DNA of 64,000 nt from Nepenthes gracilis (Eukaryota > Streptophyta > Magnoliopsida > Caryophyllales > Nepenthaceae): NCBI GenBank assembly GCA_033239525.1, contig BSYO01000014.1, positions 3,051,351 to 3,115,350 of the forward strand, written 5' to 3'. Under the pieces are notes generated by a model. It was not told where the DNA came from. It was given only the letters and a program-made list of their open reading frames with translations, and did no database searches. This document shows, piece after piece, positions 1-64,000 of the stretch. Made by a program: the position numbers and the translations under genes. Position 1 is the first letter of the stretch, and each line of letters starts with the position of its first letter.

Positions 1-1660
1 AGTCAACATCGTCCGCTATGTTTATATCGGTATACCTAATCAGGAGAGGCTTGTCATATCTAAAATACAAGTACAGTTTGAAAGTTCATCAGAGATATCT
101 AAGTATCTACTTCACAGCGAACTAATACTCTTTTTCGAGATTTGATAAAAATCGACTAACCATGCCGACAATATGAGTAATATCCGGTCTCGTACCCACA
201 TGGCATACATCAAGATACCTATGGCCGAAGAGTATGGTACACCTCTCATGCTTGCCTTTTTATCATTTGAGGAAGGATATTATTGGTTGCTCAATTTAAA
301 GTAATCCGCCAACGTAGTGCTCACTAGTTTGGACTTCTTTATATTGAAGTGTTGGAACACCTTATCAATATAACTCTCACGGAATATCCTTAACCTTCTT
401 ATCTTGCGGTCATGAGATATTTTGATGTTTAGAATTTGATTTGCCGAACCTAAATCTTTTATGGTAAATGACTTCTCAATTTGCTACTTTGGTTTGGTAA
501 TTGGAGGGACATTAAGCTCGACTATTAGTATATCATCCATATAAAGTAAGAGGGTAACGAATTCATCTTCGGAGAATCTCTACACAAAGATAGAATGGTT
601 TGAGGTGGTCTTCTGATAGTTTTGACCGACTATAACAGATTTGAACTTCTTATACAATTGTTTCAGAACTTATTTTAGCTCGTATAGGCTTTTTCTCAGA
701 ATGCACACAAGTTGTTCCTTTCCCTCAACTTAAAATCCCTCCGGCTATTCCATATAAATCTCTTGCGGAAGGTCATTATGGAGAAATGTCGTCCGTACAT
801 CTAACTATTCTACTTATAAGTCGAGGAATGCAACCAATCTAAGTACCACCCAGATTGAGGATATTTTTACAATCGAGGCGAAGATCTCATCGAAGTTAAT
901 GCCCTTTCACTGATTAAAGCCTTTCACAACCAATCTTATCTTGTACGTCGGTCATGGATTGTTCTCATCAGCCTTTAAATGAAAGACTCATTTGTTCTTT
1001 AGTACTCGCTTTCTCTTCGGTAACATTATTAGCTTGAACATATGATTCTCTTGCAGCGATTTTATCTTATCTTGCGTGGCTTTCATCCACTTTATTTTGT
1101 GCTCATCCTTCATAACTTCTTAAAAGCTTTCGGGCTCCCCTCCATCGGTAAGCAAACCCTAAACATAGAGTACAAGATCTTGACATATTGTATCGGATGG
1201 ACCCGAGTAATAGTGAGGGCAAGATGAATCTCCTTCTTCTCACTTTTCTTTTTCTTCTATTTCTCTCACTAACTACGCTTTCTAATTTGATTCTATAAAG
1301 TGATATTTTTCGCTCTTCTAACCCTAAAATGTATTGGCGCATTTTATAATGGTGGGTTATGTTTGGGCACTTCTAAACTTGATGCCCATGTGCCCTTTGG
1401 CATCACCACTCGATCGTTCCTCGGTTTCGACACCCTATTGATCTTCGGACTCAGCACCCGGTTGCTCTTTAGTCTCAACACCCGATCGCTTATCAGACTT
1501 GGACTTCGGCTGCTCCTTAGCATCGGTGTTGGGTTCTTGAGCACGAATGCCCTCGGCTACTTGCTGCAAAGGAGAACACCACAATACTCCGTCACACTAT
1601 TGAATCCATGTGTGCTCGGTCAAACTTTGAAAGGCTTGACTATCGGGTTATGAATCCACA
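1..1660 (-). pseudogene. Decayed Ty1/copia pol (RT to RNase H)
   Basis: Reverse-strand translation in shifting frames gives copia reverse transcriptase and RNase H pieces. The RT catalytic block reads LLLYMDDILIVE near 510-560. Upstream in element order is a 'PQEIYMExPEGF' block near 740-770 (x is a stop). Downstream is an 'AIGILMYAM' block near 205-225 and a tail resembling the RNase H region near 1-60. The stretch 1240-1660 encodes a charged linker with repeated 'KSKSDKR/AESEDQ'-like motifs, probably between integrase and RT. Frameshifts and stops are everywhere, so this is dead. No LTR was found, and the element is cut by the window edge. It resembles the Tork-type element at 15120-20600 but is older. 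Confidence 0.8.
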
Positions 1661-4060
1661 TAGAAGTAACACATAACCCAACATACATGCACCCTTCAAA
1701 ATGCCTAACATTGCAGAGCATACATGAGCACCCAGTTCTACGTCTATTATGCACCAATCTTTGCACTACCACTATTCTTTGCTCAAGTAAATTCTCGTGT
1801 CAAAATCGAGTGAATCACTAGATGACAAAGCTATTCAATTTGTGGCTTATAAAAGAGTTACTTAAAGCCTAACTGTAAATCCAATCAGAAGTATCTATAT
1901 AATTATGATGAACCTAAATTTTCTAGCCAAACCTCGATTCTTCGCGACTTTGTCAATTATGCTCTCTTAATTCAACCCCACATTTGAAAGGTAGCTTTCC
2001 CACGTACCCTTAGCCCACATTGTCTTCTCCTCCAGAAATTTCCCTCCTTTGCCTCTCATTCCCACAAGTTGCCCCACATTATTTTGGCTATGGAACGACA
2101 ACTACTTAAAATTTTGTGTAGCCCATTGTATTATATCATTTCTTTGGCAAAATCGTGGTTATAAAATCTAAGACAAGCTCGTTTAAGATGAAGCCAATTA
2201 TGGTGAGAATTTACACTCAAATCTATTCATCGGGAGTTGGCATTTGAGCAATGTTCCATCCCCTATGTCAAATGCAATAATTCTTCTCTATATTGTATAT
2301 ATTTTTTTGGCAAAATGATTGTGGTATCATGTTATTTCTTAATCTTTTTTTACTAGTTAGTATCCTTATAGAATTTAAGACAAACTTGTTCAGAATAAAA
2401 CAGACCATGATAGAAATTTACATTCAAATCTATTCGTTGGAAGTTGGCATTTGACCAGTGTCCCAACCCCTATGTCAAATGTTGCCGTTCTTCTTTTTCC
2501 CGTTGGATCGCACATCCAACATTGGTTTTTTCTTTTAAGAAACTTTGCATTGTGGACCGTAAAACGAATGTTATTGTTCTCATTTTAATGTTTGAATCGC
2601 ATTGAAGGTGCTTCTGTTCAGAAAATGGGATTGTGACATTTGAGCTAATATTCTAATAAAGATGTTCTTATCTTTGTATTTGAATTGATATTTGAACCGT
2701 CATCTTAATGTCATCGGGCTATTTTTGTTCTAACATATTCTAGACCTTATATTTTTGCCTCCACTATAAACATTTAACTTCTCTCTTTACTTAATGACTC
2801 TTCTAAATTTATTGAGTCAAGAAGTATGAGACTTTGAGAGAGAGGACATTATTTATGGAAAAATGATATTTGATTGAGTGACTCAAGGCTTTGTGTGTTT
2901 TGATTGGAAAATCTAAAAATCCTTTAAAAAAATTTAAACTTTTAGAATTGTATGCAATAAAGTTTCAATAGTGTTAAAAATTCATAGGTAAGTCAGTATT
3001 GTTTATGAGAAGATCAAATAAAGGGCATACCCCAATAGCCTATCATATTACCCTAAATTTTATAATAAAGTGGAAAAAATTTTATATTATTCAATTATTT
3101 TATTTATAAATATAAATATTACGGTATTATTTTTGATTTAGATTTGTTGGGTACGGTTTAAATATAGTCTATTTGACCCAACTGAAAACTAGGATTCAGA
3201 GGTCAACAATGCAAAGGCGGAAACCAAGGACTAAGCCGACTGACTGAGTGGCAAGTAGTATGAAAGACTGAAATAGTTAGTAACCTAAAAAAATTAATTA
3301 ATAAGGATAATAAATCTTGACGAATGATTACAAATAATTGAGAGATGATAAGCCACTCGTAAACTAGTAATAATGACCTAATAAATACCAGATATTTATA
3401 ATTAGACGGTTATTAAATCAATATAAATTACGGTTACACAATTATTATAATACCTGATAATTAATACAGTATAATATTTTTAATTATATATGCCAATTTC
3501 GCATAAACCTGCTGACTAGAGCCTATACAATAAATACACATCTTTAATCTGGAATAGAGGAATGACATACTCTGACATATAAACAATATTGCAAGTATAA
3601 TTAGATGGAGCACAGCCCTTCAAACTCACAAAGCTTTGCACATATTTCGTTTCCTCTTTCTTTTCGTATCTTTCGATTTGTTAGTAAAGATAACTGATTT
3701 GAGCGTTGGAGGATATATTGATAAGTGAATTTTGTATACTTCTAACTTTTTATTTAGTTATTCTGATGAGTATGATTAAAATTTATAATTACGAATGGTA
3801 GTCCCATTGTCTCTCGAATTAATCAAAGATTCCACTTGTTTCTCTAATTTATATAATAATCTGATTTCTAGGTACGCATTAAAATTATTTTCTCAATATG
3901 TAAACACTTTCATATGTTAATTTAAAATTTTTTATTTACATATTATTTTTAAAATATAATAAAAAACGAATGAATATATTAATAAAATAAAAAATAATTT
4001 GCATTAACCGCTAAATAATAAAATAATAATGATTGATAATTCACAAATCAACTATATTTT
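1661..4060. other. Intergenic, AT-rich, no gene seen
   Basis: No open frame or recognisable protein was found on either strand. The part 2156-2485 holds a degenerate tandem duplication (listed separately). From about 3040 the sequence is very AT-rich, and it leads into the MAP65-1 promoter. Confidence 0.6.
2156..2485. repeat. Two-copy degenerate direct repeat, unit about 125 bp
   Basis: The segment 2156-2277 recurs at 2359-2485 with substitutions. Both copies carry 'tctaagacaa'/'tttaagacaa', then 'caaatctattc', 'agttggcatttga' and 'ccctatgtcaaatg'. The copies start about 203 bases apart. No coding content was seen, and the origin is unknown. Confidence 0.75.
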
Positions 4061-4064
4061 ATAC

Positions 4065-4216
4065 TGGGCCCACAACCACAAAGATATCGAGTGAAAGCGG
4101 CAGCTGTTTGATTATAGAGACAGTGTCAGCTTCCGTAAATAACGCGAAAAACAAGGGGACTTAATTAACATAACCTTCAAGGCAATCGTATGCATGATGA
4201 AGTCCCTCTGGGCCCA
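4065..4216 (+). promoter_or_regulatory. Probable MAP65-1 core promoter / 5' end with two TGGGCCCA motifs
   Basis: The palindrome TGGGCCCA occurs at 4065-4072 and again at 4209-4216. TGGGCC is the site II (TCP-binding) type element common in promoters of plant genes active in dividing cells, which would suit a MAP65 gene. The second copy may lie inside the 5' UTR. No convincing TATA box was placed, so the transcription start is unknown. The assignment is by position and motif only. Confidence 0.4.
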
Positions 4217-4375
4217 CGGTCTTCGTCTCTCTCCCGTTTCTCTTCCTGTCATCTGTCTTCGTGCTCTGGTTCAGTGCAGCCTCTCGCGTTATCTCTTCCT
4301 CCGTCCTTGACACGGGAACTGAGGCAACCATAGATCTGAGCTCCAAAAAATTCTAAGCTTGAGGGACGATCCGGT

Positions 4376-5897
4376 GAGCGCTTTTGTAGGTTGACTCACA
4401 GCGCTTTGTCCTTAAGCTCTGTCATTTTGTTTTGTGGTCTTCAATTGGAATTCACCGTGATTTCCTGTTGAGGAGGTAGGTTTTGTTCGAAATGCAGAGA
4501 GATCCAGCTTGTTTCCGAGTTAGTTGATGCTGTTTTGCTTATGATTTATTATCACATTGTGTTATAGATTTATGTACATTCTGGGTTTTAGTTCCCCATT
4601 ATAATTTAAACTCTCTTGAGAAATGAAATGCGGATGATTTTTTTTTGTTAAGAATTTGTGTGAAGTTTTGGTTTCGTTTATCCGTTCCTGTTGAAGTAGA
4701 ATTTGAAGTGTGAACACAAGTTATTATCAGAAAGATGTTCTTAATGATGGTGATTCAGATTAGGATTTTTAATTCGCGACTGTTGGGTGAAATTCGTGGA
4801 GATTACTTTTCTGCTCAGTGAACTGAGACTGTGGTGCCGTTTGCATTTAAAATGGTATAGATTGATTGTGATTTGTGTGGTTCCGACTGTTTCAATGCTG
4901 TCAGTGTCCGTTATCTGAATTTGAAGTTTCATTGATGCACTCACCAAGCATTACAGAAAATGGGGCTAATTGTGTTAAAACATTGCTGTTGTCCATGGTC
5001 TTTAGCTGATCTGTACAAGTATGTTGTTTACAACCTGGAATCGTATGCCCTCGTGTTTCTTTCTCACATAATGAAATGAAGTTTACACTCAATGATTAGC
5101 AATGTGGATGTAAAAATTTCATGCAACTAAAACCATCATTGGAATCGATGATTTCTTGTGTTATTTCACAAGCATAATGTGAAAATAATTATAAATAATA
5201 TACCTGAATCCGTGCTAATATTCTTTTCGCAAAGAACAAGAGGTTGATTTTTCTATGTTTACCTTTGTTACCTTTTCAATGATGAGAGTGCCCAGAAAAA
5301 TATAATTGTTTAATGCAATTCTCTGTCCTAAAACTGAATGGGAAAAGTACTGAGAGTCTAACCACCAATTGCCAACTCCCCTTTAATTAAGTCAGTGAAA
5401 ACTGCCTGGGCAATCATTTTAGTGATGTAATAATCTTTTATTTGTAGGGTAAAGAAAAGACTGATTCTTTCATTACATAAATAACCTTTATTCCATCAAA
5501 TATCTGGTGCATCTGGGAACAACTTCTGTAATATTAATAGAGTTTAACTTTTAACCATTTTAAAAAATTACTAAATATGTGTCTTATCACGTTGGACAAT
5601 TCTAACAATGGGGCTAAAAAGAATTGTAATAACTTGTTATTTCATTCATTTTCAATTTGTTTAATGGCTGTGATTGTGTATAACTTGTGTCCTTAGGTTT
5701 TAGTTAGATTTCAACAGAGATATATTAACAGTTATATTCATTCAGTGATATGTTCTTGTTGATGGGTGACCATTATCTCCATGGAGGACATTTTTTTGAG
5801 TTGATGGCTTGTTTTTGTGCCTAGGTAGCAAGTATTACTTGTTTGTATGCTCTGGTTTTTTAGGAGGAGAAAATTGAGAAGGTCTGTTGAATTGCAG
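4376..5897 (+). other. Probable 5' UTR intron of MAP65-1
   Basis: A good acceptor (ttgaattgcag, ending at 5897) lies 23 bases before the start codon at 5921. Two donor candidates lie upstream: CCG|GTGAGC with the GT at 4374, and GAG|GTAGGT with the GT at 4476. An intron of about 1.4-1.5 kb in the leader is the simplest way to join the GC-rich upstream segment to the first coding exon. The donor choice is open. Nothing else was recognised in the interval. Confidence 0.45.
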
Positions 5898-5920
5898 CTC
5901 AGGTATACGTTTTTGAGTGG

Positions 5921-8900
5921 ATGGTGGTGATGGACGTAGGGAATCCTCTTGCAGGAGAAACTACTTGTGGTTCTCTGCTGCAGCAGTTGCAGGCAACTCA
6001 CTAAACCTTTTACTTTATAGTTCTTACTGAGTTTATTCATGGCACTGTTGATGTAGGCTGCGTGCATTAGGAGGAATAATGTTGAGTGCTGATATAAACA
6101 TTCTTTGATTAACAAGACCAAACTAAGCCTTTTTCCACTAAATAGGGTTTGCTACATGGTTCTTGGTCTCCATCAGCTCTGTTATGGGTTATGCCCTCTA
6201 TTAAATTCAAATGAATAAGATCATGCGTAATGGTTTCCTTCAAACTCTTCACTGGTCTTATCCTGCCACGTTTATAACGTGCATGTCTAAATTCTTACAT
6301 CACCTACAAAAAAAAAAAAAATGAACTACGCTTTACATGACCAAACCATCTCACATTTTTCATGGGTGCCACCTTGACTCTTATATAGTTTCGTATGATC
6401 ATATATCCATAATAACATCTTCATCTCCAATAATGCCATTTTTTGCACATTTTTGTATCTAGTTGCCAATGCTCCATTCCTTACAGTGTGGATGGCTTAC
6501 TTGCCACCTTTAAGGTTTTGCCTTTAAGTTTAAATGGTATACTCATATCTTACCAGGCTTCCGAACCACATCTCCTCATCACTTACCCTGCTTTCATATG
6601 GTGAATAAAGGTCTTATTAGTTGCTTATCTTTCCATGCCATTTGTTTAGGATATTCGAAATAGTTCTTTGTTGGAAGGCTGTCAGTCCCTTCCATCATCA
6701 CCTCACATTGTGTTACAAAATTTACAACATTTCATATGTATACCCTTTTTATACTATTTCTCAAACCTTTAGTTGCCAAAGTCTCACTCCAAACTTTCGA
6801 CTTAGCTTTAACACCTTCTCTTGTCTCATCCACTAAAAGTAAGTCATCCATAAAAGAACATGTATCAAGGTGCATCATATTCTATGTGTTTGGTCAATTC
6901 GTCTATAGCCAAGGGAATAGAAAGTCCTTATAGCTATTCCCTAGTGGAAGCCAATCATAATTGGAAAAATAGTCTTTCCTGCACGGGTTCTTACACAAGT
7001 CATTGATCTAATATGTATATTTTATGACTTGGTTGCATCCAAGGAAAACTCCTTTTTCTGCAAAACTTTCAATAATAAATGTCATGGTACTCTTTTGTAT
7101 ACTTATTCTTGACTGTAAGCACATATGAAGGTCAATCTTTCTTTCCTTAAATTGCTCTGTCAAGTGCCTTAACAAATAGATAGCTTCCATGATAGATCTT
7201 CCTTACATGAACCCAAATCAATTCTAATACACTTCTATCTTGCCTTGGCCTCCTTTGGAGTACCCTTTTCCATAATTTTATCAAATAGCTCTTTACTCAA
7301 TGTCTGCAATTAGCACAATTTTGTATGCCCCTATTCTTATTGTGTATGTGCATTATTTTTCTGCTCATTTTACATATTCTGTTTCTTAGGATTTGCTGAA
7401 TAATCAATTTAACCACGAAATTCCTTCCTCCTAGATACATTTCCAATCCTTGGTAGGACACTATCTGGTCCAATTGTTACCCATATCTTCTTCCGTGGTG
7501 CACTTCACTTGGTTTATGCCTTCTGCTTTCCTATCTCTTTCTTGGCTATATTCTAAACACATCCTTTGCTTTCTCCTTTGTATTAAATCGCTTATACAAG
7601 CCATTATATGCTTTCAATTTCACCTGAATCACAAATTTCTTTGCGGAGTTTTTGCACATTTGTACCTCTTCAAATTGTCATTGTTTCAATTGCATTGTAT
7701 TTTCAAAATGAAAGGATCATTCAATAGTTCAGTATCTTCTATCTAATGAGATTATGGTTGTCATCCTTTTAAGTTCTACCATTTAGTTCTTGGTTATGTT
7801 ACCTGCTTTTCTTCCATTTCTTAAGGTGATATCCAAAACTAACAAATGATTTTGTTGAGTCAAGCTTTCCCATTGAATGGTCTTACAGTCTTTATAATAC
7901 AAAGGAGCACAATAGAAACAAATAAGAGTACTTTGGTCGGTCAGTAGATATAGTTGTCAATCAGTTTTGCATGTGTGAGTGGTTTAGATAATATAGTCAA
8001 TCTGAGTTTTGGATGAGGTACTCTTGTACATAATCAAATGTGTCTCCTTTCTCTTGAAGAGTGTTGCCACTATAAGATCAGAAGGAAAACAAACTCCAAA
8101 GTATCCTTTCATTCTTCATTTCTTTTCACATGATCATAGCCTCCATACAAGTTTTGTGTAACTATTTGCATTTTGTGGAAAATGGCCATTTAGATCTCAA
8201 CCTATGAAAAATTGATTCCTTCTGTGGAATTGCTTGGTTCACCTCAGTTTCTTCTTCTAGCATCATCTTAATGGCCGTAATTCTATATCCATCTCTCTTC
8301 ATGCTTGTCATATTCTCTAGCAATTCCTTGTACACGATTATGCAAGCTATATTTCTAATTCTATCCTTCTGACAGTATTTTGTTAGTATATTTTGTTACT
8401 AGCTCTTTCTATATCCTTGTTCTTTTCTTCCATTCAGTCCGTCTACCATTCAATTCTTCTAATCATTGTATCTATCACCTTCAGAAGCTTACCTATCAAT
8501 GTACCAACATCCTAAGGTCTCAGACAAATCTTATTATCTTAGACAATCTCTTTAGTTGTATCCATCCATGATGCAATACCCTTGCTGATTTTGGTCTAAA
8601 CACAGGCAACAATCCATGGCTTTAGCTCATGGATGAAAACATCAAGGGCCCAATATTGATACATATCATCCAATATTTGCATTTATGCTCTAGCCCATTG
8701 AATGGATAACTATCCTCATTTATCTAGGCCTGGAATCGGCTAACACGTGGGCCTAAATTCCTAGCTAAGGCTAAGCTGACAAATATTTGTGATTGTGTGC
8801 AGAAAATTTGGGATGAGGTTGGTGAAAGTGATGATGACCGGGACAAGATGCTTTCGTTGATAGAGAGGGAGTGTCTGGATGTGTACCAGATGAAGGTCGA

Positions 8901-11900
8901 CCAAGCTGTTAAATCAAGGGCACAACTTCTTCAGGCTTTAGCAGATGCCAAAGTTGAACTTACCAGTCTCCTTTCTGCTCTTGGAGAAAAGACTATAGTT
9001 GGATTTGTGAGTACTTAATATGATATAAGTTTCTTAGCTCATAACTTTTGACAGTGCATTTGGCTGCTGATTTCATTAATAAACTCGCATCATTATGCTG
9101 TTTTATTCAAATTGCAGCCTGTGAAGACTTCTGGAACAATTAAAGAGCAACTCACAGCCATAGTGCCAGTGCTGGAACAGCTATGCAAACAGAAAGAGGA
9201 GAGACTTAAGGAGTTCACTGATGTACAGACACAGATACAACAAATTTGCAAGGAAATTGCTGGAAATTTGAGCTCAAATGATCTGGCTGTTATGGTTGAT
9301 GAGTCTGACCTATCCCTGAAGAAGTTAGAAGAATATCATTCTCAGCTTCAAGAACTTAAGAAGGAAAAGGTAATACTTAATCTCTATGTTAATTCATCAG
9401 CACCATTGTCAATGTTTTACTGTGGGTTTTAATATGCTTTATTGATGTTGTAGAGTGAGCGTTTGCATAAGATCCTTGAATTTGTGAGCACTGTGCATCA
9501 TCTTTGTTCTGTTCTTGGGATGGACTTCTTCAGCACCATCACTGAAGTGCACCCAAGCCTGATTGACTCTACACACGGGCAGTTGAAAAGCATTAGCAAC
9601 GAAACTCTATCCAGGCTTGCCAAGACAGTCTTAATGCTGAAAGATGACAAGAAACAGAGGCTTCAAAAGGTAAATGGCTTCATAATTATTGAAGAAGATT
9701 TTATGATTTCATCTATTTGTAATGGTGATCTGTACATAAAGAATGAAACCTTTAACTCTCTCACCTACCCATTCCTTCCTGCTCTGCTGCTCTTGCCATT
9801 GATAAGTATTACTTCTTTATCTTCTGGCTTTTATACCCATAAATTTCTTTCAAAGGGCAGATTCCGACTTCTAAATGCAGGACTTGCAGCATCTTACATG
9901 GCTAAATAGATTTGAAGTTCTTTGTAGCTTTATTTGATAGTGGTAGTTGAGTTCACCTAAGATCATGTGTTTAAACCACAAAAATAAGCAAACACTCTAT
10001 CTACTACAATGAAGGGTGAGGCTATGTATTTTTGATCTTCCCTAGACTCCACAATCTGGGCACCTCGTTCACTGGGCCAGCATTTCTCTTCTCTTGCTGT
10101 GACTGTCATCCATTTTATTGACTTGCAAATGGAAAAATTTAAGGATCCATTCGAAATACCTATCAGCCAGTTCGTGTATTTTATGACGCAAGATAATGTC
10201 AATGAGAAATATCTGGAACCCTCATTTTGCACTGCCGGGGAGGAATGGGGTTTTCTATGGGCCCAAAATGAGGTTCAAATTTTCTATTGCTATAGAACTA
10301 TTTTATCTTTCTTCTAGTAATAGAGACAAAAGTATTAGAGTGCTGTTAGGGAAACATCTTTTGATAGTATGATATCTCATCCATCCATCTACACTCATAG
10401 ACCTACACAAGAATAGATGAATGGATTAATTCCACGTTATTTGACTGGTGTCTATTAAACATTTATCATAGTGTAAAGATTTTGTCTCCATGCAAAACTC
10501 AATAGTTTAAAAATGATGGCATATGTCCTTCACAGCTTCAAGAGTTGGCTGCACTGTTGATTGATCTTTGGAATCTGATGGATACACCAGATGATGAGAG
10601 ACATCTGTTTGATCATGTAACCTGCAACATATCTTCCTCAGTAGATGAAGTCACCATCCCAGGGGCTCTTGCCTTGGATTTGATTGAGCAGGTAACTATT
10701 GGCCCATATTGAATTAATGTTCCCGGCTGTTTATCTTTTATTTTATTGTCATTTGCATTTTAAGGCTGAGGTGGAAGTTGAGAGGCTTGATCAGCTAAAA
10801 TTCAGCCGGATGAAGGAAATTGCATTTAAGAAGCAGGCTGAACTTGAGGAAATATATGCTCATGCACACATAGAAATTGATGCGGAGGCTGCACGAGAGA
10901 AAATTTTGGCACTGGATGATTCAGGGAATGTTGAGCCTTCAGAGTTGATTGCTGATATGGACAGCCAAATTGCAAAAGCTAAAGAAGAAGCTCTTAGTAG
11001 AAAAGAAATACTGGACAAGGTCGAGAAATGGATGTCAGCTTGTGAAGAGGAGAGTTGGCTTGAAGACTACAACCGGGTAACTTTCTTAATCCTACTTTTT
11101 TAATAAGAATATAAAAAATAAACAGGTAGAAATTGGAGTAAAGCTGTCAAGGTGTGCCGTCAATGCAATTAAGACAATTTTCACCCCTATCAAACATGAA
11201 GAATTAAAAATGTCTTGAGGATACTATAGTATCTTTATGTCTGATTGTATTTTGTATTAACAAAATCAAACCACATACTCGGTGGAAAATAAGATTATGC
11301 AGTACTTAGTGATTTTTCTCAAGAATAAATAGAAACTAACATTGTTCTGGTCTTGTGTATATTGAGAACCAATCCGTGAGGACGTTCTATAGAAGATGGC
11401 AGCAGTTTTTCCTAACAATTGTATCTATCCTGATATTTACCATTCTGCCCTTGTGGCTTGAACACTTGAAGATGACAATTGGAACTTATTTTGGTCAGAT
11501 TGAATTGCCAAAACTAGTACCAATAAGGCCACGTGAATCTGAAAATTGACATGTGCCAAGTTTGTTTATAAAAGCGTGTGCCGTTCACACATAGCATGGC
11601 ATACTAAGACAATTTTAAAAAATTTAAGAACATTTGAATATCTAAGTATTTACAAGTGCCTTTACAATTCCAACTAGAGACTCAATCCATCTGTACAAAA
11701 GCTGAAGATCTACAACATTATTTTGTCAATATCTTAGTAAGCATTTTTAGTGTTGGTATTGCAAATATTGTCCAAATTGTGGCACTTCTTTTTCTTTTCC
11801 TTTCGCTTGGAAGGGTGCTGTTGTGTACATATACTAGTTAGTTCTTTCTCAAGACTTGCATCACTGCAGTGTTTAGTGACTTCCTCTGACTACCTTAACA

Positions 11901-13386
11901 GGATGAGAACCGGTATAATGCCAGCCGAGGCGCTCACTTGAATCTCAAGCGGGCGGAAAAGGCCAGGAATTTGGTAAACAAAATTCCAGGTGTGTATAAA
12001 AAAGGGACAATTCAGTGCATGAAACTCTTGTTATGTGTAGGGTCCGGGGAAGATTGGACAATTTTTGGGTCTATTACACACGATTTTATCTTGCATCAAC
12101 AGTTTTCATGTCTCGAACCCATGACCACCAATCACATAGCGATAACTCTACCTTTATACGATTTTACCTCGCATTAACAGTTTTCATGTCTCGAACCCAT
12201 GATCACTAATCATATAGCGATAACTCTACCTTTATACGATTTTACCTTGCATCAACAGTTTTCATGTCTGAAACCCATGACCACCAATCATATAGCGATA
12301 ACTTTACCGGCACTCCAAATGCTCCCTTTCTAACCAAATGAACTTTGATATGTTTGTGCAAGTTTCAGCATGCTGATTTTCTTTGTTCTGCACTTCCCAT
12401 GTAGCGTTGGTTGAGAGCTTGGTAGCCAAAACACGAGCCTGGGAGGAGGACTGTGGCTTGACGTATGAATATGATGGTGTTCCCCTGCTTGCTATGCTGG
12501 ACGAATACGCCATGCTCAGGAATGAAAGAGAAGAGGAGAAACGGAGGCTCAGGGTGAGTGATGCCAACTCAGAATCAGAGGTCATTGGCAAAATTGGCAT
12601 GGGCATGTTGGAGGAATGGTGATGATTCATCCTGACAATTTAAATATTGAGGATTATAACCATATATTAAAATGTGTTGGATTTATCTTATAACCTAAAT
12701 GTTTAAATTGCCATGATAAAATCATAACCATTGGGAGTAGGGAAGACTCTAGACCGGATGATGCATACAGCTCCGACGCTGGAGAATCATTTGGACCTTA
12801 ATCAGGTTTTGAGTGAGAAGGAAAGTTGACGAGGAAAGGAAAAAAATTATTTTTTCCTATATTTCTGCCAAAATTTCCTAATTCAAACAATGTTTCTGGT
12901 TCAAATTGAACTTGGGTTCCTAGGCCAACCTGCCCTGAGAGAAGGGAAATGGATAACATAGCTTGAAAGATGCGTCGGGACACTTAGGGTGATGTGAAGT
13001 TGTACATTTTTTTTTTTTGGGTAGGATGAATACTGAATGAATGGCCATTCATTTATTTATTCTTATGTAAAGTTTGTACTCTACAGGACCAGAAGAAGTT
13101 CCATGAGCAGATGAACACAGAACAAGAAGCCGTTTTCGGGTCAAGGCCGAGCCCGGCTAGACCGATAGGCACAAAGAAGGTGGTTGGCACACGCATGAAC
13201 GGAGGTTCAAATGGAACTCCGAGCAGACGTCTGTCCCTAATGGCCCATCAGAATGGTATCCGATCGGCAGCTAAGGATGGCAAGAGGGATTCCCGGCCTG
13301 TGGCTCCCGTGAACTACGTTGCCATTTCAAAAGAAGACGCAGTCTCTTTCGCCTCCGCCGCCAAGCCACTGCCCTCTACACCCTAG
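5921..13386 (+). CDS. MAP65-1: MAP65-1-type microtubule-associated protein (9 coding exons)
   Basis: Plant PRC1/Ase1-family crosslinker that bundles antiparallel microtubules in cortical arrays, spindle and phragmoplast. Coding exons: 5921-5992, 8803-9006, 9118-9369, 9454-9669, 10536-10691, 10765-11076, 11902-11989, 12405-12553, 13087-13386. They join in frame to 582 codons plus stop, close to the 587 residues of Arabidopsis MAP65-1. Most introns are phase 0; intron 7 is phase 1. Residues 1-24 match the family N-terminus in length and in the [10 protein letters not shown] motif. Residues 25-300 are coiled-coil rich. About 301-483 is the conserved spectrin-like microtubule-binding region ([38 protein letters not shown]). 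Residues 484-582 are the basic tail with RPSPARP and RRLSL, matching mapped phosphorylation sites in Arabidopsis. A second in-frame ATG at 5930 has the better context (G at -3 and +4). Intron 1 appears to be GC-AG (CAG|GCAACT). All exons are intact. Confidence 0.95.
6108..8640 (-). mobile_element. RTE-type LINE, degenerate, in MAP65-1 intron 1
   Basis: The minus strand translates, with many frameshifts and stops, to the domain order of plant RTE non-LTR retrotransposons. Endonuclease: a [12 protein letters not shown] block near 8270-8310 and a [11 protein letters not shown] / QIDYI region near 7990-8170. [12 protein letters not shown] near 7160-7190, an 'MIGFH' block near 6940-6960, and the catalytic box as MDDLLLVDE near 6835-6851. 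C-terminal: VRWFGHVKR at about 6332-6360. The 3' end lies near 6108, about 115 bases downstream of exon 1. The 5' end is approximate, and no target-site duplication was identified. It is antisense to the host gene and cannot make protein. Confidence 0.85.
9925..10100 (+). mobile_element. tRNA-derived SINE-like unit in MAP65-1 intron 4
   Basis: Begins with a box A-like 'agtggtagttga' and a box B-like 'tgtttaaaccac'. It continues into a body typical of plant SINE families ('agggtgaggctatgta', 'ctagactccacaatctggg', 'cctcgttcactgggcc') and ends in a T/C-rich tail near 10095. Recognition is by motif order only; the family was not assigned. Confidence 0.55.
12078..12310 (+). repeat. 78-bp tandem repeat, 3 copies, in MAP65-1 intron 7
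   Basis: The motif 'cagttttcatgtct' recurs at 12100, 12178 and 12256, exactly 78 bases apart. The rest of the unit (acccatgaccaccaatca, tagcgataact) is preserved with few differences. 78 is a multiple of 3, so short open frames run through it, but it lies wholly between the donor at 11990 and the acceptor at 12404. Confidence 0.9.
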
Positions 13387-13926
13387 TAAGAATTTTGTTA
13401 CTAACAATTAGCTTTAGCCTGGCTTACCTTTAGCTGTTGCGTAGTGTGAGGATACCTGTGAACAGTGAGATGTATATGTCTATTTGTGGTGTTATTGTCA
13501 GGCATGAAGCTTACTAAAATCCTTCTGTTCTGGCATCCATCTGCGCTTTAGTATGACTTGTTTGGGAAAAAAAATAAAAATAAAAAAAATAAAATAAAAA
13601 CTTATTTTGTCACATATGAATATATTATATGTATATTTTTTTTATTTTTTATGCTATTCAAAAACAAAAAAAAAGTATTTTTCTTTAATTTTTTTATTTT
13701 TAATATTTTTTTTATTCAAACACAGCGTTATTATTTATTGAGAGCTTATGATTACTAGTAATTAAAATGTTCATTCGGCCAAAATATTTAAGAGCGGCAA
13801 CTAATCTGTTGTTTTTTGTTTTTTTTTTTTCACATTTTTCGGTGTTTGAAGGAGCATGAGAAAAATGATAATTTTTTTTTATATATTTTTTGTGTTTGGC
13901 ATAGAAAATTTAGAATAAATATATTA
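13387..13926 (+). other. MAP65-1 3' UTR and AT-rich downstream spacer
   Basis: After the TAG at 13384-13386, about 170 bases of mixed sequence look like a 3' UTR. From 13558 an A/T-only low-complexity tract follows, with many AATAAA-like words that could serve as polyadenylation signals. The exact cleavage site cannot be chosen. There is no other gene content before the repeat at 13927. Confidence 0.5.
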
Positions 13927-15062
13927 ATAACCAACGAAAGCTTAAGACAAACTAATCAGTGAAAAGAAACTTCCCAGCATGATACCATCGCCGACCACCA
14001 ACCTCTGTCGCTGTTGGGTGCTGCCACCAACCCTACTGGCGGCTGTTGTCTGGCACTGCTGCCTGCTGTGGCTGGGAGCATATCACAACAATAATCTGAT
14101 CGGAGATATTTCTTGGCCGTAAAATATGATCATTGTATGAAAATACCACCGTTGTTAATAACTAAATATTTATTATTATTGACTGATTTTTCTAATATTT
14201 AAGGTTTTATCGTACAAACCCGAAAATAATACCGAGGCATGCGTTTTTTATGAAATTTTTAACTTGAAAACATGGAGTATATTTTTAATATATATATATG
14301 CTTTTTGTGAAAAATAAATTTTCATTTAATATATTTTATCTTCCCATGCAGTTACAAGTCCACGGACCAAATGTGATTCTCTTATGAGTATCACGTCGAG
14401 AAAGTAGCTTCACAAAAACTGCCTTATAAGTTGGAAAAATTCTTCTCTCAAGATGTACTTTTTGGGAGAAACTTGGATCTCAACGGCTTGTACTGCTAAC
14501 AGTGGTGTTTTTATTGAAACCGGCCTCGATTTGGAGAGGAAAACTTGTGAGGGTTCTGATTGAAAATGGTTACCTATAATAGAACTGACCTGCTGTCGAT
14601 GCGTTAGGATGGAGTGAAACGTCGTAGAGTAAAAGTTGCCTTGTAAAATACCGTAGAGTATAACTGCCGAGATTTACAACTGTCGAAGGGGGGAGGAATA
14701 TTACGAGTCCCACATCGGGAAGACATCTCCATAAGGACTGCTTTATAAATTGGGGGGATTATCTTTCCTTAGGGTGCATATTTTGGAAGAAATTTAAACC
14801 CCAACGGCTTGTACTTACAACAGGTTTGACCTTTTTCATTTTTCAAGTATTAAGTGTAATAAAAGTCTTATATTTTTAGAATTCAGCATTCCTTGTATTT
14901 TTAGCTTAGATATTAGAATTCGACCTGACTCATTGCACAATGTTTGCACATTTTTAGCTTCCTTGTACCTTCATAATTGAATTGATCAATATTAAGTTCT
15001 TTGATTGCGGTAGCATTGCCATAAATAACACTATAAAAGTCACCATATTTGCGATGATATTT
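13927..15062. repeat. Tandem duplicate copy A (1136 bp)
   Basis: Starts 'ataaccaacgaaagc' and ends 'tttgcgatgatat'. Copy B begins at once at 15063 with the same words, is interrupted at 15119/20601 by a copia element, and resumes to 21681. Copy A contains a TRIM-like element at 14380-14822. No protein coding was seen. It could be two LTR-like units of an older element or a plain segmental tandem duplication. Confidence 0.85.
14380..14822 (+). mobile_element. TRIM-like miniature LTR element, copy A
   Basis: Two related terminal repeats of about 122-124 bp (14380-14501 and 14699-14822) enclose about 200 bases with no coding capacity. Each repeat starts near 'TnTTAnGAGT' and ends 'ACA'. A purine-rich 'gaaggggggaggaa' lies just before the right repeat, as a polypurine tract should. 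The internal part starts 'TGGTGTTTTTATTG', which is not the usual Met-tRNA primer site. Each repeat carries a USE/TATA pair (see findings). No target duplication is visible. Confidence 0.6.
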
Positions 15063-15119
15063 ATAACCAACGAAAGCTTAAGACAAACTAATCAGTGAAA
15101 AGAAACTTCCCAGCATGAT

Positions 15120-15813
15120 TGTTTGGAGCAAAATGCACGGAAGGCACGATGACCGAGCGGATAAGGTTCTCGGACAGCTACGCGGAGCAGAGCTCTCGAA
15201 CGGACACAAAAGTAGAGATAGAAAACGAAAGAGAACACACAAATTTAACGTGAAAAACCCTTCTTTCCACAAGGGAAAAACCACGAAAGAATGCACTATA
15301 AAAGAATTGTTTACAAGTGTTAGCTACACAAGTTCAAACGAAAGAAAAACAATCTCAAGTGTGCAACTTCTCTCACCAAAGTGTTTCTCACTTTATCTTT
15401 ACAAAGCTTGCCCACAGCTCTCTCTCAAAGCTCTTCCTACAAAATGTCTCAGCTCTCACACACTTACAAGCAAGGGCACAAGCTCTATATATATACACAA
15501 AGGCAGGGTGGACAGCCAGCCACCCTACTGGCCGTAGGTTACAGAACCTATGCCCCTAGGTCTGCCATGACAGGCGCACGCCCGGCGTGTCGATGGCAGC
15601 TCGGCACTGGGAAGTTGTTGCGCCCACAACTTCCAAGCGGTGGTAGGTGACCAACCCACTGCGGCAAAAACGGCCGCAGCAGCCTACAAGGATAAGTCAA
15701 CGCCACACTCTAGAAGTCTCGTCCACGTCCTCTCGGACATGACGCTCAAACAAAGTCCTCGTCCATTCTTCCAATGGAGTCCGCGGACCTCGCACTCGAG
15801 GAGTGACCCAACA
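15120..15813 (-). repeat. 3' LTR of the Tork copia (694 bp)
   Basis: Pairs with 19901-20600. By eye, about 15 substitutions, almost all transitions, occur in the first ~455 aligned bases. The last ~240 bases differ mainly by many one-base gaps. Confidence 0.93.
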
Positions 15814-15829
15814 AACTTCCCTCACGACC

Positions 15830-18800
15830 GAGTGGGAGTGAAGTTAGTCGACTGCCGTGATGTCACAACAAGCTTCCAGCCTTTCCTTCGCAAAACCTTT
15901 GTCAACATATCTCGACCCATTATCATCCGAGCGACTTTTCCAATTGATAGTCGCCCATCATCAAAAACATCTCTCACCCAATGATATCGCACGTCAACGT
16001 GTTTTGGCCGAGAATGGAATGAGGAGTTTTTACATAAGTGAATGGTACATCGACTATCACAAAGAACCTCGTGACGTCTCTTGCCTTAGACCCATTCTTG
16101 GACAAACCTTTTCATCCAAAGCATTTCCTTACAGCCCTCGGTCACGCGATAAACTCTATACACTTGAGAGAGCGACGCACTTCCGCAACTTGACCGCCAG
16201 AGACCGCCCCTCCCGCAAATTTCACCAAGTATCCTGGACGTTGATTTCCGAGAGTCAACGTCCCCGCCATGTCTCGTTAGTATCAATCACCGAGGCTCCC
16301 CTTTTCCAAACCGCAAACCCGTCTTGGATGTCCCGCGTAGATATCTAAAATCTACTTCACCGCACTCAATGCTCCATACCCGGGTTTGAGAGGAATCGCT
16401 CACAAGGCCAACCGCACGAGCAATGTCCAGGCCACAGCGTACACCTACTGTACATCAAGTCGCCAATGGCCGAGGAGTAAGGAATCTTACTCATTCGTGC
16501 CTTCTCGATGTCCGAGGACGGACACGCCGCTTTTCTCACCTAAAGTGGTTGGCGAAAGGGGTACCGACAGGCTTGGAGCTTTCCATGTCAATCTTTGTAA
16601 GCACTTTTTCAACATAGCATTCCCCGGGACAGCGAAGCTTCTTGCCCTCTCGGTCATGAGAAATTCGATCCCCCAGACTGCTTCACGGCCCGAGGTCTTT
16701 CATGGCAAAAGATTGCCCTAGTTGCTTCTTCAGCTCCATGATCCGAGCACTATTCCGTTCGACCACCAGCATGTCATCTACATAAAGGAGAAGGATGACA
16801 AAGTCGTTTTCTGAGAACTTCTGAACAAAGACACAGTGGTCCGAAGAAATCTTATTGTACCCTTGTCTGACCATAATAGACTCAAACTTTCGATACCATC
16901 ATCAAGCTTGTTTTTACCATACAAGCTCTTCTTCAAACGGCTGACAAGTCCTTCTTTCCCTTTGACTTCAAAGCCATCCGGTTGCTCCATGTAGATCTCT
17001 TCCTCTAGATCTCCATGGAGAAAAGTCATCCGAACGCCTAGTTGCTCAACCTCTAAGTCCAAAGCTGCCGCACCGGAGCACTACACGGACCGAGGACATC
17101 TTCACAACAACGTGCGAAGATTTCATCAAAGTCAACACCCTTTCGTTGACCAAAGCCCTTCACCACAAGTCGTGCCTTGTGTCTTGGCTTACTTGTATCC
17201 TCAGTTGCCTTCAGGCGGAAGACCCATTTGTTCTTCAGAGCCTTCTTTCCCTTGGGCAATTTAGCCAGCTCAAAGGTATGGTTTTTATGAAGAGAAACAA
17301 TTTCTTCCTTCATGGCTTCAAACCATTCATCTTTCTGAGCGCTACTCATGGCCTCATCAAAATTCTCTTCCAGTTCTCCAAGATCGGTGAGGAGGACAAA
17401 CTCACTTCTTTGGAAGGCGGACGGACGGACGGACGCCTCACTGACGACAGCCCCATCTTCTTGGGGGCCACCTCGGCCCGAGGAGGTGCCAAATCTTCAA
17501 CTGTGTCCCGAGACGTAGGAACCATCTCATCTTGGTTGCTGCGCCACGCCCGCCCGACATCGGACTCGGGAAGGCCTTTGGGACCAGACAACATCGAAGA
17601 TCAACTCTGTCCGTCCGGGAAGTAGTGGGAGGAGACTTCTGCTCCTTCCCAATGTCCTCGATGGTCTCGTCCTCAACGAAGACCACGTCGCGGGACCGCA
17701 CCAGCTTCTTTTCCTTTGGGTCATAGAACCTATACCCAAACTCACCCTCGCCATAGCCTAGAAAGACACATTGCATTGTCTTTGGTTCCAGCTTGGTCCT
17801 TTCATTTCTCGGGACATGAACAAAGGCTTTGTAGCCGAAAGTCCGAAGATGGCTGTATGCTGGTTCCTTTTCGGTCCAAATCTGCTCTGGAACTTCCCCG
17901 TCCAGAGGTTTACAGGGCGACCGGTTGATCACGTGGGCGGCCGTCTTCAAGGCCTCGGCCCAAAAGGATCCCGGAAGCGTCCAGAGGTTTACAGGGCGAC
18001 CGGTTGATCACGTGGGCGGCCGTCCTCAAGGCCTCGGCCCAAAGGATCCCCGGAGCCCTGGCCTCGGACAACATGCACCTGACCTTTTCTATCAGGGTGC
18101 AATTCATCCTCTCGGCCACGCCATTCAGCTGTGGCGTCTTAGGTGGAGTTTTCTGATGTCTGATGCCATGAGCTCTACAGTAGGCATCAAACGTTCAATA
18201 TATTCTCCGCCGTTATCGCTCCGAACGGCCTTTAGTCTCCTCCCGGTCTCCCGCTCAACGAGGACATGGAACTGCTCAAAGGTTCCCGCAACCTGATCTT
18301 TGGTCTTCAAAGGGAACACCCACAGCTTCCTCGAGCAATCATTAATAAATGAGACAAAATATTGTCCTTCCCCAAATGACTTCTCCGGGAGGAGACCACA
18401 CACATCAGTGTGGACGAGCTCCAAGACCTCGGACCTCTTGGAAGACACATCTCTTGAAAAGGAGACTCTGTGTTGCTTCCCCGCCATGCAGTGAGGGCAA
18501 GTCCTCGACATGTCTCCATCCACTCGTGGGATGAGGCCCTTCTTTGCCAGATGACTCATGCCATGCTCACTCATGTGTCCGAGTCTTTTATGCCACAAGC
18601 CCGAGGACTCCACACTCCCTGTAGCATTCACCTCTGCTACCTCGGCCTGGGCTTTCACTACGTAAAGGCCTGAAGCCTTTACTCCTGCAACCACCATGGA
18701 GCCCTTTTTCAACTTGAAACGCCGTCCACGAGAAGACGCTACAAAGCCTTCATCATCAAGTCGTCCCACCGAAATGATATTCATCCGAATATCGTGGACG

Positions 18801-19854
18801 TGTCGGACGTCCTTCAAAGTCAATCGGGCTCCAGTGCTTATCAGCAAGGTGATGTCACCACGTCCAATGAACTCGGACGTCTCCTTGTTGCCCATTCTTA
18901 ATACTCCTGGGGCGCACGGAGTGTAAGTGGAGAACAGTTCTCTCCTGGAGGTAACGTGGATTGAAGCGCCAGAATCCACTACCCAATCCGAGGATTGCTC
19001 AGCCACGGCCACTAAGTCCTCAGACTCGCAGGCCAAAAGGAGATCTTCTCCTGTCACAACAGAGACCGAGGACTCTTCCTCGCCATGTCTCTTCTCGCCC
19101 CTTTGCTTGGTAGCGTTTTTACGCTTCCACTTGTAACAAAACTTCTTGATGTGGCCTTTCTTGCCACAATGGTGGCACTCCATGTCTTGATACCGGGAAC
19201 GTGACTTACTCCACCCTTTGTCTTCAGACTTTGGGCCACATCCTCGGCTCATTCCCCTGTATTCAGTAACAAGGACTTCGGAGTGCTGAGAGGTGGACGA
19301 GCCTTGAGAACGCCGTCGCATTTCTTCGTTCAGCACAGCTCCTTTGGCCATCTCTAAAGTCACCACGCCATTTGGAGCTGTATTGGCAATGGTGATCCTC
19401 ATAACCTCCCACGAGTCGGAGGGTTGCAAGAACCATAGTCCGAGGACCTCATCCTCGAACTTGATCCCCACGCCATTCAGCTGTCCACGCAGCCCCAAAC
19501 TCATTCAGTGATCGGCATGATGACCCATCCTTGTACCGTACTTACATCAGCTGCATCAAGTGAAAAATTTTGTTATTTCCAGATTTGGAGGCAAAGAGCT
19601 TTTCCAGCTTTTCCCAAAGCGTCTTGCCATTGGACTCACCCCGAACGTGGTTGTACACGTCGTCCACAAACTGCCGTATATAGCCGCACACTTGCTTGTG
19701 CTCCAACGTCCACTGCTCGTCCGTTTTATCTGGCACGCTTTGCTTTGGCAAAAACGAGATTATGCATGGACTTTACGGTGCAAGTCGACATCTTGCTTTG
19801 CCAAGTGTCAAAGTTTGATCCGTTCAAACAGATCATCTTACTTCCAACCTCCAT
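15830..19854 (-). pseudogene. Copia gag-pol, broken by frameshifts
   Basis: Gag begins at the ATG at 19854-19852 (MEVGSKMICLNGSNF) and includes the CHHCGKKGHIKKFC zinc knuckle near 19130-19180. Protease has WVVDSGASIHV near 18950-18990. Integrase shows HKRLGHM and CPHCMAGK (HHCC), HTDVCGLLPEKS and RSDNGGEY. The longest uninterrupted stretch is 18125-19504. RT is split among frames: KNKWVFRLKA near 17220, FLHGDLEEEIYMEQPDGFE near 16970-17025, LLLYVDDMLVV near 16770-16800. The RNase H region and C-terminus (MGRDMLTKVL) end beside the polypurine tract near 15850-15930. A 79-bp duplication and several one-base shifts destroy the frame. Confidence 0.92.
17900..18057. repeat. 79-bp perfect-spacing tandem duplication in copia integrase
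   Basis: The word 'gtccagaggtttacagg' occurs at 17900 and again at 17979. The whole intervening 79 bases are repeated with only a few changes. 79 is not a multiple of three, so the duplication shifts the integrase frame. Confidence 0.9.
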
Positions 19855-19887
19855 CAGCAACAAGATCACCATTCAAAGAACCAAGAT

Positions 19888-19898
19888 CTCTGATACCA
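19888..19898 (-). other. Primer-binding site of the Tork copia
   Basis: Minus strand TGGTATCAGAG, complementary to the 3' end of initiator methionine tRNA, two bases from the LTR edge at 19901. Confidence 0.9.
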
Positions 19899-19900
19899 CT

Positions 19901-20600
19901 TGTTTGGAGCAAAACGCACGGAAGGCACGGTGACCGAGCGGACAAGGTTCACGGATAGCTACGCGGAGTAGAGCTCTCGGACGGACACAAAAGTAGAGAT
20001 AGAAAACGAAAGAGAACACACAAATTTAACGTGGAAAACCCTTCTTTCCACAAGGGAAAAACCACGAAAGAATGCACTATAAAAGAATTGTTTACAAGTG
20101 TTAGCTACACAAGCTCAAACGAAAGAAAAACAATTTCAAGTGTGTAACTTCTCTCACCAAAGTGTTTCTCACTCTATCTTTACAAAGCTTGCCCACAGCT
20201 CTCTCTCAAAGCTCTTCCTACAAAATGTCTCAACTCTCACACACTTACAAGCAAGGGCACAAGCTCTATATATATACACAAAGGCAGGGTGGACAGCCAG
20301 CCACCCTACTGGCCGTAGGTTACAGAACCTATGCCCCTAGGTCTGCCATGGCAGGCGCACGCCTGGCGTGTCAGATGGCAGGCCTGGCACCTGGGAAGTT
20401 GTTGCGCCACAACTTCCAAGCAGGGTAGGTGACCAACCCACCTGCAGAAACGGCCGCAGCAGGCCTACAAGGATAGAGTCAACGCCTACACTCTAGAAGT
20501 CCTCGTCCACGTCCTCTCGGACATGACGCTTCAAACAAAGTCCTCGTCCATTCTTCCAATGGAGTCCGCGGACTACTGCCACTCGGGAGTGACCCCAACA
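19901..20600 (-). repeat. 5' LTR of the Tork copia (700 bp)
   Basis: Direct repeat of 15120-15813, with TGTTTGG at its left edge and CCCCAACA at its right edge. It lies beside the primer site at 19888-19898. Confidence 0.93.
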
Positions 20601-21000
20601 GATACCATCGCCGATCACCAACCTCTGTTGCTGTTGGGTGTTGCCACCAACCCTACTGGCGGCCGTTGTCTGGCATTGCTGCCTACTATGGCCGGGAGCA
20701 TATCACAACAATAATCTGATCAGAGATATTTCTTGGCTGTAAAATATGATCATTGTATGAAAATACTCACCGTTGTTAATAACTAAAAATATTTATTATT
20801 ATTGATTGATTTTTCTGATATTTAAGGTTTTATTGTACAAACCCAAAAATAATACCGAGGCATGCATTTTTTATGAAACTTTTAACATGAAAACATGGAG
20901 TATATTTTTAATATATATATGTTTTTTGTGAAAAATAAATTTACATTTAATATATTTTATCTTCCCATGCAGTTACAAGTCCACGGACTAAATGTAATTC

Positions 21001-21443
21001 TATTGCGAGTCCCACGTCGGGGAAGTAGCTCCATAAGAATTGCCTTATAAATTGGGAGAATTCTCCTCTCATGATGCATTTTTTGGGAGAAACTTGGATC
21101 TCAACGGCTTATACTGCTAACAATGGTGTTTTTATTGAAACCAGTTTCGATCTGAAGAGGGCTACTTATAAGGGTTCTGACTGAAAACGGTTATCTGTGA
21201 TGGGACTGACCTGCTGTCGGTGTATTAGGATAAAGTGAAACGTCACAGAGTAAAAGTCGCCAAATAAGATATCACAGAGTATAACTATTGAGGTCTACGG
21301 CTGTTGAAGGGGGGAAGAATGTTACGAGTCCCATATCGGAGAGACAACTTTATAAGGGCTATCTTATAAATTAGGGGGATTCTCTTTCCTTAGGGTGCAT
21401 ATTTTAAAAGAGATTCAAACGCTAACAGCTTGTACTCACAACA
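21001..21443 (+). mobile_element. TRIM-like miniature LTR element, copy B
   Basis: Same structure as 14380-14822: terminal repeats 21001-21122 and 21320-21443 around a short non-coding middle. 'gaaggggggaagaa' lies just before TGTTACGAG of the right repeat. It belongs to duplicate copy B, so it was present before the duplication. Confidence 0.6.
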
Positions 21444-21681
21444 GGTTTGACCTTTTTCATTTTCAAGTATTAAGTGTAATAGAAGTCTTATATTTTTAGA
21501 ATTCAGCATTCCTTGTATTTTTAGCTTAGGTATTAGAATTCGACTTAACTCATTGCACAATGTTTGCACATTTTTAGCTTCCTTGTACTTTTATAATTGA
21601 ATTGATCAATATTAAGTTCTTTGATTGTGGTAGCATTGCCATAAATAACACACTATAAAAGTCACCACATTTGCGATGATA

Positions 21682-22886
21682 CAGAGACAAGAGCCCGACT
21701 CATTGGAGAAAAAGCCCAATTTCGACCACACGAGAAGAAAAACCTTAATGGGTCGATGAGCTTTTTTGTGATGGAAGCTTAAACTGTATTTGTTAATTAA
21801 TATTCTTTTGATTTATTGATATATATGAATAAAATCATCATTTACATTTCTTAAGAGTAAACCAACATATAGACTCATTAGGACGATCTTTTATAAGAGA
21901 ATTCTAAATGATTAGAATTCATGTTAGTATAATTTTTGATATTGGAATATTTATCATGGGAATTGATTAACTCATTTAAAATTCAAGTTTTATGATTGTT
22001 TTTGTATATCTCATTAGTATTTCTTTTATTTACATCTTCAATTTATCAATTGATGACACTATAAATTAGATATTATTTAATATTTAAATTTTAGCAATTA
22101 ATACATAATCATGAAAAGGGTTTCCCCCATGCTCATTCTAACTTATTTGTTTTAACTATACAAGTAACATATAGGCAAAATTTTTAAACTTATTAAGTAA
22201 ATAAATCATGCCCGAGCATACCAAAGTTCAACTTAACTTGGCTTATTTGTAATCCTATTCACAGATAAGGTCAAAAACGAACCAAACTGTTTGCACATAG
22301 TTCAGAAGCTCGGCTGGTAAAGACTCATTTGAGCTTGTTTGTTTAGCTAAATAAGCACGTAAGCCTAATATTTAACCTCATTGAGTAAACAAGCCGGCTC
22401 GGGTCATTTGCAGCCCTAATAGCATCATGACAAATCGTGCTATGCACAGAGTGCACACACCGATACTCACATATTCGAACTCTTATCACGTTGTGAGTGC
22501 AAAAGAGTTTTCGATGTATGTGGTTTACTCCCAAAATATAAGAGATTATCCCCTCGGCTTGATTCAACGCCCATATCATTATAAAACAACCTAACTATCA
22601 TATCAATACCCATCCTAATATTTAACACAGCAAAAAGACAAGGTTGTTGCCTAAACAACTAGTTGTGTATCTACCTACCTACTACTTATGAGTCCACGCT
22701 GACAAGCTCGGATGAAGGCAACTGAGGACCCAGCACAAAGCCAGTAGGCATGTCTCCACTTCCGGGTTTCAGTAACTGAGAATCGGAGATGCCATTCCTA
22801 CTCACCTCGAGGGATTCAAATGACGGCCTGTGTGCATCTACTTCACTTTGTTACGGCTTATAATTATAGTTGAAGCTCTCGGGTTT
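21682..22886. other. Intergenic and 3' flank of the EDM2-like gene
   Basis: No gene is seen from 21682 to about 22640. A 'gggctgcaaatgacccgagc' end (minus strand, near 22395-22415) with more 'gctcgg' words leftward to about 22200 resembles hAT-type miniature elements, but the other end was not found. The interval 22650-22886 is taken as the 3' UTR of the minus-strand gene. Confidence 0.45.
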
Positions 22887-25800
22887 CTAACCCACATGCC
22901 AGTCGTTTGAGCTCCAGCACCCAATTCTCCTACCGACCGCACTACTATGCCTACTACTACTGCCACGGCCACTAGGATTACACAGTGGAGTTTCAAAAAT
23001 GGAACTTGTCGCATTACCAGGATAGTCTGACGATGGCATTGCACTTGTTGTCATGAGTACCCTTCCTCTTACATGCTTCTTGCCCCGAGATCGCCGCTTC
23101 CTTGAGCGTCTAGAGGATCTGTGAGATTCATGGCCGTGGTTTTGCGTCTTGCTGCGGCGGTTGACGGCAGCTCCTCCCTTGAGATCTTCATCTTGTGGAG
23201 GATCTTCACAGATTTCCATGCAGACATCACCATCTTCATCACGGTTATCTTTGGGGCTACTGTCCGATGACCTAAAACAAAACAGAACACATAGATCAAA
23301 TTGCTGTCAGATCCGTGAAGAAATGTGGCTTTTTCTTCTCCATCAAATTTCAGATTGTGGTAAGAGTCACAGTTCAGCAGATGAAGTCTGACACAATGGC
23401 ACGATTACTACTCCATTATGATCTTGAGTTCACAAACTCAAACATACGTAAATATTTTATATATACATATATTTTACTCCAACTAGTCTTGTTTTGACCC
23501 CACTTCGCTTTTGCTAGTTGGTGATCTTCAGAAATATGAGATTCTTCATTTAAATTGAGACATTTGTAGAATTTTGAAACTTAAATTTCTTGCTTCCTCT
23601 CATATCAATCAGAGACTCAAGATTGAGATCGAGAGAAAGCGAGAAAGGAGATAGGCAACCACAAAAGAATAACCGATTGAATAAGGAGACAAAGTGAAGC
23701 CAAGAGAAAGTTCTTGCGGCTTTGCGACTGCTCATTCTAGAAAAGCAAGGCAAACACGATCCCGTTCGCAACTGACTTGGTATGTCCTACCCTATCCTAC
23801 TCTTACCATTTAATTCCTTCTTTTGACATTTCATGTTAAAAAAAAAAAAAAATCTCCATCTCTGTTTCTTGTTCTCCTTTTCTTCTTCTTCGTGGCAAAC
23901 CACAAACCCTACCATCATCTTCATCTCCCTCTCCCTTTTTTTCGTATTTTAATTTCTTTAATTTAAAAAACACACTGCATACTTAACCAGGGTAACAGAG
24001 AGAAGAGTGGCACGCTTCTTTTCAAGGCCCATTTTCTTAACACAAGGTAATTAGGTAAGGTATTATGATGATTTATCACTTTGGCATCCATTAAAAAATC
24101 CATGAAAAAAAAAAGCAAATTCAAATCAAACTATTCATTCTTATTTATTTACTCTCACAAGGTACTGTAGAACAAGGGTGAAGAGCCGAATGGGGGTTTC
24201 TTTGCACAGAATCATTGGAAATTTCTCTAGGAATGAGAAAATGTATGAAACAGCAATTTCTCAATCCAGACGATCACAACAAAAAGTCTACAAAATTTTC
24301 ATCAATGGCAAACCAATTTGTGAATACTGGTTCTATTAGCATTCACTGTACTACAGAAACAGCTACTTTGCAAAAATGGGATAATGCTGCAGAAACACTC
24401 CCAGATCCCCATGACCTGAGAGTCTAGTGCACAATTGGCCATCCCTTAGTGATGGTCACATTCCATCTAAAGCAAACTCAAATCAAACTATTCATTCTTA
24501 TTTAGAACAATGGCTTACTTAAGGGACAAATAGGGTTCCTTCACCCAAAAATCAACGAAAATTTCTGTAAGGGATGACAAAATGTATGAAAAAGCAATTC
24601 CTCCATCTAGAGAATCCCACACACAGCCTACAAAATTTACATCAATGGCAAATCATTTTGTTGATACTGACTCTATTAGTGTTCATGATACTATAAAAGC
24701 AACCACTTTGTAGTATGGGGATAACGCTGTAGAATATGAATACTCCAAGATCCCCTTCGATCTGGGAGTCTAGTGCACTGAGCTGCCCCTAGAAACAGCC
24801 GCATTTTGATCTAAAACTCTTTACATTACCTCTTGAACTCTCTTTCTTGCCCAGAATTGTGGCCATGCTTCTGCGCTATTTCCTTGTGTTTAGCAGTCCA
24901 ATCTTGGCGGCTCCAAAGATAAAGAAGTGGCGTCACCAAATTCCAGTCTTCTATTTGTTTGTCATTTGAATCAACAGATCCAGGCAGATAGAACGACTGC
25001 CATAAAAAAGGGAAGATCAGTAAGACATACGAACAGCTGAAAGAACTACACACAAGAAGACCGTCATATCCAAACCATTGATACAAATATTGGTAAATAT
25101 ACATCGATATTGAGGCCCCCGATACCGATATTTCCTAATATTTTGATAATATTATGATATATTTCTGTATTAACAATATATCATGATATACATCGGCCGA
25201 AATTTGAATATCGGCCGTTAACTTATAATTTTTAAAAAATTTTTTCCTTCCAATATTATCTAACATTGATACATTTTGTATGATATCGATAAAATCAAGA
25301 CTAATACCGACACCAATATTTTTATCAATGATCAAGATGAATAACTCATGTTGTACCCTTCCAGACAGTTTCTCGTTGTCCTCCCAAACAAGATCATATG
25401 GTGGTCTTTTCCTATCCAACCTGCATAAGGCCGTCAAAAAACAAGAATTTACCCAAAACATACGAAGAAAGGCTGCCCCTGCTTAGGGGGGAGGTCTCCA
25501 AAGCATGAAATGAAATATTGGCCCTTGTACATCAGCAGAGGGACTGTTGATACACAACAAAATTACAATACGAAACCGTATCTGCAACATAGCTGCTGAT
25601 ACACAAAATATGGGCCGATAAACTCGATATTTTTTGATATATCAGCCAATATTTATATCTAAGGTTATGAAATATTAGTTGATATATATCACATAGGGAC
25701 TGTCGATACCATGACAAAATTGAAATATTGAATTGTATCTGCTATAGTTATTGAGATTAAAAACATATATTGGCTGGTATATATTTTCCGATATATTAGC

Positions 25801-28310
25801 CAATCTTTGCCTCTAAAGCTATGAAATATTAGCTGATATATATCAGTATCGAACTGATACTAAGATAAAATCATAATATATCACCGTATCAACGACATAG
25901 CGGCTAAAATTCAAAATCTTGGCTGATATATCTGATTTTTTCTGACATATTGACCTATAGTTGTCTCTATGGTTATGATTTATGTAAAAAATTACGTCTG
26001 ATACACCCAATACCTACACGTATCGCCAATATGGCTATTATGGCCGCGATCTATATTGATGCCAATATTTTCATCCATTTTCGAGAGAGATTACCTTTCT
26101 GTTTCAGGAGGAACGATAAGTATAATGAGCTTTGGCCTAAACTCTAGAGCTTTATTAATGAACTTGTTAGCAAGTACTGCTTTAATTCCAAAAGGAGGAT
26201 TCAGCCCCATGATCTGCAGAAAAGGTATCAGTTAATTGATGAAACAGCGGCAGAGGGATGTAATTCAAACGTAATGGAACACAATTCCCAACCAACTGTG
26301 ACCCTGGCGGCAATTCATTTGGGCTTACGGTCATCCAGTCTCTTTTCTCAAAGCAAAAGTCATTCTGCAAAACAAAAATTGATTAGAAACAGCTAATAAT
26401 ATGCAGCAACCAATCTGATGAGAGGCACAAATTCTCATGAACCCATCGAAAAAAGATGGAAAAACTAGAGAAAATAAAGGATGACCAATTATAAGAGAGT
26501 CTCACATTGTGAGATTTGAGGAGATATTGATACATACAATCTTACCTTTCCATTGCAGAAAAGTTGTTCCAGTGGCTTTATGCCATGACCTCTGAGTGAC
26601 AATGAAACAATTATACCCTTCTGCCAAAGCTCAACCCCCCGGTTAAAAGTAAAGGAAAAGACCATAATCATTCATGTGCCCTCAAGAGACCTTATCTGGG
26701 TCCTACCAAAGCAATGCATAAGCACTGGAGGCTGGGGCATATATTTCAGGTTTTACTGCAAACAACAGATAAGCAATTCGAGCTAGCAAAGGATAAAGGG
26801 GTCTGGAGTCCCATTCTAAATAAATTTAACATCACTAACCTACTTAATTTTTCAAAAAACAGGAAAATTTACATTGATATGCAAGAAAAAAATGTGGCAC
26901 AACCATAAAAAAGCAATATTCTGAACTGTTACACTAAGATAGTTTCCTCCAATTGGAAAACAACAGCTTGTGTTTGACTGTTCATTGGCCTATTGGCACG
27001 TGTATGAAAGTTGACAAACCTACAGGCCACTTTTCACATGGTTTAGGACACTATGGATAGGTCATTAGCAATCCCCACTGGCTTCACACAGCATGACCAG
27101 TCAAAGTTGTTCCATTTAATTAGTTCCCAAAAACAGTATTCAACTTAAAATTATATTTCCATATCCCAAATATTCATCTCTAAAATTACATTTTAAAGAA
27201 GAATTTGGTAGCAATAAAAGATGCAAAAAACCAAACAAAACAAATGCCATTATATATGAAAAGGGTTTTCCACACAGCTTCAAATATCTCTAGGTTAACC
27301 AAACACAAATTGACTGGAATAGCTACTCCTGATGTGGCTGAAATTTGTGTCACAAGTAGACGCAGAAATATGTAGAAGATAGACAAAATTGATTTCAGAA
27401 GTACCAAGGCAGAAAATATGTTGAAGATAGATATAAACAAAAAGGTGGAGAGGAGGTACAAATCACTATAACAATAATAAGGCAGTCAACATGCCAAAAC
27501 ATACATTTAAAGATACCTTTGGTCGAAAAATATCAAAGTTCTTATAAAGGCACTTCTTCCCTGTCTGTTCGAGCTTCTGTTTCATCATATAGCTAAAATC
27601 ATTGGCTCCACAGCAGAAATCAACAATCTGTTTAGAACATTGATAATCAATTACAATGGGCATCATACATAAGGATTGTTGTACAAATCAATAGGAAAAG
27701 CAGCAGGAACATTCTCTTCATAACCAGAGCGTGCACAAGTGTGGCACACTGGCACCATATGCAGAAGCCAGAAATTCAACATTGAATGAAGGTATCCAAA
27801 AGTTTATTAGTGAGAAATCTGTGACAAACATAACATTATGGAATAGCAATTAATACTCAGTCATCTATCCAAATCGTGTTTTCAAGAATCTGCTCTAGCT
27901 TTTGCAAAAGATGCTATCCTTCTCATTAAATAGAATCAAGAAACTGTCCCTACAAGGCACATGCCATCCCTTCAAATCAAGATGGCAAAATCACATTCAC
28001 ACCCCCAGAATCTAGCACTAGTGGGATGGAAAGACAGACAAGCTATGCAAAAAACAACAAGAAACCTATACTGGGTCAGCATCACCAAGATAATTAATTA
28101 AAAGGGCCATAGTCCCCAAGGAACCTCAATTTTGACCCAACCACAAGGACTTAGCCATACCACTAAGCCACATCACCAGGGGATATCAATTGTAAATATC
28201 ATATTAGATCACCTGAGTTAAACAAAATTAACATCCTAAAATTTCCACACTCAAGGATTTAAATAGATACGCAAATATCGGCACTCTAGATGTTACAAAA
28301 TGTCATGTCC

Positions 28311-28344
<34 letters not shown>

Positions 28345-31300
28345 TGAATGGCACAGAGGAGCTATGAATGTCATATGTCAGATTGTCAAGAGGATGCTTT
28401 TGTCTGTGTAAGGTCCGAGATTTTGCTATCATGTGAATCATAATTAAGCTAGGTAAGCTAGTATATGTAAAATTGAGGTTAATGAACTTGGGAAACAAAT
28501 TGGGAAAAAGGGGCAAAAACCCGGAAGCCGAAGGCTCGCCTTTGGATGCAGCAGCGGCACAAAAATTAATAGGTGAGGCAGGTTAACGGAATTTAATCTG
28601 GTCATGTTTTAACAGGGCAAAAGTGGGCAGCAACACTTGAATTTATACATTCGGCTGGGACAGTGAAATCAGGGCAGCAGTGGCATCCAGGCGGCAGCAT
28701 ATAAACCTGATAATTCAGCAAGGGCAGTAGCAGACTTAATTTAATAGCAGCACAGCAGCAGCACACCACAGCACGTGAGGCAGCAGCATGCTTCAGAAAA
28801 AATCCAAGGAGCTGATGAATTCAGCAAAATACAGCAGCCACATGGCAGCACCATAGGGCAACAAAACAGAATAGTGATTCAACAAAATTAAAAAAGGTGA
28901 TTCAGCAAAAATCAGGGGACACTAATCTGATTTTGGTGGAGAGCAGGGCTGCAGATTTAGCCTATTTAGAGGGAAAAAGAAAAGGGGGAAGAGAAGGGAA
29001 AACCGAAAGGGAGAGAGAGGTGAAGGAAGGAAGTGATCCATGGTTGTAAACAGCTGAATTTTGAGAAGCAACTGCTCAATTTTGGATAATTCAGATTAAA
29101 GCAAGTGCCCCTTATGCCTTCACTTGCTGTGAATCTTTGCTGATTTCTTCAAGTATTGTTGATCCAATACTTGATTTCCTTTCTCTACTATGCTGTCACT
29201 ACTGTATAATCAATTTAGAACAGGTAAAAATCAGTTTTGAAATTGATAAATTGGTTGCTGAACTGGTTAAAGCATCATGTACTGAATCTGATTTTTAGCA
29301 TGTGTGGAACTGGCAGCTGAAATCAGCCTGAACTGGACACTGAACAGGCCCTGAACCGGCCACCAAACCAGTTGAAGCATCATTGCTGATGTTGAATTTT
29401 AGGCTGTAGAAATCAGCCCGAACCGGCCACCGAATCAGCTGAAGTATCATTGCTGATGCTGAAATTTCGGCTTATGGAAATTATGTTGAACTGGCCACCA
29501 AACCGGCCCTGAACCGGCCACCAAACCAGCTGAAGCATCATTGCTGATGCTGAATTTTGGGCTGTAGAAATCAACCTAATCCGGCCACTGAACCGGCCAC
29601 TGAATCAGCTGAAACATCATTGCTGATGTTGAAATTTTGCTCCATGGAAATTACGTTAACTGGCCACTGAACCGACTGAAGCATCATTGCTAATGCTGAA
29701 TTTTAGTCTACAGAAATCAGCCTGAACCAGCCATCGAACCGGCCCTGAACTGGCCACCAAATTAGCTGAAGCATCATTGTTGATGCTGAAATTTCAGCCT
29801 ATGAAAATTATGTTGAACCAGCCACCGAACCGGCCCTGAACTGACTACCAAACCTGCTGAAGCATCATTACTAATACTGAATTCTAGTTTGTAGAAATCA
29901 GCCTGAACCGGCCACCGAATCAGCTGAAACATCATTGCTGATGCTGAATTTTAGTCTGCAGAAATCAGCCTGAACTGGTCACCGAACCGGCCCTGAACCA
30001 GCAACTGAATCAGCTGAAGCACCATTGTTGATGCTGACTTTTAGTCTGTAAAAATCAGCCTGAACCAGTCACCGAACCGGCCCTTAACCGGCAACCGAAT
30101 CAGCTAAAGTATCATTGCTGATGCTGAAATTTCAGCCTATGGAAATTATGTTAAACCGGCCACTGAACCGGCAGCAAACTGGCCGAAGCATCATGTGATG
30201 ATGCTGACTTTTCAGCCTGTAGAAAGTAGGTTGTACCAGCCATTAAACCGGTGATCAAATCGGCAGCCGAACTAGCTAAAATGCACTATGTGCCAGTCCT
30301 GATTTTCAGCATGTGTAAAATTAGTTTTGAGGCTATTAAACCGGCTAATACATCTGAATTTTCAGCATATAAGAGTTAGTAATTGGAGGCTACTAAACTG
30401 ACTAATTTCACCAGGTGTTGGTCCTAATTTTCCATGTATGTAAAATTAATTTTGAGGCTATCAAACCTGCTGAACTGGCGGCCAAACCAGCTGTGCATCG
30501 TATGTTGTTGCATTTGAATTTTCAGCATATGTACATATTGCAAGACCTTGCTGTTTTTACTGCATCTCTAATAGTTAGATACTAAATTTCAGCTTCTATA
30601 TTTATGAAAGTTTAAGTGGAAGCTCTACACGACATTAAAATGTATGATTATTTTTTTCCGGAATTGAGAAAATTAAGTACCAAGAACAAGTATAAAGTTT
30701 CCACAAGGAATTTTAAAAGGAATCAAAAAATTGGACCAAGGAATGATTAATAGATAGTATATTCTGATATGCCTTAATATATTATAGTGAAAAATTATTA
30801 CTGATTCAGTACCGCAATGCGGTTTCGGCCTGGTCTACAGGAAGACCATATGTAGATGGCCCATCTCTGAATCTTTGAATAGGATGGTAGACCTTTGATT
30901 GTGTGGAGAAAAAAACACAATTTAGGCTTTGATCGACCGTTCCTTTAGCTAATAAAGCCTACTAATCCTGATCTCTAAAGAAAAGTAAGAAAAGTAAATT
31001 TTCAGCATATTTTTAAAGAAAGAATAAGAAAAGATCAAGTTGAGAAATCAGGAAGAGAATTACATAAGTATTCTGACCATGTTTTAAGTTATTGTATTCT
31101 ATGATGATCTCTATTCCTATTATTATGTTTTAAGTGAAAAAAATTATATGATCTTTGCTATATATTGTACATTGCTGAATATTTGGCTTACTCTCTTACT
31201 GTTTTACAAACCCTTTAGATGATTCGCACGAGTTTATGCTTGACGAACTGAAGTGAAGCTTGAAGTGTTTAGTTTATGCCTCAGGAGTTATCATTTTTGC

Positions 31301-34300
31301 TAAACTATATTTTTGATATAGTATGTACCATATTTAGTTTTATTTTGTAGTTGACTTTCGATGTAGATTGAAAAGGACATGATGTAAAGTATCTGGATAA
31401 ATTTTGATAACTCTATAAGGAATAATATATTGCAGTGATGATTTTATATCAGTTGGGTAAATGTTGTAGATATTTACTGCTTCTGCAGGTTTGTATATGA
31501 TTGATTTAGCAGGCATCTTTTCTTAACATGAAGCTGACGTCATATTATTGTTGAACTGATGTCAAAGCCACAGATGATGTGGTGATGTATTTGGATCCTG
31601 TATATGTTGAGATTATTATTCGTGTATAGGTGAATTAAAATAATTACAGGGAAGGCTCACGTCCCATTGATTATGATATATTCAACTAGCAACATTGATG
31701 AATAAAAGATAATATATTATGAATAAGATTAATAACGGGTTTTAGGATGTGGTCCGTCACAGTTTGGGTGTGAAGTGTTCCAACTATCAACTTTACTTTT
31801 AAGTGGAAATATAGTCGTGACTCACTTCCCTGAGATAGAGAATATGGACAACCATAAAAGAATGAAAAGTTACTGCAAAATAAAAATAATTACAAGCCAA
31901 TTCAACCAACCAAACCTGGTAGTTCTACTGCAAGGAAATAGTGACTAAATTTCCCAATTCACAGCAGAAAACATAGCCTTACTACAATTGGTAAGGTAAA
32001 TATGAAACTTAATATCGCTAGCTTATATGGTGCCCTGTGGGAATCAATGACGAGTACTCCTAACATCCTGGCGTGCTTCATTAGTATTCAAGATAAACTC
32101 CACATTTCCTGAACCCAAAAAATAGGGTTTGGCCCCCAAAAAAAAAAAAAAAAAAAAAAAGGAAAGAAAGAAACTTTCAATTTTGGTCTGGATGCCCTCA
32201 ATTGAAGGTTTTTTTCTAATTTAAATAACTGAAATAGCTTCTAATTACATCACCGAATTCAGCAATTACATCTTTCTTACAAGGTAAGAACCGTTTCCTT
32301 TCTATAAATATAAAACTATGCAATAAATAAAAGAACCTACTAAACTAGGAAATAACATATTTGCCTGATTTGATTAACATCTATGTGGAAATCTTCAGTA
32401 GTATCCTTGGTAATATCCCATCTCAAACTGATATTGGACTATCAAAAAGTATCAATTTATTAACCATGATTTGATATCGGTGATGAAACAAAGCCTTTGG
32501 AAAAATAACTACGCGTTAATGTTCGGTGGAAATATGGGAGACTACAATCAGATTTTGTACAAGTGCTTCACGGTTGTAATGATAATTCATCTCAATATAC
32601 CTAGTACATTCATAGAATACTGGATTGGTAGCAATTTGAATGATACTTTTATTATTCACATGAGGCAGAGTGGGATGGAGGTAAGGAACACTAAGTTTGT
32701 ATAAGTCTCTAAAGTCACACAATTTCCGAAAGGACAAACGACATAACTCAATATTTAGACTCAATGGAAGACCTCAAAATATGATCTTATTTCTTACTTT
32801 TGCAGGCAATACGAATATTGTCAAGAAACATACATTATTGTCAAGAAGCATATATCAATCAGTTATAAAGCGACTTGTATCCATACAACATGCCTAATCT
32901 GTATCACTAAAGCCTTTCAATTGTAAGGAAGTGTTGATTTGATTAACGGCTATGTGGAAATCTTCAGTAGTATATCTTTAGTAATATCCCACCTCAAATT
33001 GATGCTAGACTATCAAGAAGCATCAATTGCATGAATTGACATTGATGAGATATTTTGTAAAAATATTGGTGTTTTGACGAAAATATGGGAGACTACAATC
33101 AAATTCTAGGCAAATACTTCACCGATGTAATAACAATCTACCTTAATATGTTTAGAACATTGATAGAATATTGGGTGGTTAGCAATTTGAATGGCATTTG
33201 CATTATCCCCATGAAGAGGAGTGCACCAAAGAGAAGCAACACTAAGCATGTGCAAAATTCCTGAAGCCACACAATTTCCAAACAGGCAGATAACATGGTT
33301 CGATATTAAGACTCAGTAGGAGACTTGGAAATACAATCTTACTTCTTACTTTTCTAGAGAATAATAGCGTTGCTAAGAAACATACACCAATTGGTTATAG
33401 AGCTATGTGTAACCACGCAACCTACCCAATTTGCATCAGTAAAGCCTTCCAATCATAAGAAAGTGTTGGTAGAAAAAACAAACTGTGACTGGATATATCC
33501 TTGGGATAGCAAAGTAGTTGGCATACAACAACCATATGAAACTAGCAAGAATCTTGCACAAATTGACTTCACTCATGAACAGTGAAGGAAATATAGGGCA
33601 AGTAATAGTCAAATAGTTCAGATTTTCAACCAACTATCGACATAATAAAGTATTAGACAATGAGTTATCGACCTGTTTTTAGAGCTTCAGATTCACCTTC
33701 ATAGGTGTAAGAACCAATAGAAAGTTTTGGACCTCAAGTCTAAGAAAATATTGTAGGGGAATAAAATATTTTATATGAATTGAAGATGGGAGATGTTTCC
33801 AGAATTAGGTAATTAACTATGGATCAAATCCTGTAATGACATTAAAAGCAGAATAACAATCCCAATATTAGTCAGCCAAAAGAAAATATTAGTTAGCCAC
33901 AAGAAAAGAGATGAGTCACAACATCTTTGTTTAAAATCGAAATCCAAAAGGGTTGCACAAAACCTCCCAAACTAGGCCGGTGGAGACTACTTCAAATCAT
34001 TGAAAGATCTCTTGCGACGACAATCCTCAGAGAAGTATTAGAAAATATGCTAGGAGGACACGTCACAAGATTTCTTTTTTAGATCACCATATTAAAAAAA
34101 GTATTGTTAGCATCTGTTTGGTGAAGCTACCAGCCTTTCAAGGCAGCTATGCAATAACTATTTGAACTACCATCATCTTGACCACATAACAAATATCTCT
34201 TTATAATCAATCCTGTGCTCATGTGTTTTCCAAGAGCTACCAGATGAATTAAGCCATCAGCATCATGCTTAATAGTATCTACCAATTTGCACCCAATTTG

Positions 34301-37300
34301 CTTAACCCCAATGAGGACAATAAACAATATCCCAAATTTGATTATCTTATAGAGTGTTAAAATCATTTTGCATAGCTAGTCACCAACACACATGATTAGA
34401 GTAAGTGTGAGGTATAAAATGATCAAGAGCGGTTGAATAGCATAATGAGAGAAGCCATGCCTCTCAAGAGGTTGTGAAACCCGAGTAGGTCAACAAGGCA
34501 CATGTGAAACATGATCAGGTGGCGATTTAGGATTAGGAAGGGATAGTGAGCAACGTCTCTAATACAGAAGACTTGGTTGGAAATGACTAAATATACCCTT
34601 CTAAGCTTCAAAAGGAAGTACAATAGATGAAGAGGTAGTATTTCCACGGGAATGAAAGAAGTTTTCGTTTTCAAAAAAGGCAAAAGACCACATTATGGGA
34701 GATGCAGAGTTTGTTTGCATTTGTGTCATAGCATATGAACCTTTATGAGAGTTATTGTACCCAAGAAAAGTATACTGAACATATTGAGCAGCAAACTTGT
34801 TTCACTCATTGGAAGGTAAGTGAACAAAACAAAACCAAAATTATGTAGAAAATCATAGTCAGGAGGAATGCCAAATAAATGATGGTATGGAGGATCATGG
34901 TGCAGTGTTGTTGAAGGGAGACGATTAATCAGGCACGCTGTTGTACACAAGGTTTACACCCAACAACGGGGTGGGACAGATGATTCAAGTAATAAGGAAT
35001 GAAAAACATCCAAAATATGTCATTTTGTTGAAGGATAGGGACAATATGTTCAGAAAAAATTCTTTTCTTTTGTAGAAAAGTGTGAAATTCTTGAAACATA
35101 TAATCACCTTATAAATTAGAATGAACTTTAATGTATTCAAGAATTGAGTTTCTATTTATGCAACTAAAACTTGGAAGATAGAAAACAACTCAGTTTTGGA
35201 TCTAAGAAAGTAGATCCATGTGAATCTATTATAATTATCAATAAATATGATAAAAAATTTGTATAGAGTATGAAAAATATAGGGATTATTCACCAAAAAA
35301 TGCATAGGTGCGATGGCTGTGTGGCACATAAAGTTTAATTTTACCAATTTTACAATATTTACAATTGAAAGATATTTCAGAAGACAAAATATTATTGATA
35401 TTACTAAAATAATCATTTTTTATGAAATGAGATATAGAATAAGAATATGATATTTTAATCTCTATACCACAAACAGCTATTATGAGTAATAGTAGAACCA
35501 ATATAGGATAAGGAACAGAAAATGGCATAGAGGTAAACATCCCTTTTTAGGCCACTTTGCTATTACCTATGTTGATACTTGATCTTATACACAACCATTT
35601 TGATCAAATGGAATAATATATTATTGGTATACTAATTAACCAACTGAAATTAAACTAGTAGAAGTTAGGAGAAACAATATAATACGAACCTCCAGTTGCG
35701 GTGACTTGTAAATTGAAGGAACGAAAAGAAATTTGGAAGAGAAGCAAGGGAAGGGGAGTTCAGTAGAGGGAAAGAGAGTGAGGAAGACGGGGGAAAGCGA
35801 GAAGAGAAGGGAAAACAGAGAGTTCTGAGAGATAGACAGGGAGGGGGGAAATGTGACTTAGAGAGAGAGAGACTGAGGGTGTCAAGGAGTGTGGAGAATT
35901 GAGAAGCAAGAAGAAGGGAAATATCTTTTCTCTTTTCTCTTAAATAACAGGACAATAATAAGCTTTATACAGGAAGGGGTTGCGGCACCTATGGCCGAGC
36001 AAAGTAACAACAACATAACAGAAAGGGAAGGAGGTTATAACAATCAGAAAGAAACGTGCAGGGGTAGGGACAGGGGGTTATAATAGAAAAAGGGAATAAA
36101 AACAAAATGGGAAAAAATCAAAAAAAAGGGGAGGGGAAAAAAGACAACAGGTAAAACAGAAGGCTTGTAACATTACTATTCCCATCAAAAAAACCTTATC
36201 CTCAAGGTAGAACGAGGAAGGGTGTAGACTAAATTCAGCAACTGCTTCCCAAGTGACCTCCAAATCCCAACCAGTCCAACCCTCAGTATCATACTCAAGC
36301 CCTGACAATGAGGTGAAATCAGAAGGGATGCAAAAGTTGCGAAGGACAATGCACTGGCGTGTTCGTAAATCCTCACTAGCACCCATGCCAACACCAACCC
36401 AGATTCATAATTCCCACCAGCCCAAATTGGGTAAATGCATGTGTTTATCCTCACACCAACACTAGCACCCACTGCAATGAGTAGAAATCTAGTGACCGCT
36501 GTATGGATGAATACCCTAGTTCTATATCAAAATACTTTAATGAAGTAATACGTCGATAAAAACACTCGGACCCCATATTCACAAGGCTTCAGTGCAGGAT
36601 AGAGCTTTAGATATGTAGCACAAAATCCAATGAAAAACATGCCACAAATAATTACAACTTCTTCCAAATCTCTAGCCAAAGTGGACATATATGCCATGCC
36701 CAAGGCAAGCCCTCCGGCGGATAATGTACCCAATCCACAGATAAATCTTTTACTAAGAGTCATCCACATGCTAAATCCGAAGACAACCACCACTGTAAGA
36801 GTTGCCCAAACAGAATAACGACTAACGTTTTCGAATGGCTCCTTCAAGAAAGTCAGGAGGGAAATAAGCATCAAGGCAAGGCCCCATAAAATGGCTTCTA
36901 ACTGAACTTGAGGCGAAATGCTGCTAAAAGGAATCCGTGTCCCATTAAGAGAGTTAAACAATGTAGGTCCAAATTCAGAGCAATCCTCATCAAGCCGTGA
37001 TGGGGCTTGTTTCAATTGTATGGTATCATATGGAGCAATTTTAAAATCATATGGGGACCTCTGACCTTTTGGTGCAGTGTCGCCAGCTGCAGTGATTGTA
37101 GGAACTATTGATCTAAGGGTCAGCAAGACCTCAAACTGGAAAACTTTAGTACACATGCCCGAACTTAGCATAGGACCTGCAAGGCCCTCATGGAACCATT
37201 CTTGCAACTTACCATCAGATTTGGATGATGTGGATAGTTTGAAATCATCAGCAGAACCAGATCGAACCCTGTGCTAACTACTTGCATCCCTGTCAAGCTG

Positions 37301-40300
37301 AATTTCTAGGGGGTGGCCATGAATTCCCATTCGGTGATCAATCAGGCAAGAACCATCAGTGACCAATAAAGTTGGGAACATATCAAAACCACCAGCAACA
37401 CAAAGCTTCAGAATCCTTTGAATTTCAGTTTGAACATCAACTCTTTCTTGTACTGGAAGATCTCCAGAGCATCTTCCATATGCATTCAATAGTATGATCC
37501 ACCACAATCTAGAATCTATAGGAGCTACATGGCCAATTGCAGCCTCGCCAGAGTTGGGATCCAATATTTTTTCAGTGGCAGAATCATTACCATCTAGAGG
37601 AACAGGTTGTACCTTAAAACTGGCAAGCATCAAACCTTGTCCCGGACTATGGCAATCCATGGTTTTCTGCCAGCTAGAGTTAGCAGTCTCTTGAGTTGAT
37701 GTTGCATTGCTCTTTTGAGTTGAAGCCCATGTCAAGCAGTGATCAAAGTTATAGAATTTGGCATTAACATTATCCAAGGCATTGACCACAACGACTAAAT
37801 TCTCCCAAGAGGTATCATCAAATACATTTTGTCTCAGGGCTAGCATGATTTTGACGAGCTTCGATATGAAGCTGGGGGTTGATCGACGTGGCAGTTGCAG
37901 CCACAATTCTTGAATTTAAGGGCCTGAAGCCATGGGTATCCAATGGTTCAGTGGGGATAGACTCCACGAAATTGAAGTAGGAGGACTGAAAGAGTGGATG
38001 AAACTTCCCAACGCTGGCCTTGGCAACTTCTTGTCCAACACTACCACCAAACATAGTAGCCGTGGAATTCAAAACAGCCCCCACACCCAAGGTGAAGTGT
38101 CAAAGCAAATTATGGACAATCTCTCCCAACCTCCTGTCACCTGAAGTATCATTTGGACAGTTGACAAATGAAATCCATTGGCGGCCATCTTCCTTTGATC
38201 CAGCCATAGCATTGTGACCTAACTCCAAAACGGATGTAAGAGTAGGATTGTCCATATGTGGCTTCTCACCATGGACGTCTACAACAGTAAATTCAGGACC
38301 AAAGTCACAGAATACATTGCCAAAAAGGCCATGTACGTCAAATTTTATGAAGACTATTGCAGGCTAATGATTGTGGCAATATTCATCAAATTCAATCGAT
38401 TTATCCAGGCTGATATTTGTACACACAACAGCCTGAAATTCTGAAAGTCCACCGTTCGTTAGTTCAGCTGATAAAGTAAAAAAACTCACAGAGTTGTTCA
38501 GTTCTTGCAACTTTAGGACAGAAGTAAGGGTGCGAGGTTTTCCCACGTCATCCTCTTAAGCAACAAGATTGCTGAGGTTTTCCCATGTCATCCTCTTAAG
38601 CAACAAGATTGCTGGACAAGTCGCGCAACTCCACCAATCCTTCATCATGTAGTGTCACTGGCCCCATATCAGCATGAATGAGATTTTTGGTAGAGAACGA
38701 GATTTCAAGTTTGGGCAAACGGAGATGGGAGACGATTTGGGCATCTGGTTGGGCATGAAACATAGCTGCTGAGGTTTGAGCAGGTTGGGGTAAAATCTTG
38801 GAGGTTGAAGCTGTGAACGGTAAGGGAGTTTGAAGAACAGGGGGAGTTGCGAACGGCAAGGTTTGTCAGTCGAATAGGTTTATGGATTGACAGATTTCAG
38901 CGAGGGATTTTTGGGTTTATGCAGTGGTGGAAGTAGTGGTGGTGATGCAATCATGGCCTCCAGTAGCATCAGTTCCATTGTTTGGAACTCGAACGAAAGT
39001 AGCGATGTGAAAATCGGGTGATGCATGTGGTAGTAAGGGTGTGGTTTGCGATGGCGGTGAGATCTTGATGTCTGGTTGTGACGTGAGCAATAAGGGTAGG
39101 GTTTGAGGTGGAGGGTGAGAATCAACCAAGGTCGAAAGTGCAAATGGTGTAGGGGTGGGTAATAAAGGGGAATGTGAGGTTGACAGACGTTGTCGTTCGA
39201 ATCGAGTGAGGGATTGTTGAATTTTAGTGATGGATTGCTGGATTGTATTGAAGGTTTGCAGGGATTGTGCAAAGGTGGTCGAAATTGTGGTGATGGCTTC
39301 TGCATGTTGCCGAACATTTGCGGCGACATCTTTCACCTCCTTTGAAAACCTTGCCATGGAAGCTTTGAGCGCCGTTAGTGATTATTCTTCGATCGTCAGG
39401 TCTTCTACCAAGTCTCAACGAAAGCACCAAATGATATGAACCTCCACCTGCCGTGACTTATAAATTGAAGGAACGAAGAGAAATTTAGAAGAGAAGTAGG
39501 GGAAGGGGAGTTTAGCAGAGGCAAAGAGAGTGAGAAAGATAGGGGAAAGAGGAAAGAGAAGGGAAAATAAAGGGTTTTGAGAGAGAGACCAGGAGAGGGG
39601 AAACGTGACTTAGAGAGAGATTGAGGGTGTTAGGGAGTGGGGAGAATCGAGAAGTAAGAAGAAGGGAAATATCTTTTCTCTTTCCCTTTAAACAACAGAA
39701 CAATAATGAGCTTTATATAAGAAGGGGCTGTGGCACCCATGGCGCAGCATAGTAATAACAACATAACAGAAAGGGAAGGGGCAGGGGGTTATAATAGAAA
39801 AGGGGAATAAAAATAGAATGGGATCAAAATCAGAAAAACAGGAGGAGGAAAAAAGAGAAAAGGAAAAACAAAAGGCTCGTAACATAATAACATTGTTAAG
39901 TGAAATCCTAAGATTTTTTATTGCAATAATAGTTAGAGTAATGCCATCAACTTACCAAGTATGGACACCGACACAGAACATAGATACGACATGACACCAA
40001 CACGCCAACATGTTATTCTTTTAAAATTAAGGATACAATACGTTGAGATACGTAAACTAAAATTATAGTTTATAATTTTTGTAATTGATAAACACTACCT
40101 TTTATACTAAATTTGTGGGTTATCACCTTCATTTGTGATGAAAAAAATTAAATTATTGCTTCATGAAAAATCTAATCACTTTCATTTTCTTTACTCCATA
40201 TTCGCCTTTTCTTTTTTGAGTCATGACTTTGCATCCTATAAAAATTTGGTGAAAGAAAAATATCGCCTACTATAAAGGGAGTCTCTCTTGGCTGTGAGAT

Positions 40301-43300
40301 AATCCTAGGGAGAGGGGACTATTGATAGAAATGAAAGAATAAGGTATGGTTTTAAATTTTTTAAATTATAAAACAGCCTACATTTTTTAAAAATTTACAA
40401 AATGACCCACAATTTTTTAAAAAAATCATAAAATTACTCAACATATCTAAAATGTATTGGAACATGTCCAAAACGTGTCGGGATATATTCAGAATATGTC
40501 CAAAATGTATTGAGACATGTCTGAAATATGCCAGACAAAAATAAATAAATAAATTAACACTTGTTGAAGCGTGTTCGACATATGTCCAAGGCATGTCGGT
40601 GTCCAATTCATGTCAGACACCGACACTTTGAGCCTAAAAGAATATCTGTGCTTCCTAGCCATCAGATTTCTATATACTGCTCTCCATCATACTTTCATAA
40701 TCATGTATGACTTTGGGCTGCCTGCCATAATTGGAAGCATAGAGTTAATCAACCAGGAGGAAATATCATGCTTATTCTTATCTTAGAGACCAACTATAGG
40801 CAATGGACCATCTGTTGGACCTAAACAGCGGTGATCGTAAAGGAAGGACCTGGCACAAAATCGTGGTGGCGAAAACAGTTTCAATATTGGATTAAACATT
40901 AGTATGGAAACCAGAATTGGGCCGATTTTGAGTACCTACGTGGCAATCATCAATAACGTGTCCTTCCTTCTTATAATAATTATAGAACTTCTTGCTACAA
41001 TATTTTGTAATGTGCTCAATTTTTTTGAAATTGTGACATAGTGGCGGAGATTTAAATTGTCCTTTCCCTTGAGCTATATAGATGATGCTAATTAATTCTA
41101 CGCTTAGTGTCTTGAGTAATATCATATTAGGAAGCAAGACATTCTTCTTCATGTAAGAGTTCCCCTAAGTAGACGTCTAGGGATGGAATGGGTTGTCGAT
41201 TAATCAACCTAGCTCGTAATCAACTTCATTTGGAATTGATCTTGTTGGCTCTCAAAGTGTAACTCTCATACAGCTGCTAAGGCTTTTGTGGAAACCCTAG
41301 ACTATACCAAGTAGGATAAAACCTGAATTGAACTATTTAATAGACAGATTCTTTTGTTTAATAGTTTCTAATGTCTAACCAATTGCAACTTCGTGGCTGA
41401 ATTATCATGATAATAGACCCTTTGTAGGTATTCCCACGTCACCTTAACAGTGGAGAATAAACAGAAGTCCTTGATCATATGAGATTCAACCTAGTAGCCA
41501 AGAAATAATCAGAGCACCTTGCTGTCCCAAGATGACATTCATTAGGTTCACTAGGGTCATAATTTGCTACATCCACATACCCCCATAGATCCTTACCTTT
41601 AAAAACATTTTAAATTGAAATATTCAAGTCAAATAATTTTTCGCATGGAACCAAATAATAGAATTTTCACTTGTCATTTTGCAAGATATTGTACCCCTGA
41701 TAAATACAATGGGTCTTCTTTAAGTCACATAAAAGTGCACATGCCTCCTAGAAATCACACCTTCTTTAAGACGATTCACCCAATAGAAGTAGACTTCAAT
41801 AGAGTGAAAGAGATAAGTAGAGTCACCTAATAGATAAAGCCTTTGAGAAAGAGAGAGAAGTAGATCTACTTAACCCTATATATGAAGCCTTCAATAAAGA
41901 GGGGATAAGATTTGCACACAAGACCTTGACAGCCTTGGCAGCAAAGAAATCACAAGATCCCTTCCAAAAGGAGCTTTCACACCAAAAGATCACTTAGTCT
42001 CAGCCCCAGAGACTTGATTGAAAGGCTCCACAACCCAAATGGTTCTAATATGACCTATTGAACAACAGAATCATATTCAGACCGTGCTGATAGAATCATT
42101 GAAATGCTCAAACCACACGAACTTAGTGAAAATTTACAACTGAAATCACAAAGTTGGCAGAGAATGTCTAATACCATGTCAATTTTTGTCATTGAGGTTT
42201 TTTCTCACTTAACAAACCGAATGAGCTCCTAATAACATCCCCTAATTCAGTATTACATCTTTCTTTCAAGGTAAGAATCCTTTCCTTTCTATACATATGA
42301 AACTATACAATAAATAAAGAATACAATAAACTAGGAAATGACATATTTGCTTGACTTGATTTACAGCCATGTGGATATCTTAAGTGATATATCTTCAGTA
42401 ACAGAAACCTGAAACTTAATAAAAGCACACACGTATCAAAAGCAAATGTGTATCAAATGCTTGTTCTAGTTGTCTCAGTGGACCCACATTCTACTGCAAG
42501 AGTAATTGAATGCAACTACTTGAAAAAAAAAAAAAAGTGACTTAGGAGGTCTCCAAAAGGACAGTTATATAGCAGTTAATAGACTGTGAAACAAACCAAT
42601 TTAGAAAATTACAAACTATATATCAGTGCATAAGATGTTTAGAAGGTACAAATACATCATGCTTTCCTAATCTTAGACCTGCTGGTATAAAAAGTATACC
42701 ACAATATATTTACAAAAATCAAATAGTAGCATGCCGATCATTAAAGATTCATACCATATCACCCTCTTTTACATACCAATGGATCTTATCAACAATCTGC
42801 AAACAAAATCATGCATTTCAGCATTTTTTGGGGTTGAAAAGGAATTAAAAACATACAAATATATGTGAAGTTTACATGACAGGGCTAACGAGAGAAAAAT
42901 TAGCAGCAGCAAAAACATATCAAACTAAACCAATTAGCTAAGAGCCCAAATACAAGGGATCATTTTCCACCGATTACCAGCTGCTAATTGTCAAATGAGT
43001 GTCCAACAATAAATAAGGAAAAATGAGCAACTTGAGCAAGAAGTAAATTTGTTGGGACATGAAAGGGTCAGATACGATGCAAGAGAACTAAATGATGTAA
43101 CATAGTGTCTGTGGTGTGGAAGAAGTAGCTTAGTTCAGCCTAAGCAATAGTTTGTAACCATTTGCTGCTAGATTCAATTAGCTAGAACTACCTACTATTC
43201 TTCTCATTCAGGGTCCCTTTCTCATTAAGAAATTGTAATTGGATTGAGATTTATAACAATTAAAATATCCAATAAAGCAAACCATCTTGAATCTCTACCT

Positions 43301-46300
43301 TGCTTTCTCTTGCACTCTCTTCTCCACTCTCGAATCTCCTTCCCCCCCATCCTACTCTTCTTTATCCCATCTCCACCCTCAATTTACCCTTCTCCCTTAC
43401 GATATCTCCTTTGTTGCAAACACTGGTATCAATTGCAAGTGATAGTTTAATTCTGAAGCTAGGCCATAAAAAAAAAAATCGAACAGGCAGATTTAATGAA
43501 TCTCCAATTTGCTTAACATCAAGTCACTGGTCGCTACCTTTCCCTTGCAAGTCATTATGTAAGTTCATAGCTTTCCTGGACTTCCATGTGCAGACCAAAC
43601 TACTGGGTTTCATTGCTGATATGTAGGACATCAAAACCAAATTTGGAGAAGATCAAAAGGAGATGCTAGTGCATCTTTATAGATCAAAAATTCAACAAGC
43701 CTGTTGTATGTCCATATATGTGACAGCATTTATTCATTTGGAACATTCTGTTTTGGAATATTTGCAACAAAGAATGCCATGAAGGGGACAGTCGCAGCGA
43801 TCCATACAAATAAGGATGCAAACATCAATAGCAGAAATACTCTAGGTTCTCCAAATCAACCCAAAGTTGAGATTGAAAATCCTCAGATGCAACAACTCTG
43901 CCATGCTTTGCCAAACGTGAAGATGTTAACGTGGCAATGAGATAGCAAGCTGGCAAAGAATTGAGGTGCCTGATATAGCATTCTCCAATTATAAAATAAA
44001 TCCAATCCACCAACTACTCTGAACAATCTGAAGAATATTTGGGTAAAGACTCTTTTTGAATTGTTAGCTACAGACACTAACACGGTTTTGTGACACTTGA
44101 GATCATTCAGAATAATACAAAACTGAGCATGCCTCCAATCACCAAGGTCATATAGCTCATCCCGATTGTGCCACTTCTTCATGAATTTTTTTTTTTTTTT
44201 TGGGGGGGGGGGGGGGATGGAAAGATAAGACTTACTTGAACCAGGGGGGGGGAGAAAACACATTTAGTATGCTTTGTTTGAGAAGTATAGAAGAAGTGGC
44301 AATCACAATACATCATCAAGAACAACGTATAATTGCACTAATTATAGCATTGCCAATTAAATATAATATAACTATTTTCCAAAAACAAAAAAAGCAGCAG
44401 AATATTGCAGATTGAGGCGTCAAGAACCCAATACAGATGATCAGAATGAATTAAATAACAAGCAGAAGGTAGAATGTGCTTATTGGAAAAAGGCAGAATA
44501 AAAACTCAAAATGAACTGAGTTACGGAAAATTATGCTACACTAAAATCTGAAAATTGGCACACCAACACATGGAGTTCCACAGAAAGAAAATAACTATTA
44601 AGAAAAAAAAAATCCAATGGAGCATCACTGAATCCTAAACGTGTTACCAAAAATATTTCAATGGTGATATTCTTGCAAATGGCATTTCCCTATTCATGTT
44701 TGATCCTCTAGCTGAAATATAAGGGGTTCTGGATCATATACAGTGGCAAAACCATATAGAACCCTCTTACAGAACTTCAGATGTCCAGGTCGAAGCTCAG
44801 AAACAGATTGTTCAGTATCAGTTCCTATTTAGGTATAATTTTTCGAAGTAATCCTACATTTTGCAACAAAAAAATGACAAGTGAAATATTGGCCTTTATA
44901 GGAAAGTCTACGCATAACAATCTGCCTAGAGGCACTAGAGAAATTTACAATTGCCAGAGTTTTAATTGACATATTGTATTTCATTTCTCCAACTTCATGG
45001 TAGGTGAAGGCTCACATGAGGGGAAAGAAATCGACAAAGTTGAGTACCAAAAAAGAAGTCACAGTGTTAGGGAATATGGGAAGACAGAACATATTAAATA
45101 TAGAAGTTGTAGTTCGAAGAAAATGATAAGTAGTCTTAAGTACATGAGAAAATGAGAAGCAACCTACACCTACTAGTGCAAAAAGAAAAGGAAAAATAAA
45201 AAGAAATAAAGAACATGTTCAAAATATTGGATCTACCATATTTGGGAAAAGAAGTTGAACCAAAATCTCTTTGTAAAAGAAATTGCACTGTTGATATTGA
45301 CAAAGGGTTTCACATTCAGTGAGGATCTACCAGCCCTCTACCTATGGTTCCCTTTCATTACTCAAAAATCAAAGAAATGCACTATCCAAACTCCAATTTT
45401 AGAGTGAAAATCAATTCCCACTAATATGGTAATACAAGAGAATATTTTGATCAAGTCATAGAACCGTGAACGTAACAGCCCAGTAAAGAATAAATTATAC
45501 TAAAAGGTCACTGATAAAACAACAGACAACTGCTGATAAAACATTAACTGGACTATTAATCAAAGCAACTGGGGATGGAAATGGATCACAAACACAAGAT
45601 GCATATTATAAAATAAAGCATCAATAGAGGGTCAAAATCACTCTGCTGAAAAGGATATCTTACCTCTTTAAGTTTATCCACTTTGGTAAAATGTCGCCCA
45701 AATGATGTATAGCGCATACCATAGAGAAAAGGTGCTAGATAAACCCTGAGCTTGTTCTGCAGCAATATGGATGTAATAATAGAATTAGCAATAGTCTTAC
45801 TCTGACATCTGATCATTTTCTGATTAACAATTTCATCAAAGCAAACATCAATTCTCATGAAAGCACATCCAAAGCCAGGGAAAAAAACAGCTCATGTCAA
45901 AATACACAGCTCTATAATAGAAAATCGTGCCAAATAGCATATCTATCCAATTATCCAAGGCTACATATAATTTTACCTAATAGCTATGTAGTCCACCACT
46001 GTTTTGTTTTATTTGTGGCAACAGGGCTTCAGAGAATTGTTTCAGAAGTCAAAGGAGCAAAGGAGTGAAAAGCAAAATCTTAAAACTATCTCATGCATAC
46101 CATAAACAACAATTTTTTCATCTTTGCTTTCAAAATACCATGAACACATCCTGATCAAATAATTGAAGCTAAAGATATAATAAAGATTACAAGAACATAG
46201 ATACAAGTGTTCTTATGATACAGCTGAATTCTGGATAAACAAACAAAAGCAAGAGCCAAGAGGAATGCCCCAACAAATGATGAACTCTCTTTCCCTTTTA

Positions 46301-46612
46301 TCTAGAATACCACAAAATAAATACTTGTCTTCTAAATAGAAGAAAAGGTAAATATTATCTATGGGAAGTTAGCTTTTTTTGTTGGGGTGGGGTTGAATGA
46401 TATTGTGAATTCTTTCCCTTATTTCTCAAAGAATGCCTCTTATGTTATATGATAGCCAAAAGTTGACACAATGACAAATGAAAGAAGATTTGAAATTGTG
46501 AGTACTGTACCTTCCACTTAATAATCTGGTTCAGAACATTTGGCTCACATACAGCCTTTGCTTCTTCAATAGTGCAACCTTCATCGAGCTTTTTCAAAGC
46601 TGTTCGAATAGC
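22887..46612 (-). CDS. EDM2: EDM2-like protein, C-terminal half (9 exons; 5' exons outside or unrecognised)
   Basis: EDM2 is a nuclear PHD-finger protein acting in immunity, heterochromatin and poly(A)-site choice in Arabidopsis. Exons in transcript order: 46612-46511, 45756-45664, 42796-42755, 27627-27517, 26364-26293, 26213-26095, 25420-25357, 24996-24830, 23271-22887. They join in frame to 384 residues plus stop. Landmarks (residues of this part): [17 protein letters not shown] (18-34), [24 protein letters not shown], methyltransferase-like motif [10 protein letters not shown] (81-90), [15 protein letters not shown] (143-149), [36 protein letters not shown]. The tail is basic and Ser/Arg-rich with [12 protein letters not shown], a likely nuclear signal. 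The PHD region is absent. The last splice before 46612 has a good acceptor (tttgcag), so more exons should lie upstream. Exon 5 uses a weak donor (TTG|GTTGGG). No exon carries a stop or frameshift. Confidence 0.88.
24112..24790. repeat. 357-bp-period imperfect tandem duplication in last EDM2-like intron
   Basis: 'tcaaatcaaactattcattc' occurs at 24121 and 24479. Further shared words follow in the same order ('aaaatgtatgaaa', 'cagcctacaaaattt'-like, 'gagagtctagtgca'/'gggagtctagtgca'). The second copy ends about 40 bases from exon 24830-24996. No function is seen. Confidence 0.8.
25540..26000. repeat. About 154-bp tandem repeats rich in CGATATATC-type words
   Basis: Three copies start at 25541 ('ggactgttgatac'), 25696 ('gggactgtcgatacc') and 25849 ('gaactgatac'). 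Each passes through 'gatatatcagccaat'-like and 'ggttatgaaatatt'-like words. Related sequence lies at 25100-25250, on the other side of exon 25357-25420, and at 47880-48200. This looks like a dispersed plant repeat with local amplification. Confidence 0.75.
28312..28342. repeat. (CA)n microsatellite
   Basis: About 15 CA units without interruption, inside the large EDM2-like intron, 65 bases before the solo LTR at 28407. Confidence 0.97.
28407..31761. mobile_element. Probable solo LTR, 3355 bp (gypsy Tekay-like ends)
   Basis: Starts TGTAAGGTCCGAG and ends GGTCCGTCACA. The flanks are GTCTG (28402-28406) and GTTTG (31762-31766), a 4/5 match for a 5-bp target duplication. The ends resemble those of the better-defined solo LTR at 57769-59548. 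No pol or gag sequence lies inside. It contains a CAG-rich stretch (28540-28960) and the tandem array at 29330-30250. The strand of the parent element was not decided. Confidence 0.6.
29330..30250. repeat. Degenerate minisatellite, about 11 units of 62-93 bp
   Basis: The core 'gctgaagcatcattgctgat' or a close variant occurs near 29370, 29440, 29530, 29607, 29678, 29766, 29859, 29921, 30013, 30103 and 30182. Between the cores are variable numbers of 'gaaccggccaccgaaccgg' blocks and a 'tagaaatcagcctgaacc' link. Unit length varies by the number of CCGGCC blocks, so it is a compound repeat. Units are too irregular and too long for CRISPR, and the host is a plant. Confidence 0.9.
32175..32415 (-). 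repeat. 3' LTR of intronic copia (241 bp)
   Basis: Pairs with 42177-42403 through 'ttacatctttctt', 'aaggtaagaa', 'tttcctttctata', 'aaactaggaaat' and 'catatttgc'. The first bases read TTTCAA where the partner reads TGTCAA. The last bases read TAATA where the partner reads TAACA. Confidence 0.85.
32367..33468. repeat. Tandem duplication (about 569 bp) of the copia 3' end
   Basis: 'gatttgattaac' and the following LTR edge, polypurine tract and RNase H tail occur at 32367-32935 and again from 32936 to about 33468. The element therefore has two copies of its RNase H C-terminus in a row. Confidence 0.85.
32470..35580 (-). pseudogene. Copia pol remnant (integrase, RT, duplicated RNase H end)
   Basis: Minus strand, from high to low coordinates. 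Integrase with [17 protein letters not shown] near 35200-35250 and [23 protein letters not shown] near 34870-34940. The linker DHVPHVPVDLPGF-like near 34500. RT start [15 protein letters not shown] near 34250-34300. RNase H tails [18 protein letters not shown] (near 33150) and [18 protein letters not shown] (near 32590-32650). Stops and frameshifts are frequent. The RT catalytic box was not found, so part of RT is lost. Confidence 0.85.
35680..36172 (-). repeat. 3' LTR of the gene-carrying gypsy element (493 bp)
   Basis: Matches 39432-39884 through most of its length ('gtgacttagagagag', 'gggaaatatcttttctctt', 'gggggttataatagaaaa'). It holds about 40 extra bases near 36030-36072. The polypurine-type sequence TTTTTTTGATGGGAATAG (minus) abuts it at 36173. 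Confidence 0.88.
36180..36385 (-). pseudogene. Gypsy pol C-terminal tail
   Basis: Minus-strand reading gives [20 protein letters not shown] followed by [10 protein letters not shown]. This resembles the 'ATWE...F...FHLEDKV' end of chromovirus-type gypsy polyproteins. It directly follows the ALMT/FUSC-like fragment in a different frame and leads to the polypurine tract. It shows that the carrier is a gypsy element and that the capture replaced the internal pol. Confidence 0.7.
36410..37270 (-). pseudogene. Captured ALMT/FUSC-like membrane protein fragment
   Basis: An open minus-strand stretch (about 36527-37270) encodes a polytopic protein. A soluble part has [38 protein letters not shown] and [17 protein letters not shown]. 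Four or five hydrophobic segments follow ([66 protein letters not shown]). After a frame change near 36530, [17 protein letters not shown] continues it. The IYPIWAG word and GLGTL-AGGLALG pattern point to the aluminium-activated malate transporter / fusaric acid resistance superfamily; the exact parent gene was not identified. No introns and no start region: a captured cDNA-like piece. Confidence 0.65.
37277..37700 (-). pseudogene. Captured neutral/alkaline invertase (GH100) fragment
   Basis: Minus strand, one open frame. It shows [77 protein letters not shown] and [20 protein letters not shown], ending [10 protein letters not shown] before a stop near 37274. These are signature blocks of plant cytosolic or organellar sucrose-cleaving invertases. 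Only about 125 residues of the N-terminal half of the (alpha/alpha)6 catalytic domain are present, without introns, so it is inactive. It reads in frame with the E1 fragment just upstream ([11 protein letters not shown]). Confidence 0.9.
37720..38546 (-). pseudogene. Captured ubiquitin-activating enzyme E1 (UBA1-like) fragments
   Basis: Minus strand, in element sense. Blocks in E1 order: [165 protein letters not shown]. Compared with plant E1 enzymes, several internal stretches are missing between blocks. Two reading-frame changes and an internal stop occur. The catalytic cysteine region is not present. It is intron-less, so it came from processed RNA or lost its introns. Confidence 0.88.
38534..38613. 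repeat. 40-bp tandem duplication at the gag/E1 junction
   Basis: 'gaggttttcccacgtcatcc' begins at 38534 and its near copy 'gaggttttcccatgtcatcc' at 38574. The 40-base units differ by one base and sit exactly where gag-like sequence gives way to the captured E1 sequence. Confidence 0.9.
38590..39400 (-). pseudogene. Gypsy gag-like remnant
   Basis: Begins just inside the 5' LTR. It encodes [20 protein letters not shown], a coiled-coil-like Q/T-rich part ([20 protein letters not shown]), then a Pro/His/Ser-rich linker and [10 protein letters not shown]. The last resembles the 'RLPKLE-PxF-G' start of the gypsy capsid. Capsid proper is missing after this point, and the frame is interrupted near 38880. 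Confidence 0.65.
39432..39884 (-). repeat. 5' LTR of the gene-carrying gypsy element (453 bp)
   Basis: Direct repeat of 35680-36172. Plus-strand start TGATATGAACC, end GGCTCGTAACA. Visible differences from its partner are substitutions plus one about 40-base length difference. Confidence 0.88.
39962..40604. mobile_element. Possible miniature inverted-repeat element
   Basis: Begins GGACACCGACA and ends TGTCGGTGTCC, inverted copies of each other, about 640 bases apart. Inside are many 'atgtcc'/'acatgtc' words. This pattern (repeated GTGTCGGTGTCC) is common in non-coding plant repeats. No target duplication was established. Confidence 0.4.
40890..42160 (-). pseudogene. Copia gag remnant with zinc knuckle
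   Basis: Minus strand. Near 40930-41050 it encodes [14 protein letters not shown] and then [14 protein letters not shown], matching the paired 'C-x-x-C...H...C' and 'NYCKK-GH-I-DC' knuckles of copia gag. The rest up to the primer site at 42165 is degenerate. Confidence 0.75.
42177..42403 (-). repeat. 5' LTR of intronic copia (227 bp)
   Basis: Plus-strand TGTCAATTT at the left edge and AGTAACA at the right edge, followed by target duplication GAAAC. It pairs with 32175-32415. Confidence 0.88.
42797..45663 (-). other. EDM2-like intron between exons 45664-45756 and 42755-42796
   Basis: No transposon or exon was recognised. It contains a T-run followed by a G-run at about 44187-44217, plus AT-rich filler. 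Confidence 0.6.
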
Positions 46613-49600
46613 CTGCAAACAAGCAGAAGATGAAACAATCCAATGGTAATAGACAAAATGACATACTAATTATGACCAGCTAAGAAGCATGAACATGGAC
46701 ACTAATGTAAGGTACCCACACGGCGATGTGCTATTTTTCTCTAAATTAGAACACAATGTATAAGGGGGCACATCAACTAAAATTCATAGTCTTTACACAT
46801 TTGGGAATATCACTGACCAAACATCAAAATTTTATATAACATTAGCAATCAATGCTTCACATTATAGCTTCTAATTGCCCAAGGACAATTAGGTATAAGC
46901 CAAAGTTCTTAAACAAGCAATTTACCAAAGACAAAAAAAGCAGGGGTATTCACGAAAAATGTAGTTATCATTTACAGAATGTCAAAGAAAAAGAGAACAA
47001 AAAACAAGCTCGTTAAGGTCTGTTACCATTCATAACAGAATAAAAAATAAAAAGCAGGGAAAAAAATCAACAAAACACCCAACTAATTCAATATAAAGGG
47101 CAAGGGATAAGATGGCTTAAAGCCTCCTTCGTGGCAAAGAAAGAACAGGACAGCTAAGGAAAAAAATGCTGGAAACAAGAGTTCAACAAGAGAGTAAAGA
47201 CATGATCCCACCAATTCAATGTCAATAAAGCTAGGGCATTTACGAACACAACAACATAGAAGAGAATAAAAATAGAGTTAGGACTCTGTTTAGAACACAT
47301 AAGGAACAACTTTTTTCTTACCTTCATAAGAGTACAAATAGAAAGCTAGGCAAGCACTGAATATCAATCACCAGCCATTCCCATGAGCTAAAATCACTGT
47401 CTGTCCCTTCCTCTCTCTGTCAAGCACCTCTCTCTTTCATTGATTATGAATGGAAACTAGTGGTATTTGTTTCTCTAAACTCAGTCATTTGAGTTTTTTT
47501 TTTGCCTATTACTAGGTAACCTCAATACTAGTTGAATTTTAGTCAAATGTCACATTTTCTTGTTTTAAAAACCAAAATTAGTCTAAATGTTTTCCATGTA
47601 TGTCCTCAACATGCCGCCATTATATAAAATTCAATAAAAATAAAATAATTTAATATGCATCCATCTGAGAGTCCTCAATACGCATGGGAAGGTGTTCGAG
47701 TACAATACAGTAGGTGTTGGACACAGATACTCACTACAGAGGAGCTTTTCGTGTTCTTAGATAGCTAGCATAAACAAATATATGAAAAGAGACCCACCCC
47801 ATATTTGGAGATCTGTGAAGTGTCAAATGAATTGGCTGCAATTTTTTTTTTTACTAATTAGAACCTATTGGGGAAATATTAGCTGAGAAGGGCGATATAT
47901 CATCCATATATTGGGAAACATTGGTATATCGACCGATATTCACATCAACATATTATAATTTTATTATAGTATTAAAAAATATTTGTATCTGGGGATATAC
48001 AATATATTGAATGATATTTTACATATATAATGATAATTCATTTCATGGACTCTACTAAATGAAGAGCTCATTCTAAATCATAAATATCAGCAAGGATATC
48101 TATAACACTCAAAATATGACTAACAACTATAATCGATCTCTATATCACCGATGAAAAAACAAAAATGCATCAATACCACAATTTCCACATGTATCACATA
48201 AAACATGACCAGAATATCATTATACTTTTCCCAAAGTCACCACAAAAAAGGGCTTTAAATTACAGTGAAACTCTGTTGCTACAGGTACTAAAGCAAGGTT
48301 TCATGAATCTTCATAACTGGTTGCAAATGTCATAGCATGCTTTTCTCTATAATCCTATTAGTAAATTACTTGAAATTAATAGAACAGAACAATTTAACTT
48401 AAAATATTGATGACTGCTGCTCAACATAAACTCTTCGGTGCATTGGTCACCATTGCCAAAATATAAACAATCGGATACAAAATTAAGGTCATCCTATGGC
48501 TAACATTTTTGGATTTCAACAGGAAAAAAAATTGGATTATCTTATGATCAACCACTAATTGAAACATAAGAAGTCATTTAATCATCAAAAGTTGAAAATT
48601 TACCCCCCCCCCCCAAAAAAAAAAAAAAAAAAATCATATGCAAATAAAAGAAGGGATGTTTAAAATCTCAATAGTATTAGCTTAGAAAAAAGCAAAAATG
48701 GAATAAACATAAACAAACAAAAAACAGAAGAATAGATGAAATTTTAGAGACTGAATTGAAGCTTCACATAGTTTTACAAGTATTAGCAATGCTGATTCTC
48801 CATATCACAACTAAGAATGGAAAAAAATTTTGAAGGTATTCTCATTTTTTTTTCTTGTTCTCATTCTACCATCAACTTTTATTTTTTCAGTTGTATTCTC
48901 TTCTTTTATTTTACAAAACATTTTATATGGTAAAAAAATTTGCCATATTGGCTGTATTTCAGGGTCATTTGATATGCATGTAAAGGGGAAAAATCTAAAA
49001 TAGAATTTTAATTTGCATGTGATGGAAAAAGCTCTAAAAATTGACCACTTTTTTAACACTTTTTAAGTAATTTACTTATTAAATATCACATCCATACTGA
49101 CATATGATTTGAAATGTGATCATTTTGTAAAATAAGTTTACATAGATAAAATTTGTAAACATAAAATGGATATATAATAGAATTGGAAAAATATAAAGTC
49201 AAGACTATTTTTGGCATTTTCCTCAAATTAAGAACAGCATTGAGACCTAATTAAAATATGCCCAATGGAATTACATAATCAATCTAACTAAACCAGCTGA
49301 TGGAATTGCATACAATAGACAATTTTGCTATATACAGATTTCGTATGTCTTGGTTAAATACCGCTCATCCGAAATCAGATATTCTATAGGAAAACCAATT
49401 TGTGAGAATTTTTTGGGATCTACATTTTGACTTAATTAGTGAGTGCAGAAACAAGCAAGCAATCACACTATTTCCTCTAAAGGTCCATTACTGACACTGG
49501 AGCCACGTCCAAATTGATCCCAAATATCAAGTTCAAGACTTAGTCAAGTCGTACATGATGCATGGGGGAACCACATAACTGGACTATTTTCAGTCTAAAT

Positions 49601-49858
49601 CAGTATTACAACCACATCATGAACTAAATAGATGGAGTGTGAATTCCCTGGGAAGTGATGGCTGGTCGACAAAAAGCAGTCCAGATGTCATTTTTGGGAC
49701 CTGAATTGAATTATTAAAAGTATTGAGAAACACCTTTTGCTTGATCTACAAGATTGGCTTTAATTTCTCCCTTTTCCCATACTTGTGAGAGTGTTCCAAG
49801 TTAGCTCTGCAAGTATTCAGATTATTGGACTATATAAGGAAATGGTGAGCATTATTAT
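46613..49858 (-). other. Upstream EDM2-like intron sequence, no exon seen
   Basis: The acceptor of exon 46511-46612 opens into non-coding AT-rich DNA. A stretch at 47880-48200 shares 'gatatat'/'ccgatatt' words with the repeat at 25540-26000. A C-run plus A-run lies at 48603-48634. No preceding EDM2 exon was found here. Confidence 0.6.
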
Positions 49859-50950
49859 TGTTAAAAATATTTTATATTAGCGTATTTTATGACTGGGTAA
49901 AATAGGTATTTTGAATAAATTTTAAGTATCAGTAGATCAATGCCAGATACATGCCCGTTCGCAGATGCATCATCTCCTAGCATCAACACCTAACTTGCGA
50001 CTGGTGAGCGTATATATGTCTTTTGTCCAGAATGCCCATAACTTATGTGCGTTCTAGTCACACATGAGTGTCATTTATCCAAAATGCCCACATCTAATGT
50101 ACTCTCAAGCCGCACATGAGTACTATTTAACCAGTATTTCCACGCCTGACATGCGCCATAGTGGCACACGTAACTTGCTAAAATTTATGTGCTTGAAGCA
50201 CACCTATGTGACACGTGTGCTAGGGGTGCTGCTTTCACAACGATCGTGTGTTTTTGACCTAATTTCTAATCTCATCTATAAATACCTCACTTCCAAACAT
50301 TTATGGAGATACAAAAACAATGAAAAATGCCTGCCATCTCAAAGGCTCTTATTGATAAAAGTGAATAGCTACCATTTGAAAAAACCATTCCTACTCTTGT
50401 GATAAATTGTTATGATTTTCCTTACTCAATTCATTTCTCCATTGTATTGCACACTAGCTTAACCTGTAAGATTTCACTAGGAAGTTAGTGGTGTGGATAT
50501 TAGAATCTAATAATGTGCGAAAATTCTATAACAAGTGAAGAAAGACTAATAAGAACACTTAAAAGTATTCGGTTTCACTACTAGGAACAAATCTAAGAAA
50601 TTTCTTAGTAGGAGTCACAAATCAAAAGTAAGTTCGCAAAGATTTAGTGTGTCTATACCACTCGAGTTGTAAATTAATTTTCTTAATGTGTTACTTTCAC
50701 TAGTTGTAGAAGCTTGAAGGGTTTACTCGATAATTATTGGTTATTGAGGTTTTTTTTCATCACCAAAAATATGTTTCAATTTTCTTATTGTTAATATCTA
50801 TTTTGATGCTACAATTTGCTATACATATTATTTCAATTTACATCTAAATCGAAATATACTTTACATATATTATATATTTTAGTGTATTTTGTTTTGGTGA
50901 TTTAAAATGGTTTAAATTATTCAAGATTAGAGACCCTTTAGTCTTTTTCA
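49859..50950 (+). repeat. 5' LTR of the SIRE element (1092 bp)
   Basis: Ends ...TTTTTCA two bases before the primer site. It has a promoter-like 'ctataaatacctcact' at about 50276. An internal array of about 52-bp units ('aatgcccac...cacatgagt') covers roughly 50030-50150. Confidence 0.85.
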
Positions 50951-51039
50951 TTTGGTATCACAGCCTCACCTCAGTCCTTGACCCTTAACTAGATATATAT
51001 TAGTTAGCCATTGCCTATTCCTCCCTACTTCGAGATGAG

Positions 51040-51582
51040 AAATTATACTTATTAGAAGATCTACATGAAAGCCTTCCTAAAATCAATAGATGAACAGGTG
51101 TGGGGTAATACTCAATCGAAGTGGACACCGCCCAAGAGTACAACAAATGATGAAACCAAAAGTCTTGTCATTATGGATCAAAGAGGAACTAGATGCATGC
51201 AACTGGAACAACAATGGGCTAATGCTATTTTCATTGCTGTTTTCCTGGAGGAATCTAAACGTATCTTCATGTGTGAAACCTCCAATGATGCCTAGGAGGT
51301 ACTTGAAATTACCCATGAAGGAACAAAAAGGGTGAATAACTCTAAATTGCAAATACTTACTACCAAATTTGAAAAAATTAGGATGAAAGAATATGAAACA
51401 TTTGATGAATTCTACACCAAGGTAAATGATATTGTAAATTCCACATTCAATCTTGATAAAATAATTTATGAGAATTGGATCGTCCATAAAATTATAAGAT
51501 TGTTTCCTAAGCGATTTAGACCTAAGGTCATAACTATTGAAGAAAGGAAGGATCTTGACAGAAATAAAAATCAAATAACTTG
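51040..51582 (+). pseudogene. SIRE gag, 5' part
   Basis: Encodes MKAFLKSIDEQVWG, then LEITHEGTKRVNNSKLQIL, FEKIRMKEYETFDEFYTKVN and PKRFRPKVITIEERKDL. These blocks match SIRE-type gag in order. It carries stops and frame changes and is cut at 51583 by the gypsy insertion; it resumes at 56433. Confidence 0.85.
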
Positions 51583-51961
51583 TGATGTAGACATTAAATA
51601 TTTCAAGAGATTTTTAAAGATATTATGATTTTATTAGCTTTTATTTGTTTTACTTATTAGGCAAGATTATAATTTAATTTTATTTTATTGTGATTTTATT
51701 TTATTGCGATTTCTTATTTTTAGCAATAAATAATTTGTTATCAAATTATCTTAGGCATAGCATTTTTCTTTATAAACATACTATACTCTAATTTTTGGAT
51801 AATTGATGAATAAATATTTGAGAAGTTGATTACAATTGAGCAATTGTGATTTCCTTCCCCCTCTCTCCCTTGGTTGTTTCTCCTTGTCTCTACCCCTATA
51901 GTCTCCATTTATTGTCTCTACCACTCTAATATTTTTTCTTTACTTTTCCCTTCCTCCATCA
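51583..51961 (+). repeat. 5' LTR of nested gypsy (379 bp)
   Basis: Direct repeat of 56050-56432; starts TGATGTAGACATTAAA, ends TTCCTCCATCA. Confidence 0.9.
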
Positions 51962-53480
51962 AATTAGTATCAGAGATAAAAATCCTATTCTTTTGCCGCG
52001 AGCAATAACACATTCCCGCACCCAATAACCAGCCACCCAACGTCCTGCAACCAACCCACCACCTCCACTATCCGGCCAATCCATCATACCACCACCAAAT
52101 AAACCATCACCTCCACTGTCCCGCCACCCTACAAAGGTCTTCCGTGCTCCTGCCGGCAGTCCCATCTCCACCCCCACTGTCTCCTCTTTATATTGTCAAA
52201 AAAAAAAAAAATTGATTTTTTGAGCACCACCTCTATCAAAGAAAGAGTGTTCTGTTTGTGGGGAAAAAAAAGGAAGCAGCAAACGAAGGAGACGTTCACG
52301 GTCTCTGTCAAAAAAAAAAAAGGTGAGAGCACAACGGCAGAAAAGCATGAAGTGGCCGTTGTAGTTGAACAGAGCCGCCGCCGCCATAGGCCGGAGCACC
52401 AACCTCCCACGCCACCGCTGACCACCACAATCACCACCATTCCAGTTGCTGTTAAGTCAAGCCAAACCACGCCCAAACCCCACCATGCTACGAACCGACC
52501 CGAAACCCTAATCGGCCACCTTCACCAGATGATTCGAAACCCGCAACCCTAACCTGAACGTCCGCACCACAGCCTAACCCAAAACCCTAGTCTCCCCCTT
52601 CCTTCAAAGAAAAAAAAAACAAAACAAAAGGGAGTAGAGAAAGAGAACCCTCAACTTGGATTAATCCGATTCTTTGTCACCATCCTCTTTGTCTTCGTCT
52701 TCATTTTCAACGTCGCTGTAAACACCGTCGAAGTCACTCGTGTCACCGTCACCTTCATCGTCATTGCCGTTGCCACCTGAGTGTGAACACACGAGTAGAG
52801 CATCTGCCCTCTCGCTCTCTGTTTGCGGGTGCAAAGTGGGTTGAGAAGCCCAGCAAAATAAAGCAAAGCAAACAAAAAAAAAAACAGAGAGAGAAAAAAC
52901 AAAAGCGAGAGAAAAAAACAAAGAAAAAAAAGTGAAAACACAGAGAGAGAGAGAGAGAAAAAGGGGAAAAAGAGAAAAAAAGGTAAAAAGAGAGAGAAAA
53001 GAAAAAAAAAGAAAGAAAAAAAAAAAAGGAAAATAAAACAAAACAAAACACAGCTGATAAAATTCAAACAATAGTAGATCCTCGTCGCAAGGTAATTTTA
53101 AACAAGCGGGTCAGATCATCATCAATGCAGTCTCAACAAGCGGGTCAGATCATCTCCAGGTGTATTTGTCCCATTTTTTTTTTGGGTAGCATATTTTGTT
53201 TATTTTTAATAGTATTTAGTTTTATTTACGTGTGTCATTTTATTGCCAAAAAAAAATTTCTTTCACGTCCTCTCACTACCTTATGTTTGACACACCCTAA
53301 TCGCAATTGATTATTACTTTATAATTTTAATAGATTAGCATTATTAATTTGCCTAATATGAACCATAGAAAATCTCACAAAAAAAAAATTGATTGACTTG
53401 AATTGCCTTAATTGTTTATTGATCTCAATTCCGTTAGGTGTTAAATGCACCTGCGATGTGGTCAAATTATTTCCCATAAT
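51962..53480 (+). other. Gypsy leader with low-complexity tracts, no gene
   Basis: After the primer site come Pro/His-coding-like C-rich DNA (52000-52130) and A-runs. An almost pure purine stretch follows at about 52856-53046 on the plus strand. Long open frames on the opposite strand here consist of Phe/Ser/Leu runs and are composition artefacts. Confidence 0.7.
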
Positions 53481-54560
53481 GCCCCCCGACCTAATCATCG
53501 ACTCCAACTAATTTGACACATTAAGTCAACAACTAGCTCAATTAGTTTCCAGTCAACAACAATTATAACATCACATGATTGCCATTCAAACTGACTTGGC
53601 CACCACTCATCAGACAAATTTGGATCTTGCAAATCGAGTTGCCGCTTTAGAACTAGGGCCTCACTCATCAGATGCTGAAAATTCTGATACATCACATAAC
53701 AAGGCTCACCGATGAAGGCAAAACAGACGAACCCTTTGTAGACACGATCACAAGCCTCGATACTATGATCAAGAGTGGGATGCAGATAACCACCTCTTCA
53801 AAAATATCCAACTAGATGCCCCTACTTTTGACGACTGCCTGGACCCTCGAGTTTTTACTCAATAGATTTAAGATATAAATCGTTTCTTTGAATGGTATAG
53901 CATGTCAGAAAACAGGAGAGTTTAATTCGCCAGCCTTAAGTTTACTGAAAACGCCCAATTATATTGGGAAAGTGTTGAGGATCTCCTGATTAGGCGCCAA
54001 GCCGCCCCTGTTCGGAGTTAGACTGAAATGAAATGACGTCTTCAAGAGAAATACTTACCCCGCTTATACAGTAGCAACTTGCTAGATCAATGGAATGCCC
54101 TTCGACAGGGTAATCAATCTGTAACCGAATATGTGGCTCAATTCGATGATTTTCGAATGAGATGCCACATCATTGAGGACGAATCCATGATGTTAAGTAG
54201 GTTCCGACAAAGATTACACGGGGATCTTAGGAAAGAACTTGTCCTCCGTGGAGTTATGACTTTGGACTATGCGTACAATTTGATCCGAGAATTTGAATTA
54301 GTTATCAGGACACCGTATCGTCAACCCACATTGCCCACCCCACCACAAATTTCAAGTCTGTCTTAGGACTCCCTCCGTCCACCAATCCCCCTGCAAAAGA
54401 GGCACGAGGAAAGGGTGTTGAAACCCCACGAAAAAATTCTCAATTACAGTGCTTCAACTGTCAAGGTTTTGGACAAATTTCTTCAAGATGTCCAAGTAAA
54501 GCTTTATTAATTGACGGACAAAATGAAATAAATGAGGAACCCCCTGAAAAACAAGTCTAT
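53480..54560 (+). pseudogene. Gypsy gag with CCHC knuckle
   Basis: Coiled-coil start LAQLVSSQQQL and LDLANRVAALELG. Capsid blocks ASLKFTENAQLYWESVEDLL, LLDQWNALRQGNQSVTEYVA, QFDDFRMRC and FRQRLHGDLRKEL. Knuckle CFNCQGFGQISSRC at about 54450-54492. Several stops interrupt the N-terminal half; 54079-54366 is open. Confidence 0.88.
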
Positions 54561-54614
54561 AAACCCAAGTTAGAGGAATTTGATGACTTAGATGACAATG
54601 ATGTCGACACATTT

Positions 54615-55718
54615 GTGGGATATCTCAAGACTAACTCCTCTAACCTAAACCCTCGATCGTCCATCCCTAATAAGCCATTTCTAAGTATTATACGATACAC
54701 CTTGACACAATCAAAAGCGGCCGACAATTGGCGTCGTCACACTATCTTCCACACTTACATTAAGGTGAATGCGAAGGCTTGCAAGATTATCGTAGATAGC
54801 AATAGTTGCATCAATGCGATCTCCGTTAACACTATCTCTCGTTTGGGGTTAAATGCGATCCCACACTCTAGTCCATATAACGTCTCTTGGATTGATAAAT
54901 CTTCTACATCCGTTAAAGAACGTTGTTTTATACCCATTCAATTTCTAGAGTATAAAGATCACATTTGGTATGACATTATACCAATGGATGTGGATCATGT
55001 CATTCTTAGGCACCATTGGTTATATGACTTGAATGTCACAATCAAAAGTCGTTCTAATTCATGTTCTTTTGTTCACAAAGGCAAGAAAATTCACATCCAT
55101 CTTTTACTCCCAACACCGATGACTCTCAATGGAACAAAAGCTATGGTAGAGACAAAAGGATTACATATTATTAGTCTCACAGCATGTGATCGTGTAACCA
55201 TCATCAAGTTTATTGCATTTGCTGATATTGTTCTCAGAGCCTTTCCAAACCCATTAGGCCTTATCCCGATATCCCCACATGTTCAAACATCCATGTTGGC
55301 CAATATATTTGCACCACATCTTCACGACTTACACATCGAGATCAGTACATATTTGGAAACAATTCATACCTCATGTCAATTTCACATTGATGTGCATAAA
55401 ATCCATGTTGCCTTTTATATTAGAGGTTTTGATATGGTTTGGATCATATCACAATGGCGTCTATATGGGTCCGTTTCTATATTGCATACTTGTAGTGCTA
55501 GTCCATTTAAGATTTTACAGCGGCTTAAGTCAACTATATCTGTTATTAATAATTTATTTCCATTTGATACTACTTTCTATGTTGATAATTTTCTCGATTT
55601 TAACCCATCAGTTGATTCCTTTGCCACCCCCCAAGTGCGCCACTTTTTGACTGTCCATCCACTCGTGCGCCACTTCCCTCTCTCTCGGCACACCACAATA
55701 AAATTGATGCTCTTTTAG
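54615..55718 (+). pseudogene. Fused gypsy protease and integrase-tail open frame (367 codons)
   Basis: One uninterrupted frame. The first part is a retropepsin-like domain: KIIVDSNSCINAIS, where active gypsy proteases have D-S/T-G, then SPYNVSWIDKSSTSVKERC and VILRHHWLYDLNVTI. The second part is the integrase C-terminal region: 'ASPFKILQRLKSTISVI', then TTFYVDNFLDFNPSVDSF. About 700-900 residues of RT, RNase H and integrase core expected between them are absent. The changed active-site glycine (to asparagine) argues against protease activity. The residual open frame is notable but probably chance after an in-frame deletion. Confidence 0.8.
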
Positions 55719-56049
55719 CTGAACAGATTATGTTTACTAGGGATGGAGCTATTTAATGCTTCCTTGTACGTTAAGTTGGCCAACCGGAGTCTGAAGATGG
55801 ATATCTCGCGAGATACTTCAGCAGTTTGACCCAAATCTTTTGAAATTCTATCAGAGTCAACAAGATTGCACCTTTTCCGACTGCAGTCCCATTCCTTCCA
55901 GAGATATCGGTCGCTCCGTCAACTTTCAACCCCCTTACACGAGTCTATCACCGTCGCCGCAGGGTTGCACAGCCGCTCAGGTTGTGGTTGGGGAATTGAT
56001 TACCAACATTTCACTAGACGGGGTTGAGTTCTAGCCACTCGGAGAGAAT

Positions 56050-56432
56050 TGATGCGGATATCAAATATTTCAAGAGATTTTTGAAGATATTATAATTTTG
56101 TTAGCTTTTATTTACTTTACTTATTAGGTAAAATTATAATTTGATTTTATTTTATTATAATTTTATTTTATTATGATTTCTTATTTTTAGCAAAAGATAA
56201 TTTGTCACCAAATTATCTTAAGCCTAATATTTTCTTTATAAAGACTCCATATTCTAATTTTTGAATGATTAATAAATGAATTTTTGAAAAGTTGATTACA
56301 ATTGAGCAATTATGATTTCCTTCCCCCTCTCCCTTGGTTGTTTCTCCTTCTTATTTCTACCCCTCTAGTTTCCTTTTCTTGTCTCTACTCCTCTAATATT
56401 TCTTTTCTACTTTTCCCTTCCTCCCTACATCA
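56050..56432 (+). repeat. 3' LTR of nested gypsy (383 bp)
   Basis: Starts TGATGCGGATATC just after purine-rich 'cggagagaat' and ends CCTACATCA. It pairs with 51583-51961. Confidence 0.9.
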
Positions 56433-57610
56433 TCTTGTTAGATCATTATAAACCTATGAACATACACTATCACAAGCAAAGAAAAATAGATCCATTGCCT
56501 TAAAATATGTCAATGAAAAAATAAAAAATGATTCCAATGTAGAATCCCTTGATGTTAAAGATTTCGCCATTTTCTTAAGAAATTCCAAGAAGTTTTTGAA
56601 GAAGAAGAAAAATCCTTCTAATAAATAAAAAGGGAATTCAGCCCTCCGCTCCCTACCCCAAAATGACAAGAAAGATAAATAAGAAATTAAGAAAAAAAAA
56701 ACTAAGAAACCTTAAAGAATGCAGCGTCATGAATGTCATGATTTTGAACATATTCGAATTGAATGCCCAAATTTTAAATACCATAATTAACAAACAATGA
56801 ATGCTACATCAAGCAATCATGCAGTGGGTGAGTATAATAATGAAGGATGCTCAGAAGATGGTAATGTAAATTACATGGCATTTGTAACCTCCGTATGTAA
56901 CTATGACGAGGACCAAAGCGAAATTTAAGTACAATCTGATGACTTTGAATGTGAGTCCAACAATTAGTAAGGTGATCAAAAGAAGCCTATGATAAGTTGT
57001 TTAGGGAGTGCATAAAAGTCAAGAAAACAAATCAGGCATTCAATCACAAATTAGTTGAATTTGAAAAAGAGAGAACGTCCGTTAGAACCAAATTAGACCT
57101 TACCAATGTCAAATATCAATAACTTGAAATTTTAAATAAATTTTAAATAAAAAAATCAAAACCCTTAAAACGGACCTTAAATATACAAACCATGATCTAA
57201 AAAATTCTTGAGTGAAACTAAGAAACCTAATTACATGTTAGGTCTAGGAAAGGCAGCTAGAAATAAAAAGGGCTTGAGAAAAATGAATCAAAAGCAAATG
57301 GTAACTCAAAATTGTCTTCATAACAATCACCAGTGTCCCTAAAAGGGATATCATTATATCCACCCCCATCAAACAAGGGTCACAACGCTTGGTAAAGATA
57401 AATGTACCCAATGACTTGGTTAAACCAAATACTAACGAAAGAAAGAACCTCTTCAGTAACCAAACTAGAAGTCAATTAACAAATCTTACTTCTACCCTAA
57501 CCTTGTTCCTACATGCCATGGATGTGGAAAAATCGGTCGTATTCGCCACCATTGTTTTTCCACTAAGTTTTGAAACGATCACAATCAAAGTACAAAGATA
57601 AACAATCTTA
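56433..57610 (+). pseudogene. SIRE gag, 3' part with two zinc knuckles
   Basis: Continues the gag after the gypsy. A degenerate knuckle CHDFEHIRIEC near 56730-56770 lacks its first Cys. A long charged coiled-coil-like part follows (KTNQAFNHKLVEFEKE). An intact-looking knuckle CHGCGKIGRIRHHC occurs near 57513-57554. The double-knuckle design is typical of SIRE gag. Many stops. Confidence 0.75.
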
Positions 57611-57662
57611 TCAATCAAATCAAACATCTAAATGATCAAGTTACTAAATTATCCAAGATAGT

Positions 57663-57681
57663 TATATATATATATATATAA
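57663..57681. repeat. (TA)n microsatellite
   Basis: About nine TA units within the SIRE remnant. Confidence 0.9.
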
Positions 57682-57768
57682 AAGTGTGTATTAAAAGTGT
57701 GATCTTACTTACCAAAATGCTACATTGTCCATGTAATGACTTTTTATGCTGTTTGTAAAAAAAGGGTT

Positions 57769-59548
57769 TGTGAGGACCCGGAACCGAAAGCGTGATAACT
57801 AGATGTGATTAAAGTAATTAATATTAGTAAGAGGCTATGCATGTAGTGAAAAATGGTAGTTAAAAGTGAAAAGTTGGAAAAATACCGAATTCAGCAAAAC
57901 CGTGCCGGCCCTCCGCTAGAGCGGCATTACTTCTCTCCTCTCATTTTCGTTTAGGGTTTTTGAGAGAGGGACGCCGATCTTAGAGAGAAGGAGAACGAGG
58001 CCCGGAGCCCGAATCCATCCGTGAGCCATTATAAAGGTGAAAGCCAGCGGCAAATGTACCTCGGACGTTATTTTTCGTTTTACCGTTTATTTTGCTTTAA
58101 AGTGGGCGAAAATGATATTGATGCATGTTTAAAGTACATGAATGTTTCCTTTAATTAATCGGTTAGATTTTATGTTTATCCATGTTTATTAAGATTTAGC
58201 TTCGATTTCAATAAGCATGAAAATAGTGTTCGATTTGTCTCGGAAAGCATGTGTGAAACCAGCTCGAAAATGTTGTGAATATTGAGTAAGTTGCATGATT
58301 TAAATATGCATGGCATCTATGACATTAATTTCATGAAAACGTATATGTAAGAGACCGATTTGAGTCCAACGGTTTGGCGAAACCTAAATGAAGAGGTTTT
58401 GATGAGTTTTAACCGTAGCTTCATTATATGAAAGTTAATTGACATCGAAATGAAGCTTCCCGTATAGTTTGTTTTGAAAATATGTACAAACTTATACCAA
58501 CAAAATTTCCATGTAAATTTAAAGAAGTGCTGAAATTGTGTTGTGAAAGTTTGATTTCAAAATGAAATTTTCGATAAAGAGATGATTTTCGTTAAATTAT
58601 TTTGGGACCCGAGACTGATCTTACTGGTAATTGAGGATAGCTCTATCCATGGAGCAATTCATGGTCCGCCTTCACTCAAGGGCGTTAAGCTAGGAGGGAC
58701 ATGGAGCATATGCACCCTCGGGATGGGATATATATGACATGATAGGCCTTGGATTGTATGGATCGACACAATCTATCCTCAATCATTGCCCCTTCCGCTT
58801 AAAATTGTTAAGATATGTCACAATAAAAGATGAAAATGTATTTATGCGAAAGATGATAGAGTATCATCTCATTATTATTTTCGGTTTACCACATCGAAGT
58901 TTATAGTTATTGTTTTACATACAAGAGATTTAATATCTTATCTTGTCTTCTTTGTTTTTTAGATGATATTTGATTAAACATTCTGCAGTTACTGCATGGT
59001 TATATGATCGTTTTGGCATAACCGGTCTTATAGTTCACATGCATGTACCTTCTCCTCAACTCATGTTTTAGTGTTTTTCCCCTCCGGATGAGACAAGAGA
59101 GCTTTATCCACTTCTTGAAGACTTTTGAGGACCATAGCAATCAAAGCTATTTTTGGAGGAGCTTGTCGGCGATAGTGATTTTTGTATAATCTTGTGATTA
59201 TTGATGTCTTAGAACATCAAAAGCTGATGTGTATGATAGTAGAAGAGAAAATGCTAAAACTTCCGCTATATACTGGATTTCTTGATCTAGATAACATCTA
59301 TTAAACCATAAGAGTAGTAAATGTTTTTATGGATTGTGCCATGGATAAATTGTGAGTGTTTGTTGTAGGAATAATGATAGATACTTGTGTGCTTGTTATG
59401 GATGATTACATAGGCTTTATTTTTGGGTTTTCATCCGATTACAAAGGAGACTCTGCTCAAATTTCTGCAGAGTCTTGCCTTATGTTTTAGACCATTAATG
59501 GTATTTGGAAGCTTTTGAGAATAAAAAAAAAAAATCCGTTCCGTCACA
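57769..59548. mobile_element. Solo LTR, 1780 bp, with perfect target duplication
   Basis: Starts TGTGAGGACCCGG and ends CCGTTCCGTCACA, with GGGTT on both sides (57764-57768, 59549-59553). The ends are of the type seen in gypsy Tekay/Del LTRs. No internal domains are present, so it results from LTR-LTR recombination. It lies within the SIRE element. Confidence 0.88.
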
Positions 59549-59553
59549 GGGTT

Positions 59554-61500
59554 GTTAATCCCACGTTGGTCTCTTGCTCGAACACCTTTCTCTCATAATT
59601 CCAGCACTCTTGACATGCCAATTGCATTGTGCATTTGCACTTGATTGTCACCTCTCACAACACTTGAGCATATTTTGTCCAAAATTATCTGCGTCTGATG
59701 CACGGCTCTCTATTGCTCATGTGCAGTTTGTCCAGATTGTAAGTGTCTAAAGCATGCCTGTCTCGTGCTTGTGCGTGAATTCATTTGCCTAGAGTGCTTG
59801 AAGAGCGCATGATGCACACTCATGCACTGATCTGCAGCGCCTTATATCTTCTTGCGTTGTTCATGCACCATCACTTCATTTCACTCTCTCTTCACATCTT
59901 CTCTTGACTCTCTCCTCATCCTCTCTCTAATCTACCAGATTTACACATTTTTACTCAAATCCAAGGAGAATTAAAGGCATATTTTAACATCCTTTACTCT
60001 ATTTCAAGCTTTTGAGTCATCATCCATGGTTATAGCTAGGCTCCACCATGGTAGTGGTGCCGTCATCTCATTTAATGAGATTTGTCATGCTTGAGTCCAA
60101 ATATTGTTTGCTTTTGTCATTGTTTATAAGATTTGGTTGTAAAGCTAAACCTTCTCAAGGTGTTTTGTCTTGGGCGGTCCGGTGTGAAACTCGCCCATGT
60201 TTTGGCCATCCCCTCTTTAAGATCTATGTTTCTCTTCCTTAGATCCGTAGGAGTTTCTTCCTTGCATCCTTACTGTGGTGGGTTTGAGTTTGGTTTTTTC
60301 GTCCTTCTTACATAATATGTCAGATCTATGTCCCTTACATGCAAATCATCACGTTTTGCTTCTAGATGGCCTCTTCTAAGAAAGCTGCCAAAAATATCCA
60401 TGTAGTAGGGCCTCTCGGAATTGAACCACTTCATCAATGTAGCTACAGAAGAGCTATTCCGCAAAAGGATGACCCATCGGCAACTTACCATAGAATGAGA
60501 GGTTGATCACATTTTGTTAGATCGCCAAATTTCATTTCTGTTCACACTGGGAACCGGTCTTGATAGACCTTATTTCTCCCTCTGTCTTCCTTGTTTAAGA
60601 ATTCTATTCTAATATTTATGAAATTGACAAGGAGTCTAATTCTTTTTCTACTTTCTTTAGGGGGAAGAACCTTTTAGATCACTCCAAAGATAATAGTGAG
60701 CACTCTTCATCTTCCAAGAGTGCACTATCTCAACTATCCATCTTCGTTTTGTGACATACCATTGTATGATGGGATCGCCTCCTTCCTTCATGGCGCTCCA
60801 TGACTTGGCTTAGAAAATCATTTAAAACAAAGTATCTCTATTCTCACTGGCTCATAGTGTGTCGAATTATGCTTACAAATATTTTTTCCGTGACATACTA
60901 TGCCTTCCTTCCTCTTGAGAAGACTCTATTCATGTATGCTCTCCTTTTCGAGAAGTCAATCGATCTCCCTTCTCACATATGATCTTTGTATTTGTCAATA
61001 AGAAGGATGACAAACTTTCCCATGGTTGTCTCATAAAACAACTAATCAATGTGTCTTGGGGTGTCTTTTTTAGATTTCCCACATTTGCCTCTTGGTAAGC
61101 CTATTGATCGTACCACGTATAAGCAAAGTCAAACACTCACCCACCATCACTCCCTTGAGCATCCCAACCCAATGGATGAATCATATCCAAATGTCGACCT
61201 TTATCCATCTACATTGGCCCTTCTGGGCCTCCTTTTTCTTCTTCCTCTTCCACCGTTATTATGAGTTAGCTCTCCCAGAATGTTTGACCAATTCGTCATT
61301 ACCAATGCACACCTCTCTCGGCTTTCTATGCATTAAGATAGTCTAGAGTCCCGCATCCTTAAGGGTTTTCGATAGATCGATGTCTGGCTAGATGCCCAGA
61401 AGGCATACGTGAGGAGAGCATGGACTGCCTTTACGACCAACTACACTCCCAACGGGATGATGATCACTTTGACCTTGATTAATGCCCTTTCTTTGGACAT
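59554..61500 (+). other. SIRE 3' internal region, possible env-like remnant
   Basis: Plus-strand translation gives scattered hydrophobic and charged segments broken by stops. In some plant SIRE elements this position holds an env-like frame. No motif was strong enough to assign. Short frames such as 60048-60242 and 61049-61264 are not supported as genes. Confidence 0.3.
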
Positions 61501-61513
61501 TTGTGACAAAATG

Positions 61514-61603
61514 GGGGAGTAAAATATATAATCAAAAAACATAAAGGAAGTAAAACACACAAAGAGAAAGGGGGAGTACCACTATAGCAAGAAAGGGGGA
61601 GTA
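61514..61603 (+). other. Three GGGGGAGTA polypurine tracts
   Basis: 'gggggagta' occurs at about 61514, 61570 and 61597. Repeated polypurine tracts upstream of the 3' LTR are typical of SIRE/Maximus copia elements and support the lineage call. Confidence 0.7.
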
Positions 61604-61919
61604 GAGTTTTCTTTTACCTTTTATGTATATGTATTGTTGGTTTGTACTTCTTATTCTAAGTAGTGAACTTGAGAAACTTTTTACTATGTTGGCCCTGCAA
61701 TATTACTGTCGTCTATATATATATATATGCACTAATTAGGAACAACAGGAGCTATTATCCTCTCCAGTTCAATGTTCAGTGTCATTTGTATTTTACCTAG
61801 GGGTATATTTTTATATATAAGGATTCTATCTTGGTAATGTCTGAACTTTGTGATTCATATTTTTTTAGTTTCTTTTTATATATAATGGGTTTTGTCATAG
61901 AATTGTCAAAGGAGTAGAT

Positions 61920-62950
61920 TGTTATGAATATTTTATATTGGCATATTTCGTGATTGGATAAAATAGGCACTTAAACAAATTCTCAAGCAACGGTTAAGAC
62001 TAGTGCTAGATACACGCCCGTTGTTCACAAATAGGCTATCTCCCAATTTCAACGTTTGACCTGTGCCTAATAAGCACATATGCATCTTTTGTCCAGAACG
62101 CCCATACCTAATGTGTATTTGACTGTGCATAAGTATCATTTATCGAGAATGTCCACGCCTAATGTGCACTTAAGCCACACATGAGCATCATTTATCAAGA
62201 ATGCCCATGCCTAAGGTGCGACCAAGCTGCGCATGAACGTCATTTACCCATTATGCCCATGCTCAACGTGCGCCCAAGTGGCACATGTACACTAAGGTAC
62301 GGACCTCTTACTAAAATTTCTACGCTTGAAGCGTGCCTATGCAATGCACGTATCTTAGGGGCACTACTTTCTTAATGACCACATGTTTTGGACCTAATTT
62401 TTAACCTTCTCTATAAATATCTCACTTCTAAACATTTACGAAAATACAAAAATAGTGAAAGACAACTACCATCTCAAAGGCTCTCCTTGATAAAAGTGAA
62501 TAGCTACCAATTGAGAAAACCATTCATTTACTATTGTAATAAATTGTCAAGGTTTTCTCACCTAACTCATTTCTCCATTATATTGCACACTAGCTCCGAC
62601 TTGTAAATCTTCGTTGGGACATTGATTGTGTGGACACTAGAATCCAATAGTGTGTAAAACTTTGCAGAAAGTAAAAGAAGATTGATAAGAAGACCGGAAG
62701 GTGTTCGGTTCCACTATTAAAAGTAAATCTAAGGAGTTTCTTGATAGGGGTTTCAAGTAGAGAGTAAGTTCATTAAGATTTATTATATCTATACCACTCG
62801 TGCTGTAAGTTGATTTTCTCAATGTGTTACTTTCACTGGCAGTAGAAATTTGAAGGGTTTTACTCTATAACTATTAGTTATTGAGACTTTCTTTCGCCGC
62901 TAAAAATCTTTGTGTTAATGTTCTTATTATTTATATCTCTAACTGTAACC
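61920..62950 (+). repeat. 3' LTR of the SIRE element, truncated at its 3' edge
   Basis: Homologous to 49859-50830 or so ('ctataaatatctcact' near 62411, 'aaggctctccttgataaaag' near 62476). It holds one or two more of the ~52-bp internal units than the left LTR (about 62096-62300). The last 100 or so bases are missing. Confidence 0.8.
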
Positions 62951-63169
62951 CTATGTCATAATGTTTCAAAGTCACTATCGGAGAGAGGCTTTGGAGAGAG
63001 ATAAGTTGAAACGTCTCCTTTATTTTCCTCTACTAGGCGCCATAAAGAATTTCTTTTCAGCAGACCCACGACAACTCTGCTGTTTATTTTGTCTGTTGGT
63101 AGCGTTTTATTTGAATTTCTTTATAGGCAAAGGGTTTGCCTTTATAAAAGCTTTTTCGATTCTTTAAGT

Positions 63170-64000
63170 AGAAAGAACAAACCTTTCGAAGAAATCTTTA
63201 ATCCGATCATGAAGCACTCCATTTACTATTATCCCAAGAGAAAATCAACTTTTGGCATGCCAAATGGGTTTCTTTTCTGCAAGAATACACATTTGTTCTT
63301 AATCACAAGTATGAAGTGACAAGCAAAGTGTCTTATTCCCTTCGCCGAAAGGCATATCTCCTTAAAACCTTGTATTATGATGTGATCGAATATGACTGAC
63401 TTCCAAAGCACTATAAACTGGATCCATACTTTTCCAAAGTGATTGAACAACTCAACCACATTACGTATGGCAGGTTCAGCAACATTGACGAGCTCCTATT
63501 CCAGCAAATCAACTTTGCCCACCCAAGGGACCCTAAGGCTCCATGTTATTGACAAGCTACAAGGAGGAGGCTTGGCCTAACGCTTAGCACAATGAAGACC
63601 TTAGCATTGATGAAAGAAAAATTCTACTGGCTCCTAATGGAGAGAGATGTCAACAGATTTGTCAAGAAGTGCATAATTTGTCAACGAACAAATGGGGACG
63701 ATTAAACCAAGGACTCACTAGCCCCTTCCAGTTCCAAACAAACCTTAAGATGACCTCAGCATAGACTTTACAGTTGGTCTTCCAAGATGGATATGAGGCA
63801 ATCTTCGGGTAGGTTGATCGATTCTCCAAGATAGCTCATTTCATTCCCCATAAGAGTACCACCGATGCTTCACATGTGGCTCATCTCCTCTTCAAGGAAG
63901 TCACCCAGCTTCACAGGGCACATCGTAGACAATTATGTCCGATTGGGACACATGATTCATTTCTAGAGGAGACCTTTGGAATCTCCTGGGCATGAAATTA
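63170..64000 (+). pseudogene. Gypsy RNase H-integrase fragment, runs off the window
   Basis: Plus strand in shifting frames. End of RNase H: HAKWVSFLQEYTFVLNHKYE near 63258-63320. Integrase zinc region: 'GGGLA' near 63565, then EKFYWLLMERDVNRFVKKCI-like and ICQRTNG near 63620-63695. The core follows: 'LPVPNKP', 'SIDFTVGLPRWI', '[20 protein letters not shown]', 'VAHLLFKEV' near 63725-63900. It is frameshifted, hence dead. It begins soon after the truncated SIRE LTR with no LTR of its own visible. Confidence 0.85.

Follow-up and report, generated by a model that had tools for sequence, protein, structure and literature searches.

LARDs and TRIMs are non-autonomous elements whose interiors are largely non-coding, while Pack-MULE, Helitron and CACTA elements copy genomic DNA, introns included. 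The element of Nepenthes gracilis described here resembles the former in having LTRs and end regions without enzymes, but its interior is derived from coding sequence and is biased in reading frame. It resembles the latter in carrying mobile gene fragments, but the parental introns that were tested have been lost. Host gene fragments in LTR elements are likewise found as single-gene captures in LTR retrotransposons of maize B73, rice and sorghum. The part of a maize B73 survey drawn on here reported 425 LTR elements with host gene fragments and, under the conditions of that survey, none in which fragments of two or more standard nuclear genes were combined (PMC2774510). These conditions missed some cases, because Bs1 is a maize LTR element; in the portion of its report used here, it is said to contain three genes and to be transcribed and translated into a chimeric product (PMC13317346).

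In the portions of the sources drawn on here, Bs1 is the only precedent with several genes. The N. gracilis element is like Bs1 in that pieces of unrelated host genes lie on the sense strand inside an LTR element, the tested introns being absent here. Unlike Bs1 with its three genes, the copy analyzed has pieces of at least five, it is a member of a family with many copies, and its relatives carry other gene sets. Beyond Bs1, the test reported below suggests that the reading frame was kept, not the residues.

Structure of the element and identity of the host gene pieces

The window, the whole stretch of 64,000 nucleotides that was analyzed (contig BSYO01000014.1, positions 3,051,351 to 3,115,350), contains an LTR element at 35680-39884, the span given in the original prediction; it lies on the minus strand. 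The 5' LTR (39432-39884, TGTTA...TATCA in element sense) and the 3' LTR (35680-36172) are direct repeats identical at 384 of 449 aligned bases (85.5%), with a K2P distance of 0.165. The 5' LTR has the ends TG...CA, while the 3' copy terminates in TA through substitution. Inverted repeats reaching 30 nt in length were absent from 34500-41500. The putative target-site duplication, CAATA at 35675-35679 and TAATA at 39885-39889, had been called near-perfect; four of the five bases do match, but it is supportive rather than proof, because an equal level of match arises in 3.2% of the flank pairs sampled nearby.

In element order, the 5' LTR is followed by a gag start, five host gene pieces, a pol-like tail and the 3' LTR. 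The element and the pieces are all read on the minus strand, so that the predicted bracketing of the host pieces and their element sense both held. A putative primer-binding site, assigned by position only, adjoins the 5' LTR at 39412-39431. The N-terminal gag-like reading frame (38698-39357) has two stops and ends short of the gag core, and the pol C-terminal-like tail with the polypurine-tract region (36174-36287) adjoins the 3' LTR; neither stretch had a Pfam match above the cut-offs. We take the tail to resemble an integrase tail. In its reading frames and by Pfam, the window copy showed nothing recognisable as a reverse transcriptase or as the core of an integrase, and no YxDD-bearing ORF of at least 150 aa, a test that a decayed reverse transcriptase could escape, was present in 19 related neighbourhoods (L009-L027). 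An autonomous partner was likewise not encountered. As no pol enzyme was found in the window copy, its description as gypsy-derived and non-autonomous is only likely. The gag core of a relative, L042 (PF03732, E=2.8e-6), and the presumed integrase-tail likeness make membership of the family in Ty3/gypsy likely; the predicted gypsy assignment stands at that strength, but the PR-RT-RH-INT order was not encountered in the window copy.

Three host genes had been predicted. The matches to E1 ubiquitin-activating enzyme, neutral invertase and ALMT proved real, but the count was too small, since two more genes in 37297-36866, a bZIP17-like factor and KMS1, had been overlooked; these were identified by protein search and placed by tblastn. 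The E1 gene is represented by piece 1 (38256-38697, P0121 residues ~5-136), which starts at an E1 exon border, piece 2 (37908-38231, residues 261-368), piece 3 (37733-37913, residues 447-507, its frame changing near 37829) and piece 4 (37724-37753, residues ~557-566, matching the C25 E1 gene at 27 of 29 bases). The predicted loss of internal E1 blocks was thereby confirmed. Inside piece 1, a 40-bp sequence is present twice in tandem (38534-38613, the copies being 98% alike), which shifts the frame. The E1 assignment was based on structure matches (E=1.6e-4 and 1e-6) and on E1 proteins (E=2.0e-78); among the 120 of 798 protein matches listed, none was a chimera by name and length. The E1 pieces alone and the KMS1-bZIP stretch gave nothing above the Pfam cut-offs.

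A 48-nt stretch (37676-37723), similar in L009 and L010 and longer in L020, lies between E1 and the alkaline/neutral invertase piece (37298-37675, residues 252-377). The latter corresponds to exactly two parental exons and was identified as GH100 by Pfam (E=3.7e-44) and by an invertase structure match (E=2.4e-32). Next is the bZIP17-like transcription factor piece (37052-37297, P0001 residues 589-671), which has one stop at 37274-37276 and 80% identity to an N. gracilis protein across 56% of the searched piece. It is followed by the piece of KMS1, a VMP1-type vacuole membrane protein (36866-37048, residues 154 to ~209), whose match as printed extends to residue 214, into ALMT. The ALMT9-like piece (36410-36883, one stop at 36527-36529) was supported by Pfam (E=1.6e-35 and 7.8e-12) and by an AtALMT9 structure match (E=3.4e-35), and a stretch at 36288-36409 separates it from the pol-like tail.

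Comparison with the parent genes showed that the E1 introns at 76/77 and residue 342, where pieces 1 and 2 are continuous, the invertase intron at 306/307 and the bZIP intron at ~629-635 (~632) are all absent from the element. E1, invertase and bZIP were therefore captured from spliced RNA. The prediction that the pieces are intron-less thus holds for E1 and invertase, and also for bZIP, while the KMS1 piece sits inside one parental exon and is uninformative. A DNA element such as a Pack-MULE, CACTA or Helitron could have captured genomic fragments, a frequent event in maize according to the part of the survey considered (PMC2774510), but the LTR pairs, the gag core in the relative and the lost introns stand against it; intron loss and LTRs refute this origin, whose probability is close to nil.

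Related copies in the Nepenthes gracilis genome

When clusters were built from matches to the four parent proteins, 14 of 122 same-strand clusters, the window included, had at least two of E1, invertase, bZIP and KMS1 in that order, with bZIP-KMS1 repeated in one of the 14. Further copies with the same gene order, which the original prediction had proposed as a check, thus exist. In addition, the same invertase-bZIP-KMS1 chimera occurs in P0241 and P0242, both annotated proteins of N. gracilis. At the thresholds applied, nothing in the element copies matched the tail of P0241, which looks ankyrin-like by eye. The two proteins and the 14 clusters in the same order exclude an assembly join. The stops and the frame change of the decayed window copy might have suggested a chance assembly join, or retrocopies that fell serially as nested pseudogenes into an old LTR element, but the order and the joins are common to many copies on different contigs and to the two annotated proteins. 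The shared joins refute both versions, and we regard them as highly improbable.

The pol-tail query (36180-36480) gave 43 match rows in the genome. Besides that of the window, 31 of the 42 remaining rows were included, at 29 places that together with the window make up the 30 neighbourhoods examined; 11 rows (10 places) are outside the sample. At least two of E1, invertase, bZIP, KMS1, ALMT and WAK were found in 15 of the 30. A script recovered LTR pairs in 28 of the 30, or in 26 when L011 and L012, doubtful because of nested insertion and distance, are set aside. The ALMT, WAK, gag and UNK query pieces were cut from the elements themselves, and the MED25 and UNK pieces lack database support.

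Of 72 E1 match rows, 16 begin at P0121 residues 2-3, the site of the gag|E1 join; this initial survey gave 622 E1 candidates, of which 47 were scored. Sister copies retain differing amounts of each host gene, and related elements have other gene sets. L042 is a younger relative, with 299 of 311 LTR bases identical and one open chimeric frame of 966 codons. The predicted serial transduction by one element is correct in that several unrelated genes were acquired, but stepwise growth of a lineage, in which gag|E1 is shared and sisters differ, is the better description.

Reading frame, residues and joins

All eight joins of the window copy from gag|E1 to KMS1|ALMT are in frame (P=1.5e-4; this and the other join and gap P values are too small, because copies that are related do not supply independent events). 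Across the E1-invertase join the frame is open at 37277-37915 (213 aa), about as predicted. In the family, 72 of 81 join instances were in frame and 9 out of frame, as were 25 of 28 distinct joins by majority, with gag|E1 in frame in 9 of 9 copies scored. The PATL, MCA, MED25 and UNK2 query pieces were self-cut from the frames of second-set elements, some from one frame and some overlapping, so that the four join kinds using them are weak evidence; without these, 60 of 68 instances and 21 of 24 distinct joins were in frame, and with externally defined proteins only, 9 of 11 (P=0.0014). The ALMT and pol-tail pieces are in different frames in the window, a join outside the eight counted above, while all 16 other copies scored have them in frame with each other.

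Large-deletion clusters were multiples of three in 24 of 39 cases (P=3e-4), and in 18 of 29 when distinct lengths were counted (P=0.0014). Of the gaps of at least 4 nt between copies, 155 of 340 internal ones had a length divisible by three versus 62 of 385 in LTRs, a set from which L011 and L012 were dropped and whose share (16%) is itself below one third. Joins and large indels have mostly preserved one reading frame. The host part of the window has six stop positions versus 5.0 (2-10) expected under neutral decay, two of the six being the same stop in both copies of the 40-bp duplication; this number is compatible with an open frame at insertion and also with other histories. The family-wide frame evidence strengthens the suggestion, made from sequence, that a chimeric peptide could have been produced.

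We had expected purifying selection on the captured residues, but it was not clearly supported against a simulated neutral null. A dN/dS of 0.48 (bootstrap 0.32-0.72) was obtained for the kinase piece, compared among L042 and six sisters; neutral simulation with the transition bias of the window's LTRs gave 0.63 (0.47-0.85), so that the observed value lies at the lower edge. The simulated null covers this piece; among the older modules, six from host genes and one from gag and without a null of their own, six of the seven were at 0.54-0.76 and invertase 286-377 at 1.72. The residues of the captured pieces seem little constrained.

When the breakpoints were compared with the parents, as had been proposed, three joins, gag|E1 and both invertase ends, coincided with parental exon borders, which hints at splicing, while KMS1 154 and the bZIP ends did not. 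Those E1 deletions that were measured relative to the C25 parent fall within exons and lack GT-AG ends, and throughout the family GT-AG ends occurred in only 2 of 39 large-deletion clusters (null about 1%) and 7 of 124 events. Because such ends are mostly absent, the E1 and family deletions fit copying errors, and splicing as a general cause of the internal losses is unsupported. The repeated template switching originally predicted is therefore only partly supported, being consistent with these deletions but less so with the joins at exon borders.

One alternative is exon trapping, in which read-through transcripts of intronic elements splice gag to host exons and reverse transcription fixes the chimera, with skipped or cryptic exons making some of the copy-specific gaps. 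It would account for 1) gag|E1 at an E1 exon start, 2) an invertase piece of exactly two exons, 3) the 441-nt block, GTATTG...CTCTCAG, that L009 keeps at the invertase 377|bZIP 589 join of the window and 4) the extra gene block of L010-L012 at the same join. However, the 441-nt block also bears a 4-nt T(C/T)AG repeat, the L014 block ends in AA, KMS1 154 and the bZIP ends are off exon borders, and all but 2 of the 39 large-deletion clusters lack GT-AG ends. As a whole, this explanation is possible but somewhat doubtful.

Alternatively, template-switched cDNA may have hitch-hiked by passive transduction, as in Bs1, with in-frame joins arising by chance or in one early event. The dN/dS values near the neutral simulation, the scarcity of GT-AG ends and an L042-group deletion on a TGTGGG-type short repeat are what it would lead one to expect. 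The preserved frame at the joins, the triplet excess in internal but not LTR gaps and the three joins at exon borders are not, and we consider it unlikely.

Proposed origin and significance

The explanation that we favor, and believe to be probably correct, is that a non-autonomous family, probably of the Ty3/gypsy type, extends a gag-led frame by taking in host cDNA, and that selection kept this frame open. The LTRs, gag start and pol-like 3' end would have been retained with a chain of host coding sequence between them. Pieces of host mRNA would have been added stepwise by splicing of read-through transcripts, by template switching during reverse transcription, or both, with an autonomous relative providing the particles in which reverse transcription took place. 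In later rounds copies would have shed blocks, and variants with a closed frame would have been selected against. Since the amino acid sequence seems little constrained, it was probably the open frame behind gag that mattered, not the activities of the host proteins; such a frame may have allowed escape from nonsense-mediated decay or a gag fusion packaged in cis. From an LTR K of 0.165, insertion of the window copy would date back several million years, 6-12 My with the plant rates that we assume, and the copy has decayed since.

More tentatively, the lineage may need a long open gag-led frame but be indifferent to its content, host exons being recruited repeatedly as stop-free filler.

Transposon chimeras are present among the gene models of N. 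gracilis, Nepgr_031549 and Nepgr_003956 at the least. A young open member and many copies, with several gene sets, make capture at the RNA level, frame keeping and the passage from chimera to gene testable. If the lineage is indeed indifferent to the exons it takes up, it would be a genome-wide exon-fusing machine that is still generating multi-gene chimeric frames.

Gene pieces within the element

The decayed, probably Ty3/gypsy element lies on the minus strand at 35680-39884, flanked by CAATA and TAATA. Its LTRs (35680-36172 and 39432-39884) are identical at 384 of 449 aligned bases, with a K2P distance of 0.165. In element order, the 5' LTR is followed by a gag-like frame with two stops (39357-38698, minus strand), the host gene pieces and a pol-like tail, with the 3' LTR last. 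Elsewhere in the window, Copia-like gag-pol frames with a zinc knuckle and an integrase core (17056-19504, minus strand) and frames that look like exons of a MAP65 microtubule-associated protein gene (9052-13383) were seen by eye.

The original prediction assigned three host genes to the element, E1, neutral invertase and an ALMT/FUSC-like gene. All three identities were recovered: the invertase piece matched GH100 in Pfam (E=3.7e-44), the ALMT piece had a Pfam match (E=1.6e-35) and AtALMT9 as its top PDB structure match, and E1, supported in the Pfam and PDB comparisons by structure sequences only, was matched in a protein-database search (E=2.0e-78). The total of three did not stand, since two pieces had been overlooked. 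Between invertase and ALMT lies sequence that matched a bZIP protein of N. gracilis at 80% identity (E=3.9e-25) as well as KMS1/VMP1 proteins from many plants (best E=2.9e-15). In tblastn on the window, E1 residues 3-136, 261-368, 447-507 and about 557-569, invertase residues 252-377, bZIP residues 589-671 and KMS1 residues 154-214 were found in that order on one strand. A single element thus carries pieces of five unrelated genes, E1, invertase, bZIP, KMS1 and ALMT.

In maize, 425 LTR elements with gene fragments have been described in one survey, none, under its conditions, with more than one standard gene (PMC2774510). Another paper describes Bs1 as holding three genes and giving rise to a chimeric product that is translated (PMC13317346), and a third mentions captures in rice, maize and sorghum (PMC7264820). 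The literature listings searched contained no account of a family like this from Nepenthes, and the portion of the N. mirabilis genome paper covered (PMC12244726) does not mention one.

The claim that the pieces are intron-less was borne out for E1 and invertase and applies equally to bZIP. Introns interrupt the E1 genes at residues 76/77 (gene on contig C12) and 342 (gene on C25), and the window pieces are gapless across both positions. In the invertase gene, introns follow residues 251 and 377 and another lies at 306/307; the window piece, 252-377, lacks the middle one. The bZIP intron between 629 and 635 is absent from piece 589-671, which has a single one-residue gap, near 598. The KMS1 piece falls in one exon and is uninformative on intron loss. 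The E1 parent is likely the C25 gene: DNA identity to it is 81-87% (93% over the final 29 bases), and to the C12 gene 71-75% (89% over 27 bases). At another locus, L039 (C18:2063200-2067700), intron-less E1 homology extends across 391 residues, and a 938-bp tandem duplication (87%) includes a second E1 piece.

Related copies in the genome

The window's own assembly (752.5 Mb; window at C14:3051351-3115350) was searched for other copies with the same gene order, as had been suggested with the original prediction, and such copies were found. The listed matches formed 122 same-strand clusters, of which 14, counting the window, had at least two of these genes arranged as E1-invertase-bZIP-KMS1; bZIP-KMS1 occurs twice in one of the 14, and the cluster at C36:12606752-12608354, like the window, has all four. 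The protein searches gave at least 72 match rows for E1 (47 of 622 candidates scored), at least 77 for invertase (67 of 122 scored), 61 for KMS1 and 34 for bZIP, true genes included. The gag/E1 join position recurs, with 16 of the 72 listed E1 rows starting at residues 2-3. Two proteins annotated in N. gracilis, P0241 (Nepgr_031549) and P0242 (Nepgr_003956), also contain invertase-bZIP-KMS1, with a bZIP/KMS1 join identical to that of the window. P0242 retains a longer bZIP part, and P0241 continues into a stretch that is ankyrin-like by eye. Both gene models are transposon chimeras, P0242 corresponding to locus L014.

A search with the pol tail gave 43 match rows; the 30 neighbourhoods examined, the window among them, cover 32 of these rows. 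LTR pairs were recovered by self-comparison in 28 of the 30 (26 judged secure), with a median K of 0.133 over the 28, and 15 of the 30 had at least two of the E1, invertase, bZIP, KMS1, ALMT and WAK pieces. No ORF of at least 150 aa with a YxDD motif was found in loci L009-L027. Other neighbourhoods have different gene sets, with matches to MCAfunc (L013, E=2.3e-15; L019, E=1.3e-7, just under the cut-off), DUF3741 (L016 and L018) and CRAL_TRIO (L019, under the cut-off); L020 carries WAK_assoc, and ALMT in three stretches within profile positions 3-454 of 471. A MED25-like piece and three unnamed pieces were assigned only by eye. In elements of the same kind at L013, L017, L019, L028, L031, L032 and L033, a second set was seen whose make-up varies by copy: a piece that is MED25-like by eye, a patellin-like piece, an MCA domain and an unnamed piece.

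Locus L042 (C7:19705600-19710600) is a younger relative. Its LTR stretch is identical at 299 of 311 bases, PF03732 marks a gag core (E=2.8e-6), and a single frame stays open for 966 codons, with protein kinase (1e-27) and invertase (2.2e-5) matches and an amylase-type match under the cut-off (0.005). The chimeric content of this frame is gag-like, E1, invertase, starch-branching-enzyme-like (by eye) and kinase. The right half of L042 gave at least 68 genome match rows, itself included, at 83-100% identity (40 of 140 candidates scored); these places are young relatives, present in many copies. A 257-nt block kept by the C12 copy L045 is absent from L042, and a 483-nt block of L042 is absent from the C7 copy L046.

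Joins, losses and splicing

The gag/E1 join starts at an E1 exon start, and both ends of the invertase piece lie at exon borders. Between invertase 377 and bZIP 589, which the window joins directly, copies L010, L011 and L012 have a plant gene block of about 970-1100 nt, and L009 retains a 441-nt block, GTATTG...CTCTCAG, that could be a segment removed by splicing; a 4-nt repeat is also present at this block, and the corresponding block in L014 ends in AA. The E1 deletions lie within exons and lack GT-AG, KMS1 154 and both bZIP ends are away from exon borders, and GT-AG ends occurred in 2 of 39 clusters of large between-copy deletions, with a null of about 1%. Splicing as a general rule is therefore disfavoured.

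Reading frame and residues

All eight window joins from gag/E1 through KMS1/ALMT keep frame; the only frame changes over this span are a 40-bp tandem duplication and one spot within E1. The ALMT and pol-tail frames differ in the window and agree in all 16 other copies scored. Across the family, joins were in frame in 72 of 81 instances and, scored by majority, for 25 of 28 distinct joins, or 60 of 68 (21 of 24 distinct) when four join kinds with second-set pieces that we had cut ourselves were excluded. When the count was restricted to externally defined proteins, 18 of 22 instances were in frame, as were 9 of 11 distinct joins (P=0.0014). At the DNA level, large-deletion clusters were multiples of three in 24 of 39 cases (P=3e-4; distinct lengths 18 of 29, P=0.0014). 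All these P values are too small because events are shared by descent. The LTRs of the same family are a fair control: among gaps of at least 4 nt, 155 of 340 internal ones were multiples of three versus 62 of 385 in the LTRs, and among those of at least 6 nt, 155 of 266 versus 62 of 258.

In L042 and six sisters, L047-L052, the kinase piece had a dN/dS of 0.48 (0.32-0.72); a neutral simulation with the transition bias of the window's LTRs gave 0.63 (0.47-0.85). Seven older modules, including gag, gave 0.54-0.76 in six and 1.72 in one, values with no null of their own. There was no clear constraint on residues, and the reading is therefore that an open frame was kept, not a particular protein.
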